A stretch of DNA of 54,263 bases from positions 1 to 54,263 of the forward strand of contig JAAELU010000447.1 of the NCBI GenBank assembly GCA_024226255.1, written 5' to 3'. Position 1 is the stretch's first letter. Every line of letters starts with the position of its first letter. The notes beneath the pieces are model-generated. The model saw only the letters and a program-made list of their open reading frames with translations. It ran no database searches and was not told where the DNA came from. The position numbers were made by a program, and so were the translations under genes. Source of the stretch: a bacterium. Lineage in GTDB: Bacteria; Actinomycetota; Acidimicrobiia; Spongiisociales; UBA5794. Below are positions 1-54,263 of this stretch, piece after piece.

Positions 1-3
1 AGT

Positions 4-147
4 TTGGCGCCAGCCAAACTCCCAAGGAACGGACCGCCACGTCCGTTCCCGACCGCCACGTCCGTTCCCGACCTGGAGATTGGCGCCAGCCAAACTCCCA
101 AGGAACGGACGGCCACGTCCGTTCCCGACCGCCACGTCCGTTCCCGA
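4..147. repeat. Two tandem copies of a 76-bp unit with internal hairpins
   Basis: Copies begin at 4 and 80 and match at nearly every position of the 68 bases compared. Each copy contains a hairpin TTTGGC-GCCA-GCCAAA (the first base of the arm lies just before the unit), then a 9-bp stem GGAACGGAC/GTCCGTTCC with a 6-nt loop (26-49 and 102-125), and a tandem 19-bp repeat (34-52, 53-71; again 110-128, 129-147). The block ends two bases before the yebC stop codon, so it forms the 3' flank of the yebC transcript. It has no T-run. It could be a REP-like or 3'-UTR structure; no coding potential is credible. Confidence 0.8.
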
Positions 148-149
148 TA

Positions 150-887
150 TCAGGAGACTTCGGCCAGGACTTCATCCGGGATGTCGAAGTTGGCGTATAC
201 GGCCTGGACATCATCGAGATCCTCGAGCGCATCCACCAACCGGAGAACTTGAGGTGCCGTGGCTGCATTGACCGGTACCGAGATACTGGCAATCTGAGAT
301 ATCTCGGCCTGATCGACAACAATCTCAGATGCTTCGAGCGCCGCCCTGACCGCAGCCAGGTCGCCGGGCGAACAAATGATCTCCCATTGATCACCGGATT
401 CGGTGATGTCTTCTGCCCCTGCATCGAGTGCCGTGATCATCACCGCTTCCTCATCACCGGTCGCCAGCAGGTAGCCCTTTTGATCAAAGAGATAGCCGAC
501 CGAGCCCGGCTCACCCAGTGATCCGTTGTTTCGGCTGAAAGCGGCACGAACGTCGGACGCGGCTCGGTTGCGATTGTCGGTCAAGATGTGGACATACAGC
601 GCGACGCCGCCGGCGGCATAGCCCTCGTAGAAGAACTCCTCATAATCGACACCGTCAACACCGCCGCTACCGCGAGCCACGGCACGTTCGATGTTGTCTT
701 TGGGAACCGAGTTGTCCTTGGCCTTTTGGATGGCGGTGACCAGCGCAGCATTTGCGGCAGGGTCACCGCCACCGGCCCGCGCCGCGGCCTCGATGGCCTT
801 GATGAGTTTGGCGAACAATTTGCCCCGCTTGGCGTCCTGGCGCCCCTTGCGATGCTTGATGTTCGCCCATTTGGAATGTCCGGCCAT
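150..887 (-). CDS. yebC: YebC/PmpR family DNA-binding translation/transcription factor
   Basis: 245 residues, the usual family length. The N-terminus MAGHSKWANIKHRKGRQDAK is the family signature, followed by the GGDP-x-N-x-L and KDNIERA segments and the acidic EGYAAGGVALYVHILTDN region. Family members bind DNA or act at the ribosome to relieve stalling on proline-rich stretches; which role applies here cannot be read from sequence. The ATG is preceded by GAGG at a 6-nt spacing. It lies downstream of pdxT, as in many actinobacteria where yebC precedes ruvC (outside the window if present). A structured repeat directly follows the stop. Confidence 0.95.
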   Translation of the reverse strand: MAGHSKWANIKHRKGRQDAKRGKLFAKLIKAIEAAARAGGGDPAANAALVTAIQKAKDNSVPKDNIERAVARGSGGVDGVDYEEFFYEGYAAGGVALYVHILTDNRNRAASDVRAAFSRNNGSLGEPGSVGYLFDQKGYLLATGDEEAVMITALDAGAEDITESGDQWEIICSPGDLAAVRAALEASEIVVDQAEISQIASISVPVNAATAPQVLRLVDALEDLDDVQAVYANFDIPDEVLAEVS

Positions 888-950
888 CAGGTCCTCTTTA
901 GATCAACGTTGTCTTCGACTGGCTTGTGTCGCAATTCTACGGCCTTGCAT

Positions 951-1550
951 TCAACTCGGCTGCGAGTGATCGGTCGCGGCTGCGACCAGCAGTTCGTGCA
1001 CCCAAGTCTCGGAAGTCAGTTCGGGGTGAAATGACGTAGCCAAGATGTTGCCCTGACGCACCACAACGGGTCGCTCTTCGCCACTACTCGGGTCGACGAC
1101 GGCGGCAAGGATCTCGACGTCGGCCCCGGCCTTGTGGATCCAGGGAGCACGGATGAATACAGCGTGGACCGGCTCAGCACGACCCGCGACCTGCATGTCC
1201 GCCTCGAACGAGTCGACCTGTCTGCCGAAAGCGTTGCGTTCGACCACGACGTCAAGCAGATGCAACTGGTCCTGATCGCCGTCCGTCGTTCCACTGGCCA
1301 GAAAGATCATGCCGGCACACGTGCCGAGAACCGGCATGCCGGCGCGCACGCACTCTCGAATCGGCTCGATCAGACCGTAGATGTGCGCCAGCTTGCCGAT
1401 CGTTGTCGACTCACCGCCGGGAATGATCAGAGCGTCGACGGCGGCCAACTCCTCGGGAGTGCGGACCTCGGCGCCTTCGACGCCAAGTCGTCGGAGGGTG
1501 GCAAGGTGCTCGCGAAAGTCTCCTTGAAGCGCCAGGGCGCCGATCTTCAC
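951..1550 (-). CDS. pdxT: Pyridoxal 5'-phosphate synthase glutaminase subunit PdxT
   Basis: 199 residues. This class I glutamine amidotransferase hydrolyses glutamine and channels ammonia to PdxS for vitamin B6 (PLP) synthesis. The oxyanion motif PGGEST, nucleophile Cys78 in GTCAGM and the His175/Glu177 pair in FHPEL are all present, so the triad is intact. The GTG start at 1550 gives the canonical N-terminus KIGALALQGDF; the open frame extends upstream, but that part only reads antisense-like sequence overlapping pdxS. The gap to the pdxS stop is 22 bp, so the two are co-transcribed. The SD sequence is weak, suggesting coupling to pdxS translation. Confidence 0.96.
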   Translation of the reverse strand: MKIGALALQGDFREHLATLRRLGVEGAEVRTPEELAAVDALIIPGGESTTIGKLAHIYGLIEPIRECVRAGMPVLGTCAGMIFLASGTTDGDQDQLHLLDVVVERNAFGRQVDSFEADMQVAGRAEPVHAVFIRAPWIHKAGADVEILAAVVDPSSGEERPVVVRQGNILATSFHPELTSETWVHELLVAAATDHSQPS

Positions 1551-1572
1551 GGGTGGGCCGACACAGGAGGCA

Positions 1573-2466
1573 TCAGTTGCCCCTGTCCTGCATCCGATCC
1601 GCCGGAGCGAGAGTGTCGACGTTGAGCCCGACCATCGCTTCACCGAGCCCGGCCGAAACCTTGGCCACCTTGGCGGCATCCTGATAGAACGTCGTCGCCT
1701 CGACAATGGCACGAGCTCGCTCAGCAGGATCGCCCGACTTGAAGACACCCGAACCGACAAACACGCCGTCACACCCGAGTTGCATCATCAGCGCCGCGTC
1801 CGCCGGAGTCGCTATCCCGCCGGCGGCGAAGTTGACCACCGGCAGCTTTCCGGTCTCAGCGATTTCACGCACCAAGTGGTACGGAGCGCGAATGTCCTTT
1901 GCCGCATTCATCAACTCGTTGTCGTCCATGAGCGTCAATTCGCGAATCTGCCGATTCATGATTCGCATATGCTTGACAGCCTCAACGACATTCCCGGTGC
2001 CCGGTTCGCCCTTGGTGCGAATCATGGCTGCACCTTCGCCAATGCGGCGAAGTGCTTCTCCGAGATCCTTGGCTCCACACACAAAAGGAACGGTGAAGTT
2101 CCACTTGTCGATGTGGTTGTCGTCGACCGGTGTGAGCACCTCGGACTCATCGATGTAGTCGACACCCAACGACTGAAGGATCTGGGCCTCCACAAAGTGG
2201 CCGATCCGCGACTTCGCCATCACCGGGATCGAAACTGCGTCGATGATTTCCTGGACCTTGGCTGGATCTGCCATCCGGGCCACGCCACCAACTGCACGAA
2301 TGTCGGCGGGAACACGTTCGAGCGCCATCACTGAAACGGCACCCGCCGCCTCGGCGATCCTTGCCTGGTCGGCATTGACGACGTCCATGATGACGCCACC
2401 TTTGAGCATCTCGGCCAAGCCGCGCTTGACGAGATCGGTGCCCCGCTCCGTGTTTGATGTTGCCAT
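1573..2466 (-). CDS. pdxS: Pyridoxal 5'-phosphate synthase subunit PdxS
   Basis: 297 residues, TIM-barrel synthase that builds PLP from ribose 5-phosphate, glyceraldehyde 3-phosphate and ammonia supplied by PdxT. Family blocks are continuous: [32 protein letters not shown], the lysine-bearing [10 protein letters not shown], and [20 protein letters not shown] near the C-terminus. The ATG at 2466 has an excellent AGGAGCT site; a longer in-frame extension to 2511 is not conserved in the family. It is the first gene of a pdxS-pdxT pair. Confidence 0.97.
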
Positions 2467-2523
2467 TGCAGCTCCTAATTGCCGTACCTGCCACAGCAGG
2501 TTCGCGCCCATCGTGATGATCTG

Positions 2524-2529
2524 ATTCTA
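2524..2529 (-). promoter_or_regulatory. Candidate -10 box for pdxST
   Basis: TAGAAT on the minus strand, about 57 nt upstream of the pdxS start in the 95-bp gap after the crotonase gene. It fits the actinobacterial TANNNT consensus; no convincing -35 is seen. Confidence 0.35.
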
Positions 2530-2561
2530 GCTTTGCTGGACCAGGCTATCAGCACGATTCC

Positions 2562-3347
2562 TTACGAATCGACAGATCCAGTCCAAATGGGGTCGCGCTT
2601 CTCGAGAAAGGCCTTGAAGCCCTCCTGGCCGTCCGCGATCGTGGCATTCCCCGCCATGACATCCTTGGTCATCTGATAGGCGGCGGTCTCGGATAGCTCG
2701 ACTTGTTGGTAGAAGGCCGCTTTGCCCAAGCCAACAACGATCGGCGCGTAGCCGGCAATCTGGTCGGCCAATTCAACCGTCGCCGCCTCGAGGGACTCTG
2801 AATTGACCACTCGGTTGACCAGGCCCCAATCGGCTGCCTTCTCCGCCGAGATGGTCTCGCCCGTCAGAAGCATCTCGAGGGCTCGTTTGCGGCCAATAGC
2901 CCGCGACAGCGGCACCATGGGGGTCGAGCAGAAGAGTCCAACCTTGAGGCCTGTGGTACCAAACCGGGTTTCCTCGCTGGCAACTACCAGATCGCATGCG
3001 GCCACAAGCTGGCACCCAGCGGCGGCGGCGATGCCATGAACCTTGGCGATGACGGGCTGTGCAATGGATTGGATCTTCTCCATCATCACCGTCGAGGTCG
3101 AAAACAACTCATCGAAGAACGAGCGCTCCCGGTCGATCATCTCGTTGAGATCGTGACCGACAGAGAATCCCCGACCGGCACCGTCGATGATCACAACGGA
3201 AACGCTCGGGTCGGTGCTCAGCTGCTCGAGCGCCTTGATAACTTCGTGCAGCATCTCGAGGCTCAGCGCATTGAAACGTTCGGGGCGGTTCAAGGTGATT
3301 CTTCCGAGCTTGCCTTCAACCCGGCAATCGACCGGTTCTAGATCCAA
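2562..3347 (-). CDS. Crotonase-fold (enoyl-CoA hydratase/isomerase-like) protein, ECHDC3-like
   Basis: 261 residues. The crotonase core is clear: RITLNRPERFNAL, the oxyanion-hole segments SVGHDL and HGIAAAAGCQL, and ACDLVVASEETRFG. The TTG start at 3347 is supported by GGAGG 6 nt upstream. Both positions that carry catalytic glutamates in true enoyl-CoA hydratases are changed: AAGCQL has Gln, and the second segment reads KVGLFCSTPMV. That second segment closely resembles the ECHDC3 subgroup, whose reaction is unclear. It therefore probably binds an acyl-CoA but should not be annotated as a hydratase without proof. It sits between pimA and pdxS on the same strand. Confidence 0.85.
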   Translation of the reverse strand: MDLEPVDCRVEGKLGRITLNRPERFNALSLEMLHEVIKALEQLSTDPSVSVVIIDGAGRGFSVGHDLNEMIDRERSFFDELFSTSTVMMEKIQSIAQPVIAKVHGIAAAAGCQLVAACDLVVASEETRFGTTGLKVGLFCSTPMVPLSRAIGRKRALEMLLTGETISAEKAADWGLVNRVVNSESLEAATVELADQIAGYAPIVVGLGKAAFYQQVELSETAAYQMTKDVMAGNATIADGQEGFKAFLEKRDPIWTGSVDS

Positions 3348-3381
3348 TTGGAACCTCCTCGTTGCGGCAGTGTACGTGCCG

Positions 3382-4410
3382 TCATCGACCCTTCATGGCG
3401 TCTAGATACATGGGCAGGTACGCGTCGACGGTCCTCTCGATCGATAGCGTCCTGACACGATCACGGGCGGCAACACCTAGTTGGCGCGATCGAGCTGGAT
3501 CGTCGAACAACGACCGGATTGCCGACGCGAAGGAAGCCGGATCGCCCGGCTCGGCTCGAAGGGCGGCACTTCCAACCACGGCCCGGAAGGCCGGGATGTC
3601 GCTCACCACGCAGGCGGCGCCGGCTGCCATCCCTTCCGCCACAGTGAGACCAAAGCTCTCCCCACGCCGATTGGGGGCAATGAAGATCTCTGCGGTGGCG
3701 AGAATCCTTTGTTTGGTGGCATCGTCTACGTTGCGCCTTAGATCCACGCCTTCCTGGGCGGCCACCTTGTCGGGGGAAACCACCACGAGGTGGGCGTCGG
3801 GGTGGGTAGTGCGCAGCTCGCTCAAAGCCGCCGTCGCGATGTCAAGCCCCTTGCGCGGGTCGTTGCGTCCGACGAAGACGATTCGCTGGAGCACCGGGTT
3901 GGGTTCCGGAAGACCCCTTGTCGCCACACCATTGGGCACCACGACCACATCACCGAATCCGGCTACTGCGGAGCGGGCCGTATCGCTGACGGCAGCGAGC
4001 GAGGAAAACCTACTCAGGTGCCACTTCAGGGGGGGGAACCGCCGGTACAGGAACCTGGTCCACCGGGCAGGATCGGCATGAAAGGTTCCAACCAGAGGGC
4101 GGTTGGCCCAACGCGTCGCCATTGACACCATCGGCATCAGCGGCTCGTGGACATGAACGACGTCCGCCTCCGCCACGGCAGCGCGGAGCCGCGCCACTAC
4201 CGAAGGACTCAGCTTTATGGGCGTATTGGAGCCGTTGAAACTCCAGCTTCGTGACTTGCCGAGCGATCGCATCGGTTGGTCCGATTCGCCGGGAGCGACG
4301 ATCCACGCATCGTGGCGACGCGATCGGAGGCTTGCTGCGATCAGACCGACCTGATTCTGGACACCACCGAAGTGACCCATGTCGTACGGGCAAACGAGTG
4401 CGATCTTCAT
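3382..4410 (-). CDS. pimA: Phosphatidyl-myo-inositol alpha-mannosyltransferase (GT4)
   Basis: 342 residues. PimA transfers the first mannose from GDP-mannose to phosphatidylinositol at the inner membrane face. The N-terminus KIALVCPYDMGHFGGVQNQV carries the acceptor-side glycine loop; VHVHEPLMPM and GTFHAD follow. The C-terminal GT-B domain has FVGRNDPRKGLD and the nucleotide-sugar motif ESFGLTVAEGMAAG. The ATG at 4410 overlaps the patA stop (ATGA) and has GGAGG at 7 nt, so an upstream in-frame extension is rejected. Its place directly after pgsA and patA supports the PimA assignment over other GT4 enzymes. Confidence 0.9.
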   Translation of the reverse strand: MKIALVCPYDMGHFGGVQNQVGLIAASLRSRRHDAWIVAPGESDQPMRSLGKSRSWSFNGSNTPIKLSPSVVARLRAAVAEADVVHVHEPLMPMVSMATRWANRPLVGTFHADPARWTRFLYRRFPPLKWHLSRFSSLAAVSDTARSAVAGFGDVVVVPNGVATRGLPEPNPVLQRIVFVGRNDPRKGLDIATAALSELRTTHPDAHLVVVSPDKVAAQEGVDLRRNVDDATKQRILATAEIFIAPNRRGESFGLTVAEGMAAGAACVVSDIPAFRAVVGSAALRAEPGDPASFASAIRSLFDDPARSRQLGVAARDRVRTLSIERTVDAYLPMYLDAMKGR

Positions 4411-5291
4411 GACGCTGCCTCCTTGTCGCTGGGCCAGTTCGGTACAAAAAGATGCCAATCCTGGGGAGCCTGGCGAATCAATTCCTCCAGGACGGCGGCA
4501 AAGGCCTGGGTTCCGGAGGCAACCCGCTCCTCACGCGACTCTGCAGGTGGAATCTCCAGGGGAGGCCGCACAACGAACCGATGGCCCTCGCCACTCTCGA
4601 AGTAGCAGGCCACCGGGAGCAACGCAGCTCCGCTCCTCTCGGCAAGAGCGACTGGCCCAGGTGGCATGGTTGTTCGCTCACCGAAGAACTCGACTGCGAC
4701 GCCGCGACCCGAGACGTCACGATCGGATACCAACGCGATAGCGCCCCCCTCTTTGAGGCGGCGAGCGAGAGCAACCATCACCCGATTGCCGCGGCCGGTG
4801 ATGACCGTCTCAATCCCAAGATCACGTCGCACGTCGACGAACCAATCGACGATCTTTTTGTTGGAGAGCCCCTCAGCGGCAGCCAACACCGGTATTCCGA
4901 TTGCCTCTGCCTTGGCGCCGGCGGACTCCCAGTTACCCATGTGGGGCAGCGCCAGAACGATGCCTTTGCCTGCGGCCTTCGCCTCGTGGATGTGTTCCTC
5001 ACCCTCGATCGTGCACCCGGCGACGATCTGTTCCTTGCGACGTGGTCGGATCCAGAACACTTCTGCCCAATAGCGGCCGTAGCTCGCAAACATCGCCTTC
5101 GACAGCTCGGCGACATCGTCCTGACCCGTGGCCCGACGCAAGTGGCGTTCAACCAGCTGGCGCCGGCCACCGGCCACCCGCCACGCCAGACGACCCATCC
5201 CTTCGCCAAAACGCCGCATCAAAGGCTCCGGCAGCAGCCCGAAGAGCCCCGAGAAGGCTCGGTAGAGCAGGTAGAGCGGCCAGTCCTTCAT
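4407..5291 (-). CDS. patA: Phosphatidylinositol mannoside acyltransferase PatA-like
   Basis: 294 residues, LpxL/HtrB-like acyltransferase family. PatA acylates the 6-position of the first mannose of PIM1/PIM2. The catalytic block is PHMGNWE with His117 and Glu122 (HX4E), followed by the acceptor-side segment ALVSDRDVSGRGVAVEFFGE. A hydrophobic N-terminal helix (about residues 6-22) fits membrane association. The start at 5291 overlaps the pgsA stop by one base (TGATG); an ATG 18 nt upstream is possible. The 3' end overlaps pimA. The pgsA-patA-pimA coupling is the standard actinobacterial PIM operon. Confidence 0.9.
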   Translation of the reverse strand: MKDWPLYLLYRAFSGLFGLLPEPLMRRFGEGMGRLAWRVAGGRRQLVERHLRRATGQDDVAELSKAMFASYGRYWAEVFWIRPRRKEQIVAGCTIEGEEHIHEAKAAGKGIVLALPHMGNWESAGAKAEAIGIPVLAAAEGLSNKKIVDWFVDVRRDLGIETVITGRGNRVMVALARRLKEGGAIALVSDRDVSGRGVAVEFFGERTTMPPGPVALAERSGAALLPVACYFESGEGHRFVVRPPLEIPPAESREERVASGTQAFAAVLEELIRQAPQDWHLFVPNWPSDKEAAS

Positions 5292-5875
5292 CAGTCGAGC
5301 TGCCGCCATGTGTTGCGGATTCTCTGCAACACGGTGATACCGGTGAGGGTTACGAAGATCCACAGCATGGGAAGCAGCACAGGCAGCCCAAAGCCCGCCA
5401 ATCCAATCCCGAGCAGCGACAAAACGACCCGTTCCGCACGACCCATCCATCCGCCGCGACCCTCGGCACCCCAGCTCTCGGCCTTGGAGCGTACGTACGG
5501 AACCAAAAGGGACCCGGCCAGTGCAAAAACGCACAACATCAAACCCGTCTCGTCGCCACGCAGGCTAAACGCTAGCCCCGATAGCACCGCGATTTCTCCG
5601 AATCGGTCAGACATCGTGTCAATGAAGGCACCCTTGACAGAGGCCGTTCCTTGCATACGCGCCAACGGACCGTCAAGCGCATCGAGGAGTGAGCCACCGG
5701 CGGCTACCGAAGCTCCGGCCACATAGTGCCCGCTGGCGATGAGCACACCGCCACCGATCGTGACAAGAAGGCCGAGGACCGTCACGCTTGTTGGCGTGAG
5801 GCGCATCTTTCCGAGAGCGGCCGCAATCGGGTCGAGTATTGGTGCGAGCCGTGATCGGCCCCTGAGATCCAACAA
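5291..5875 (-). CDS. pgsA: CDP-alcohol phosphatidyltransferase, phosphatidylinositol (phosphate) synthase
   Basis: 194 residues with about six membrane segments. The full CDP-alcohol signature D-x2-D-G-x2-A-R-x8-G-x3-D-x3-D is present at Asp65, Asp68, Asp86 and Asp90. In this operon the family makes phosphatidylinositol (phosphate), the substrate for the mannosyltransferase PimA. The TTG start has GGAAGGAG about 5 nt upstream. It is transcribed divergently from gltA, and unlike most actinobacteria it is not next to thrS. PGP synthase is the main alternative, but operon context argues for PI(P) synthesis. Confidence 0.92.
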   Translation of the reverse strand: MLDLRGRSRLAPILDPIAAALGKMRLTPTSVTVLGLLVTIGGGVLIASGHYVAGASVAAGGSLLDALDGPLARMQGTASVKGAFIDTMSDRFGEIAVLSGLAFSLRGDETGLMLCVFALAGSLLVPYVRSKAESWGAEGRGGWMGRAERVVLSLLGIGLAGFGLPVLLPMLWIFVTLTGITVLQRIRNTWRQLD

Positions 5876-6001
5876 TTGGACTCCTTCCGGCGCGGAAAAC
5901 TACCACGGGCTGGACGCCGAAAGCCGGTCGCTACAATCGATGACATCGGCGGCGGCGTCGATTTCCGAATGTCGGCACCTCGAAGGGAGGTCATCAGAGC
6001 G

Positions 6002-7306
6002 ATGACAGACACGTCACAGCCAACGACTGCAAGCATTACGGTCGGTGACTCCGAGCTCGATCTCGAGGTCTTGCCGGCAACCATCGGAAGCCCCGGCGTA
6101 GACGTCTCAAAGGTGCGCGCCTCCCTCAATGCCGTCACCTACGATCCCGGGTTTGCCAACACTGCCGGAACTCGGTCGGCAGTGACCTACATCGACGGTG
6201 GCGCCGGAACCCTGCGTCACCGCGGCTACGCAATCGAGGATCTAGCTGAGAAGTGCACGTTTCTCGAGGTCAGCTACTTACTCCTGTTCGGCGAGCTGCC
6301 GACACGAGAAGAGCTGGATAACTGGACCACATCGGTCCGCAGCCACACGCTCCTGAGCGAGGAGATGAAGCGGTTCTTTGACGCCTTCCCCCGCTCGGCC
6401 CATCCAATGGCCATCCTCTCGTCGGCGACGAACGCCATTTCGACGTTCTACGAGGCCTACTACGACCCCAAGAGCGCCGACGCCTTCTATCAGAGCGCGG
6501 TCAGGCTTATCGCCAAGATGCCCACGATCGCCGCCTGGGCGTACAAGAAGTCCGTCAGCCAACCGTACATGTACCCCCGCAACGATCTCACGTACATCGA
6601 GAGCTTCCTGAACATGATGTTCGGACTGCCCGTTGAAGATGCAAAGGTCGACCCGGTCGTCGCCAGGGCCCTCAACGTCCTTTTGATTCTCCACGCCGAT
6701 CATGGGCAGAACTGCTCGACCGCCACGGTACGGTTCGTCGGCTCGAGCGACGCCAACCTATTCGCGTCGGTAGCCGCCGGTATGAACGCCCTATGGGGTC
6801 CGCTCCACGGAGGCGCCAACCAGGCTGTCGTCGAGATGCTCTCTGAGATCCACGATGACCCGGACATGACCATGGAGAAAGCAATCGAGCGGGCCAAGGA
6901 CCGTGACGATCCGTTCCGGCTCATGGGTTTCGGCCACAGGGTTTATAAGAACTTCGATCCCCGGGCGCAGATTCTCAAACGTTTCGCCGATGATGTGCTT
7001 TCTAGAGTCGGCATTGACGATCCGCTGCTCGAGATCGCCAAGCAGCTTGAGGCTGCTGCACTCGAGGACGAGTATTTCGTCAGCCGCAACCTCTACCCGA
7101 ATGTCGACTTCTACAGCGGCATCATCTTCCGAGCTTTGGGATTCCCAACCCGGATGTTCACTGTGCTGTTCGCCATCGGCCGACTTCCCGGTTGGATCGC
7201 CAACTGGAAAGAGATGCACGACGATCCGGCCACTCGCATCGCCCGCCCTCGCCAGATTTACGAGGGCCCCATCCTGCGCGACTATCTCCCGATTACCGAG
7301 CGGTAG
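6002..7306 (+). CDS. gltA: Citrate synthase (type I-like)
   Basis: 434 residues. It condenses acetyl-CoA and oxaloacetate in the TCA cycle. Catalytic-region blocks are ILHADHGQNCSTATVR, WGPLHGGANQAVVEML and MGFGHRVYKNFDPRA, with the C-terminal RPRQIYEG typical of the gltA type. ATG at 6002 with GGGAGG about 11 nt upstream was chosen; an ATG 33 nt earlier is possible. The gene is divergent from pgsA and convergent with a small membrane-protein gene. It interrupts the usual thrS-pgsA linkage of actinobacteria. Confidence 0.96.
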   Translation: MTDTSQPTTASITVGDSELDLEVLPATIGSPGVDVSKVRASLNAVTYDPGFANTAGTRSAVTYIDGGAGTLRHRGYAIEDLAEKCTFLEVSYLLLFGELPTREELDNWTTSVRSHTLLSEEMKRFFDAFPRSAHPMAILSSATNAISTFYEAYYDPKSADAFYQSAVRLIAKMPTIAAWAYKKSVSQPYMYPRNDLTYIESFLNMMFGLPVEDAKVDPVVARALNVLLILHADHGQNCSTATVRFVGSSDANLFASVAAGMNALWGPLHGGANQAVVEMLSEIHDDPDMTMEKAIERAKDRDDPFRLMGFGHRVYKNFDPRAQILKRFADDVLSRVGIDDPLLEIAKQLEAAALEDEYFVSRNLYPNVDFYSGIIFRALGFPTRMFTVLFAIGRLPGWIANWKEMHDDPATRIARPRQIYEGPILRDYLPITER

Positions 7307-7314
7307 CGGTTCGC

Positions 7315-7330
7315 TCGAATCCTGATTCGG
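7315..7330. terminator. Weak hairpin between convergent gltA and membrane-protein gene
   Basis: CGAAT-CCTG-ATTCG forms a 5-bp stem (one extra wobble pair possible) in the 36-bp gap between the two convergent stop codons. There is no T-run, so termination here is only inferred from position. Confidence 0.3.
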
Positions 7331-7342
7331 GCAGCACTGAGG

Positions 7343-7840
7343 TCAGTTGAGTTGGTCGATGCTTTCGGTGTAGCTGCCGACGACGGCGCCGGTGATGCCG
7401 TCAACGCGAACCAAGCCCCGTTCGGTTGGCGGGTCCTCTGCTGAGAACATGAGAACGTTCCAGATTGGGCGAGCGCGCCAACCTTCGAAGTTGAGGGCTG
7501 CTGATGCATGGCCGGCGGGAAACTCGGCTTCGCGGTTCGCGATCTCAAGCGCCTCGCCGTCCATGACCTCGAGGTCCCATCCGCTCAGGTAGTGATATCC
7601 GGCGATCGCCAATAGACCGGCGACCATCAACCACATCCCGGCGGGCAATCCGAGAGCGATAGCTGCTGCGGTCACCGCAGCAGCTCCCACGTAGACATTT
7701 CCGGCCTGCCGCCGCTGCTGCGTGTTGGGCACTGAGTACGGTTCGAGGACAACCGATTGCAGGTCGTCCGGCATGTCGGCAGCATCGGCTACCTCCTGCG
7801 GGATTTCGATCCGCCGCGACCGGGGTTCCTCATCAACCAC
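7343..7840 (-). CDS. Small two-helix membrane protein of unknown function
   Basis: 165 residues. An acidic N-terminal stretch is followed by two adjacent membrane helices (about residues 48-80). The soluble C-terminal part, with WNVLMFSAEDPP and GLVRVDGITGAVVGSY, is vaguely PepSY-like in pattern. The GTG start overlaps the end of the upstream MMPL transporter gene by 8 bp, so it is translated from the same transcript and may be an accessory subunit. I do not recognise a named family. Confidence 0.7.
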   Translation of the reverse strand: MVDEEPRSRRIEIPQEVADAADMPDDLQSVVLEPYSVPNTQQRRQAGNVYVGAAAVTAAAIALGLPAGMWLMVAGLLAIAGYHYLSGWDLEVMDGEALEIANREAEFPAGHASAALNFEGWRARPIWNVLMFSAEDPPTERGLVRVDGITGAVVGSYTESIDQLN

Positions 7841-10376
7841 TGGCTTCGGTGTCCCGGCGCCGATGCCACCGGTCCCAGAGGATCAGCAGCGACGGCAGAA
7901 CCAACACCGCTGCCACCAAGGCGCCGCCAATGGCGTATGCCGTCACCAAACCGAGCTGTTGGAACGGCTTGAGCGACGAGGTCACAAGAATGCCGAATCC
8001 GGCCACCGTCGTGAACGCCGATCCGGCCAATGCGCCGCCGGTGTGGGTCATGGTTGACCGCATGGCATCGTTCTCGCTGGCGTACCGCTCGCGGTCCTCT
8101 TCAAACCGATGGGTGATGTGAATTGTGTAAGGCACCCCGATCCCGATAGCGATCGCGGCAATCATCGCCGTAACCGGGTTGAACGAGATCCCCGTCAGTG
8201 CCATGAGCCCGAACACCCACAAGACAACGAGAACGACCGGAAAGATCGTGATCACACCGAGGAATGGGCGCCGCACCGCGAACCAGAAGTTGGCGACCAA
8301 CAGAAGCATCGCCGCAATCAACGAAATCGCGATCGACGAAACCTGCGAGTCCTGGAGCGCGTTGATCACTCCGAGCGAGATGATGTTCTCATTGGTCGGA
8401 GTGGCCGCGATTCCGTCAATCGAGGACACGGGCGCAAAGTCTTGCGCCAGGCCCTCTGCTATCTCTTCGGCACCGGCCTCGCCCGCCTGGGTGGAGACGG
8501 CGACATTGACGTACTCGTACGCGCCGTTGTCAGCACGAGCCACGACGCGCCCCATGTCGGGGTTGGCTTCGAGCGCCGCGTCGTATAGAGCTACGACATT
8601 TGTGCCCGGCGCCACCGTCAGATCAGGAGTCAGGCCCGAAACGAAGGCCAGCTGTGCGAACTCCGCATTGAAGACCGCCTCATTGCCCCCCTTATCGGGC
8701 GGGGTGACCATCTGGGCCAACGTCGAGATCGGCGATTCGGCAGCGGCTCGGGGGCCGAAGGAGAGCACCATATCGGTGTCACTCATGTTGCTCCATGCCT
8801 GGACCAGACCGTTGTGGACCTCGACCGAAGCGACATCACCTTCGACCAGGACGTTTGTTGTCTCGCCCAGGCCACCGCCAAACTCATCCACCAGGACGTC
8901 GAAGGTCTGAAGCAATGGCGAATCCTCGGGCAAGAAATCGGTGAAGGAGAACTCGGTGCTGAGTTGGGTCAAGCCATAGACACCGAGCCCACCCAACACG
9001 AGCGCCACGGTGAGCATCACAGCCGGGATCTTCTCGGCCAGGATTGAGGTCTTGCCCATCAGCTTGGGCAGAACTCGCTCGGCAGATGAACCCATCGCTT
9101 CCGTCGCCAGCGTCCCGTTTCTCTCGGCGCGGCGGTCGAGTAGCACTCGAACCGACGGCACGACGGTCAACATCAAGACAAACGCCGAACCGATTCCGAC
9201 AGTGGCGAGAATCCCAAAGTCGGCAATCGCCGTGATCGGGTTGAACACGTTGGTCAAGAATCCCACCGCGGTCGTCACGGTTGCCAGGACCAGGGCAATA
9301 CCGACGGTCTTGGTGGCCCGGCCGGCCGCTCCAACGACGTCCTCGTTCTGGGCGAGTTCTTCTCGATATCGAGACGTCAAGTGGATTGCGTAGTCAACTC
9401 CGAGCCCGATGAGCAGGATCGGAATGATCTGCAGAATCTCAGAGAAGTTCCCGATGATTCCCAGATACTTGGGTCCAAGGAGGACGCCGATGCCGTTCAT
9501 CCACAGTATCGACAGGATGATGACCAGCATCGCCAGGCCGACGTCGGCGGCGGCGCGCCGGACGGCCTTGCCCCCGGTCATGCGGCCCTTTGGATTGATC
9601 CAGAACACGAACCCAAGAATCAGCACGATGATCAGGAATGCCATTCCGAAGAGACGTCCGATTTCAGCGGCAAACTCATCGGCGTTGGCGAAGAGAAGCG
9701 CGAAGCTGAACGGCGCGACCTCAACACCCGGAGTCAGCGCGGCGTCCACCTTCTCCTGCATATCCACTTCTGCCGCCTGAAGTTTGATGAGGTCCGGGTC
9801 ATTGGGGATTTTGCCGGAGTCGATCAGTACGATCATCAGGCCCGCCGTGGAGGAAGGAACCGCCAGGTCGGTATTGGCTGAGGACAGCGTCAGTGTCGCC
9901 TGGCTTTGGACGTTGGGCGGAAGGTTGCTCAACCCTGCCTGATAGAGCTGTTTGACATCGGCGTCGCTCAGGCTCGTCGGATCAAGTCCCTGCTGCTGGA
10001 GGGCGGCAACGGCCGGATCAAAGAATCCCTGTATGGCGCCTTGGGGACCCTCAACCAGGACTGGCCCCACCTCGCTGGCCAGCACCGCCTCGCGGACGGC
10101 CAGGTACGAACGGAGGCCATCGGCCGTCAGGACGTCGCCACCGTCGTTGGTGAAGACGACTTGGACTGCGGTAACCGCCGAAGTGTCGAACCGATCACCA
10201 ACGATCTCGCCAGCCAGAAACTCAGGAGAGTCCGGGGAGAACCCTTCGTTGCCGGAAGCCATCTCCTGCTGAGGTAGGAAAATGCCGAGTACGAACGTGA
10301 CGACAAGCGCCCCAACGAGCACTCCCACCGGTGATCGCCGCACCAGAGACGCGAGCAAATTGACGAGCGACTTCAA
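7833..10376 (-). CDS. RND-superfamily MMPL/HpnN-type exporter
   Basis: 847 residues in two homologous halves. Each half has one helix, a large extracytoplasmic loop (about 45-230 and 480-660), then a bundle of five helices. The sterol-sensing-like segment GLGVDYAIHLTSRYREE and its second-half counterpart GIGVPYTIHITHRFEED carry the charged and polar residues typical of proton-driven RND/MMPL lipid transporters. Substrate is unknown; lipids or hopanoids are family-level guesses. The TTG start has GGAGGG 8 nt upstream. It forms a unit with the overlapping small membrane protein and lies 69 bp after thrS. Confidence 0.9.
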   Translation of the reverse strand: MKSLVNLLASLVRRSPVGVLVGALVVTFVLGIFLPQQEMASGNEGFSPDSPEFLAGEIVGDRFDTSAVTAVQVVFTNDGGDVLTADGLRSYLAVREAVLASEVGPVLVEGPQGAIQGFFDPAVAALQQQGLDPTSLSDADVKQLYQAGLSNLPPNVQSQATLTLSSANTDLAVPSSTAGLMIVLIDSGKIPNDPDLIKLQAAEVDMQEKVDAALTPGVEVAPFSFALLFANADEFAAEIGRLFGMAFLIIVLILGFVFWINPKGRMTGGKAVRRAAADVGLAMLVIILSILWMNGIGVLLGPKYLGIIGNFSEILQIIPILLIGLGVDYAIHLTSRYREELAQNEDVVGAAGRATKTVGIALVLATVTTAVGFLTNVFNPITAIADFGILATVGIGSAFVLMLTVVPSVRVLLDRRAERNGTLATEAMGSSAERVLPKLMGKTSILAEKIPAVMLTVALVLGGLGVYGLTQLSTEFSFTDFLPEDSPLLQTFDVLVDEFGGGLGETTNVLVEGDVASVEVHNGLVQAWSNMSDTDMVLSFGPRAAAESPISTLAQMVTPPDKGGNEAVFNAEFAQLAFVSGLTPDLTVAPGTNVVALYDAALEANPDMGRVVARADNGAYEYVNVAVSTQAGEAGAEEIAEGLAQDFAPVSSIDGIAATPTNENIISLGVINALQDSQVSSIAISLIAAMLLLVANFWFAVRRPFLGVITIFPVVLVVLWVFGLMALTGISFNPVTAMIAAIAIGIGVPYTIHITHRFEEDRERYASENDAMRSTMTHTGGALAGSAFTTVAGFGILVTSSLKPFQQLGLVTAYAIGGALVAAVLVLPSLLILWDRWHRRRDTEASG

Positions 10377-10445
10377 TGCGGATTCCCTCCAGGATGAACA
10401 GTCAGGCGCGGAAGCCTAACCTCACCCGAACACCTTGCCGTCGCG

Positions 10446-12380
10446 TCAACGCGGCGCAGCAAATGCCTCTGCGAGTTCCTCAACTGCTGCCTCGAGCGGG
10501 ACCCCGCGGCGTTCGGTGTCATCGCCACGCAAGCGGAGGCCGACAGAGTGGCGTTCAACGTCGTTGTCTCCAACGACCAGCACCGCGGGATGTTTGTGAG
10601 TAATGGCCCGGCGAATCTTCTCGCCCACCGTCTCATCGGTCGTATCAACGTGAATTCGCACACCCGCCGCCCGGAACGCGGCAGCAACTTCACCGGCGTA
10701 GTCATCGTGGCGATCTGCCACAGGGACGACTGTCGCCTGAATCGGAGACAGCCATCCAGGAAGAGCACCGGCATAGTGCTCCACGAGCACCCCAATGAAC
10801 CTCTCGACCGAACCAAACTTGGCAGAGTGGATCATCACAGGCCGTTGCCGATCGTTGCCCGGCGCGGTGTATTCGAGTTCGAAACGCTCTGGCAGCGAAA
10901 AGTCCACCTGGATCGTCGACATCTGCCAGCGGCGCCCGATGGCGTCGCGGATGTGGACGTCGATCTTCGGCCCGTAGAAGGCGCCCTCGCCCTCCGCGAT
11001 CTGGAAGGGGACCTCGGCCTTCACCAGAGCATCACGCAACGCGTTGGTCGCAGTCTCCCAGAGGTCCAACTCGCCAACCCACTTGTCCTCCGGTCGAGTA
11101 CTCAGATCGGCCTCAAAATCGGTGAACCCGAACTCGCTCAGCAGGGTCACCACGAAGTCGAGGTGAGTAGCCAGCTCGTCGGCGATCTGCTCGCGAGTGG
11201 TGAATGTGTGGCTGTCGTCCATGGTCAGTCCGCGCACTCGCAGCAGCCCGTGCAGCACGCCGGACCGCTCGTAGCGGTATACCGCGCCCAGCTCTGAGAA
11301 GCGCAAGGGCAGCTCCCGATAGGAGCGCGCCTGCGACTTGTAGACGAGGACATGGAAAGGACAGTTCATCGGCTTGACTCGATACGCCTCGCCTTCATCG
11401 AGCTCCATCCCCGGATACATGTTCTCGGAGTAGAAGTCGAGGTGTCCCGATGTCTGCCATAACTTGGCCTTGGCGACGTGCGGCGAGTTGACGAACACAA
11501 ACCCAAAGTCTTCGTGGATTTGGCGGCTGTAGTCCTCGATCACCTTCCGCAGCATGCCGCCGTTGGGATGCCAGATTGCAAGGCCGCTACCGAGTTCCTG
11601 AGGAAATGAGTACAGGTCGAGCTCACGACCGAGCTTGCGGTGGTCTCGCTTAGCCGCTTCCTCACGCCGATTCAGGAAGGCGTCGAGCTCCTTTTTGGAC
11701 TCCCACGCGGTGCCGTAGATGCGCTGCAGCTGCGGATTGTTCTCGTCGCCGCGCCAGTAGGCGCCGGCCGAGCGCAGCAGCTTCATTGCGCTCAAGCGTC
11801 CGGTGGAAGGCACGTGTGGACCGCGACACAGATCGGCGAATTCGAGATTGCGGTATATCGAGACTTCGGTGCCGCCGGCGCCCTCCGATTCGTCCACCCC
11901 TTGGATTATCTCGATCTTGAAGGGCTGGTCGTGAAACATCGCCTCCGCATCTGGGGCCGCTATTACCTCGCGCTCGAATGGCTGGTCCGCTGCGATGATC
12001 TCTGCCATGCGGGCTTCGATACTGTCGAGATCATCGGGAGTAAACGGTGTCTCGACCTCGAAGTCGTAGTAAAAACCGTCCTCGATCGGCGGCCCCACTG
12101 CGAACTTCGCTTCCGGATATCGGTCCAGCACAGCCTGGGCTAGAACGTGGGCCGCCGAGTGACGCATGATGTGCCGGCCCGCTTCGGTGTTTTCGGTGAC
12201 GATCTCGACGGCCGAGTCGGCTTCTATTGCACGGCTCAGGTCGCGCGGCTCACCATCGACTTTGACAGCCACCGCTGCCTTGGCAAGTCGGGCGCCGATG
12301 CTGGCTGCTACGTCTGCGCCCGTAACGCCGTCGGGATACTCCCTGTCCGATCCATCCGGCAGGGTGATTTGAACTGCCAC
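10446..12380 (-). CDS. thrS: Threonine--tRNA ligase
   Basis: 644 residues, full length. It has an N-terminal TGS domain (about 1-60), an editing/SAD domain with HSAAHVLAQAV, and class II catalytic motifs including MNCPFHVLVYKSQARSYREL and the motif-3 region MIHSAKFGSVERFIGVL. A C-terminal anticodon-binding domain contains QATVVPVADRH. It charges tRNA-Thr. The GTG start has GGAGG at 8 nt. The 143-bp leader shared with the divergent gene shows no recognisable T-box. Normally pgsA follows this gene in actinobacteria; here an MMPL transporter follows. Confidence 0.97.
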   Translation of the reverse strand: MAVQITLPDGSDREYPDGVTGADVAASIGARLAKAAVAVKVDGEPRDLSRAIEADSAVEIVTENTEAGRHIMRHSAAHVLAQAVLDRYPEAKFAVGPPIEDGFYYDFEVETPFTPDDLDSIEARMAEIIAADQPFEREVIAAPDAEAMFHDQPFKIEIIQGVDESEGAGGTEVSIYRNLEFADLCRGPHVPSTGRLSAMKLLRSAGAYWRGDENNPQLQRIYGTAWESKKELDAFLNRREEAAKRDHRKLGRELDLYSFPQELGSGLAIWHPNGGMLRKVIEDYSRQIHEDFGFVFVNSPHVAKAKLWQTSGHLDFYSENMYPGMELDEGEAYRVKPMNCPFHVLVYKSQARSYRELPLRFSELGAVYRYERSGVLHGLLRVRGLTMDDSHTFTTREQIADELATHLDFVVTLLSEFGFTDFEADLSTRPEDKWVGELDLWETATNALRDALVKAEVPFQIAEGEGAFYGPKIDVHIRDAIGRRWQMSTIQVDFSLPERFELEYTAPGNDRQRPVMIHSAKFGSVERFIGVLVEHYAGALPGWLSPIQATVVPVADRHDDYAGEVAAAFRAAGVRIHVDTTDETVGEKIRRAITHKHPAVLVVGDNDVERHSVGLRLRGDDTERRGVPLEAAVEELAEAFAAPR

Positions 12381-12523
12381 CGTTGTGTCCTCCGTTGCGT
12401 GGAGCGCAAGCGTACCGTGCCCGTCGGCATCACCGATCGGTGCAGCGGAGAGAGCGTCGTTGGGCGAAAGCCCCTGCCGTGACAGAATGGGTCACCACTG
12501 ATCGAGAATGAGGTAGAGGCGCG

Positions 12524-13387
12524 GTGGAAGTTATCAAGCTCGCCGAACGGATGTCCGTCGGCGGTCGCATACAAGAGCTGACCAGCGCCGAGAGGCTGCT
12601 GGGAACCAACCGAGTCTTCCGCATATGGACCACATCAGGGACGCGCATCCTCAAGGTGTACGGGACTCCCGCCCGCGAGCGACGGGAGTCACATTCTCTC
12701 GAGGCCCTGGCGGGAATCGAAGGCCTGCCCGAGGTGGTCGATACCGGCGTCGAAGACAGCACCGTCCACTGGACGCTCTTTGGCGACTCCGGACAGTGGA
12801 ATATCGGGGCCCTTCCTGAGAGTGCCCGCACGGCTCGCAAGGCGGGAGCGATTCTGCGTGCAGTCCACGAAACCTCGCCCAATCCGCTTTCGAATCTGTC
12901 ACGAGGCATAGATCAAGAGTGGGTCAGCGTCGACTTCATGTCGACATTCCGTCGGCTCGAACGGTACCGCGGCAAGATCGGATACAGCGCTGAACTGCTC
13001 GAACAGGCAAGAAGGGTGCGCCCTCCGTTTGCGTCCGAGCCGCGCGTCGCCCACACCAACACGATTCCGGAGAACTTTCTTGTCAACGATGAGGGATCCG
13101 TGACTCTCATCAACTGGGAATGGGCAACGTTGGCGCCTCCGGAATGGGATCTGACCAAGTCACTGTGGCTAATGAATCTCAAGGCGGGGCCTGATGCCGC
13201 CATCGCCTTCGAGGACGGTTACGGCCGATCCATTGACCCCATCCAACTCGATCGTTGGATCGTCTATCACGCCTCCATGATGCTCGTCTTCGAAGCGGAA
13301 TCAACCCTTCGTCAGGACCGCTACGCCTATGAGTACCTCGTAGACGAGCTGCAGCGAGCAGTCACCAGTAGCACCTCGGCCAACTAG
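12524..13387 (+). CDS. Aminoglycoside phosphotransferase-fold protein, probably catalytically altered
   Basis: 287 residues with the APH/choline-kinase fold: N-lobe GTNRVFRIWTTSGTRILKVYG with the ATP lysine, and C-lobe HTNTIPENFLVNDEGSVTLINWEWA. In active family members the loop reads HxDxxxxN and is followed by an Asp-Phe/Trp motif. Here the catalytic Asp position is Asn179 (His177, Asn184 retained), and the metal-binding Asp is Asn197 in NWEW. Both substitutions suggest a pseudokinase or a changed chemistry. GTG start with GAGG nearby. It is divergent from thrS; the neighbours give no pathway. Confidence 0.75.
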   Translation: MEVIKLAERMSVGGRIQELTSAERLLGTNRVFRIWTTSGTRILKVYGTPARERRESHSLEALAGIEGLPEVVDTGVEDSTVHWTLFGDSGQWNIGALPESARTARKAGAILRAVHETSPNPLSNLSRGIDQEWVSVDFMSTFRRLERYRGKIGYSAELLEQARRVRPPFASEPRVAHTNTIPENFLVNDEGSVTLINWEWATLAPPEWDLTKSLWLMNLKAGPDAAIAFEDGYGRSIDPIQLDRWIVYHASMMLVFEAESTLRQDRYAYEYLVDELQRAVTSSTSAN

Positions 13388-13418
13388 GAGAGGATCTTCG
13401 GTCCTGGGCCACAGGCCA

Positions 13419-13503
13419 AAGTATCAATAGATACTTCGAGTCTTCGTGGTCGCCGAGAGGGATTGGGTGAGGACCGGCCGTCGAGCCCGCGCTGCCACGC
13501 GGG
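13419..13503. other. Two short hairpins downstream of the APH-like gene
   Basis: The first is AAGTATC-AATA-GATACTT (13419-13436); the second is CCCGCG-CTGCCA-CGCGGG (13486-13503). They lie in the 197-bp gap before the zinc-ribbon gene. Neither is followed by a T-run. They may be terminator or mRNA-end structures. Confidence 0.35.
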
Positions 13504-13584
13504 CAGGTTCCATCAAAAAGCGCGAAATCCTGGCTTAACTGTTCTAGCCTCACATTCGGAAGCCGATGGAGAGGTAGATAGGGA

Positions 13585-13794
13585 ATGATCGAAAGCATCG
13601 TTGCGGGGGCAGTGCTCGTCGCTGGTGTTGTCGGTGCGTCCAAGCGGGGACCTGGTCGCGGCCGCTCCACGTCACCGGGCAATAGTCACCCTCATTCGGG
13701 CATATTGACGGCAGATCTCCCCTGCCCTTGGTGCCGAGCCAACACCTCCGAGTCTGACTCATCCTGTCCCACCTGCGGACAGACCTTCGGCTAG
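13585..13794 (+). CDS. Membrane-anchored zinc-ribbon microprotein
   Basis: 69 residues. One N-terminal hydrophobic helix (about 3-18) is followed by a basic Gly/Arg/Ser linker. The C-terminal single zinc ribbon CPWCRANTSESDSSCPTCGQ has two CxxC knuckles spaced as in rubredoxin-like ribbons. The ATG is preceded by GGAGAGG and a closer AGGGA, supporting translation. Its stop shares the tetranucleotide CTAG with the convergent mshD stop. No function is assigned; such proteins often act as protein-protein or nucleic-acid adaptors. Confidence 0.7.
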   Translation: MIESIVAGAVLVAGVVGASKRGPGRGRSTSPGNSHPHSGILTADLPCPWCRANTSESDSSCPTCGQTFG

Positions 13795-14684
13795 CCAGCC
13801 GCTTCGGAACCCACCCGCTGAAACATGGCGATGCGCCGCGCGATGCTGAAACCCATCGATTCATACAGGCCGATAGCCGCCGCGTTCGATGCCTCCGCAT
13901 ACAGCATCGCCGTCGTCGCGCCTTGGGTGGCCAGTCGCTCGAGTGCAACGCTCGTTAGCGGGCGAGCCAATCCCCGACCTCGGTACTCGGGTATGAGGCC
14001 GATCATGTAGATCTCGCCGACGTCGCCTGCGTGCTCCTTCGTCCACGCATAGCCAATCGGTTCCGATCCGTGGCAGAGAATCAACAGCCCATCCGGGTCG
14101 AACCAGGTTTGGGCCATCCGCAACGCAAGATCCACGGAATCGATCGATCCAGCTTCGGGATGGTGCGCGAATACTCTCTGGTTCAGAACGAGCCAATTGG
14201 TCTCGTCTTGATCCACAATGAACGGTCGTACATCCATGTCGTCAGGCAATTGGTCGGGCCCCGCCGGCAGCGTTCTGCGCATCTCGATGATGGCGCGTAC
14301 TTCCTGCAACCCGAGCTTGGCTGCTGCTTCGATCTGAACGATGTCGAATGCCCAGAGCGCCATCGGCTCTTTGAGGTCTCGTTCGAGGGCTGCGGCTGCC
14401 GCCGCGTAGGTCTGTGCTGAGCGCTCACCGGGAGCGACGACGATCTCTGCAGCCCAGTAGCCACCTTCCTCGCCGATTTCTGTCGGATGCCACGCCGCCA
14501 CGGCGAGGACAGTCGCCGCGTCACGATCGTCTGTCGCGACCAGCGTGTGCAGCCCGTTGGCGACGGGCACTCGGAGCGCCTTGAATTCGCTGAGTGCTGC
14601 CCGACCATCTTGCGCCGCGCACCGGTCCAATAGCGCCGCTACTCGCTCGATGTCATCGATTGTGGCGTGGCGCATCTCATACAT
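13791..14684 (-). CDS. mshD: Mycothiol synthase (acetyl-CoA:Cys-GlcN-Ins acetyltransferase)
   Basis: 297 residues, two tandem GNAT domains. MshD performs the last step of mycothiol synthesis, acetylating the cysteine amine of Cys-GlcN-Ins. The active C-terminal domain contains the MshD signature NQRVFAHHPEAG, then FDPDGLLIL, the acetyl-CoA loop IPEYRGRGLARPLTSVAL and LYAEASNAAAIGLYESMGF. The N-terminal domain is degenerate, as in known MshD. ATG at 14684 is chosen because TACAGT lies 7 nt upstream, the leaderless arrangement seen repeatedly here; a GTG 9 nt earlier would overlap that box. Confidence 0.88.
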   Translation of the reverse strand: MYEMRHATIDDIERVAALLDRCAAQDGRAALSEFKALRVPVANGLHTLVATDDRDAATVLAVAAWHPTEIGEEGGYWAAEIVVAPGERSAQTYAAAAAALERDLKEPMALWAFDIVQIEAAAKLGLQEVRAIIEMRRTLPAGPDQLPDDMDVRPFIVDQDETNWLVLNQRVFAHHPEAGSIDSVDLALRMAQTWFDPDGLLILCHGSEPIGYAWTKEHAGDVGEIYMIGLIPEYRGRGLARPLTSVALERLATQGATTAMLYAEASNAAAIGLYESMGFSIARRIAMFQRVGSEAAG

Positions 14685-14691
14685 CAGAGGC

Positions 14692-14697
14692 ACTGTA
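14692..14697 (-). promoter_or_regulatory. -10 box of leaderless mshD
   Basis: TACAGT, 7 nt before the mshD ATG, with no SD between. Confidence 0.5.
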
Positions 14698-14744
14698 GAG
14701 CCACGACATCTGTTCCCTACCCTGACAGGACGTCGGCAAGGCCT

Positions 14745-14750
14745 TAGGCT
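14745..14750 (+). promoter_or_regulatory. -10 box of leaderless patatin gene
   Basis: TAGGCT, 8 nt before the GTG at 14759, with no SD between. It lies within a divergent promoter region shared with mshD. Confidence 0.45.
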
Positions 14751-14758
14751 GAACGACT

Positions 14759-15715
14759 GTGAGCAGTGTCGGACTAGTCCTTGGCGGCGGCGGGATAACC
14801 GGGGCGGCCTTCCATTTCGGATCGTTGCTGGCCCTACAGATGGCCACCGGATGGGATCCCAATGATGCAGATGTCATCGTCGGGACTTCGTCAGGCGCCT
14901 TCGCGGCAGCAATGGTCCGCGGTGGCCACATGGAGGTTCGGACGCTCGTCGGAGATGCTCATAACCGCGAGGAAGTGGCCGACCGACTTGCCAGCTACAT
15001 CTACCGACGTACCCGCCCGAAGGGCCTGACTCGTTGGGTACGACGGGGCCTCATCCCTGGAATGGTCAAGCCCAACCTCGAGCTCACACTGGGGAGCCCT
15101 GCTCTCCATACGACGGACGGAATATCCGACTGGGTCAGCGAGACACTCGGGCCGCTGGCGGAAAGCTGGCCGGAGAAACCAACCGTTGTTGTTGGGTTCG
15201 ACCTCCAATCTCGCAAGCGTGTGCCCTTTGGCACCGAAGGAGCGCCCCCGGTTTCGCTGAAGGATGCTGTGGCGGCGTCCGCCGCGGTGCCGTTTGTTTT
15301 TGAGCCGGTCAAGCTGGGCGACCGCTGGTACGCCGATGGCGGCATCGCATCCGGAACGAGCGCTGACTTCCTCCTGGCCAACCCGCAACCCATGGACCTC
15401 ATAATCGTGGTCGCCCCACTGGCTGCTGAAGAGGCCCGCCCCGGTGCCCGAATCATTGATGGTCTGTTCGACCGCGTCGGACGCTCGGCGCTTGGTGCAG
15501 AACTCGAAGTCATTGCGGAGGTTTGGCCGGACACCGACGTGATCGTGCTGCGGCCCGATCCGCGTGTGCTGGCAGCCGCACGACCCAATCCGCTCTCAGT
15601 CAAAGCTGCCGTTCCCACATTCCTCCGGACCCTGATGTCAATGCGCGACGAACTCGGCCATCCAGAGATCTGGGAGGTGCTGGAGAGGCACCTCGGGGTG
15701 GGCGTTAGCCCCTGA
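14759..15715 (+). CDS. Patatin-like phospholipase family protein
   Basis: 318 residues. The patatin Ser-Asp dyad motifs are intact: oxyanion loop LGGGGITGAAFH, nucleophile elbow VGTSSGAFAAA, and DGG in WYADGGIASGT. The family hydrolyses acyl esters of lipids; the substrate here is unknown. No signal peptide is seen, so it is probably cytosolic or membrane-peripheral. The GTG start appears leaderless. Its last 11 bases overlap the convergent DivIVA-domain gene. It is divergent from mshD. Confidence 0.88.
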   Translation: MSSVGLVLGGGGITGAAFHFGSLLALQMATGWDPNDADVIVGTSSGAFAAAMVRGGHMEVRTLVGDAHNREEVADRLASYIYRRTRPKGLTRWVRRGLIPGMVKPNLELTLGSPALHTTDGISDWVSETLGPLAESWPEKPTVVVGFDLQSRKRVPFGTEGAPPVSLKDAVAASAAVPFVFEPVKLGDRWYADGGIASGTSADFLLANPQPMDLIIVVAPLAAEEARPGARIIDGLFDRVGRSALGAELEVIAEVWPDTDVIVLRPDPRVLAAARPNPLSVKAAVPTFLRTLMSMRDELGHPEIWEVLERHLGVGVSP

Positions 15716-16268
15716 GGTCTCCCACTCGGGCGGCGAGTGCTGACTCATCCGGGGCAATCGGCCCGTGCGGTTGATCAACCACTAGTTCAAGCGCCGGCCT
15801 ATCGGCGTCGCCCTGCTGAATCTCCTCTGGAGCGACCGGCCGATGCTCGCGAAGTTCGACGAGCTGTGCCTCGAGTCGGGTCCGCTCGCCCTGAAGGCTC
15901 TCGATGTCTCGTTTGAGTACGGCGACTTGATCGTCGGCCTCGACTCTGGCTCGCTCGACAATCAAGGAGGCGGCGTCCCGAGCGTCGGCCTCGAGCTTGT
16001 CGGCAGTTTCGCCGGCCCGTCTGAGCATCTCCTCTTTGGCCTGCGTGGCCGCGGTCATAGTCAGGCGGAACGCTTCCTCGTTCTGCTTGACGTCCTCGAC
16101 GGCTCTTCCCAGGGCTGCGATTTCGGTGTGAGCTTCGTGCAGTTCTCGGTCACGCGCGGCGAGTGCGGCTGCCGTCTGATCGAGGTACATGCCAACCTGC
16201 TGCGGGTCGAAGCCGCGCTTGACTTGGTCAAACTGCTTCTGCTGAACGTCTTGTGGCGTGATCTCCAC
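15705..16268 (-). CDS. DivIVA-domain coiled-coil protein
   Basis: 187 residues. The N-terminus ITPQDVQQKQFDQVKRGFDP is the DivIVA/Wag31 membrane-binding domain, including the QF and KRGFDP signatures followed by VGMYLDQ. A long heptad-rich coiled coil (about 28-145) and a short acidic tail follow. Such proteins mark curved membrane at poles or septa. It is shorter than Wag31, so it may be a secondary paralogue. GTG start, with GAAAGGG about 11 nt upstream. It overlaps the patatin gene tail-to-tail. Confidence 0.85.
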   Translation of the reverse strand: MEITPQDVQQKQFDQVKRGFDPQQVGMYLDQTAAALAARDRELHEAHTEIAALGRAVEDVKQNEEAFRLTMTAATQAKEEMLRRAGETADKLEADARDAASLIVERARVEADDQVAVLKRDIESLQGERTRLEAQLVELREHRPVAPEEIQQGDADRPALELVVDQPHGPIAPDESALAARVGDLRG

Positions 16269-16593
16269 GGTCAGGGAACCCTTTCATGTGGCATTGCTCG
16301 TCTTCAATTTCGACAGCGTTCCTACCGGTCCAAGCCGCATCGTCGACCATACGTGATTGCCACTCTCGGTGGCAATGGGTCTGGCGACCCCTTTCTGATC
16401 GCACCCCGGTTGGTGGGTATCGGCAGCTCGGTTGGTCAAGCCAAGCCGAAATCTCAGCACACCAAATAGGTCGATCGACCCGTAGACGCCCATGACAGGC
16501 GTCGGTACGGTGGTGCTACTACTTTGCGTGGCGGCAAGTTGGTGTGGCGTCCCTACACGAGACGTCGGTTGCCACGATGACAGATGGAACGAC
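16269..16593. other. Intergenic region between DivIVA gene and Flp pilin gene
   Basis: 325 bp. An open frame from 16492 continues into the pilin, but its first 34 residues do not look like a prepilin leader. No riboswitch, tRNA or terminator is recognised. It probably holds promoters for both divergent genes. Confidence 0.4.
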
Positions 16594-16773
16594 ATGTACT
16601 TGCGACGGATGATGATCAAGTTGAGAAGCATCGGCTGGAACGACAATGGCGCCAGCCTTGTTGAATACGCCCTACTCATCGCTTTGATCTCACTGATAGC
16701 GGTTGTCGCGGTGCGGTTCTTCGGGTCCGAGCTGTCGACGGCGTACAGTGATATCGCAGAAAGCATTCCCTAA
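16594..16773 (+). CDS. Flp-type (class IVb) pilin
   Basis: 59 residues from ATG 16594 (ATGs at 16609 and 16612 are alternatives). The prepilin site is NDNG|ASLVEYALL: cleavage after Gly, with Glu at +5, then a 20-residue hydrophobic helix ending VAVRFFGSEL. This is the Flp/Fap subunit of Tad pili. No tadA, tadB, tadC, rcpA or prepilin peptidase is nearby, so this is an orphan pilin here; a Tad-like secreted protein occurs at 28971-30026. Confidence 0.85.
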   Translation: MYLRRMMIKLRSIGWNDNGASLVEYALLIALISLIAVVAVRFFGSELSTAYSDIAESIP

Positions 16774-16817
16774 GCGGGGGTAGTCCTGCGGCTCTCGAGA
16801 GTCGGCGATCGAGGTCG

Positions 16818-17555
16818 CTACCGCTCGGCTCCGCTGGCGGCAGCTACGAGCGCATCAAATAGGCCTTGTTGGCTTGCGTCGGACTCCGCCGTGACCTCGG
16901 GATGCCACTGCACGCCCATCATCCAAGTATCGCCCTCAACCTCAACGGCTTCGACAACGCCGTCGGCTGCCCAGGCAACGGGCTCGAGCCGATTACCGAC
17001 TTCGTCAATGGCCTGATGATGTCCGGTCGCTCCCGATGCGACGTCACAACCCATGGCCTTGGCCACCAATGAGCCGGCCTTCACTTCGACGTCGTGATAA
17101 GTCCAGCCTTCGCCCTCGAGCCGATGAATGTCCTGATCGAGCGAATCGGCGACATGCTGATTGAGCGTGCCACCAGTGGCGACATTGAGCACTTGCAGTC
17201 CCCGGCAGACGAATAGGGCAGGAGTCGAGCCCTCCATCAAGCGTTCGGCGAGCGCCAATTCGGTCATGTCACGATCGACTCGAGGCTTCTCCTGACGGGG
17301 ATGGTCCGGATCGCCCCCGTACCTGGCGGCGTCGACGTCGGACCCGCCGGTCACGATGAAGCCGTCGATAATGGCAAGCCATTGCGCCCAATCTTGCTCG
17401 CCTGGAGGCAGCAAAACGGGGTTCCCGCCGGCGCGCCGCACCGCATCCACGTATTCGGAAGGGACCGAAAAACTGGCTGCATACCAAGGCGAGGTGACGA
17501 GTTCCTCATCACGGTCCGCCGTCGTTATCCCGATGAGCGGGAGGCGCGAATTCAT
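16818..17555 (-). CDS. Gamma-glutamyl-gamma-aminobutyrate hydrolase family (class I GATase-like)
   Basis: 245 residues, peptidase C26. The nucleophile Cys is in LFVCRGLQVLNVA and the catalytic His/Glu in GVQWHPEVTAE. The TGGSDVDAARYG segment matches the PuuD-like group that cleaves gamma-glutamyl amides, such as gamma-glutamyl-GABA in putrescine breakdown. No polyamine genes are adjacent, so the substrate is open. The ATG is leaderless: TAGCCT lies 6 nt upstream. It is divergent from the membrane acyltransferase gene. Confidence 0.88.
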   Translation of the reverse strand: MNSRLPLIGITTADRDEELVTSPWYAASFSVPSEYVDAVRRAGGNPVLLPPGEQDWAQWLAIIDGFIVTGGSDVDAARYGGDPDHPRQEKPRVDRDMTELALAERLMEGSTPALFVCRGLQVLNVATGGTLNQHVADSLDQDIHRLEGEGWTYHDVEVKAGSLVAKAMGCDVASGATGHHQAIDEVGNRLEPVAWAADGVVEAVEVEGDTWMMGVQWHPEVTAESDASQQGLFDALVAAASGAER

Positions 17556-17561
17556 GGAACG

Positions 17562-17567
17562 AGGCTA
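17562..17567 (-). promoter_or_regulatory. -10 box of leaderless C26 hydrolase gene
   Basis: TAGCCT followed by a 6-nt spacer to the ATG at 17555. Confidence 0.5.
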
Positions 17568-17622
17568 GCTGGCCAGGGCGAACCCGCTCACAACAATCCC
17601 GAGCCACATCGACCAGCCTCAC

Positions 17623-17628
17623 TACCGT
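17623..17628 (+). promoter_or_regulatory. -10 box of leaderless acyltransferase-3 gene
   Basis: TACCGT followed by a 7-nt spacer to the ATG at 17636. It is 55 bp from the opposing box on the other strand. Confidence 0.5.
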
Positions 17629-17635
17629 CGAGACC

Positions 17636-18760
17636 ATGTCACAGAACACGAGCGTGCCAACGACGAAGACTCGCGACCAATACGTCGACTTCCTTCGAGC
17701 GTTCTCTTTGGTGATAGTCGTCATTTGGCACTGGGTATTCACAATCCTGCTGATCAACGAATCCACCGTCTCGCCATCAAACCCCATCGGCTTCACCCGA
17801 GGAATGTGGGCAATCACTTGGGTTCTCCAAGTGATGCCCGTCTTCTTCTTTGTCGGGGGTTTCACTCATCGGCTGGCATTCGACAACTACACGAAGGGCA
17901 CATCGCGCCGCTTCCTGAAGCGTCGCACCAAACGACTACTGGTCCCGGCACTCAGTTTGGTAGCCATCTGGATTGGAATCGGGTTTGCGATCCGGTACAC
18001 AATTGATCCGCCATGGACATGGAACGCTGTGATCCTGGTGCTGTCGCCGCTGTGGTTCCTCGTTGTCTATCTCGTCCTGGTCGGCATCGCTCCCCTGGCA
18101 ATTCGGGCCCACTGGCGTTGGGGCGAGCTCGTCATCATCTGGCTGCTCGGTTTGGCCGCCGTGCTCGATGTTCTGCGCTTCTCCCACTTGCAGGGCTGGG
18201 CGGCTTGGATCAACTTCCTTGTGATCTGGGGATTAGCTCACCAACTCGGGTTCTTCTACGACCGGCTGGCGGCCGCTCCGCGGCGCATCGGATGGATGTT
18301 CCTCTGGGGTGGCCTGTTCTCCATGATTGCTCTAACGAACATGGGGTTCTATCCCCGATCGGTAGTCGGCGTGCCCGGGGAGCGTTTCTCCAACATGGGA
18401 CCGCCGACTCTCGCAATCGTTGCCTTGATCATGTTCCAAATCGGGCTGGTGCTCCTCGCCAAGAGCTGGGTGACAAATCGCCTCGAGACAAGCAGTCGTT
18501 GGCAACGAACATTTCGCTGGGTCAACGACAACTCATTGCCTCTGTACCTCTTGCACACCACCGGGATGGCAATCGCCATCGTGATCATCTTCTTGGCGTT
18601 TGGCTATCTACCTCCCGGGGAACCGAACACGGAATGGTGGCTGACGCGGCCACTGTGGTTCCTCGCCCCGGCATTGGCAACCTATCCATTCCTGACGCTC
18701 TATCAGCACGCCACCAGGAGCAAGGCGGACCGGGGCGCCACGGTCGACCTGTCCGGCTAG
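17636..18760 (+). CDS. Acyltransferase-3 family integral membrane protein
   Basis: 374 residues with about ten membrane helices. The N-terminus RDQYVDFLRAFSLVIVVIWHW carries the Arg-x10-His pattern of the acyltransferase-3 family, which moves acyl groups onto cell-envelope sugars or other extracytoplasmic acceptors. VMPVFFFVGGF and NDNSLPLYLLHTTG are further family-like blocks. The acceptor is unknown and the neighbours do not form an obvious glycan cluster. The start is leaderless. Confidence 0.85.
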   Translation: MSQNTSVPTTKTRDQYVDFLRAFSLVIVVIWHWVFTILLINESTVSPSNPIGFTRGMWAITWVLQVMPVFFFVGGFTHRLAFDNYTKGTSRRFLKRRTKRLLVPALSLVAIWIGIGFAIRYTIDPPWTWNAVILVLSPLWFLVVYLVLVGIAPLAIRAHWRWGELVIIWLLGLAAVLDVLRFSHLQGWAAWINFLVIWGLAHQLGFFYDRLAAAPRRIGWMFLWGGLFSMIALTNMGFYPRSVVGVPGERFSNMGPPTLAIVALIMFQIGLVLLAKSWVTNRLETSSRWQRTFRWVNDNSLPLYLLHTTGMAIAIVIIFLAFGYLPPGEPNTEWWLTRPLWFLAPALATYPFLTLYQHATRSKADRGATVDLSG

Positions 18761-18788
18761 TCCGACGGTCGGTGGGGTCTTCCAAACC

Positions 18789-19991
18789 CTAGAACTGATC
18801 GGCGACGTCGATCGGATCATCCGCCATTGATAGATGCAGGTCATCGCCGGTGTGAGGGTTGGCTCGAGCAACATCCTCATTGAGAGTGACACCTAGGCCC
18901 GGAGCGGTCGGAGGGACGACATAGCCGTCCTCCCAAGCCATGGGTGTTTCGAGAAGTTCGGCATGAAAGCCGGACCAGTCTTGGATGCTCTCGAGAATCA
19001 GAAAGTTGGGTGAACAGGTGGCCAACTGCACATTGGCGGCTCCGCCGATCGGTCCGTTGTAGAGATGGGGTGCGATCTGGGCACCGAATGCCTCCGCAAT
19101 CGAGGCGATCTTCTTACCCTCGAGTAGACCGCCGGCGCGGGCAAGGTTCAGCTGGACGATCGAAACCGCTTTGGCTTCGAGCAGCCGAGTGAACTCCGCC
19201 TTGGTGGTCAGGCGTTCCCCGGCTGCAATGGGGATCGAAGTCTGCCGGGCGACCTTCGCCATTTCGGGGATGTTGTCGGGAGGAACCGGCTCCTCGAACC
19301 AAAGCGGGTCGTAGGGCTCGAGGTGACGAGCCAAGCGCACTGCCCCTCCTGAGGTGAACTGACCGTGAGTACCAAAAAGCAAGTCGGCTTCCGTGCCCAC
19401 AGCCTCACGCAAGGTGGCCAGGAACCTGACGGAGAGCTCGATGCGGCGCAGCGAAGGCTGATGGCCCCCCATCGTCGAGTACGGCCCGGTGGGATCGAAT
19501 TTGATGGCAGTGAATCCGCGGGCCACTTCGGCCGCAGCCTTCTCGGCGGCCAGGGTCGGATCCGTGTAGACGTCGCCGGCGTCACCGGGCTCCGAATACA
19601 GATACGTGTAGCTGCGGAGCTTCTCGTGGACCATGCCGCCGAGCAACTCGTAGACCGGCTTGTCCAGGGCCTTGCCAACAATGTCCCAACAGGCCATCTC
19701 CAAGGCGCTCATCGTGCCCTGCAGGGAGACGTCCGGCCGCAAGCTGAAGCCACGCCCGTAGGCGGATCTCCAGAACCTCTCGACGTGAAATGGGCTGCGA
19801 CCAATCAGATGGTGTTCGGCTACGTCGATCAGCTGGGCCTCGACGACCTTGGGACTGAAGGTTGCGGCGTAAGCCTCGCCGTAACCGACGATTCCATCGT
19901 CCGTCACCAATTTCACGAAGACGAAGTAGCGACCACCAAAGCCGGGTGGCGGATTGCCCACCACAAACGTCTCGATCTCGGCGATCTTCAT
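18789..19991 (-). CDS. Mandelate racemase/muconate lactonizing enzyme family (enolase superfamily)
   Basis: 400 residues. It has the N-terminal capping domain (1-120) and the C-terminal barrel. Metal-ligand Glu residues are in WFEEPVPPDN and AAGERL; a catalytic-type His is in IAPHLYNGPIGG. The first ligand strand reads LLFGTHGQFTS rather than the usual Asp-x-Asn pattern. From memory this resembles a subgroup of sugar-acid dehydratases/cycloisomerases (galactonate or anhydrogalactonate type), but the substrate cannot be fixed. ATG at 19991 has GAGGGGG about 6 nt upstream. It precedes no sugar transport genes here. Confidence 0.85.
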   Translation of the reverse strand: MKIAEIETFVVGNPPPGFGGRYFVFVKLVTDDGIVGYGEAYAATFSPKVVEAQLIDVAEHHLIGRSPFHVERFWRSAYGRGFSLRPDVSLQGTMSALEMACWDIVGKALDKPVYELLGGMVHEKLRSYTYLYSEPGDAGDVYTDPTLAAEKAAAEVARGFTAIKFDPTGPYSTMGGHQPSLRRIELSVRFLATLREAVGTEADLLFGTHGQFTSGGAVRLARHLEPYDPLWFEEPVPPDNIPEMAKVARQTSIPIAAGERLTTKAEFTRLLEAKAVSIVQLNLARAGGLLEGKKIASIAEAFGAQIAPHLYNGPIGGAANVQLATCSPNFLILESIQDWSGFHAELLETPMAWEDGYVVPPTAPGLGVTLNEDVARANPHTGDDLHLSMADDPIDVADQF

Positions 19992-20001
19992 GACATCCCC
20001 C

Positions 20002-20355
20002 TCAGACCCGACTCGAACACCATGAGTCGACGATGCCACGGATCTCTGTTGCCGCTGCTTCCACATCCTCGGCATCGGCGAACTTCATGTAGCGGGCCGT
20101 GTCGCCTCCCCCCTCGAGGCGAGGATGTTCGCCCGGGATCGACGCGCCGGTATGAAACATCAAGCTGACGTGGGCCTTGGTCCTCGGATTGAAGCTCGCC
20201 ATGTTCCCTTCATACATGAAGGTCGGTGACTTCCATTTGATCGTCTCCGTCATCCGGGGATCCTCGAGAATGATCTGGCGCACACGCAACATTGCGTCCT
20301 TGACTGGGTGGTCGTACTCGCTGAACCAGGCATCCACTTCGGGGCTGGTCGTCAT
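20002..20355 (-). CDS. DUF1801 (YdhG-like) domain protein
   Basis: 117 residues. The DUF1801 pattern is visible: VRQIILEDPRMTETIKWKSPTF, MASFNPRTKAHVSLMFHTGA and a C-terminal helix. The family is small and cytosolic with no defined reaction. ATG at 20355 is preceded by GAGGAAGGGG. The stop lies 10 bp before the enolase-superfamily start on the same strand, so the two are likely co-transcribed. Confidence 0.8.
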   Translation of the reverse strand: MTTSPEVDAWFSEYDHPVKDAMLRVRQIILEDPRMTETIKWKSPTFMYEGNMASFNPRTKAHVSLMFHTGASIPGEHPRLEGGGDTARYMKFADAEDVEAAATEIRGIVDSWCSSRV

Positions 20356-20469
20356 TGATGTCCCCTTCCTCGCGGCCGCCAGCATAGGAATCGTCACGCA
20401 GCGGAATCATCGGCTCGCCTCGCCACGTTAAACGGCCGGCACCTCGCAAATGGCTTGGAAGCAGCAGCT

Positions 20470-20632
20470 TGTGGTGTGTCACTCAATTGGCGCCAGGGTA
20501 GCTCCGAGGCGTCGGCGTCATCTGGCACAGCCTGACGACGAAGGCGCATCAGTAGATGCGTCGAGGAGAAAGGCGTAGTCAGGGGCGTCGACGGCCGAAG
20601 ATACACGGTGACTATTTGAGCGACACACCACT
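20470..20632. repeat. Imperfect inverted repeat around a 127-bp non-coding core
   Basis: The left arm (about 20471-20488) and the reverse complement of the right arm (about 20614-20630) share TGGTGTGTCRCTCAAWT with only two or three differences. The right arm abuts the stop codon of the hexapeptide acyltransferase gene. The 233-bp gap otherwise has no convincing gene. This could be a MITE-like element or a long-range RNA stem. Confidence 0.5.
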
Positions 20633-21341
20633 AGGCCTCGAGAGGAACCAGTTCCTTGATCTTCTTGGCCGGAGCACCACCGACGACCCAGCGGTCGGGG
20701 ATGTCCTTGGTTACAACGCTGTTGGAGGCCACTATCACTCGATCGCCTATGGTCACCCCAGGCATCACGACCGACCGGAACCCCACCACCGAGTTGGAAC
20801 CGATGGTGATTGGCGCCATCGTGCGGCCGCCGAACGGCAGCGGCTTCGAGAAGTCGTTGAGAATGTGCCCGTGGGTCGTGAGGATGGCGCCGGCGGCGAT
20901 CATCGTGTGCTCACCAATGGTGATCGGTCCCCGGTCGTCAATAGTGGAGCCCCGGTTCACGAATACGCCATCTCCGAGAACCGTGTTCTGCCCGGACAGG
21001 ATGTAGACATCGTGGTGGAAGATGACACCTTCGCCGACCTGCTTGAAGACCTTGCCGGCGAGGATTCGCCGGACTTTGATCGCAAAGTCAGCGAGCATCG
21101 CCGCCGGGGTCCGATCGAATAGCCGCCACAACATCAGGTAGTAGGCATGGTCGTCGCCAAGCAGTGAGGCGTCCTTACCTCCAAAGGGATCTTCGGCTAC
21201 GCCGAATCGCCCGGTGGCCAAGAACGAGTCGACGAGATTGGCAGCTCCAGCAAGAAGCTCTGCGCCGTGCCCCACCAAGGTCCCCGACTCGACCATTGCC
21301 TCGAGGTCCGCGAGAACTCCCGCTTCACCACGCTCCGTCAT
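20631..21341 (-). CDS. Left-handed beta-helix (hexapeptide) acyltransferase
   Basis: 236 residues. A helical N-terminal region (about 1-80) is followed by hexapeptide repeats from about residue 105. Landmarks are DVYILSGQNTVLGDGVFVNRG, the His-bearing TTHGHIL, TIGSNSVVGFRSVVMPGVTI and the typical closing VVGGAPAKKIKEL. The family acetylates sugars or antibiotics using acetyl-CoA. A good GGGGAG site precedes the ATG. It starts 15 bp after the glycosyltransferase gene, so the two probably act together on one glycan or glycolipid. Confidence 0.87.
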   Translation of the reverse strand: MTERGEAGVLADLEAMVESGTLVGHGAELLAGAANLVDSFLATGRFGVAEDPFGGKDASLLGDDHAYYLMLWRLFDRTPAAMLADFAIKVRRILAGKVFKQVGEGVIFHHDVYILSGQNTVLGDGVFVNRGSTIDDRGPITIGEHTMIAAGAILTTHGHILNDFSKPLPFGGRTMAPITIGSNSVVGFRSVVMPGVTIGDRVIVASNSVVTKDIPDRWVVGGAPAKKIKELVPLEA

Positions 21342-21356
21342 GATTCTCCCCGGGAT

Positions 21357-22541
21357 CTATCGAATGCTCGTCAGAGCATGCTCGCGGGTGCGGCCCGCCG
21401 ACTGCAAACCCTCGATCCAATCGACGAACCGGGTCCCGATCTGTCGCTGATCGAACAGGGACTCCGCCCGAACGCGGCCGGCGATCCCCATCAGCCGACG
21501 GCGCTCGTCGGCGAGTAGCAGCCGACGTATCTCAATACCCAGGTCACGTGGAGCGCGCGCCGTGAGCGAGCCGACGCACGGCGACACGATCGAATCGACC
21601 CCGCCACCGGCATAGGCGACGGGGGGTGTACCGGCAGCAAGCGCCTCTATGTAGATGATCCCAAAGTGTTCACGCTTGACAGGTGCCGCCGTCAAGATGG
21701 TTGCGTTGCTGATGAGCGCCGCCTTGTCCTCATGAGAAACATAACCAAGGAGGCGACCACGGTCACCCAACTCGCCGGCCACTTGGCATGCCAAATCACC
21801 GTCTCCAGCAAATACCGTCGGCGCCAGGTCGCTATAGAACCTGGAGGCGGCGACCACATTCTGGGGACCCTTGGAGTAGGTGAGCGCTCCGGGAGAGATC
21901 ACATACCGTTCCGGCAGGTCGTATTTTTGGCGAATCGATACCCCATCGTCCGGGCGGAACTCATCCAGATCGACACCACAGGGCAAGACTTCGAAACGAT
22001 CCAAGGGAAGGTCGATGAGCGGGGTCGTCAGCTTGTCACGCACATAAGGTGTCGTGACAATCACCCCGGCTGCACCTGCCACCGCGCCTGCAATATTGCG
22101 CCAGATGGCGTCTGTGAAACCCCCGCTGAAGCGGGGTTCGATTCCGGTTCCGTGAACAAACACCACGTAGGGAATGCCGCGGGCTCTGGCGACTGCTCTG
22201 GCTGCAACAGCCGTCACCGTGGCATGGTGGGCAAGAATCAGATCCACCGGGCCGAGGTCGGCCAGAGCGGCCACATAGTCTGCTGCGTAGCGCGTCGCCA
22301 TACCGGTTGGCATCGACGAGACTCGCCGCTGATTCTCATCGTGAACCGGCAGGTACTCGTGTACCGGCATCACATTTGAGTGGAGCCGAATATCACGGTT
22401 GTCGGCTCCGGGGACTCCGTCCGTCATCGCCGGATGCATGTAGGTGACGCGGTGACCTCGCTCCAGCAGGGCTTGCACCTGTTTGCGAGCAACAACCCCA
22501 CTCCCGCGCCCACTGTTCAAAGTCATCACGGCTACATGCAT
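21357..22541 (-). CDS. GT-B glycosyltransferase (family 4-like)
   Basis: 394 residues. The N-terminal acceptor domain begins HVAVMTLNSGRGSGVVARKQ, an arrangement like GT4 enzymes with a glycine loop. The C-terminal donor domain has VISPGALTYSKGPQNVV and the ExxE-like motif EHFGIIYIEALAAGTPPVAY. Donor and acceptor are unknown. ATG at 22541 is chosen because TACCTT lies 7 nt upstream without an SD, so the mRNA appears leaderless. It leads the pair with the hexapeptide acyltransferase. Confidence 0.87.
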   Translation of the reverse strand: MHVAVMTLNSGRGSGVVARKQVQALLERGHRVTYMHPAMTDGVPGADNRDIRLHSNVMPVHEYLPVHDENQRRVSSMPTGMATRYAADYVAALADLGPVDLILAHHATVTAVAARAVARARGIPYVVFVHGTGIEPRFSGGFTDAIWRNIAGAVAGAAGVIVTTPYVRDKLTTPLIDLPLDRFEVLPCGVDLDEFRPDDGVSIRQKYDLPERYVISPGALTYSKGPQNVVAASRFYSDLAPTVFAGDGDLACQVAGELGDRGRLLGYVSHEDKAALISNATILTAAPVKREHFGIIYIEALAAGTPPVAYAGGGVDSIVSPCVGSLTARAPRDLGIEIRRLLLADERRRLMGIAGRVRAESLFDQRQIGTRFVDWIEGLQSAGRTREHALTSIR

Positions 22542-22548
22542 TGAACTC

Positions 22549-22554
22549 AAGGTA
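22549..22554 (-). promoter_or_regulatory. -10 box of leaderless glycosyltransferase gene
   Basis: TACCTT with a 7-nt spacer to the ATG at 22541. Confidence 0.5.
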
Positions 22555-22676
22555 TGGGCGGTGCCCTTTGCCCGCCAGAGTCGAAAGTCCCAGCCCCCCT
22601 TTCGACCAACGAGCAACCATCGGGTTGGAGACAATTGTTTGGAACCGGCGCTGTTTAGGTACCAAAGGAGAAGCCG

Positions 22677-22921
22677 ATGACACGATGCCCGAGACCACGG
22701 GTCGCCAAATCGAGGAGCCGAGCACGCTGATACGTATCGCCTCGATGGCCCGAGCGATGCTCGCCGAGGCCCTCGCCTTCAGAGCTGCGAATCGCCCAGG
22801 CAGAACTGGTCGGCGGCTCGAGGGTCTCTTCAACGCCACAGCGGCAGCAGGCGTGGCTACCGAGATGATTCCCGACGAGGTACTAATCGCAGTGGCCGAC
22901 TTGCCGGGTCAATACCTGTAC
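22677..22921 (+). pseudogene. bpa: Degenerate bacterial proteasome activator (Bpa family) gene
   Basis: Pieces of a Bpa-like protein occur in alternating frames. Frame of 22685: EEPSTLIRIASMARAMLAEA, matching the first conserved helix. Frame of 22773: PSELRIAQAELVG. Back in the first frame from 22817: LEGLFNATAAAGVATEM and GQYL at 22907-22918. In active Bpa the latter blocks read as one (ELRIAQAQLVGWLEGLF) and GQYL is the extreme C-terminus that docks into the 20S proteasome. The middle helices (about 45 residues) are missing, a Trp codon has lost one base (22815-22816), and the codon after GQYL is TAC, not a stop. AAAGGAG stands 6 nt before ATG 22677, but that frame closes after 17 codons. 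Confidence 0.7.
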
Positions 22922-22926
22922 CAGGC

Positions 22927-24603
22927 TCAGTCCGACGTGACTTCCTCGGGCATGGAGAACCAGCGCAGGCTCTCGAAGTGCTCTGTGGCCCAATCGAGAT
23001 TGTGCGGGCGGAACTCCAAGGACCCCAACTCTGCGAACAGGCGCTTGGCCTCAGCCATGTCGGCAGTCAAGCCAGCGTCAGGAGCGGTCCGACGACGATC
23101 GGGGTAGGCGGCGCCGTCAGAGCCGAATTCGACCTCGGTGAGACTCAACGGGGGACGCCCCGGACCGTCGTTGTGGTGCCAGAGCCCACTATCAGGTTCG
23201 AAGCGATAGACGGGGAGAAGCCGCCATCCTTCGGCAGCAACCAATTCCACCGCCTCGATGATGTAGTTGAACACATCTTCGGAGATGAAGTAGTTGAAAT
23301 TGACCCTCACCCAGCCCGGCTTGATCCCTTCACACCCGCCGGAAATCTCGTGCTCAAATTCCATCGAGGTCTCCAGGTCGATGCCAAGAAGCTTGTGGCC
23401 GTAGGGACCGGCGCACGAACAGCCGCCACGGGCTTGAATTCCGAATAGATCATTCAGCACGGCGACAACAAAGTTGTGGTGCAGGTAGCGACCTCCATGG
23501 CGCACGGTGAAAGAAACGATGGATAGTCGATCGGCCTCGGGGTTGCCCAGCACCTCGATGTTCGGCGCGGCGGACCATGCCTTGATGGCCCGTTTGATGA
23601 AGCCTTCCTCGAGTTCACGGATCGTGTCAGTCCCTACAGATTCCTTGAGCTTGAAGACAAGGCCGGCCCTGATCGACTCCACAATCGCCGGGGTGCCGCC
23701 TTCCTCCCGATGCTCAATGTCGTCGTAGTAGCGGTGCTCGCTCGGGTTGACGAAAGCCACCGTGCCACCGCCGGGCACCGACGGCACTGAGTTCTTGAAG
23801 AGCTCTTTGCGGGCGATCAGGACTCCGGGGGTCCCCGGCCCGCCGATGAGCTTGTGCGGTGAAAGGAAGATGGCGTCCTTATAGGCCAGCGCATCCGACT
23901 CACACTCCATGTCGATGTCAACGTACGGCGCGGCGGCCGCAAAATCCCAGAAGCTGAGGGCGCCGTGCTCGTGGAGAAGCCGACTTATGTCGAAGGTGTT
24001 GGAAATAATGCCGGTGACGTTGGAGGCTGCCGAGAAACTCCCGATGCGAAGCGGCCGATCCGAGTACGTGGCGAGCTCTTTGGCCAAGATCTCCAAGTCG
24101 ATGTGGCCGTCTGCGTCTTCTGGGATCGTCACGACGTCGGCAATCGATTCCCGCCACGGCAGCTCATTGGAGTGATGCTCGAAGGGTCCTACAAAGACGA
24201 CAGGACGCTCGGCGGCGGGTATGTGCTGTGACAACCCATAGCGTGAGTCAAGCTCGCGGGGTAGTCGCAGATTGAGGATCGTCACCAGTCGGGCGATAGC
24301 TCCGGTCGAACCCGAACCCGCGAAAATCAGAGCGTATTCATCCCCTGCCTTGCAGCAGTCCTTGATGATCTGACGGGCTTCCTCTCGAAACCGCGTCGTC
24401 TGCAATCCCGTGCCCGAAGACTCCGTGTGAGTATTGGCATACAGGGGCAGGACGGCATCTCGGATGAAGTCCTCCACAAAACTGAGAGCTCGCCCCGACG
24501 CCGTGTAGTCCGCATAGATCACACGTCGCGAACCGAAAGGACCGGCGACAACCTCGTGCTCGCCGATGACGGACTCGCGGATTGTTTCGACCAAAGAAGC
24601 CAT
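22927..24603 (-). CDS. Class V aminotransferase-fold PLP enzyme (cysteine-desulfurase-like)
   Basis: 558 residues, longer than SufS/NifS types (about 400) because of a C-terminal extension. The PLP lysine is Lys251 in SPHKLIGGPGTPG; the cofactor-phosphate segment GSGSTGAIARL and aspartate in FWDFAAAAPY are present. RGGCSCAGPYGH provides a possible catalytic or structural Cys pair. No Fe-S assembly genes adjoin, so desulfurase activity is not shown. ATG at 24603 is leaderless, with TAACAT 6 nt upstream. The stop lies just past the decayed bpa gene. Confidence 0.85.
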   Translation of the reverse strand: MASLVETIRESVIGEHEVVAGPFGSRRVIYADYTASGRALSFVEDFIRDAVLPLYANTHTESSGTGLQTTRFREEARQIIKDCCKAGDEYALIFAGSGSTGAIARLVTILNLRLPRELDSRYGLSQHIPAAERPVVFVGPFEHHSNELPWRESIADVVTIPEDADGHIDLEILAKELATYSDRPLRIGSFSAASNVTGIISNTFDISRLLHEHGALSFWDFAAAAPYVDIDMECESDALAYKDAIFLSPHKLIGGPGTPGVLIARKELFKNSVPSVPGGGTVAFVNPSEHRYYDDIEHREEGGTPAIVESIRAGLVFKLKESVGTDTIRELEEGFIKRAIKAWSAAPNIEVLGNPEADRLSIVSFTVRHGGRYLHHNFVVAVLNDLFGIQARGGCSCAGPYGHKLLGIDLETSMEFEHEISGGCEGIKPGWVRVNFNYFISEDVFNYIIEAVELVAAEGWRLLPVYRFEPDSGLWHHNDGPGRPPLSLTEVEFGSDGAAYPDRRRTAPDAGLTADMAEAKRLFAELGSLEFRPHNLDWATEHFESLRWFSMPEEVTSD

Positions 24604-24609
24604 CAAATC

Positions 24610-24615
24610 ATGTTA
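24610..24615 (-). promoter_or_regulatory. -10 box of leaderless class V aminotransferase gene
   Basis: TAACAT with a 6-nt spacer to the ATG at 24603. Confidence 0.5.
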
Positions 24616-24783
24616 CGACTTCGGGGCGGCGATGTACTCGCCAATCGCAACTCTTTAGATCCACCACAAACGGACGACTGGACTCCACAATGCATCGTCG
24701 TTTTGCCGATTGTCACCACATGCCGGCAACTTCGGTGGCGTTGTACGCAATGAGGCTGCCACCAGTCAACCAGGGTCCCAGAA

Positions 24784-25605
24784 ATGCAGTTCGTCACATA
24801 CAACATCCACTACGGCTTCGGTCGTGATGGACACAACGCCCTCGAGCGCATCGCCGAGGCCGTTGACGGAGCCGATGTCATAGCGCTCCAAGAGGTCGAA
24901 CGATTCTGGCCGCGATCAGGCATGGCGGACCAGGTGGCGCGGCTTTCGAAGCTCCTGCCCGACTACTGGATCGCGTACGGACCGAACCTTGACCTGCACT
25001 CTCCTGCCGGATTTCCAGGAGAGGCCCACACCGCTCGACGTCAATTCGGCAACATGGTGCTGAGTCGGACGCCGATCCACAGCACAACCAATGTCTCTCT
25101 CCCCCGCCCATCCGACGAGCCGCAGACAATGCAACGCGGAGCGCTCGATGTCGTATTGTCCACTTCGATCGGTGCCGCGCTGCGCGTCTACTCCACCCAT
25201 CTCGACTACCTGTCGCCGCTGACCCGGTTGGCCCAACTCCAGGCGATCGAAACGCATCACGCGCGCTCGATCGACGAGGGCGGCGCTTGGGTAGGCGTGC
25301 ACGCCAGCGAGCACGATTGGATCGTTGGGGATGAGCCAAAAACACCAAACGCCGCCGTCCTGCTCGGCGATTTGAACATGTGGCCCGGCACTAGCGAATA
25401 TCGTGCAGCCCTCCACCCCGAAAGTCCCTTCTCCGACGCATGGGACCATGCCATCACGCGCGGCCAAGGTGCGACGAAGGATGGCCATCGAATCGATCAC
25501 TGCTGGGTAACGCACGACCTGGTCGAACACGTCGGCATCGCGTGGGTCGACCCGGAAGCCGACGGTTCAGATCATCAGCCGATCTGGTTCGAGCTCGACA
25601 TCTAG
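24784..25605 (+). CDS. Endonuclease/exonuclease/phosphatase family protein
   Basis: 273 residues, single EEP domain. Active-site blocks in order are TYNIHYG (Asn), ALQEVER (metal Glu), FGNMVLSR, VYSTHLDYLSP (His), LLGDLNMWP (Asp/Asn) and GSDHQPIWFEL (terminal Asp-His). Cytosolic, with no signal peptide. The family includes nucleases, phosphoinositide phosphatases and sphingomyelinases, so the substrate is not defined. The start has no strong SD. Its stop shares CTAG with the convergent Lon-N-domain gene. Confidence 0.88.
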   Translation: MQFVTYNIHYGFGRDGHNALERIAEAVDGADVIALQEVERFWPRSGMADQVARLSKLLPDYWIAYGPNLDLHSPAGFPGEAHTARRQFGNMVLSRTPIHSTTNVSLPRPSDEPQTMQRGALDVVLSTSIGAALRVYSTHLDYLSPLTRLAQLQAIETHHARSIDEGGAWVGVHASEHDWIVGDEPKTPNAAVLLGDLNMWPGTSEYRAALHPESPFSDAWDHAITRGQGATKDGHRIDHCWVTHDLVEHVGIAWVDPEADGSDHQPIWFELDI

Positions 25606-26234
25606 CCGAAGCCTCCTGCGAGACGGGCCTCGAGCAGCTCGGCCCGATCGTCCAGGAGTAGGCGCAGCCGGTCTGCCCTTTCCCCCGGATCGTCGACTTC
25701 GAGCAGGCGCTGCCGATCAATCTGCTCGAGAGGCGACAACGAACACAGAGCCCAGATGGCATCGACCGGGTCCTCAGGAAGAATCAGCTCACCGTCGCCG
25801 AGCCGGGCTCCGAGTTCTGACGCCAGAGCCGAGAGTCGCCTCCACGACCTGAAAGCCGCCTCGACGGGGAAGGTGAGGTCAACTGCCGACGTGGTGCTGG
25901 GACGTTCCGCAGCTATGGCGTTCGGATAAGGATCATCCTCGAGCCACTCCAGGACGCTGATGCGTTGATCGCCCCTCACTACGATCGCCATCTGGTCGTC
26001 CTCGACGACCCCGGCTCGAACAATGCTCGCCATTGTGCCCACGTTGAAGCGATCGTCCCCGCCGCCCACCTCAGGCCCGCGCTCGATCAACACGACACCG
26101 AATGTGCCGTCGTCGTCGACCGCCTCTTTGATCATGGCTAGATAGCGGGGTTCGAAGATGTGCATCGGAAGCACGCCTCGGGGAAACAGCACACTGCTGA
26201 GAGGAAACATCCGGATGCGTTGCGGCTCATTCAC
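25602..26234 (-). CDS. Lon N-terminal (substrate-binding) domain protein
   Basis: About 210 residues. MFPLSSVLFPRGVLPMHIFEPRYLAMI is represented by the family start; GTFGVVLIERG, VGTMASIV and a helical C-terminal half follow. The protein is a stand-alone LON domain without ATPase or protease parts, as in bacterial YcbM/cereblon-like proteins that recognise substrates. Start choice is uncertain: GTG 26234 is used; ATG 26210 or a GTG at 26282 are alternatives. It is convergent with the EEP gene. Confidence 0.82.
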   Translation of the reverse strand: MNEPQRIRMFPLSSVLFPRGVLPMHIFEPRYLAMIKEAVDDDGTFGVVLIERGPEVGGGDDRFNVGTMASIVRAGVVEDDQMAIVVRGDQRISVLEWLEDDPYPNAIAAERPSTTSAVDLTFPVEAAFRSWRRLSALASELGARLGDGELILPEDPVDAIWALCSLSPLEQIDRQRLLEVDDPGERADRLRLLLDDRAELLEARLAGGFG

Positions 26235-26400
26235 CCCTCCATTGAAGCCGCCTGACCATCGGAACGCGCCGAGCCAGGCCACAACCCGCCATATGAGTGG
26301 GTTCCTGCTGCTGGGACGCGATAGGAATCTGTCCTTGGTTCGCTCGCTCCAGCCGGTGGCCGCCAGCTAGCGCGAAGTGAGTCGAGGCACCCTCATGGGG

Positions 26401-27477
26401 TCAGACCTCAATAACGAACGCCCCAACGTGTTGCCTGCGTACGAACTTGTCCTGAGCCGCCCGCATCTGGTCGAGCGGGAAAGCGCCGGCGACGATCGGT
26501 TGGATCTCACCACGCTCGATGTAGCCGACCAGATTGGCGAATACCGCAGGGGGAAGGACTGTCGCCCCATGCATTGTGATGTCATGTAGATACAGCGTGC
26601 GCAGATCTAGGGGCACGATGGGCCCGGCGATCGCCCCGGCCGTGACGTAGTGCCCGCCGCTCCGGATTGCCTCGAAGAGGGCCGGAAATCCATCGCCGCC
26701 AACGACGTCGGCGAATACCTGCACTCCCCCCGATGAGGCGTCTCGGAGCGAATCTTCGATCCCCGCCGCGTCCCTGTCGAGGACGACATCGGCTCCCAGG
26801 CGTTCGACTGCGTCCATCTTCGCAGTATTGGTGATGGTGATGACACTGGCTCCTCGACGTTTGGCCAGCTGGACGAGTGCCCCGCCGACCCCGCCTGAGG
26901 CCCCGGTCACAAGAACCCATTGGCCCTCTCTCAGGTCGCAACGATGCAACATGTGTTCAGCCGTCCCGTAGGAGCAAGCGAAACTGGCCAACTCTCGGTC
27001 GGTGAAGCCGCTGTCGATCTGGTGTGCATTGGCAGCTGGGACTGCGACGTACTCGGCGTATCCCCCATCGACTTCAGAGCCCAGATAGCGCGCCTTTCCC
27101 AGGTCGCCGCCTGGATCGCGCAGCCATGGGTCGACGATCACTCGCTGACCAATTCTCCTCGAGTCAACGCCTTCACCGATGGCCGCAATGCGCCCAACCG
27201 GATCGGCTCCCTGGATTCTGGGAAAGACCAATCCGCCTCCCCATGAGCCGTCGCTACCGCTCGCGGAAGTAGCTTCACCGGTCGCGGCCGTCACATCCTT
27301 CGAGTACCACCCTGTCCGGGTGTTCACGTCAGTGTTGTTCATTCCGCAGGCGGCTATGGCGATCACGACCTCACCGGCACCGGGATGCGGCACCGGCACA
27401 TCGTCCCGAAACTCGAGTTTGTCGAGACCACCATGTCCGGTGAGCCACACTGCTCGCATTACTTCTGGAAGGCTCAC
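26401..27477 (-). CDS. Medium-chain dehydrogenase/reductase (zinc-type ADH or quinone-oxidoreductase-like)
   Basis: 358 residues. The GroES-like N-terminal domain has AACGMNNTDVNTRTGWY; the Rossmann part has VTGASGGVGGALVQLAKRRGA. An unusually long Gly/Ser insertion (about residues 65-80) separates them. No four-Cys structural zinc lobe is visible, so a quinone-reductase or crotonyl-CoA-type MDR is more likely than a classic alcohol dehydrogenase. The GTG at 27477 is chosen because GAGGAG lies exactly 6 nt upstream; the next Met would discard this site. Confidence 0.87.
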   Translation of the reverse strand: MSLPEVMRAVWLTGHGGLDKLEFRDDVPVPHPGAGEVVIAIAACGMNNTDVNTRTGWYSKDVTAATGEATSASGSDGSWGGGLVFPRIQGADPVGRIAAIGEGVDSRRIGQRVIVDPWLRDPGGDLGKARYLGSEVDGGYAEYVAVPAANAHQIDSGFTDRELASFACSYGTAEHMLHRCDLREGQWVLVTGASGGVGGALVQLAKRRGASVITITNTAKMDAVERLGADVVLDRDAAGIEDSLRDASSGGVQVFADVVGGDGFPALFEAIRSGGHYVTAGAIAGPIVPLDLRTLYLHDITMHGATVLPPAVFANLVGYIERGEIQPIVAGAFPLDQMRAAQDKFVRRQHVGAFVIEV

Positions 27478-27618
27478 CGGTTGCTCCTCAGCAAAGACAT
27501 CTCGGCATCCAGATACTACGAGCGCCTGGGCCACGGTCACGCCGCCTACAGGTGGGCGCGGGGAGAGGAGATGAATCGCAGCTGTCCTGGCACAGGATCG
27601 CCGGACCAGACACCCCCG

Positions 27619-28710
27619 TCAGTCCCAAGAACAGAGTCCGGCATAGTCGACCTGAATCACGGGATGGCCTGACTCCTCTATGAAGGTCGGAACGAGGCAT
27701 GCGGTGATCGATCCGTCTGGTTCGACGATGAATTGGGCTACCGCCGTCGTTGCTCCTGCCGTGGAGAGCCGTGGCCACACGAAGTTGCCCAGACTCCAGG
27801 CAATGGGCTTGCCCTCGTAGAAGTCGAGCGGCTGAAGCCGATGGGGATGATGGCCAAAGATGCCATCGGCGCCCGCGTCGATCATGGCGTGGGCCCGCTC
27901 TATATCCTCTTGGCGAGGTTTGGTATCGAGCTCGACTCCCCAGTGAATTGACACAAACACCAGGTCGGCAAGAGCATCGGCGGCTTCCACAGCGGCCACC
28001 ATCGTCTCGATCGTGTCGCCGTCTGCCATACCAGGGCTGTCGTCGGTTGCGATCCAATCCTGCCATGGCACCACGCCCCCAAAACCGAGCACGGCGATCG
28101 TCCATCCGTTGATCTCGAGTATCGCCGGCTCATGTGCTTCGGCTGCGTTGGCGCCGGCACCAACCGGAAGGATCCCTGCGGCGGCGACATTGGCCCGAGT
28201 ATCGACAAGTGCCTCCTCGCCCCAGTCCGCACTGTGGTTGTTTCCGAGATTGGCCACTTCCACCCCGGCAGCACGCATGACCGGCAACGCATCCAGATCA
28301 CAGTTGAAGGTGAATTTCTTACCAAGGCGCGCTCCCAACTCTGAGGCGGCACACTCCATGTTGACCACGGTCACATCATCGAGAAGGAAGACGTCCTGAA
28401 GCCCCGTGAAGGCATGTTCGTAGCCTTCGCGGCGGAAGGTCCCGATGTAGTCAGGGTCCAGATTGGTGTCTCCCACCCCAGAGATGACAAGACGCCCCCT
28501 CGGTGGCTCTGTTGTCGTGGTGGTAGTTGCTGTCGTGGGAGCGGGCACCCCGGTGGTGGTCGATGTCGTCGTTGCCAAGGCCGCGGTGGTTGCTGTCGAC
28601 AAGGTGGTTGTCGGTGGGGGCAGTTGGGATGTCGGCACGGCGAGATCTGCAGTAGTCGGGCTGCACGACGCGGCCAACAGGACTATTCCGAACGGAAGTA
28701 CACGGCGCAA
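27619..28710 (-). CDS. CapA family (poly-gamma-glutamate synthesis-like) lipoprotein
   Basis: 363 residues. The lipobox LLAASC indicates lipid anchoring at Cys16; a Thr/Ala/Pro-rich linker of about 50 residues follows. The calcineurin-like metallophosphoesterase-fold domain has GVGDTNLD, VVNMECAAS, NLGNNHSADWG, VFVSIHWGVE and GHHPHRLQ, which give the predicted metal ligands. Capsule synthases PgsB/C are not nearby, so a surface metallo-hydrolase acting on envelope polymer is the safer description. The TTG start has GGAG 4 nt upstream. Confidence 0.87.
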   Translation of the reverse strand: MRRVLPFGIVLLAASCSPTTADLAVPTSQLPPPTTTLSTATTAALATTTSTTTGVPAPTTATTTTTTEPPRGRLVISGVGDTNLDPDYIGTFRREGYEHAFTGLQDVFLLDDVTVVNMECAASELGARLGKKFTFNCDLDALPVMRAAGVEVANLGNNHSADWGEEALVDTRANVAAAGILPVGAGANAAEAHEPAILEINGWTIAVLGFGGVVPWQDWIATDDSPGMADGDTIETMVAAVEAADALADLVFVSIHWGVELDTKPRQEDIERAHAMIDAGADGIFGHHPHRLQPLDFYEGKPIAWSLGNFVWPRLSTAGATTAVAQFIVEPDGSITACLVPTFIEESGHPVIQVDYAGLCSWD

Positions 28711-28870
28711 GACACTCCGGGATTTGGCAGGGAAACGCTAGCGCAGCTCGACACCACGGTGGTACCCGAGTACCTAGCCCAAAGAGAGTTATGCATATGG
28801 CTCAAGGGTGTAGGTCGTTCGGCTCAAATCCGCCTCAACCGGCCGAGAGTCCTGTCCAATAAACAAGTTC

Positions 28871-28942
28871 TGGGGTACCCTTGACCTCGACGCCGCCGTT
28901 CGGCACCAGAGGGCTCGCCGATCTAGGTGGCATGGGGTACCC
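28871..28942. repeat. Two copies of TGGGGTACCC upstream of the Tad-like gene
   Basis: Identical 10-mers containing the palindrome GGGTACCC at 28871-28880 and 28933-28942, 62 bp apart (about six helical turns). A partial third copy is near 28761. They could be operator sites; position is the only support. Confidence 0.35.
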
Positions 28943-28970
28943 AGGGCGTTTTTGGGGGATATTGATTCGT

Positions 28971-30026
28971 ATGCGACGTGTAGGACTGTGGCTGCAAAGC
29001 CGCGCACACGATCTTCGGGATGATGAGAGCGGGATCTCTCTTGTCCTGGTGTCGCTTTCTCTCGTTGTGATGATCGGCATGGTGGCCTTCGCTGTGGACG
29101 TTGGAGCGCTTTACCAAGAGCGCCGCGAACTGCAGAACGGCGCCGACGCCGCCGCCCTGGCGATTGCCGAGGATTGTGCCCACGGCACCAAGCCATGCAC
29201 CAATGGTCAGGCGATGACCACTGCCGATAGTTTTGCGGACGCCAACGCCGGAGACGGTGCTGCCGCTATCGACACCATCGTGCTCAATACGGGTGCCCGC
29301 ACAATCTCTGTAGCAGTCAGCACAGAACGCAGCGGCGGCGGCACGATCTTCCAACCCTTCTTTGCTCAGGTGGTCGGTTTTGACGGCACGACTGTCCACG
29401 CCGCTGCGAGCGCCGCGTGGGGCTTCCCAGGCGGCCTCGCAACATTCCCTCTGATCATTTCCGAGTGTGAGTGGGAACGTGAGACCAACTATGGCGCGAA
29501 TCTACATTCTGATGATGTACTACCCCCGGTGGGGACTCCGACCTTGCTCAAGTTCCACACCGGCAACTCCTCCCAAGCCCACGACGACTGCGCAGCACAG
29601 GCAGGTCAAGACTCCGACGGTGACGGGCGTATGCCGGGCGGCTTTGGTTGGCTCGACACCGGCGGCTCCGACTGTGTGGCCGACATCGACGAGAACGACT
29701 GGGTCGACACGGACCCTGGCTCGTCTCCCTCCAACGGTTGTAATGCCTCCGACGTCAAAGACGAGATTCTCAACAAGATCATCTTCATTCCGTGGTTCGA
29801 CGACCTGGACGGCAACGGCGCCAACGGCGAATTCCATGTTGCCGGGTTCGGCGCCTTCTACGTCACCGGATACAACTTCGGCGGGCAGTACAAGCAGCCG
29901 CAGGGCGGCGTGCCTTGTAGCGGCTCTATCCGATGCCTCGAGGGCTATTTCATCGAAACTGAGCTGACCTACGGCGACCTTGGCGGAACCGATCACGGCG
30001 TCACGATCATCAAGTTCACCGGCTGA
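28971..30026 (+). CDS. TadE/TadG-like secreted protein with Asp-rich C-terminal domain
   Basis: 351 residues. The N-terminal DDESGISLVLVSLSLVVMIGMVAFAVDVGALYQ... region matches the TadG/putative pilus-assembly (pseudopilin-like helix) start, followed by ERRELQNGADAAALAIAEDC, the TadG signature. The C-terminal 200 residues are extracytoplasmic, rich in Asp, Gly and Cys (DSDGDGRMPG resembles a Ca-binding loop). ATG 28971 is preceded by GGGGGA at about 11 nt. The Tad secretion machinery is absent from the window; the orphan Flp pilin at 16.6 kb may be related. Confidence 0.8.
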   Translation: MRRVGLWLQSRAHDLRDDESGISLVLVSLSLVVMIGMVAFAVDVGALYQERRELQNGADAAALAIAEDCAHGTKPCTNGQAMTTADSFADANAGDGAAAIDTIVLNTGARTISVAVSTERSGGGTIFQPFFAQVVGFDGTTVHAAASAAWGFPGGLATFPLIISECEWERETNYGANLHSDDVLPPVGTPTLLKFHTGNSSQAHDDCAAQAGQDSDGDGRMPGGFGWLDTGGSDCVADIDENDWVDTDPGSSPSNGCNASDVKDEILNKIIFIPWFDDLDGNGANGEFHVAGFGAFYVTGYNFGGQYKQPQGGVPCSGSIRCLEGYFIETELTYGDLGGTDHGVTIIKFTG

Positions 30027-30119
30027 GGACCGCCTCGCACCACAAAATTCGTTGCGCCGAAAAGCCTTATCTGCTGGCCGCATATGCCGATCATGCATTG
30101 CTACCCGAAACGGAGACCA

Positions 30120-31313
30120 ATGCCAGCTTCGCTCCCACCTGACGAGGCGCAGCGCCTTGCCGAGCTCAAGAACTACGAGATCCTCGATACTGTTGCCGAG
30201 GCGACCTACGACGCCATCACCTACCTGGCGTCGCAGATCTGCGATGTCCCAATTGCGCTCATCAGCATCGTGGATGAGGACCGGCTGTGGTTCAAGAGCC
30301 GGGTTGGTGTCGAAGCCACCGAGACCCATCGCGACCTAGCGTTTTGCGCCTACGCGATTCACGATCCGACCGAGATCATGGTTGTCACCGACGCCTCGCT
30401 CGACGATCGCTTCAACTCCAATCCTCTCGTCACAGGAGACCCCTCGATCAGGTTCTACGCAGGCGCACCCCTGGCCACCGAGACCGGGAACGCTCTCGGC
30501 ACACTGTGCGTCATCGACCGCGAGCCGCGGACTCTGACCGAAGGCCAGGAAACGGCCCTCGAGGCGCTTTCCGTGCAAGTGATGGCGCTTCTCGAATTAC
30601 GCAGGACCGTTCGAGATCTCGAACAGAAGCAGGTCGAGCTAGCCGAAGCGACTAGGCAGCGTGAGTCCTTCATGGCAACTGTGTCGCACGAGATCCGCAC
30701 GCCGCTGACTTCCGTCGTGGGCTACGTCGAACTCCTCCAAGGCGATCTACCGGACGGCGAACGAGCCGAGATGTTGACCAACGTCGCCCGCGAAGCCGCC
30801 GATGTCGAGAGCCTGATCGAGGACCTGCTGATTGCAGCGAGGGCGGAGGCGGATTCGCTTCGTGTCGCTGCCGTGTCGGTCAACTTGCCCGCCCAAATCG
30901 CCCAGGTGATGGAGAGTCTCGCGACACAAATCAGTTCGCCGATCACCGTCGAGACGCAGGAGTGTCGAGCTGTTGGAGACCCCGCACGGGTCCGCCAGAT
31001 TGTCCGCAACATGCTCACCAACGCGTTCCGTTATGGAGGCCCCAACACCACGATCAGCTCGTTGGGCGACGAGGAGACGTGCCACGTCGTCGTCGCCGAC
31101 GACGGTGAAGGAATCGCAGAGGCAGACTGCGAGCGCATATTCGACCAATTCGTTCAAGTGCAGAACGGCAGGGATGTCCCCTCATCGGTCGGACTCGGAC
31201 TACCGATCTCACGATTGCTCGCCGAAAAGATGGGCGGGTCGCTCACCTATCGCTTCGAGGACGGCCTGAGCAAATTCGATCTCTCGCTGCCGGCGGAGAA
31301 GCCGCCAGGCTGA
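30120..31313 (+). CDS. GAF-domain sensor histidine kinase, soluble
   Basis: 397 residues. An N-terminal GAF domain (about 25-150) contains CDVPIALISIVDEDRLWFKS and GNALGTLCVIDREPR. A HisKA helix has ATVSHEIRTPLTSVVGY with His190. The HATPase domain has MLTNAFRYGG (N box), VADDGEGIAEADCERIFDQF and GLGLPIS. No membrane helix is present, so it senses an internal signal. No response regulator adjoins. ATG at 30120 has GGAG 5 nt upstream; an ATG 36 nt earlier lacks an SD. Confidence 0.92.
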   Translation: MPASLPPDEAQRLAELKNYEILDTVAEATYDAITYLASQICDVPIALISIVDEDRLWFKSRVGVEATETHRDLAFCAYAIHDPTEIMVVTDASLDDRFNSNPLVTGDPSIRFYAGAPLATETGNALGTLCVIDREPRTLTEGQETALEALSVQVMALLELRRTVRDLEQKQVELAEATRQRESFMATVSHEIRTPLTSVVGYVELLQGDLPDGERAEMLTNVAREAADVESLIEDLLIAARAEADSLRVAAVSVNLPAQIAQVMESLATQISSPITVETQECRAVGDPARVRQIVRNMLTNAFRYGGPNTTISSLGDEETCHVVVADDGEGIAEADCERIFDQFVQVQNGRDVPSSVGLGLPISRLLAEKMGGSLTYRFEDGLSKFDLSLPAEKPPG

Positions 31314-31328
31314 CGCCTCGCCGGGGCC

Positions 31329-31334
31329 TATGCT
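31329..31334 (+). promoter_or_regulatory. -10 box of leaderless M20 peptidase gene
   Basis: TATGCT with a 6-nt spacer to the GTG at 31341. Confidence 0.5.
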
Positions 31335-31340
31335 CGGCGG

Positions 31341-32822
31341 GTGGATGTACAGAACGCAGCGGTCGCCGCGGCCCAGGCTCACAGAACCGCCAACGGGGCG
31401 GCGATTCTCGCCGAATTCGTCGAGCTGCTCGCCATGCCCAACGTGTCCCGACATCTCGAGGACGTGGCGCACGTCGCCGACCACATCGTCACGATGCTCG
31501 AGGCACGAGGTGTGAACGCACGGGCAGTGGCCCGCAATGGTGCCGGACCAGTTGTTGTCGGCCGGCTCGATGTCCCCGAGGCCACCGAGACCGTAGGCAT
31601 CTATGCCCACTACGACGGCCAGCCGGTGGATCAACCCGATTGGCAGGTCGAGCCGTTCAAGCCCACCCTCCTCAGTGGACCGCTTGGCGATGGTGGCACG
31701 GAGATCCCGCTCCCCGCGGGCAACGACATCATCGATCCTGAGTGGCGCCTCTACGCAAGATCGACATCGGACGACAAAGCCCCTGTCCTCGCCATCTGTG
31801 CGGCCCTCGACGCGCTGCGCGATGCCGCTATCTCACCGACGGTGAACCTCCTGTTCCTCTTCGAAGGCGAAGAAGAGATCGGATCGCCACACCTGCCGTT
31901 ATACCTCGAGGATCTGAAGGACGAACTGTCCGTTGCCGACATCTGGTTGATCTGCGACGGGCCCGTCCACCAGTCTCGACAGCCCCAGGTGGTCTTTGGC
32001 GTCCGCGGCATCTCAGAGATGGAGCTGACCGTGTTCGGGCCGAAGCGGCCGCTTCACAGTGGGCACTACGGCAACTGGGCGCGCAACCCAAACATGGAGC
32101 TCGCCCAGCTGCTGGCCTCGATGAAGGACGCAGACGGCAACGTGATCATCGACGGCTTCTATGACGGAACACAGGAGATCACCACAACGGATCGAGCGGC
32201 CGTCGCCGCGCTACCCGACGACGACGCCGCGCTGCGAGCCGAGTTGGGCATCTCGAACACCGAGGACAACGGCACCGGCTTGGTTCTCCGGCTACTCATG
32301 CCGTCGCTGAATATCCGCGGCTTCGCCGGAGGGGGCGTCGGACCCGAAGCCGCCAACGTCATACCAACCCACGCCACCGCCTCCATCGACATCCGCCTGG
32401 CACCGGGCAACGATCCTGAGGACATGATGGACCGCGTGGAAGGACACATCTCGGCCAAGGGTTGGCACATTGTGCGTGACGTTCCCGACAACACCACCCG
32501 GGCGAACCATGCCAAGGTGATCAAGGTCGATCGCAACGCCTCTTATCCGGGAGTTCGGCTCCCCACTGACTCAGGCCTTGCCGATTCACTACTCAATGCG
32601 GCGTCGGTGGCGGCGGGCGGCTCGGTTGTTGCCGTGCCGACATTCGGAGGATCGGTGCCGCTCCACCACTTCACCACAATCCTCGACACGCCGATCGCAA
32701 TCACTCCTTTTGCCAATCACGACAACAATCAGCATGCCGCCAATGAGAACATTCGAGTCGCCAACCTCTGGTATGGGATCGATCTCATGGCGTCGCTCAT
32801 GACGATGGATCTGCGGAGCTAA
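31341..32822 (+). CDS. M20 family metallopeptidase (dipeptidase)
   Basis: 493 residues. Dinuclear zinc ligands and the catalytic Glu fall in YAHYDGQPVD, RSTSDDKAP, EGEEEIGSPH, the dimer-loop segment RPLHSGHYG, and the terminal NHDNNQHAANEN. The architecture is catalytic domain with an inserted lid domain (about 200-370). It probably cleaves dipeptides or acyl-amino acids in the cytosol. GTG start, leaderless. Its stop shares CTA with a decayed convergent gene. Confidence 0.92.
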   Translation: MDVQNAAVAAAQAHRTANGAAILAEFVELLAMPNVSRHLEDVAHVADHIVTMLEARGVNARAVARNGAGPVVVGRLDVPEATETVGIYAHYDGQPVDQPDWQVEPFKPTLLSGPLGDGGTEIPLPAGNDIIDPEWRLYARSTSDDKAPVLAICAALDALRDAAISPTVNLLFLFEGEEEIGSPHLPLYLEDLKDELSVADIWLICDGPVHQSRQPQVVFGVRGISEMELTVFGPKRPLHSGHYGNWARNPNMELAQLLASMKDADGNVIIDGFYDGTQEITTTDRAAVAALPDDDAALRAELGISNTEDNGTGLVLRLLMPSLNIRGFAGGGVGPEAANVIPTHATASIDIRLAPGNDPEDMMDRVEGHISAKGWHIVRDVPDNTTRANHAKVIKVDRNASYPGVRLPTDSGLADSLLNAASVAAGGSVVAVPTFGGSVPLHHFTTILDTPIAITPFANHDNNQHAANENIRVANLWYGIDLMASLMTMDLRS

Positions 32823-33267
32823 CGCCGGGTCGTTCGGCCGGTGTCGCGGTTCACGGCTATGCGGGTCTGAAATGCGAGGAACATCCGCCCCGGCCACCCG
32901 GTCAGGACGACGGCAACCAGTCCGAGGGTCGAGCCCACCAGCCCCGGCGAAATCAGCATCTGGAGCTGACCGCTCTCTCGCACGAGGTCTATTGCTGCCG
33001 TATCCATGGCAACAGCATCAACCATCGGCCGCAGCGCGTCTTCACCCACGCGGGCGGTTCGGGCCTCCCCCGCAAGGGGGATTCGCCACACCTTGGCTGG
33101 ACGTGTGCCGTCGCCGGCCGCTCACCCTTCCCAGATCCCCAACTCTGCGCACGACACAGGCAACGCCAGGCCCAAGTGCCGGCAGTCTGGACGACACCAG
33201 GAGCATCAGAGTTGCCGCGGTCCAGATTGCCGAGCGTTACCAGCAGGGCCAGCACGGTAGAACTCAC
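32819..33267 (-). pseudogene. Decayed gene for a small membrane protein
   Basis: Hydrophobic segments with coding-like codon use lie in different minus-strand frames: STVLALLVTLGN (about 33230-33267), then WTAATLMLLVSSRLPALG (about 33175-33228), then LISPGLVGSTLGLVAVV (about 32890-32950) ending at a proper stop. Joined, they look like a three-helix membrane protein broken by at least two frameshifts. No family is recognised, and chance hydrophobic stretches remain possible. The 460-bp gap holds nothing else. Confidence 0.35.
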
Positions 33268-33281
33268 CGGCCACGTCCCGA

Positions 33282-35201
33282 TCAGCGGCCGATGTAGTCG
33301 AAGACCACTCGCTCGAGTACAGCCATGGGCAGGCTTCCCGAACCGAGAACCGCGTCGTGGAAATCCGCCAGATCGAACTCGCCTCCCAGCTCGGTCTCAG
33401 CGGCTTGGCGCAACTCGAGGATCCGCTGTTGTCCGATCATGTAGCCGGTCGCCTGGCCGGGCAGAACCATGTAGCGCTCCACTTCATGGGTCCACGTAGG
33501 GATCACGCGGTTCATGTATGAGTGGGCATCTTCTCGCGACCAGCCCAATGAGTGGATGCCGGTGTCGACGACGAGGCGAACCGCTCGCAGCAACTCCAAC
33601 TCGAGTCGGCCGATGTTGCCGTAAGGATCGTCGTCGTAGAGCCCGAGCTCGCCCGCCAGGCGTTCGGCATACAGAGCCCATCCCTCCGCAAAGGCGTTGT
33701 ACTGAATGACGCGTCGAAACGTCGGCAGGTCGAGTTCCTGAGCGATCGCGATTTGCGTGTGGTGGCCCGGAACTGCCTCGTGATAGTTGATGGTCGGCAA
33801 CGTCAGCAAAGGAACCCGCGCCCCGATCCCAGCATGGAACAGCCCGGGACGAGATCCATCAAACGATGCCGCCACGTAGAACCCGCCGCCGCCGGCGTCT
33901 GGTACGACATCGACATCGGCATCAGGCCAAATTCCAAAGAACGGACGGGCCACCTCTTCGATTTCCGCGATCAGCCTGTTTTGGGTGGCGACTATCTCGT
34001 CGGCCCCTCCCGGTTGGGTGCCGTTGAGGAAGCCGGCCTCGATGGACGCTCCGGCACGGGAGTCGATGAGGCTGCGTGTGGCGCGGTAGCCGAGAGCGTC
34101 GAAGACTGCCCGCAGCTCGCTCTCGACCCGGTCCACCTGCTGCAAGCCGATCTCATGAATCTCCCCTGGCGTCAAATCCGTCGAGGTATGTTGGCGAAGC
34201 AGATACTCGTAGAACTCCGCGCCGCCCGGCAGCTCCCCAACGCCGGCAACCTCTGGAGCCTTGCGGCGGATTGACACCATGTAGTCGCGCAGGTCGATCC
34301 ATCCTGGAGCGAATGATCCCTCCACCGCCGCGGACGCGTCGGCCAGCAGCGCGGCGCGCTGCTCGACCGAGAGGTCAGGTACGTCGTCAAGGCGATCCTC
34401 GAAGGTCGTGTACAGGGAAATCTCGTCCGGTTGAACAACTTCCTTGCGGATCCAACCGGCCAGATCCTGGCCAAGGCGATCGATGGTCCAGTCGACGACA
34501 AGGCGATGTGGCAACACTCCCAACGATTCACTTTTGCGCAGTCGTTCGACCACCTGTCCGGCTTGGCGGCCGAGCTGATTCAACCGGCAGATGTAGTCCT
34601 CGGCATCCGCGAGCGAATCGATCCGATGCTCTTCCTCGAGGAACAACAACACGTTGAAGTTGTAGCTGTTGACGAAGTGGTGAACCGGCCACGCGTGATA
34701 GACGAATCGATGGCCGCGAATCTGCTGATCGAGGTACCACTCGTAGACGTCATATGAGATTTGCTGCGCCGGCTCCAACACCGCCCGATCAAACGTCCGC
34801 AGCGACTCCAACGTCGCTACCTCGATGCCCTGCGTCTCGCCAACGAACGCTTCCGAGTAGTCGTTGAGTTGGTCGTTGCGTAGCCCAAACAGTTCGGATA
34901 CGCCCAGAGAGGTCAACCGTTCCGGATCTCGGAGTAGCAGGACACGGTACGACTCCTCGAGGAACTCATCGAATCCCAGACTGCCGGGATCCGGTGTCGT
35001 TTCGCCAACCGCGTCCCCGCGGTCGATGGACGACGACAGGCACGGCTCGGTGGAGCTAGACGCGACGTCTACATCGGATGATTCCGCGGCAGGCGCCTCG
35101 CTAACGACGGTTGTGGGGTCGACCGAACCCGCTCCGGTGCACGCCGAGGCGAAGAGTGCCAAGAGAAGGAGGGACGACACCAAGCGACCGGTTGATCGCA
35201 T
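33282..35201 (-). CDS. DUF885 family lipoprotein, putative zinc peptidase
   Basis: 639 residues. A lipoprotein signal peptide ends LFASAC (lipobox), then a Ser/Val/Asp-rich linker precedes the DUF885 domain. The zinc site HEAVPGHH starts at His474, with the downstream Glu in FAEGWALYAERLA; both are family hallmarks. It is predicted to be an outer-face peptidase. ATG 35201 is chosen from GGAGG at 5 nt; the open frame extends 312 nt upstream without support. It lies after the PD-(D/E)XK-like gene on the same strand. Confidence 0.9.
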   Translation of the reverse strand: MRSTGRLVSSLLLLALFASACTGAGSVDPTTVVSEAPAAESSDVDVASSSTEPCLSSSIDRGDAVGETTPDPGSLGFDEFLEESYRVLLLRDPERLTSLGVSELFGLRNDQLNDYSEAFVGETQGIEVATLESLRTFDRAVLEPAQQISYDVYEWYLDQQIRGHRFVYHAWPVHHFVNSYNFNVLLFLEEEHRIDSLADAEDYICRLNQLGRQAGQVVERLRKSESLGVLPHRLVVDWTIDRLGQDLAGWIRKEVVQPDEISLYTTFEDRLDDVPDLSVEQRAALLADASAAVEGSFAPGWIDLRDYMVSIRRKAPEVAGVGELPGGAEFYEYLLRQHTSTDLTPGEIHEIGLQQVDRVESELRAVFDALGYRATRSLIDSRAGASIEAGFLNGTQPGGADEIVATQNRLIAEIEEVARPFFGIWPDADVDVVPDAGGGGFYVAASFDGSRPGLFHAGIGARVPLLTLPTINYHEAVPGHHTQIAIAQELDLPTFRRVIQYNAFAEGWALYAERLAGELGLYDDDPYGNIGRLELELLRAVRLVVDTGIHSLGWSREDAHSYMNRVIPTWTHEVERYMVLPGQATGYMIGQQRILELRQAAETELGGEFDLADFHDAVLGSGSLPMAVLERVVFDYIGR

Positions 35202-35298
35202 GTTGGCCTCCAAAACTCGATGCCATCTTAGGACGCGGCCGACGTCGCCGCCGACCCGCCGGGATTGGAAACCGAGGATCCGCAAACGTGTCCCCCGT

Positions 35299-35973
35299 TC
35301 ATGGCAATTCGTACAGGATTCCGCGTTTGTCTCTGCCCACGACCTCAACTGCTCCGGATACGCGGAGGCAGTACGCCACCTCCTGCGCCAGGTGGCGCGA
35401 CCGCCCCAGACTCTCGGCGAGATCCGCGGTTGTGAAAGTACTGGGAAGACCGGCCGGGAGTAGCCCCAAGAGATCCTGTGGCGAGTCGACCTCGATCGTC
35501 TCGACGACTTCAATCAGCCGCCGCTCCTCGATCACATACCCGCCACGGCGCCACCCGCGCTTGGCGTCGGGGCGCCGCACCTCGTCCTCGCGTGTTAGAG
35601 CTATCGCCAGAGTGAAGTTGGGGTGACTCAGCAGCGAAGGGAACGAAACCAGCTCGGCACACACGTCCGCAGCGATCCCCCGCTTGGGCGATCTCTTCCG
35701 CGAAGTCTGATGTCCCTCATCGTCTAGCTTCACAATCCACTTCTCCGCCGGAACGGGATGAACGAGCCGAATCGGATACGTGTCGAGCAACCGATCGAAT
35801 TTGCGCCGCATGGCGGAGAACCCACGGGTCTGGATTTCAATAACCAGTCCGTCCCGCAGCAGATCCACCACAAAGCCGTCCAAGGGAGCCTCAACAAGAT
35901 CACCCTCACGGTGGAACCACTGTTTGAGAGCGGCGTGAAGCGGCTTCTCGTTCAGGGATCCAATGTTCGACAC
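35299..35973 (-). CDS. PD-(D/E)XK-fold-like protein with C-terminal winged helix
   Basis: 224 residues, no named family recognised. Residues 1-80 (SNIGSLNEKPLHAALKQWF, DGFVVDLLRDGLVIEIQTRG, FDRLLDTYPIRLVHPV) have the alpha-beta-beta-beta pattern of PD-(D/E)XK nucleases, with Asp in DGFVVD and Glu-x-Gln in EIQTR as candidate catalytic residues. The C-terminal part (about 160-224) has the helix-turn-helix pattern FTTADLAESLGRSRHLAQEV and looks like a winged helix. The GTG start is leaderless (TAGTCT at 6 nt). DNA cleavage or DNA binding is inference. Confidence 0.7.
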   Translation of the reverse strand: MSNIGSLNEKPLHAALKQWFHREGDLVEAPLDGFVVDLLRDGLVIEIQTRGFSAMRRKFDRLLDTYPIRLVHPVPAEKWIVKLDDEGHQTSRKRSPKRGIAADVCAELVSFPSLLSHPNFTLAIALTREDEVRRPDAKRGWRRGGYVIEERRLIEVVETIEVDSPQDLLGLLPAGLPSTFTTADLAESLGRSRHLAQEVAYCLRVSGAVEVVGRDKRGILYELP

Positions 35974-35979
35974 GAGAAG

Positions 35980-35985
35980 AGACTA
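35980..35985 (-). promoter_or_regulatory. -10 box of leaderless PD-(D/E)XK-like gene
   Basis: TAGTCT with a 6-nt spacer to the GTG at 35973. Same hexamer and spacing as the box at 40878. Confidence 0.55.
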
Positions 35986-36056
35986 AGGGCCGTAGCCTTG
36001 ATTCTCGTCGATCGGTCAGCCGACGTGGGCGGAACGAGAGTTCCTCGGACGATCCC

Positions 36057-37667
36057 CTAGGGCGAAACGTTGATCACAAACGCAACGACGACCTGGCGGG
36101 CGACAGAGGGCGGCGAGTCAGAGACGAAGAGCATCGCTGCAGTCTCGTTCGATCCGTCGGCCGGTTTGTAGGCCGTACCGAGGGCGGTTGTGTTGCCGGA
36201 CGTCCTGTCTTCGTTGGTGCCGACCACGAAGCCATTCTGCGGATTGTAGAAACCCGTCACACCGGCGGTTGCGGCAGCAATGACCATGTCGAAGTTCGAG
36301 GTGCCGACGGAGCCGACGGTGATGGGGTTCGGCGTATCCCCGGCGTTGGACGCCGTGACAGACGCCCCCGTGGGTGTCGTTTGATCGACGTTCTCCACGA
36401 TGACGTGCGAGTACAGCGGTGCGTCGGGCGTGCCGGTCCAGACGGGCACCAACGTCGCGTCGGTGGCGGCGGCAATTCCTGCTTCATCGAGAATCCAGAA
36501 CTCGATCAGAGCCGTCTTGCTGCCTGAGTTCAGCTGTTCGGATGCGACGTAGGTGAGTGCTTGGCCGCCATAGGACACCGACGTCAGCGTCGGCGTGGAG
36601 CCTCCGCTCTCTTCGTTGCTAGCTGCGAACACAAGCAATCGGTTCGAGCCGGCCGACGCCGGGTGTGAGAGCCCGGTCATCCACGAACCGGCCAGGTCGA
36701 CTTTGGCCACGGTGGCGGTGACTTCGCTGCTGTCGGTGCTCTCCCAGCCCAGGTAGTAGGCCCGCACAACGTAGTAGTAGGTGCCAGGAGCAGGGCTATC
36801 GACATAGGTGGTTGTGGTCCGTGGCGTGATCTGGGCAATCTGGCTGTACGGCCCACCCGAAGAGGTCGCACGCAGCACCCGGTGGCCGGTGGCGTAGGTG
36901 TCCGTGGTTGCCGCCCATTCGATGGTGATTGAAGCTCCACCAGAAGCGCTGATCTTGCCGGGCGCAGTGAGAACGTCTCCCGTCCACGAGTTGCCGACGC
37001 TATCAGTGCCGACAGCGAAGGCAGCATGAGAGCCGGCGCCGGTGACGACGGAGGCGACAAGAAGCATCGTGACCAGTCCGGCCGCGTTGGAGCGGCTCGG
37101 TTGCAGGATCCGGGCCGATTCAGGAGCCGTCTCCGGTTCCTCGACTCGCCACGGGTCGAACTTGTCGAGCAGCGCCCATCGCGACGTCCCCAACGCAGCC
37201 ACCAGCGCCAGACCCGCCAAGGCGAGCTTCAGCCAATCGCCGTTATGAACCCACTCGTATGGCTTGCCGACAAAGGGCACCAAGATGCGTCCCACGCCGG
37301 ATATCTGACCCGGCTGAACCGAATCGGAGTCGATGCGTGGGTTGCGATCCCCCCGAGTTACGTAGTTGCCGGATGGCTCCACATCGACGATGCGATGAGT
37401 GACCTGTCCTTGCCGCGAGGGGCTATCGAATACGATGACCGTGCCTGGGCCCAATTGAAGGCCATCGTGTGGGCTGGCGACCACCACGTCGCCCGCCTTG
37501 ACCCCGGGCTCCATCGAGCCTGACACCACTGCCACAGAGGACCAACCCAGCACAAGCGGTACCACCGCGGCCCAGATGATGAGACAAAGCAGCGCCGTGA
37601 TTCCCACAAGCGAGAAGAGCCCGATACCGAATCGGGCCCTCTCGGTCTTGCCACTGCTGGCGGCCAC
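36057..37667 (-). CDS. SipW-type signal peptidase I fused to a secreted FnIII-containing substrate-like region
   Basis: 536 residues. Residues 1-165 are an S26B (SipW/archaeal-ER type) signal peptidase: helix 18-40, nucleophile Ser51 in VVSGSMEP, His91 in VTHRIVDV replacing the bacterial lysine, then the GDRNPRID box. A second helix (147-162) is followed by a third (196-212) that resembles a SipW-type signal peptide, ending AAFAVGTDSVGNSWTG. After that come a fibronectin-III-like domain (about 240-325) and a beta-rich domain with SYGGQALTYV and VENVDQT. GTG start. It lies 26 bp after the TasA-like gene and is probably co-transcribed. Confidence 0.85.
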   Translation of the reverse strand: MAASSGKTERARFGIGLFSLVGITALLCLIIWAAVVPLVLGWSSVAVVSGSMEPGVKAGDVVVASPHDGLQLGPGTVIVFDSPSRQGQVTHRIVDVEPSGNYVTRGDRNPRIDSDSVQPGQISGVGRILVPFVGKPYEWVHNGDWLKLALAGLALVAALGTSRWALLDKFDPWRVEEPETAPESARILQPSRSNAAGLVTMLLVASVVTGAGSHAAFAVGTDSVGNSWTGDVLTAPGKISASGGASITIEWAATTDTYATGHRVLRATSSGGPYSQIAQITPRTTTTYVDSPAPGTYYYVVRAYYLGWESTDSSEVTATVAKVDLAGSWMTGLSHPASAGSNRLLVFAASNEESGGSTPTLTSVSYGGQALTYVASEQLNSGSKTALIEFWILDEAGIAAATDATLVPVWTGTPDAPLYSHVIVENVDQTTPTGASVTASNAGDTPNPITVGSVGTSNFDMVIAAATAGVTGFYNPQNGFVVGTNEDRTSGNTTALGTAYKPADGSNETAAMLFVSDSPPSVARQVVVAFVINVSP

Positions 37668-37693
37668 GGCGCTGGCGTTCCGGCTCGTTCGCT

Positions 37694-38332
37694 CTAGTTC
37701 TGGATCTCCCAGGTGAATGTGAGAGCTGTGACCGACTCGCCCTGCTCGGCGTTCGGTGCTGCCGAGTCGAGTTCCACGGTGATCCGATAGGTCTTCGACT
37801 CAGGCGTCGCCGATGGATCCCACACTCCAGCGCCCGTGGCATAACTTGTGTGGGCGGTATCGAAGTCCGAAAGCGTGCCGCCCGACTCGATGCTGTTGTC
37901 CGGAGAGAAACCGCCACAGTTACCAAATGAACCGCCGGTGCCCTCCTCGATCGTGAGGTTGAGGTAGGTGTCGAAGTCACCGGAGTCCGTGTATCCGCCC
38001 GAATAGAGCTTCACACCCGAGGGATCAGGAACGCTGCCCTGATAGGTCACGACGATGCAGTCGGTGACAGACTCTCCCGGCTCCATATCGACCACCGTGA
38101 ACATGGTTGATCCCGAGTCATCATCGACAAGATCGACGTCTCCCGCGGTAAACGAGTTCGCCGTGTTGTCCGTCGTGTCATTGAACACGGCCACTGAACT
38201 GCTGATCACGGCAAGGCTGACGACGAGCATCGCCGCCGTTACACCCATCACGCGGAACATTGGTGCCCGGCTCTGCCTCCGTGCCCGACGGCGCATCAAG
38301 AAGATACCGTCCAATCCAGTTGTTTCTCTCAT
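37694..38332 (-). CDS. TasA/CalY-like protein with SipW-dependent signal peptide
   Basis: 212 residues. A basic N-terminus (RRRARRQSR) and a helix (about 28-46) end SSSVAVFNDTTDNTANSFTAG, the pattern of SipW-dependent secretion signals. The mature region is acidic and beta-rich (GDVDLVDDDSGS, ESKTYRITVELD), like camelysin/TasA-type fibre or matrix proteins. ATG with GGGGAG at 7 nt. The SipW-type peptidase fusion directly downstream is the expected processing partner. Confidence 0.82.
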   Translation of the reverse strand: MRETTGLDGIFLMRRRARRQSRAPMFRVMGVTAAMLVVSLAVISSSVAVFNDTTDNTANSFTAGDVDLVDDDSGSTMFTVVDMEPGESVTDCIVVTYQGSVPDPSGVKLYSGGYTDSGDFDTYLNLTIEEGTGGSFGNCGGFSPDNSIESGGTLSDFDTAHTSYATGAGVWDPSATPESKTYRITVELDSAAPNAEQGESVTALTFTWEIQN

Positions 38333-38577
38333 GTCCGATCTCCCCTATTCCGTGGGTTCGACTTCAATGCGAAGGCGGCGACGTGGCCGAGCAGCATCTG
38401 CTTGGCCAACAATCACGCAACGCTTCTGTTTGCTTTCCCACCTGTCGGCGAGTGATCCGTGTTGATAAGGCTTGGGTGGTGACGGCCAACCGGACTTGGC
38501 GATGTTCTTCCGATCCGACTCGAATACCAGCCAAACCGGGATATTCACTCTGACGATCCGTCGCTGAGTATCTGCTC

Positions 38578-38583
38578 TACGCT
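38578..38583 (+). promoter_or_regulatory. Possible -10 box for the 76-residue membrane protein
   Basis: TACGCT, 9 nt before the ATG at 38593; slightly longer spacing than the other boxes. Confidence 0.35.
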
Positions 38584-38592
38584 CCAACCACA

Positions 38593-38823
38593 ATGACGTC
38601 CCGCAGCTTCAATCGCCTCGCCTTACTGACCCTGACTGGATCGGCGGCCTACATGATTTGGTTCCTGACGACTCTCGAGTGGCACCGCGAAGGTACGTTC
38701 AGAGTCGCGGCAGACCTGCCGGCGACGACGCAGGCCTACGTCGCGTTCGTTCTTCCACCAGCTTTGCTACTGGCCTATCTGGTACTGCGGCGACTGCTTC
38801 TTGGGGACACTTCTTCCGGTTAA
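38593..38823 (+). CDS. Small two-helix membrane protein
   Basis: 76 residues with two hydrophobic helices (about 8-26 and 46-67) separated by a charged loop TLEWHREGTFRV. No family is recognised. It is divergent from the TasA-like gene and lies just before another membrane-protein gene on the same strand. Confidence 0.55.
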   Translation: MTSRSFNRLALLTLTGSAAYMIWFLTTLEWHREGTFRVAADLPATTQAYVAFVLPPALLLAYLVLRRLLLGDTSSG

Positions 38824-38856
38824 CTCGAAGCCGAATGTCACCAACCGACCAGAATC

Positions 38857-39558
38857 GTGGATACTCCCATCGTGAAGCAGCAACAAAGCCCAGTACCGCT
38901 CGACTCGGAACCTCGCGGCATCCAGCGAGTAGCCAACCTGGTGGCCTCAATACGACCGTCAACGGCCACCTTGGTTGCCGGATGTGGCATTTTGGTGTTC
39001 GTGATTCTGGGAACCCTGCAACGAACCTTGTACCCGGACTGGAGGGCCGCCAATCTGGATTCCGAGGCTTCCGTCGCAACTGTTTTTGCGGCCGTGCTCC
39101 TGTGGGCTGCCGCGATCTCCTGGATCCTCGTCGCCCTCATCGATCGACCGCGCCGCTGGTACATGGCGGGATGGTCGGCGCTGCTCGTGTTGATGGCGCT
39201 CGATGAGGCCAACGCCTTCCACGAAGCGCTGGAGCGCCGGATGGAGGTTGATTGGCAGATCCTGTACTTGCCGATTCTGCTGCTCGGCGGGGTGATGTGG
39301 TGGCGCGTCGTGATGCGTTGGGTCCCGTCGAGAATCGCTTCTCTACTGCTCGCGGGCGCAGGCACGTGGGCAGTCACTCTCATTCTCGAACTGGTGCAGA
39401 ACTGGGGCGGACCGCCGGTCCGTGCGTCGATATATGACCCCACCATGATCGCCGAAGAGGGCCTGGAGATGATCGGATCAACCCTCATCTTCACTGCGGG
39501 GCTCTTCGCTCTTCGTGCACTACCTGACGTAGGCCCACCAATGACAGACCGGTATTAG
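38857..39558 (+). CDS. Polytopic membrane protein of unknown function
   Basis: 233 residues with about six helices. A soluble patch after helix one has LDSEASVATVF, and LMALDEANAFHEALERRM shows a conserved-looking DE-x4-HE pattern seen in unnamed actinobacterial membrane proteins. The acidic and His residues could bind a metal, but this is inference. GTG start without clear SD; a second GTG 15 nt on is possible. It follows the 76-residue membrane protein by 33 bp. Confidence 0.7.
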   Translation: MDTPIVKQQQSPVPLDSEPRGIQRVANLVASIRPSTATLVAGCGILVFVILGTLQRTLYPDWRAANLDSEASVATVFAAVLLWAAAISWILVALIDRPRRWYMAGWSALLVLMALDEANAFHEALERRMEVDWQILYLPILLLGGVMWWRVVMRWVPSRIASLLLAGAGTWAVTLILELVQNWGGPPVRASIYDPTMIAEEGLEMIGSTLIFTAGLFALRALPDVGPPMTDRY

Positions 39559-39770
39559 CTGTTGCGGCACCGTGCACAAGAACGCCCAAGCCCATCCATC
39601 CATTCGAGTAGCAAGTGGGCAGGTTCGGGTCGAAGGTTCTCGAGGGAATGATCGTCCTGGAAAACCAACATCGCGCGTACTCGGATCCGTAGGTCGTACC
39701 TACCAGGGGAAAAGCACCGACCAAGCGGCACACCCGGCCATCATCACCGAAGAGACACCGGATGGCGACC

Positions 39771-40871
39771 TCAAACCCGGGGGTCGAACCACTCCGGGCT
39801 CGACCCAGTTATCTCCTCAACTTCTTGAAGGAAGGTTTGATCCAGCTCGTCGACCACTGCGGCGAGGTTGGCAACGATCCGCTCCCAATTCGCCTCATCG
39901 CCTATCGGGTATTGCAGCCCATTTGCGGCGCTCACCGCGACCGGGACTCTCAGGCGGCCGTCGGCTCCGGCAGCTCTGATCATGTATTGGGCGGTGACCA
40001 TGCGACTCCAGGTCCCGACATCAACATCAAGGATCACGAAGTTGCCAAGATCCGTCCTACGGCGCAATACGAAGCGGCCGGACTCGCCACGACAGTCGAA
40101 GCCGCGGCTGCCGAACGCGGCGACCAGTGCCGGTTTGAGCGGACCAGACTCCCGCAGGGCCACGAGTGCCTCTTCCAGGGGAACCAGATCGTGCGGCAAA
40201 GTCGCTCGGGCCAAGACGTCCGACATTGAGTCGCGATAGCGCGCAACGAGCTCGCCGACGGCAACCGCGTTGTCGCTCACCTCGGATCGGGCGGCGGCAG
40301 GAATCAACGAAGTACTGGACTTCCGGGGCGCCCCGAGCTGTTCAATCACGGTGGCGACCCCCGGCGGCGGGGCTGGAAGCTCGGGTGAGTCGGGATCGCC
40401 CGCCACGAGGTACAAGGCGCTCAGCGACCGTTTCCTTCCATTCACCCACCAGTTGTCGCCTACGACAATTCCGCCCGGAGAGCCGCCTCCGCTCCCGACG
40501 TTTCCCTCAAACTCGGGATGACCCAATTGGATGTGAATTGAGTTGAACGGCAAGGACCGCGGTACCCCCTCGGCCAGAGTCAGCAGCGCATCCAGCGGGA
40601 ACGGATTCCCGCCCGGCTCCCCGGTGAGGTGTCGGATTGCCGGCAGTCCGGCAATCAAGGGCTCGGCGCTCTCGAATCGGCCCAGATCGGGATACTTCTT
40701 GAGCGCCCTGTCGACGGCGGAGATGCTCGATTCGTCGGGACTGTCGGCAAACGATGCGGTGATCGCCGGGACCAGAGCAGCCTCGCCAAAGGCCGCGAGA
40801 ATCCGCCGCAGCATCTCGGCGAAAGGTTCCTTCCTGTCGGCCCGGTACGTGTGATGGATGAGGACGTCCAC
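39771..40871 (-). CDS. Protein of unknown function (366 residues)
   Basis: No family is recognised. The N-terminus DVLIHHTYRADRKEPFAEML is helical and charged. A mid-region NWWVNGRKRSLSALYLVAGD looks like a beta sheet. Residues 175-290 are mixed alpha/beta with DLGNFVILDVDVGTWSRMVTAQYM. It has no signal peptide or membrane helix and is probably cytosolic. The GTG start is leaderless with TAGTCT at 6 nt. Codon use is like its neighbours, so it is a real gene. Confidence 0.75.
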   Translation of the reverse strand: MDVLIHHTYRADRKEPFAEMLRRILAAFGEAALVPAITASFADSPDESSISAVDRALKKYPDLGRFESAEPLIAGLPAIRHLTGEPGGNPFPLDALLTLAEGVPRSLPFNSIHIQLGHPEFEGNVGSGGGSPGGIVVGDNWWVNGRKRSLSALYLVAGDPDSPELPAPPPGVATVIEQLGAPRKSSTSLIPAAARSEVSDNAVAVGELVARYRDSMSDVLARATLPHDLVPLEEALVALRESGPLKPALVAAFGSRGFDCRGESGRFVLRRRTDLGNFVILDVDVGTWSRMVTAQYMIRAAGADGRLRVPVAVSAANGLQYPIGDEANWERIVANLAAVVDELDQTFLQEVEEITGSSPEWFDPRV

Positions 40872-40877
40872 CTGGTC

Positions 40878-40883
40878 AGACTA
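40878..40883 (-). promoter_or_regulatory. -10 box of leaderless 366-residue protein gene
   Basis: TAGTCT with a 6-nt spacer to the GTG at 40871. Confidence 0.55.
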
Positions 40884-41152
40884 TCGCGGTGCCTACCGGT
40901 CGACAGAATGAACCTTTGGACTCCGGCGGCCCTCTGACCTCCGGGCCGACAATCCGGTCCGGTCCAGGGTCCAGCCGACGGCCTCCTTCTCCTTCGGCGC
41001 CGCTAGCGCGTAGGCTTGGCCTAGGACGAGCGGTGGGGCGGGTTCGGACCACCAGGTTGGAGACGCTTGACGGCCCGCACCAAGGAGCTGCCCCTACCAC
41101 TCGTCGCACCGAGAGAACCTAACGATCGATCCGACCCGAAGGGGGCACAGCG

Positions 41153-41602
41153 ATGGCAACCAGGAAAGAAGAAGGTGCGTTCGAGCTAACAGGGATCGAG
41201 ATGCTTCCCGGGAAGGCGACGCTCAGCGCAGCATCACCGACCGGCACCTTCAAACACTGCTACACAAGCGGACCCTTTCTCCTACCGCAAGGCTCCGGAT
41301 CCCTGGACTGGACGATTCTCAACAATGCTTCGGGCTCGCAGAGCGTGCGCGTAACGGTGTTCAAGTGCCCGGTTGGAGCGGCAAAAAGCGCTATGCCCCC
41401 CGGCCCTCTCGTCGTCACGATCGATCCGGGAGAGAGCACCCACAACGCCAACGAGTATCCCGAAGGATTCGCGTACGAAGTCCAGGTGGAATGCAACAGC
41501 CGCCGAGTGTTCCCGTACGTTTCGGTATGGCCGGGCAACTTCGGCGTCGTCATCCCGGGAACGGGCATCCCTGCAGGCTCCTTCCGGCGACGCCTCCCCT
41601 GA
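41153..41602 (+). CDS. Small beta-rich protein of unknown function
   Basis: 149 residues. It is rich in Gly, Pro, Ser and Val, with alternating hydrophobic segments (SLDWTILNNASGSQSVRVTV, FAYEVQVECNSRRVFPYVSV) that suggest a beta sandwich. There is no signal peptide. AGGGGG lies about 9 nt before the ATG, and the 281-bp gap upstream gives room for its own promoter. No family is recognised. Confidence 0.7.
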   Translation: MATRKEEGAFELTGIEMLPGKATLSAASPTGTFKHCYTSGPFLLPQGSGSLDWTILNNASGSQSVRVTVFKCPVGAAKSAMPPGPLVVTIDPGESTHNANEYPEGFAYEVQVECNSRRVFPYVSVWPGNFGVVIPGTGIPAGSFRRRLP

Positions 41603-41728
41603 CGAGTAACAGGCGTGCACGGGAGGCACGCCCTGCCCGGTTAGCCGCGCCGCGACACGGGCGGCCCCTGCTCGAGGGATGAGCGTCGCACTGCGATACT
41701 GCGGGTCGATCGCGTTGAGAGGCGAAGT

Positions 41729-42184
41729 ATGGACACTCGTGAATTCGTTCCGTTCATCCAGACTGCCTTCAATAGCATGGTGGCGATCGCCGCGGAGCTC
41801 GGAGACGGCTTGGTCAATGCGGCGCCGAGCCTCGATGGCGCCAACTCGGCATATGCGATCGTCACCCACTGCATCGGAGTGACCGACTGGTGGGTCGGAC
41901 TCATGATCGCCGGGCGCCCGGTGGTTCGTGATCGGGAGGCCGAGTTCGTCGCAGAGGGAACGGTCGCCGAATTGCGTGAGGCGGTGTCCACCCTGCTCCG
42001 CCGATTTGAGAGTGACCTGCCGCTGATGGTCTCGAAATCACCCATTCGGCATCCTGAACGTCTTGCCGCCGCTTCGAAGGCGCGCAACTGGACCCAGGCC
42101 GCCGCCCTCATCCACACCCTCGAAGAGCTCGCTCAGCATCACGGCCAGCTCGAATTGAGCCGCGACGTGCTGCTCGACCGGTAG
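41729..42184 (+). CDS. DinB-like superfamily protein
   Basis: 151 residues forming a predicted four-helix bundle. The C-terminal AQHHGQLELSRDVLL and the central THCIGVTDWWV provide the three-His metal pattern of the DinB/DUF664 superfamily, which includes mycothiol-dependent thiol transferases in actinobacteria. With mshD in the same window, a mycothiol-linked role is possible but not shown. GAGAGG lies 6 nt before the ATG. A strong intrinsic terminator follows. Confidence 0.8.
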   Translation: MDTREFVPFIQTAFNSMVAIAAELGDGLVNAAPSLDGANSAYAIVTHCIGVTDWWVGLMIAGRPVVRDREAEFVAEGTVAELREAVSTLLRRFESDLPLMVSKSPIRHPERLAAASKARNWTQAAALIHTLEELAQHHGQLELSRDVLLDR

Positions 42185-42210
42185 TCGACTGCCACGCTCG
42201 CTCCCCAGCG

Positions 42211-42236
42211 ATCAGCCGCCACGGCTGATTTTCTTG
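42211..42236 (+). terminator. Intrinsic terminator after the DinB-like gene
   Basis: Perfect 8-bp stem ATCAGCCG/CGGCTGAT with a 3-nt loop, then TTTCTTG. It is the best terminator in the window, 26 bp after the stop codon. Confidence 0.75.
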
Positions 42237-42473
42237 TTGGGGGGAGAGTTCCAAGCGCGTGGTCGAGAACCAAAAGCAGGACATGCCGCGCGTCACTATG
42301 GACGTGAGCCGGATCGACAGCTTCGAGAAAGACCGTGGCCCTGCCCAACATCAAAGCGGCTAGAGGGTTGGCACTATGGCCGACCCTCCAGCGACGCCAG
42401 TGACGGTCGACACAGAACCGGCCGCTCCGAGCCTGTCCGCAGCACATCCCGGCGCTGGGCGCCATCTCCTCTG

Positions 42474-42479
42474 TAGGGT
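42474..42479 (+). promoter_or_regulatory. -10 box before the putative leader peptide
   Basis: TAGGGT with a 7-nt spacer to ATG 42487, which opens an 11-codon frame coupled to the metallopeptidase gene. Confidence 0.45.
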
Positions 42480-42486
42480 TAGTTGC

Positions 42487-42522
42487 ATGGTGTACGCGTT
42501 GGCATATGGGGGCCCGCGGTGA
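42487..42522 (+). CDS. Putative leaderless leader peptide (11 residues)
   Basis: ATG 42487 opens MVYALAYGGPR and ends at TGA 42520-42522. The last base of that stop is the first base of the ATG of the lipoprotein metallopeptidase (TGATG). A TANNNT box sits 7 nt before the leader ATG. The arrangement fits translational coupling, possibly attenuation; no regulatory residue run is obvious. Confidence 0.4.
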   Translation: MVYALAYGGPR

Positions 42523-44657
42523 TGAGGCGCATCCGCGCAATTGCGATGATTTGGCTGGCTACAGCTCTGGTGGCTTCGGCGTGTGGTGGCAGCGATGAGG
42601 ACTCGACCGACTCTCCCCAGACTGGTGCGGAAATCGCCGCGACTTCGCCGGTCATCCCGCCCGACGAACCTCCCCCGAATCTGGCTTCCGTCAGCTTTGT
42701 CAACAACCTCCTGGCCAAAGAGACAGACGGCGAGTGGAGCCGTGGTGAGGGCCTGGTGGCCACACTGCAGGTCTTCGCCGGCGAGAAGGGCGAGGCCGAA
42801 ATCCTCAGGCATCCCGAGCTGCTCGACCGCGAGGGCACTGGAATCATCGCGATGGCTCGAGACTATGTCGACGACGGCGCCGATGACGAGGCGAGGGATG
42901 AGATCGAGCGACTTCTGGACTTGGTGACATATTCAGGTGATCGTCTCGATGCCATGGCCGGATTGGCGCCGACTGTATCGCTCGCCGGGATGTTTCCGTT
43001 CGGCACAAATGCGCAGGCCGCAGAAACCGACTGTCGAAAGTTCTTCAGAGAAGGCGTGCCGGCAGGCGTTGGCCAATGCCTGGAGGTTCGTGAGCTCTAC
43101 GTCTTGGACGTGCTCGGGGAAGGTCCATATCGGGTCTTCATTCCGGCGCCATCGTTGCCGGACGCCGGGTGGACAGAGACACACTACGACCTGGCGCTCA
43201 AAGCGATGGAAGAGTCCGTTGTGAAATTCAGCAAGCTGGACGGCGTGCGCGAGGTCAAGATGACGCCTGTCAACCTGGTCTTCTCGGTAGCGGACGACGG
43301 GTACGCCACCGCAGATCCAGCGGCCGGATTGGAGTGCGGTGTTGTGCTCGACACAACCTTGCAGACGTTTACTGACGTGAGCTTCAAGCAGGTCGTGGCT
43401 CATGAGATGGCGCACTGCTTCCAGACCGAAGCTTTCGTTCCGCAGAACAAAGTCAACTACGAGTACACCCGGTGGCGAGAGGAGGGCCTCGCCGAGTTCC
43501 TCGGCAACGTCGTCTATCCCAAGAACGACCTCGAGTGGGACCAGAGACGGATGAAGAAGTTGGCCGAGGTTGAACTCAAGACCACCTTGTTTCAACGTGC
43601 CTATACCAACTTCATGCTATTCCAGTATCTGTATTCGGAAGGAGGGCATCCGGCCGTTTTCGGTGTCGTCGATAGCCTTCCGACCGTCAATGGCCATCAG
43701 CAACAGAAGGACGCCCTCGCCGGTTTGGAGGGCATGCTGGAGGCGTATCACGAGTTCATGAAGACAGTCACCGACGAACTCCTCCAGGACAGCGGTGGCG
43801 GATATGGTCCTTATGACATGGTCGCAACGAATCGGCCAACCGTCGACATCACCAGCCCGGGCACAGCCGTGGCAGCCAACGTCAAACCCTTTGGGGGGCT
43901 GCGGCGGCGCCTTGTTGTTCCCGAGGGGAAACAAGCCTGCCTGACGTGGGACAAATCGAATCTCTTCGTAGAGCACCGGCCCGATCCCGACGGTGAGTGG
44001 ACTCCCTTGCCGGTTCTGTTCCCGATCGACCCCGAGGATCCGGGAACGACCGATCTCGTTGTGACTGCTACCGACAATGCGGCGTTCGGCCTCGTCGTAT
44101 CTTCCGTGCACAAGCTGGACGAGGAACAAGATGGCACCTTGATCGGAGAGTGGATAGTCGACAACGCCAGCATCCGTGGCAAGGTGGGCTATATCGCCCC
44201 AGTGCAGACCCTCTCAGCGGTCTCGGGCCGGATCAGCGTGACCTTCCGCGACGACGGCACCGTGAGGATGGCCTACAGCAGCTTCCGCGTAGCCGGGCAC
44301 AGCGATGTCCAAATGGAGGATGGAGCGTTCTCCACCAACATGCAGTCGACCTTCGATTCCGTCACGGATGCCGCCGGAGTGGACGGGTATCGGGTTACCG
44401 GCGACTACATCTTCTACGACAGCATGAGCGAACGCGACTTCCTGAGCGGCACGGAAACCGTCACCTACACCTCGCAGGGATTCTTCATCGGAATCGACGC
44501 AGGGTCGTTTGGAATCGAGTTCGAAGTACCCGAAGACTCAACGGACGACTATCCCGCCTCGGGCTGGGCGTTGCTGGGAGCTGCCAACCAACTGAGGTTC
44601 GCCTGCGGCGGCAACATCCTCTTGTTGGACTCAGTCGTCCTACGGCGCGCCGGCTGA
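42522..44657 (+). CDS. Lipoprotein zinc metallopeptidase (HExxH)
   Basis: 711 residues. The signal peptide ends LVASAC, a lipobox. The zinc motif is HEMAH at His294-His298, with Glu in WREEGLAEF some 20-30 residues later, the gluzincin spacing. Residues 30-270 are mostly acidic and helical. The C-terminal third (about 430-711) is beta-rich with LIGEWIVDN and SGRISVTFRDDGTVRMAYS, lipocalin-like repeats in pattern. It is predicted to sit on the outer membrane face. ATG 42522 is chosen from the TGATG overlap with a leader frame; a GTG one codon earlier is also possible. Confidence 0.8.
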   Translation: MRRIRAIAMIWLATALVASACGGSDEDSTDSPQTGAEIAATSPVIPPDEPPPNLASVSFVNNLLAKETDGEWSRGEGLVATLQVFAGEKGEAEILRHPELLDREGTGIIAMARDYVDDGADDEARDEIERLLDLVTYSGDRLDAMAGLAPTVSLAGMFPFGTNAQAAETDCRKFFREGVPAGVGQCLEVRELYVLDVLGEGPYRVFIPAPSLPDAGWTETHYDLALKAMEESVVKFSKLDGVREVKMTPVNLVFSVADDGYATADPAAGLECGVVLDTTLQTFTDVSFKQVVAHEMAHCFQTEAFVPQNKVNYEYTRWREEGLAEFLGNVVYPKNDLEWDQRRMKKLAEVELKTTLFQRAYTNFMLFQYLYSEGGHPAVFGVVDSLPTVNGHQQQKDALAGLEGMLEAYHEFMKTVTDELLQDSGGGYGPYDMVATNRPTVDITSPGTAVAANVKPFGGLRRRLVVPEGKQACLTWDKSNLFVEHRPDPDGEWTPLPVLFPIDPEDPGTTDLVVTATDNAAFGLVVSSVHKLDEEQDGTLIGEWIVDNASIRGKVGYIAPVQTLSAVSGRISVTFRDDGTVRMAYSSFRVAGHSDVQMEDGAFSTNMQSTFDSVTDAAGVDGYRVTGDYIFYDSMSERDFLSGTETVTYTSQGFFIGIDAGSFGIEFEVPEDSTDDYPASGWALLGAANQLRFACGGNILLLDSVVLRRAG

Positions 44658-44677
44658 CCCGGCTGACCCGGCTGACA
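44651..44677 (+). repeat. Three 9-bp tandem repeats across the stop codon
   Basis: CGGCTGACC is repeated at 44651, 44660 and 44669 (last copy one mismatch). The period of 9 places three TGA stops in the same frame, at 44655, 44664 and 44673. Confidence 0.7.
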
Positions 44678-44823
44678 CCGAAGAAGGTGCACGGGTACTT
44701 GTCAAGGTCGATACGGGCCCATTCGAGGGGCTTCAACGTCTGAGGAAGCAACAAACGGCACGTTGGCAGGTCGCCGACTCGTGCGATTATCGGAGTTCGA
44801 TCAAGAGCTCAGGACCTTGGCTC

Positions 44824-45711
44824 TCAGTTGGCAGGCGGGCCCTGCAGCACGCGCTCCCGCAGCCGCCCGAAGTCCCAAGGTTCGTCGATCCCGGGTTCGA
44901 ACCGATATGGCGCGATGGCCTCCAGCCACCAGGTGACACCGACGTCGCGGTAAGCGGCCACTTGCGCTGCAGCGTCGTCCGCCTGGTCGCCGGGGCTGAT
45001 ACCCGTGTAGACGACATCGAAAGGCTCCTCGCTGGTGCGTTGCCGTCCGACAAAATCGATGCAACGCACCAGTTGGTCGAGGTCTCGGCCGCCGCGCTCC
45101 GCTAATAGCGGTATCACGCCGTCCCATCGTGCGGCGCGGCACATCGGTTTGCGGTTTGGCCAGACACCGCCCACCCAGATCGGGATTCGCGGTTGCTGAA
45201 CGGGCGTGGGGAGAAAACGCGCATTCTCGACCCGGTAGTACGGCCCGATGTGATTGACCTCGGTTCCCGACCAGAGCTGCGTGATGATGTCGAGCGCTTC
45301 GTCCAGCATGCCGCCACGAGCCCGGTGATCCCCTTCCTCGCCGAGTTGGTCGTATTCACTCGCGCCCTCGCCGGTACCGACGCCCAGCACGACACGGCCA
45401 CCCGACAGCCTGTCGAGCGACGCGGTCTCGCGCGCCAGCTTGTGGGGCCGCCGCCTCGGCACGGGCGTCACCGCTGTGCCGAGACGAATCCGGTGGGTGG
45501 CCGTGGCGGCGGCGGTGAGCGCGACCCACGGATCGATCACGTTGTGCTCGATTTCCGAGCCGTCGGCGCTGCCATCAAGCGGCGGCGCTGCGATGTGGTC
45601 CCACAGGAACAAGCCGTCCCAGCCGTTTTCCTCGGCGTCCACGGCCAGCTGGATGACATTGTGCGGATCGCCGAAAGCGCCGAAATTCGGCACGTAAAGA
45701 CCGTACTCCAT
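44824..45711 (-). CDS. LLM-class, probably F420-dependent, oxidoreductase
   Basis: 295 residues, bacterial luciferase-like TIM barrel. Blocks are YGLYVPNFGAFGDP, AEENGWDGLFLWDHI, RIRLGTAVTPVPRRRPHKLA, LDRLSGGRVVLGVGTGE and RIPIWVGG. These are typical of actinobacterial F420-binding members; FMN is the alternative cofactor. Substrate unknown. ATG 45711 gives the family N-terminus; the SD is weak. It is divergent from the metzincin gene across a 371-bp region. Confidence 0.88.
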   Translation of the reverse strand: MEYGLYVPNFGAFGDPHNVIQLAVDAEENGWDGLFLWDHIAAPPLDGSADGSEIEHNVIDPWVALTAAATATHRIRLGTAVTPVPRRRPHKLARETASLDRLSGGRVVLGVGTGEGASEYDQLGEEGDHRARGGMLDEALDIITQLWSGTEVNHIGPYYRVENARFLPTPVQQPRIPIWVGGVWPNRKPMCRAARWDGVIPLLAERGGRDLDQLVRCIDFVGRQRTSEEPFDVVYTGISPGDQADDAAAQVAAYRDVGVTWWLEAIAPYRFEPGIDEPWDFGRLRERVLQGPPAN

Positions 45712-46082
45712 GACGGCACACTCGCGCCGCCCGTCGGGCTTTGCAAGACATGGCCGCCATGCAGACCCGCGCACGACCCGCCGCTAAGACCGGGCACGCG
45801 AGTCATTCCCGATATCAGCCGGTATCAGGGGTATCAGCCGATCCAACTGGGCAATGTTGTATCAGATGTTGCATTGGATCAGCGGGTTTGCTTTAGGCGA
45901 CTATGACCCGCGAATCCTCTTGCCACAAACCACCCGGAAGTCGGTAACCCTTCTGCCCCGCAGGCTACGAGCCAGCGAGCTTGACGATGTGCGGGCGGGT
46001 CCTTGTTGCGGGTCGACGTGGCTTCTCGTACGGTATTCACAGTCGAGGGATTATCCGCATCGAGGGGCGAGAGGGGCTTCGG
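45712..46082. other. Divergent intergenic region with repeated TATCAG sites
   Basis: 371 bp between the LLM gene and the metzincin gene. TATCAG occurs four times (45813, 45823, 45832, 45860), the first three 9-10 bp apart. CAATG and CATTG (about 45852-45876) form an inverted pair. No gene is convincing. The repeats may be a regulator-binding cluster. Confidence 0.45.
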
Positions 46083-49000
46083 ATGTTCGGCGGGGGAAGG
46101 GCGCGGCTTGCGCCGGCCATGGTGTTTGCTGTCACAGCCACGTTGGTCGCGGCTGTAGGCCCAGTCTCAGCAGCCGATTCACCGTCGATCGAACTGATTT
46201 CCGTGGACTCGACGGGCGCTCAGGTCGGTATCAGTTCAAGCCAACCGTCGATGAGCGCCGACGGCGTGTTTGTTGCGTTCTGGGCAGCCGACGACCTCAC
46301 GGGCGATGGAGATCGCGGCATCTATCTGTTCGAGCGAAGCACCGGAACGCTGGGGCACGTCGTCGACGGCCAGTCCCCGCAACTGAGCGCAGACGGATCG
46401 GTCATGTTGTTCATTTCGAGGGACGACGGCCTCGTCTCGAACGACGCCAATGGATCAGGAGTGGACGCCTTCTTGTGGACTCGCCAGACAGGCGAGATCG
46501 AGCTGGTTTCCATCGCTCCAGACGGAACGCAGATGACCGAGTTTCGGACGGGCATGACCGCACGGCTCAGTAGCGACGGAACCGTTGCCATCTTCACCGG
46601 CGACGTTGTGTTCGGCCCGGAAGACGAGAATGGCGTGTCGCCTCGCTTCGAGCTCTACCGGCGCGACCTGGCCGCGGACACTACGGCGCTGCTGTCCGCC
46701 GTCGGTATCGAATCCACCGGTGGCGGTGGATGGGACGCCGGGACGCTCATCGACGTAGATGGGGATGGTTCGAGGATCGCATATGGAGCGAGCAACGAGA
46801 TCGCCAGCGGTGACGATGCTGAGCGGGGTACTGATCTCTACGTATTCGACGTAGCCCCTGGATCGAGCTCCCGCCTCACCCGCGGCGAGGACGTGTGGCG
46901 CGATGTGTCGATCAGCGACGACGGTAACCGCATCGCTGCGGTTTCCGATGGCGGAGGCGTCCTCGCATACCCCGATCCTCCGTCGGGCAACGTCGAGATC
47001 TTTGTCTACGACCTGCCATCGCAGATGGCAGTGGCAGTCGACACGAACAATCCCGGACACAAACGCTCCCAAATCAGCCCGGATGGTCGCTGGGTTGCCT
47101 ACCTGACGGCCGCCGCGCTCGACACGGCAGACACGAATGGCACCTACGACTGGTACGCCAAGGACACCTTCACGACGATGACTACGGACCGTCTCACCGT
47201 TCCCAACGGCGGAGGGGCGGGCACAGGTGCCTCGTCCACCGACGATGCGATTGCTTTCAGTGGAGATGGGTCGGTGGTGGCGTTCAGTACCCGTCTCGAT
47301 GGTCTGGTGGCGGGCGATAGTGATGGCGGCGATGACGTGTTCGTCCGGGTGCGTGGCGACATCACCGGTCCGGAGATCACGGCATTCAGTATCCAGCCAA
47401 ACCCCGCCCCCGTGGGCGCCGCGGTGCAGATCGACGCCACCGCCGACGACACCATCCATCCGCAATTCTCGGATGTCTCGTCAATCGACTACTCGATCGA
47501 CGGGGGGCCCTTTGTGGCGATGGAGCCGATCGACGGTGCGTTCGACAGTCCGGTGGAATCGGCACAGATCCTGGACGCCGCCGTGGCCGACGGCACCCAT
47601 CATCAGATCTGCGTGCGTGGCCGCGATGCCACAGGTCGGGTCGGTCTTGCGTCCTGTCAATTGCTCGACGTTCCACTGTCGCCGCTGTCGTGGTCGGTCA
47701 CTGTGACGATGATCGAGGACCTCGCCGGTGTCCCGGCGGATTGGCACGTGGAGATGTGGCTGTCACCCATCGGTGACCACACCCAGGACCCGCCCAGCTT
47801 CATCTCCGATGATGAGTTCGGGACGGCGATCGAGCCTTTCTGGACGGCAGGCCAAAGCAGGCTGGTGGCGGATGGAGCAACGGTCACCGCGGTGATCGAG
47901 GTCCACAGCGACGTCCACGGCAGAGTGGACCTGAACCCAGATCCTGCAGAGGAGGCGCTGTTCATCGACGTCGACCCCGCCACCGGGTCCTGGAGCGGGG
48001 ATATCGCCAGCCCGGCGCGGTGCGTAAATGCGGCTGTCCTCATGTGCTTCGATGTCAGCACGGTCTCCGAAAGTGGTGACATCGACGGCGATGGGCTCCT
48101 CGACGGATGGGAGCTGTTCGGCCTGGACATGGACGGAGACGGCCTCGTCGACCTCGATTTGCCGGGCTGGGGCGCCAACCCCATGCACAAAGACCTGTTC
48201 GTCGAGTACGACTACACGTCAGATGAAGCGCCGACACCCTCAGAGCTACTGAATGTGAAGAGCGCCTTTTCATCGGCGCCGGTAGATGCAGGCGGGACAC
48301 CGAATCCCGACGGTCTGCCCGGCATCAACCTCGTCATCGACACGACCGGAGTCGATCAGTTGGGTGGGGGGACCGAGATCGACGATGCGCTCTTCTGTGG
48401 CCTGGGTCCCAAGTTCTACAACGCCAAAGCGGACCACTTCGACCCCATGCGGCGCTGGGTCTTCCGCTACGCCATCAAGGGCGCCGCCACGCCGGCAGAT
48501 GGCTGCTCCGGAGGGCAGGGAGAGATCGGCGGTAACGATTTCGTCAACAACAACTCGGATGATGGCGGGACCTTCATGCACGAGCTGGGACACAACCTCA
48601 GTCAGAAGCACGGTGGCGACACCCATGACAACTACAAGCCCAACTATGTCAGTGTGATGAACTACAACCATCAGTTCGGCATCCAACGCAACGACGCGTC
48701 GAGCTTCCTCGACTACTCCCCAGCAAGGAACGCTGATGGCTCACGGCCGACCTCGCTGCTCCCGGACATTGATGAGGGGGCGCTCGACGAGATGGCGCCT
48801 CCCCTCGACGTCGGTCGCGACTATCGCATGGAGTTCGTCAACGGTACGTGCACCTTCGTGGTGTCATCGCTCGACCGGCGGGTCGATTGGAATGGGGACG
48901 GCGACGGCAACGACTCGAACGTCACGGTGCGGTGGCTCGATAGGAATCCCATACCGGGCGGAGCCGGGCCGCCGTCGTGTCCCTTAGTCGGAACGCCCGA

Positions 49001-50306
49001 AACCCACAGCGACTTCGACAACTGGTCCTCGATCTCCTTGCCGTTCCGACAGTTTGGGGACGTCGCGGACGGAGCCGTCAACCCGGCAGACGACGACGAT
49101 ATGCCTACGACGGCGGAGATGGCGTTGCTGGTCGAGATACTGGCAACGACGAACCTCGAGATCACGATTGGCCACTCGCCCGAGCCTGCAGAGTCCGGTA
49201 GCGATGTCACCGTTGACATCAGCATTGCCAACCTGGGCCCGAACCCCGCCGACGACATCGTTGTGACCATTCCTTTGCCGGTCGGCACATCTATGGGGCC
49301 GGCGACGCCCGGATGCTCGCTTGTGGGAAGCGACATCAGCTGCTTGCGATCCGTTCTCAATGCAGGCGATGTCGACGCCTTTGATGTGGTGTTGTCCATC
49401 GCCAACGGGGTGTCCGGGCATATCGACGTGAACGCATCCGTCGAAAATCGGGAGGGACCAGACACCGACGAGAGCGACAACGCGGCGTCGACAACGGTCA
49501 CGGTGACGACGACGAACCAGCCTCCAGAGATCACACTTCCTGCAGGCGCCGTCGTTCTCGAAGGCAACGTCACCGGTGGCTGGAGCGGGGTTCTCGCAAC
49601 TGCGGCCGGTGTGAGTGCATCCGACCCCGACCCGGGTGATGCGGCGGTTCTGACATCTGACGCGCCCGATCTGTTGCCGGTCGGCGACACATCAGTGCAG
49701 TGGACCGCGACTGATTCCCACGGCGCCGCAACTTCGGCGAACCATGTGATCACGGTGGTCGACACGACACCGCCAAACATCGACTCGGTGGCCGACATCC
49801 AAGCCGTGACCAACAACCCATCGGGCTTGGTGGTCGAGTTCACGAAACCCCCTGCGACGGACGTCGTCGATCCAACACCTCTCGTGAACTGCGATCCGGC
49901 TTCGGGCTCGCTCTTGCCGGTCGGCATCACGCTGGTGACGTGCACGGCGACCGATCAGTCCGGCAATGCAGCCACGACAACATTCGAAGTCGAGGTGGCT
50001 CTCGATGGAGGCCCGGAGTGCACGATCGTCGGAACCGACGGTAACGACATCCTCTTCGGAACTCGCGGCGACGACGTCATCTGCGGCTTCGGCGGCAACG
50101 ATGTGATCTTCGGTGGACGCGGTTCCGATCGTCTCTTCGGGGGTGAGGGCTGGGACGTGCTTGTCGGTGGAGGCGGGCCCGACTTCCTGTACGGGGAGCA
50201 AGGCAACGATCTCCTTTGGGGAGGCCGCGGCGCCGACTACCTCGACGGCGGTCCGGGCACGGACATCCTCATCGGTGGTCCTGGGAACGACACGAAGATC
50301 CAATGA
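46083..50306 (+). CDS. Large secreted multi-domain metzincin protease with RTX repeats
   Basis: 1407 residues. Signal peptide: FAVTATLVAAVGPVSAA. Residues 30-425 hold about six PD40/TolB-like blades (DGSVMLFISRDDG, DGRWVAYLTAA). An Ig-like part (about 426-540) and Ca-binding DGDG loops (about 666-690) follow. The zinc site HELGHNLSQKH spans His833-His843 with Met-turn Met859 in SVMNY: a complete metzincin signature. Then come a DUF11-like domain, two HYR-like Ig segments and, from about 1318, nine-residue RTX repeats (GGNDVIFGG, GNDLLWGG). ATG 46083 is preceded by AGAGGGG. It is calcium-stabilised and exported; the target is unknown. Confidence 0.88.
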   Translation: MFGGGRARLAPAMVFAVTATLVAAVGPVSAADSPSIELISVDSTGAQVGISSSQPSMSADGVFVAFWAADDLTGDGDRGIYLFERSTGTLGHVVDGQSPQLSADGSVMLFISRDDGLVSNDANGSGVDAFLWTRQTGEIELVSIAPDGTQMTEFRTGMTARLSSDGTVAIFTGDVVFGPEDENGVSPRFELYRRDLAADTTALLSAVGIESTGGGGWDAGTLIDVDGDGSRIAYGASNEIASGDDAERGTDLYVFDVAPGSSSRLTRGEDVWRDVSISDDGNRIAAVSDGGGVLAYPDPPSGNVEIFVYDLPSQMAVAVDTNNPGHKRSQISPDGRWVAYLTAAALDTADTNGTYDWYAKDTFTTMTTDRLTVPNGGGAGTGASSTDDAIAFSGDGSVVAFSTRLDGLVAGDSDGGDDVFVRVRGDITGPEITAFSIQPNPAPVGAAVQIDATADDTIHPQFSDVSSIDYSIDGGPFVAMEPIDGAFDSPVESAQILDAAVADGTHHQICVRGRDATGRVGLASCQLLDVPLSPLSWSVTVTMIEDLAGVPADWHVEMWLSPIGDHTQDPPSFISDDEFGTAIEPFWTAGQSRLVADGATVTAVIEVHSDVHGRVDLNPDPAEEALFIDVDPATGSWSGDIASPARCVNAAVLMCFDVSTVSESGDIDGDGLLDGWELFGLDMDGDGLVDLDLPGWGANPMHKDLFVEYDYTSDEAPTPSELLNVKSAFSSAPVDAGGTPNPDGLPGINLVIDTTGVDQLGGGTEIDDALFCGLGPKFYNAKADHFDPMRRWVFRYAIKGAATPADGCSGGQGEIGGNDFVNNNSDDGGTFMHELGHNLSQKHGGDTHDNYKPNYVSVMNYNHQFGIQRNDASSFLDYSPARNADGSRPTSLLPDIDEGALDEMAPPLDVGRDYRMEFVNGTCTFVVSSLDRRVDWNGDGDGNDSNVTVRWLDRNPIPGGAGPPSCPLVGTPETHSDFDNWSSISLPFRQFGDVADGAVNPADDDDMPTTAEMALLVEILATTNLEITIGHSPEPAESGSDVTVDISIANLGPNPADDIVVTIPLPVGTSMGPATPGCSLVGSDISCLRSVLNAGDVDAFDVVLSIANGVSGHIDVNASVENREGPDTDESDNAASTTVTVTTTNQPPEITLPAGAVVLEGNVTGGWSGVLATAAGVSASDPDPGDAAVLTSDAPDLLPVGDTSVQWTATDSHGAATSANHVITVVDTTPPNIDSVADIQAVTNNPSGLVVEFTKPPATDVVDPTPLVNCDPASGSLLPVGITLVTCTATDQSGNAATTTFEVEVALDGGPECTIVGTDGNDILFGTRGDDVICGFGGNDVIFGGRGSDRLFGGEGWDVLVGGGGPDFLYGEQGNDLLWGGRGADYLDGGPGTDILIGGPGNDTKIQ

Positions 50307-50308
50307 TG

Positions 50309-50331
50309 AGGAAGGCTTGTTGAAGCCTCCC
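50309..50331. terminator. Hairpin between metzincin gene and alcohol-dehydrogenase stub
   Basis: AGGCTT-GTTG-AAGCCT (50313-50328), extended by two further pairs around one mismatch. It lies between convergent stops. A short T run is missing, but position fits bidirectional termination. Confidence 0.5.
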
Positions 50332-50466
50332 TTAGAACTCGATGACCTGCCGAAGTGCCTCACCGTCGGCCAGACGAGCGAGGGCAACATTGATGTCTTC
50401 GAGCCCGATGCGGTGTGATACGAGGGCATCCGCTGGAAATCGACCCTCTCGGTGTACCTCGATGAG
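50332..50466 (-). pseudogene. C-terminal stub of a zinc-type alcohol dehydrogenase
   Basis: About 45 codons ending EALRQVIEF. The segment CLIEVHREGRFPADALVSHRIGL and LEDINVALARL is the conserved C-terminus of MDR alcohol dehydrogenases. Nothing upstream in any frame matches the other 300 residues; the frame simply runs into the ligase gene. This is the 3' end left by a deletion. Confidence 0.7.
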
Positions 50467-50492
50467 GCAGGCGGTGCAAGCACAGGAAGCTC

Positions 50493-52018
50493 CTACGCTC
50501 TGAGCCGGAAGCGTTGAATCTTTCCCGTAGCCGTCCTCGGGACATCGTCGACGTATTCGATCACATGAGGGAACTCGTAGCGTTGCAGGGTTGCTTTGCA
50601 CCACTCCTGGAGCGTCGCCGTGAGGGAATCTCCTGGCTCGCCCGCCCCGACGAGGATCACGAACGCCTTGATTCGTGATCGGCTGGCGATGTCAACTGCA
50701 ACGACCGCGGCCTCGCGGACGGATTCGTGTTCCATCAACCGGTTCTCGATCTCGATCGGGCTGACCCACAGACCGCCGATCTTCATCATGTCGTCGACCC
50801 GACCCTCATATGTGTAGTAGCCGTCGGCGTCCTGCTTGTGTCGGTCACCAGAAAGGAACCAATCCCCGCGGATCTTGTCTCGGGTCCGATCAGGTTGGTT
50901 CCAATAGGAGCTGAGAACGCTCGGGCCCTTGACCCACATCTCCCCCGCCTCGCCGGTCCGGCAGAGCTGACCTTCGGTGTCGCGAATCTCGACCTCGTAG
51001 CCGTCGGCAGGCACGCCCGATGTGCCTGGTTCTACTCGTCCTGCCCGGTTGGAGCAGTAGATGTGAAGAAGCTCGGTGGAGCCGATGCCATCTAGGATCT
51101 CGATACCGGTCCGATCGTGGAACTGACGCCAGATCTCGGGAGGAAGTGCCTCAGCGGCCGATATGCCCAGCCGCACCGCCGACCAGTCCACACTGTCGAA
51201 GTCGGGATCGGCCAGCATGCCGTTGAAAAGGGCCGGCACGGAGAACAAGAGTGAGGGGCGATGGGTGCGAATGCGCTCGAGCAGCCGGTCGGGAGCCGGC
51301 CGGCCGGTCAAATAGATCGAAGTGGCGCCGGCCCACAGCGGAAAGCTCAGATTGTTCCCGAGTCCGTAGGCGTGGAACATCTTTGCACTGGAGAAGACAA
51401 CGTCCCCCCGGCCGATTCCGGCAACAGGCACCGCGTAGCGCGCACAGGTCGCAGCGATGTCGCCGTGGCGATGAACGACTCCCTTCGGTAGTCCTGTGGA
51501 TCCAGACGAGTACAGCCAGAAAGCCACGTCTTCAGGTTTAGTGGAGACAGGCGAGACCTCGGCCGAACCGGACGCATCCAGTGGTCAAGGGATGCGGCAC
51601 CATCGGGAGGGGCCCCGTTGGCGACAACGAGCTTCACGTGGGGCCGGGCCGCAACCTGGGGACCGACTATCTCGAGAAAGGCGTGATCGACCGCGGCTGT
51701 CCGGGCTTGTGAATCATCGAGAAAGTGCCCGAAATCGTCTGGTCGACACAGAAAGTTGACAGGGATCGGTGTGGCGCCGATCCGCATTGCCCCGAGGAAC
51801 ACGGCGGGAAACGCGGGTGTGTCATCGAGCACCAGAAGCAGCCGGTCTCCTTGCCCAATGCCCGCCTCGGCGAGCCGAGCGGCGACGTTGCACATTGCCC
51901 GGTACAACTCCGCCGCCGTCCACGGTTGGTCATCGGCGGTTATTAGCGCCGTTTCCGATCCGCGGCCAGCCTCCAGCCAGCCGTCGATAAGGGTGCTGGT
52001 GTTCGGGCCTATCTGCAC
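50493..52018 (-). pseudogene. Benzoate-CoA ligase family gene broken by a frameshift
   Basis: The N-terminal half (52018 to about 51580) reads AEAGIGQGDRLLLVLDDTPA and IGATPIPVNFLCRPDDF. The C-terminal half, in another frame, reads FWLYSSGSTGLPKGVVH (AMP-binding P-loop), GIGSTELLHIYCSNRAG (typical of this ligase family) and RTATGKIQRFRL with the catalytic Lys. The shift lies near 51573-51583, where CACTGGATGCG on the minus strand appears to lack one base (or four). Only one lesion is seen, so the gene may be recently lost or a sequencing error. GTG 52018 has AGAGG 4 nt upstream; 52060 is an alternative start. Confidence 0.8.
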
Positions 52019-52091
52019 TTCACCTCTATTCGACTGCCGTATCGAGCCCAATTGGGTCACCTGCCGGGTGTGGTGTCCGTCCCTCCCGTCC

Positions 52092-52097
52092 TATGAT
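52092..52097 (+). promoter_or_regulatory. -10 box of leaderless alpha/beta hydrolase gene
   Basis: TATGAT with a 7-nt spacer to GTG 52105. It overlaps an in-frame ATG at 52093, which is therefore unlikely to be the start. Confidence 0.5.
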
Positions 52098-52104
52098 CCG
52101 GGCC

Positions 52105-52878
52105 GTGTCACCCTTGCCGTCCTCGATCCTGAATGTGGCCGGTCAGCGCCTCGAGTACGTCGTTGAGAACGACGGGGGATCACGCCCGACCCTGGTGTTC
52201 CTGCACGAAGGACTGGGCAGTGTGGAGCTTTGGCGGTCGTTCCCGGATCAGGTTGCGAGAGCTGCGGACCACCGGGGGCTCGTGTACAGCCGACGAGGCC
52301 ACGGCTGGTCGGATGTTGCCCAAGATCCGCGACCCACCGATTTTGTCGATCGAGAAGCTCTCGACGTGCTCCCAGGGGTGGTGGACCTCCTCGCCGACCC
52401 TCGACCGATCTTGATCGGTCATTCCGACGGGGCATCGATCGCACTCGTATACGCGGCCCATTACCCCACCACGGCCCTCGTGCTGCTGGCCCCGCATGTC
52501 TTCGTAGAAGAGGAGGGACTGGCCCACATTCGCGAGATTGGCCGCCAACCGCAGCGGGATGAGCTGATCGCCCGAATGGCGAGATACCACCGGGATCCAG
52601 CGACAACATTCGCGGCCTGGAACGATGTGTGGCTCGACACCGACTTCAAGTCATGGAACATTGAGCATGTGCTGGGTCGGATCGAGTGTCCGGTCTTGTT
52701 GATCCAGGGTTTGGACGACCAGTACGGAACCCTGGCTCAGATCGACGCCGTGGAGCGGCAACTGGCTGGGCCCGTTCGCCGTGTTGTATTCGAGGACTGC
52801 GACCATTCACCGCACCTGGCGCAGCCCGTCGCCACTGCGGAAGCCGCGGCGGCCTTCATCCGGGACATAGGAGAGTGA
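52105..52878 (+). CDS. Alpha/beta-fold hydrolase
   Basis: 257 residues. The oxyanion segment FLHEGLGSVELW, nucleophile elbow IGHSDGASIAL (Ser), acid in IQGLDDQYG and His in EDCDHSPHLAQ give an intact Ser-Asp-His triad. The family resembles carboxylesterases and C-C hydrolases of aromatic catabolism. A neighbouring, broken benzoate-CoA-ligase-type gene makes an aromatic-compound role plausible, but this is inference. GTG 52105 is preferred to ATG 52093 because the latter lies inside a TATGAT box. Confidence 0.87.
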   Translation: MSPLPSSILNVAGQRLEYVVENDGGSRPTLVFLHEGLGSVELWRSFPDQVARAADHRGLVYSRRGHGWSDVAQDPRPTDFVDREALDVLPGVVDLLADPRPILIGHSDGASIALVYAAHYPTTALVLLAPHVFVEEEGLAHIREIGRQPQRDELIARMARYHRDPATTFAAWNDVWLDTDFKSWNIEHVLGRIECPVLLIQGLDDQYGTLAQIDAVERQLAGPVRRVVFEDCDHSPHLAQPVATAEAAAAFIRDIGE

Positions 52879-52956
52879 CGGACTGCGCATTTACAGAGGA
52901 TCGACGTGTGGTGGCGGCCACCGTTGTTTGCGCAGCGCTGAGTCAGCTTCGTCGAG

Positions 52957-53817
52957 CTAGCGTGCAGTCGCCGCCCGCTCCTCGGCGACGAGGAGCGCGA
53001 CCGTCACGTCATCTCCCGACCCGAGCTCGGAGACCTCCTGCAGCCACCGCTCCAGCTCTCCCGAAACTCGCCCCAGCCCCTCAGAGCGGATCATGGCAAG
53101 AAGGTCGGACCCGACTTGGAGAAAGCCGGCGTCGTCGGCAAAGGAATTCGCATACCCGTCGGTGGCGGCCAGCACCAATTCGGGCTGCGCTGAGCGCGCC
53201 GGCAGCGCCCGCGTTCGGGCGTCCTGCCAAGCCGCCGCCCTGGCCAACGATGCGGTCGCGTTGCCGACCGACCTCGGATCCGGCGGCAGCGGACGCTCAA
53301 CCCTACCGGCAGCCGAGACGGTGAGTATGTCGCCATCGCCGACCTGGAGAAGAACAATCCCACGATCATCGGCCCCGGCGAGCAGCAGCGTGGTTCCGTA
53401 GGCCATCGCCGGTCCCGAGAGCACCTCCAACCGGGCTTTCGACCCTTCCTCCTTCTCGAGTCGATTCAGCTCGCGTTCCGAGAACGGTTTGTCGGCGAGG
53501 TCGCAAGCCACTGCCTCTAACCACGATTCGACCAGGGGCCGAGCAAGCAACTCGGACGCCGACGCCTCGAGGTTCACAATGTCATCCGTCCCAGCCAGGA
53601 ATCCGGCCATGCTGTTGATGGCGGCCGTGACTGCCAGAGCGGCACCGGTCTTGCTCCGAAAACATCTATTGCTTCCATGTCCGTCGGCGACCGCGAGTAG
53701 AGCCGAGTTCGCCGCCCCCGTAGCCGGGCTCCAAGACACGGCATCTTGATTCGGAACGCCGTGTCTGACGTGCAGGGCGCCGCGCACGGTCGCGCCGGTG
53801 GCTTGCCAGGCCCCCAT
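52957..53817 (-). CDS. PP2C-family protein serine/threonine phosphatase
   Basis: 286 residues. Metal-binding blocks are LLAVADGHGSNRCF, LQVGDGDILTV, LVLAATDGYANSF and GSGDDVTVALLVAEE. This is the compact PP2C_2-like form without membrane anchor. The start overlaps the upstream VWA gene's stop (TGATG at 53815-53819), so the two are translationally coupled. In TerY-type systems a VWA protein, a PP2C and a kinase occur together; this gene fits the phosphatase role. Confidence 0.88.
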   Translation of the reverse strand: MGAWQATGATVRGALHVRHGVPNQDAVSWSPATGAANSALLAVADGHGSNRCFRSKTGAALAVTAAINSMAGFLAGTDDIVNLEASASELLARPLVESWLEAVACDLADKPFSERELNRLEKEEGSKARLEVLSGPAMAYGTTLLLAGADDRGIVLLQVGDGDILTVSAAGRVERPLPPDPRSVGNATASLARAAAWQDARTRALPARSAQPELVLAATDGYANSFADDAGFLQVGSDLLAMIRSEGLGRVSGELERWLQEVSELGSGDDVTVALLVAEERAATAR

Positions 53818-54263
53818 CACCAAACAGGGTGGGCTTCGGGGTCCTTGGCCGGCGGAGGAGCGGGAACAGACACAGTCTGGCCCGCAACCGGGCTCGAGGA
53901 AGCCCGCAGCCCGGCGGTCGACGCCCAGCGCATCCGCTCAACCAGCGCCTCGGGATTACTCGCAGAGACCGGGCGGTAGTCGAGATGATCGATGAACTTT
54001 TGCAGCACGTCCCGGTCGGCGTCGCGGCCGATAGCGATCGCCATCCGAATCGCCTTCTTCCCCCACGGCTGCTCGAGTAACTCGCGCAGCCCACTCTGAA
54101 AGTCATCGGTCGGCTGACCATCTGAAACAAGCACGAGCACCGGCGGAAGCGCCCGATCGGGCATCGGAGGCTGACGGAGCTCGGCTGCAACCAGCTTGAA
54201 AGCGGCCCCGAGGTCCGTCACTCCCCCGGCTTCGACATCGGTCCACGTGAACTCATGAACCCC
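53817..54263 (-). CDS. TerY-like von Willebrand factor A domain protein (partial)
   Basis: 5' end lies outside the window; 148 codons are visible. The VWA MIDAS parts seen are GGVTDLGAAF (Thr ligand region) and LVSDGQPTDDF (Asp ligand). The segment KKAIRMAIAIGRDADRDVLQKFI matches TerY-type VWA proteins, which are linked to metal or stress resistance and to phosphorylation modules. The C-terminal tail is Pro/Ala-rich. It overlaps the PP2C gene, so both are one operon. Confidence 0.82.
   Translation of the reverse strand, partial: GVHEFTWTDVEAGGVTDLGAAFKLVAAELRQPPMPDRALPPVLVLVSDGQPTDDFQSGLRELLEQPWGKKAIRMAIAIGRDADRDVLQKFIDHLDYRPVSASNPEALVERMRWASTAGLRASSSPVAGQTVSVPAPPPAKDPEAHPVW

Follow-up and report, generated by a model that had tools for sequence, protein, structure and literature searches.

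A SipW-type signal peptidase fused to a predicted SipW-type substrate and encoded beside a TasA-like gene in the class Acidimicrobiia

Signal peptidases are usually regarded as stand-alone enzymes with many clients. SipW, TasA and their three-gene operon are well known: the tapA-sipW-tasA operon of Bacillus subtilis unites the genes for a peptidase of SipW type, for a TasA/camelysin-like protein and for a further SipW-type substrate (PMC9674648, PMC10151520), and the tapA and sipW codons overlap (PMC10151520). SipW cuts TasA, whose P2' residue is Phe, while LepB copes poorly with an aromatic P2' (PMC10269814). The sipW-tasA/calY locus of B. cereus likewise places SipW beside camelysin-type fibre proteins and an accessory SipW-processed protein, CapP, with all genes separate (PMC13082335).

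The locus described here lies in a window of 54,263 nucleotides, the whole stretch of DNA that was analysed, and its features are collected in Table 1. As in B. subtilis, a peptidase of SipW type is encoded together with a TasA/camelysin-like protein and with a putative second SipW-type substrate, and a stop/start overlap is common to both systems, between tapA and sipW in B. subtilis and between sipW and the substrate gene in split relatives of the present locus. In contrast to the B. subtilis operon, SipW and the putative second substrate form a single chain, the latter being built of FnIII plus beta or CBM modules, with no TapA family among the Pfam and NCBIfam matches of the fusion; the gene order is also different, the host is an actinobacterium and the system is known from genes, not fibres. 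TapA and the fused passenger are comparable in operon position only. The contrast with B. cereus is of the same kind, since in the present locus the accessory protein belongs to the peptidase chain itself. A search covering the open full-text literature yielded no description of a fusion between a signal peptidase and its own kind of substrate.

Table 1. Features of the fusion gene and of its upstream neighbour (window coordinates; the arrow marks the predicted cut)
Feature	Position	Strand	Evidence
TasA/camelysin-like protein, 212 aa	37694..38332	(-)	PF12389, TIGR04088; weak fold matches
SipW-substrate fusion gene, 536 aa	36057..37667	(-)	single open frame; same-genus homologue of like architecture
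N-terminal membrane helix 1, residues 7-39	37551..37649	(-)	AlphaFold2 helix 7-39; hydropathy
ER-type (Ser-His) signal peptidase catalytic domain, residues 41-133	37269..37547	(-)	TIGR02228 and SEC11 matches; pLDDT about 93
Catalytic Ser51 codon, SGSM box	37515..37517	(-)	invariant in relatives; aligned with SEC11 box
Catalytic His91 codon, THR box	37395..37397	(-)	invariant in relatives
Membrane helix 2, residues 145-169	37161..37235	(-)	AlphaFold2 helix 145-169
Predicted cytosolic linker, residues 170-192, n-region of the internal signal	37092..37160	(-)	low pLDDT; comparison with G002
Helix 3, predicted internal SipW-type signal peptide, about residues 193-213	37029..37091	(-)	scoring-matrix peak; homology to N-terminal signal of G029
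Predicted cleavage site S213-H214-A215↓A216-F217	37017..37031	(-)	A215 invariant in 14 fusions; Phe at P2'
Post-cleavage segment AFAVGTDSVGNSWTGDVLTAP, resembling a TasA-like N-terminal (donor) strand	36960..37022	(-)	motif match with VFNDTTDNTANSFTAGDVDL of the upstream gene
FnIII domain, about residues 238-321	36705..36956	(-)	3mpc_A match to 241-321, E 5e-6
C-terminal beta-rich domain, residues 325-536	36060..36695	(-)	58% identity to G012 frame

A sequence-only reading of this DNA had proposed that peptidase and secreted part form one polypeptide, and this holds: the fusion gene is a single frame without interruption, starting at a GTG codon and encoding an intact chain of ~56 kDa, and the arrangement is repeated in a genome of the same genus (G002). 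Residues 17-136 match TIGR02228 (E 5.7e-20; 71.8 bits, above the curated cut-off of 51.85), and human SEC11C and SEC11A are the best PDB relatives of the peptidase, by sequence and by model fold. The domain shares its Ser-His boxes, N-terminal membrane anchor and fold with the TIGR02228/SEC11 ER-type signal peptidases, but those with solved structures have no such extension, whereas the fusion continues into a predicted internal signal and a secreted domain. The proposed catalytic pair, Ser51 and His91, is invariant in 14/14 aligned fusions and 29/29 aligned SipW relatives, and together with D107 and D113 it is kept across the aligned relatives, giving a Ser-His pair (not Ser-Lys) and an acidic box. 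Scored against the Bacillus SipW equivalog model NF046067 the fusion reaches 51 bits, below the cut-off of 190; judged by its sequence, the peptidase is a SipW-type enzyme and not the Bacillus equivalog. The AlphaFold2 model is confident for the catalytic domain and places a third helix at residues 193-208 after the two membrane helices, but the part of the prediction that would bear on the proposed self-cleavage is weak: in helix 3 and the ectodomain pLDDT stays at or below about 50, too low for a docking of helix 3 at the active site to be judged. Two other features within the gene were rejected, namely an ARAGORN call of tRNA-Pro(GGG) at 37143-37227 (-), which has no Rfam tRNA match even at E 0.1, and a separate second protein from an internal start, for which the interval between linker and cleavage site of the window gene offers a sole candidate, ATG codon 201, lying within helix 3 and without a clear ribosome site.

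The ectodomain has the FnIII plus beta-domain composition that had been suggested. A Pfam search with residues 325-536 gave no match; G012 has an independent frame, on a contig that also carries SipW, with 58% identity to this part. Passengers of other fusions vary (CBM96, LamG, RCC1, CBM2, FnIII, DUF7483), and such modules suggest adhesion or matrix binding.

Much of the argument turns on helix 3, which had been likened to a SipW-cleaved signal. An HMMER profile of SipW signals found many fusions but missed that of the window under default bias correction, and we therefore used an ungapped scoring matrix, controlled by shuffling and trained on 55 SipW-type signals, all taken from separate genes in the neighbourhood, with the fusions left out of training. 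Its peak in the window fusion falls in helix 3 (27.5 bits, at SHA↓AFAVGTDSVGNSWTGD, against -6.8 at the second-best position), a score equalled in 0/200 local block shuffles, and helix 3 is the best-scoring place in all 22 fusions scanned with the matrix, if weakly in three of them (L050, 8.8 bits; L071, 3.9; L090, 4.5). The median for 75 unfused peptidases is -15.8 bits, and the highest score among 12 fusions of another type is 9.3. The helix fits the signal pattern of its class-mates, a hydrophobic helix followed by AxA↓x[FY] and Nx[FW]xxx, with the usual small residues at P1 and P3. When 14 fusions were aligned without regard to the motif, A215 (P1) was the sole invariant column outside the peptidase; P2' is aromatic in 27/30 fusions, a count in which the site was registered partly by a matrix trained on A-x-[FY]. 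The cognate_SipW model TIGR04088 gave no match to the fusion protein at E up to 1.

The upstream gene, taken earlier for a TasA/CalY-like protein with the same style of signal, ends 26 bp ahead of the GTG of the fusion, and that reading is supported. Its product passes the gathering threshold of the Pfam camelysin family PF12389 (27.4 bits against 22.5), and TIGR04088 scores 18 against a cut-off of 19 on the protein and 21.9, above the cut-off, in the genome search. A second SipW-type candidate of the genome, C435 with 17.5 bits, was read as an unrelated FG-GAP-repeat protein. The upstream product carries a SipW-type signal, SVA↓VFNDTTDNTANSFTAGDVDL, with the site predicted at A48↓V49-F50. The model of this protein is beta-rich with weak fold matches to FimA and to archaeal bundling pili (7ueg), the best at E 3.3e-3 and TM about 0.4; the pili have been described as a TasA-like system (PMC9674648). 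The post-cleavage strands of passenger and TasA-like protein resemble each other, with a mean BLOSUM score of 29 against -8 for shuffled strands; such likeness is expected of SipW substrates, and a donor-strand partnership is possible. Pairing within a locus was marginally better than across loci (p 0.024 without kinship correction), which we do not rely on. Most fusions of the window's clade have a TasA-like gene ahead of them.

The window is the whole of one contig in a 778-contig draft genome (90.7% completeness), which lends some substance to the suspicion, raised with the original proposal, that a sequencing or assembly error had joined two genes. The same-genus genome has the same gene pair on a 108-kb contig (the contig also read as L141, of an uncultured Acidimicrobiaceae MAG), and its fusion is 67% identical to that of the window over residues 2-318, through the FnIII domain; in the linker identity is 50%, with a single gap of one codon that keeps the frame. 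Because the fusion is repeated there with an in-frame one-codon gap, an assembly join is excluded, and the 23 such fusions read in the class argue the same way; we give an artefact practically no weight. Beyond FnIII the two proteins are wholly unlike, a beta domain standing against a CBM96/DNRLRE module. No SipW other than the fusion was found in the draft genome, which also has two LepB-type peptidase genes and one camelysin-like gene. SipW processing of the TasA-like protein would therefore need the fusion, acting in trans. Several other genomes with fusions likewise have a single TIGR02228 match.

Relatives of the passenger also occur as separate genes. The homologue of window residues 207-322 in G029 (56% identity) is a gene of its own that begins with that helix and directly follows sipW, and six relatives (G009, G020, G026, G027, G044 and G072) have the passenger of a 674-aa fusion (G019) as an independent gene behind sipW. 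All 8 split operons that were measured have an overlap between the stop of sipW and the start of the second SipW-type substrate (ATGA in five; 1, 8 and 14 bp in the rest), and the fusion is thus one step past coupled translation. Together with the conserved P1 Ala, the split-operon homologues strongly, if indirectly, favour cleavage after helix 3. A SipW-type secreted family of 400-500 aa (RVTTYQI...YWLQSIDFG; no Pfam match in the one member scanned) was also seen either after sipW or fused to it (L045, L043, L041, L037, L034, L038, L047), and at L063/L070 a SipW-type substrate gene lies between two sipW genes, one plain and one a substrate fusion.

The search for further examples that had been advised revealed a recurrent architecture and not a single oddity. 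A TIGR02228 search over 395 genomes of the class Acidimicrobiia led to about 110 loci that were read, among them 23 SipW-signal-ectodomain fusions in 22 genomes and 10 families (L110 being included on its 21.6-bit site, and L049 being truncated at the edge of its contig). At least 6 more occur in other classes of the phylum, Streptomyces spiroverticillatus has one with CBM2, and one was found in a Candidatus Andersenbacteria (CPR) genome, while most of 80 named SipW relatives are unfused, including nearly all from Bacillota. A quick peptidase tree places the window fusion within a clade of 33 rows (support 99), where 16 fused, 15 single and 2 other proteins are interleaved. The fused/single label changes 14 times on the whole tree, with at least 4 changes forced by strongly supported branches; fusion and fission are therefore recurrent, the link having been made and undone repeatedly among related bacteria as far as the tree shows, although the order of change cannot be read from it.

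We propose, and consider fairly probable, that helix 3 is a signal peptide cut by the fusion itself or by sister molecules, that the ectodomain is thereby freed, and that the TasA-like protein is processed in trans; the enzyme would probably release its own tail and process the fibre protein encoded next door. In topological terms, helices 1 and 2 would hold the Ser51/His91 site at the outer membrane face, the linker would bring the chain back into the cytosol, and helix 3 would re-enter the membrane, oriented after two preceding helices like a signal peptide, with A215↓A216 predicted on the outer face. Cutting of SHA↓AF by the fused peptidase, on itself or on a neighbouring copy, would free the FnIII and beta domains as an adhesin- or matrix-type protein and leave a normal SipW in the membrane, which would process the upstream TasA-like fibre protein too. 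The freed protein would probably fill the position that the second SipW substrate has in TasA operons (in B. subtilis, TapA), and a pairing of its newly exposed N-terminal strand with the TasA-like subunit is possible. It is possible, though doubtful, that the locus goes further and is a self-starting fibre device, in which each SipW supplies one starter or tip adhesin by a cut in cis, with the strand AFAVGTDSVGNSWTGDVL donor-paired to TasA-like subunits; if so, peptidase, starter and fibre subunit would meet at one membrane site in a fixed ratio.

Helix 3 might instead remain uncut, so that the ectodomain is anchored by three helices as a surface adhesin and the peptidase processes the TasA-like protein in trans only. 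Cleavage is itself deduced indirectly, and other SipW fusions of the class (DUF5305-like, kinase-like, cytosolic) have no SipW-type site and are probably not self-cut, the DUF5305-like ones having the ectodomain placed between two membrane helices. We nevertheless regard an uncut helix as unlikely, given a P1 Ala invariant in 14 diverse fusions, a matrix peak at this very helix, and homologues that use the same helix as an N-terminal signal peptide. Were it cut by a LepB-type peptidase, with the fusion serving co-expression only, the two LepB-type genes and the ordinary small residues at P1 and P3 would be accounted for, but the aromatic residue found at P2' in nearly all fusions is one that LepB handles poorly, and the post-cleavage motif fits SipW substrates; this seems to us quite improbable. 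It is more improbable still that the C-terminal part is mainly regulatory, helix 3 occupying or tethering the active site until self-cleavage or the start of fibre assembly: a single chain would necessarily keep helix 3 near the peptidase, but the passengers are mutually unrelated and made of adhesin or carbohydrate-binding modules, and close relatives work with a free SipW.

Release of the ectodomain by the fused or a sister peptidase is thus the reading we prefer. An ER-type signal peptidase has repeatedly become one polypeptide with a predicted client beside a TasA-like gene, in a phylum whose TasA-type matrices have hardly been studied. The fusion suggests that SipW and the second substrate act as a unit, as the tapA/sipW overlap of B. 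subtilis had hinted, and the natural pairs of fused and split loci are material for asking whether SipW helps to start fibres. It may also offer a self-releasing secretion module with exchangeable passengers.

Other fusions resemble that of the window in that the SipW domain is extended at its C terminus (DUF5305-like, kinase-like, sortase B), although in those scored the third helix does not show a cleavage motif of SipW type. In a second recurrent type, SipW is followed by a helix, an ectodomain that we take to be DUF5305-like, and a C-terminal helix (L132, L104, L126, L119, L114, L122, L129 and L102, and also L263, L268 and L269); where scored, these show no SipW-type cleavage motif. Two genomes of one family (L078 and L108) join SipW to a multi-helix histidine-kinase-like protein extending about 950 aa past the catalytic Ser, and in an Agathobacter MAG (L219) SipW is followed in frame by an apparent class B sortase, as read by eye.
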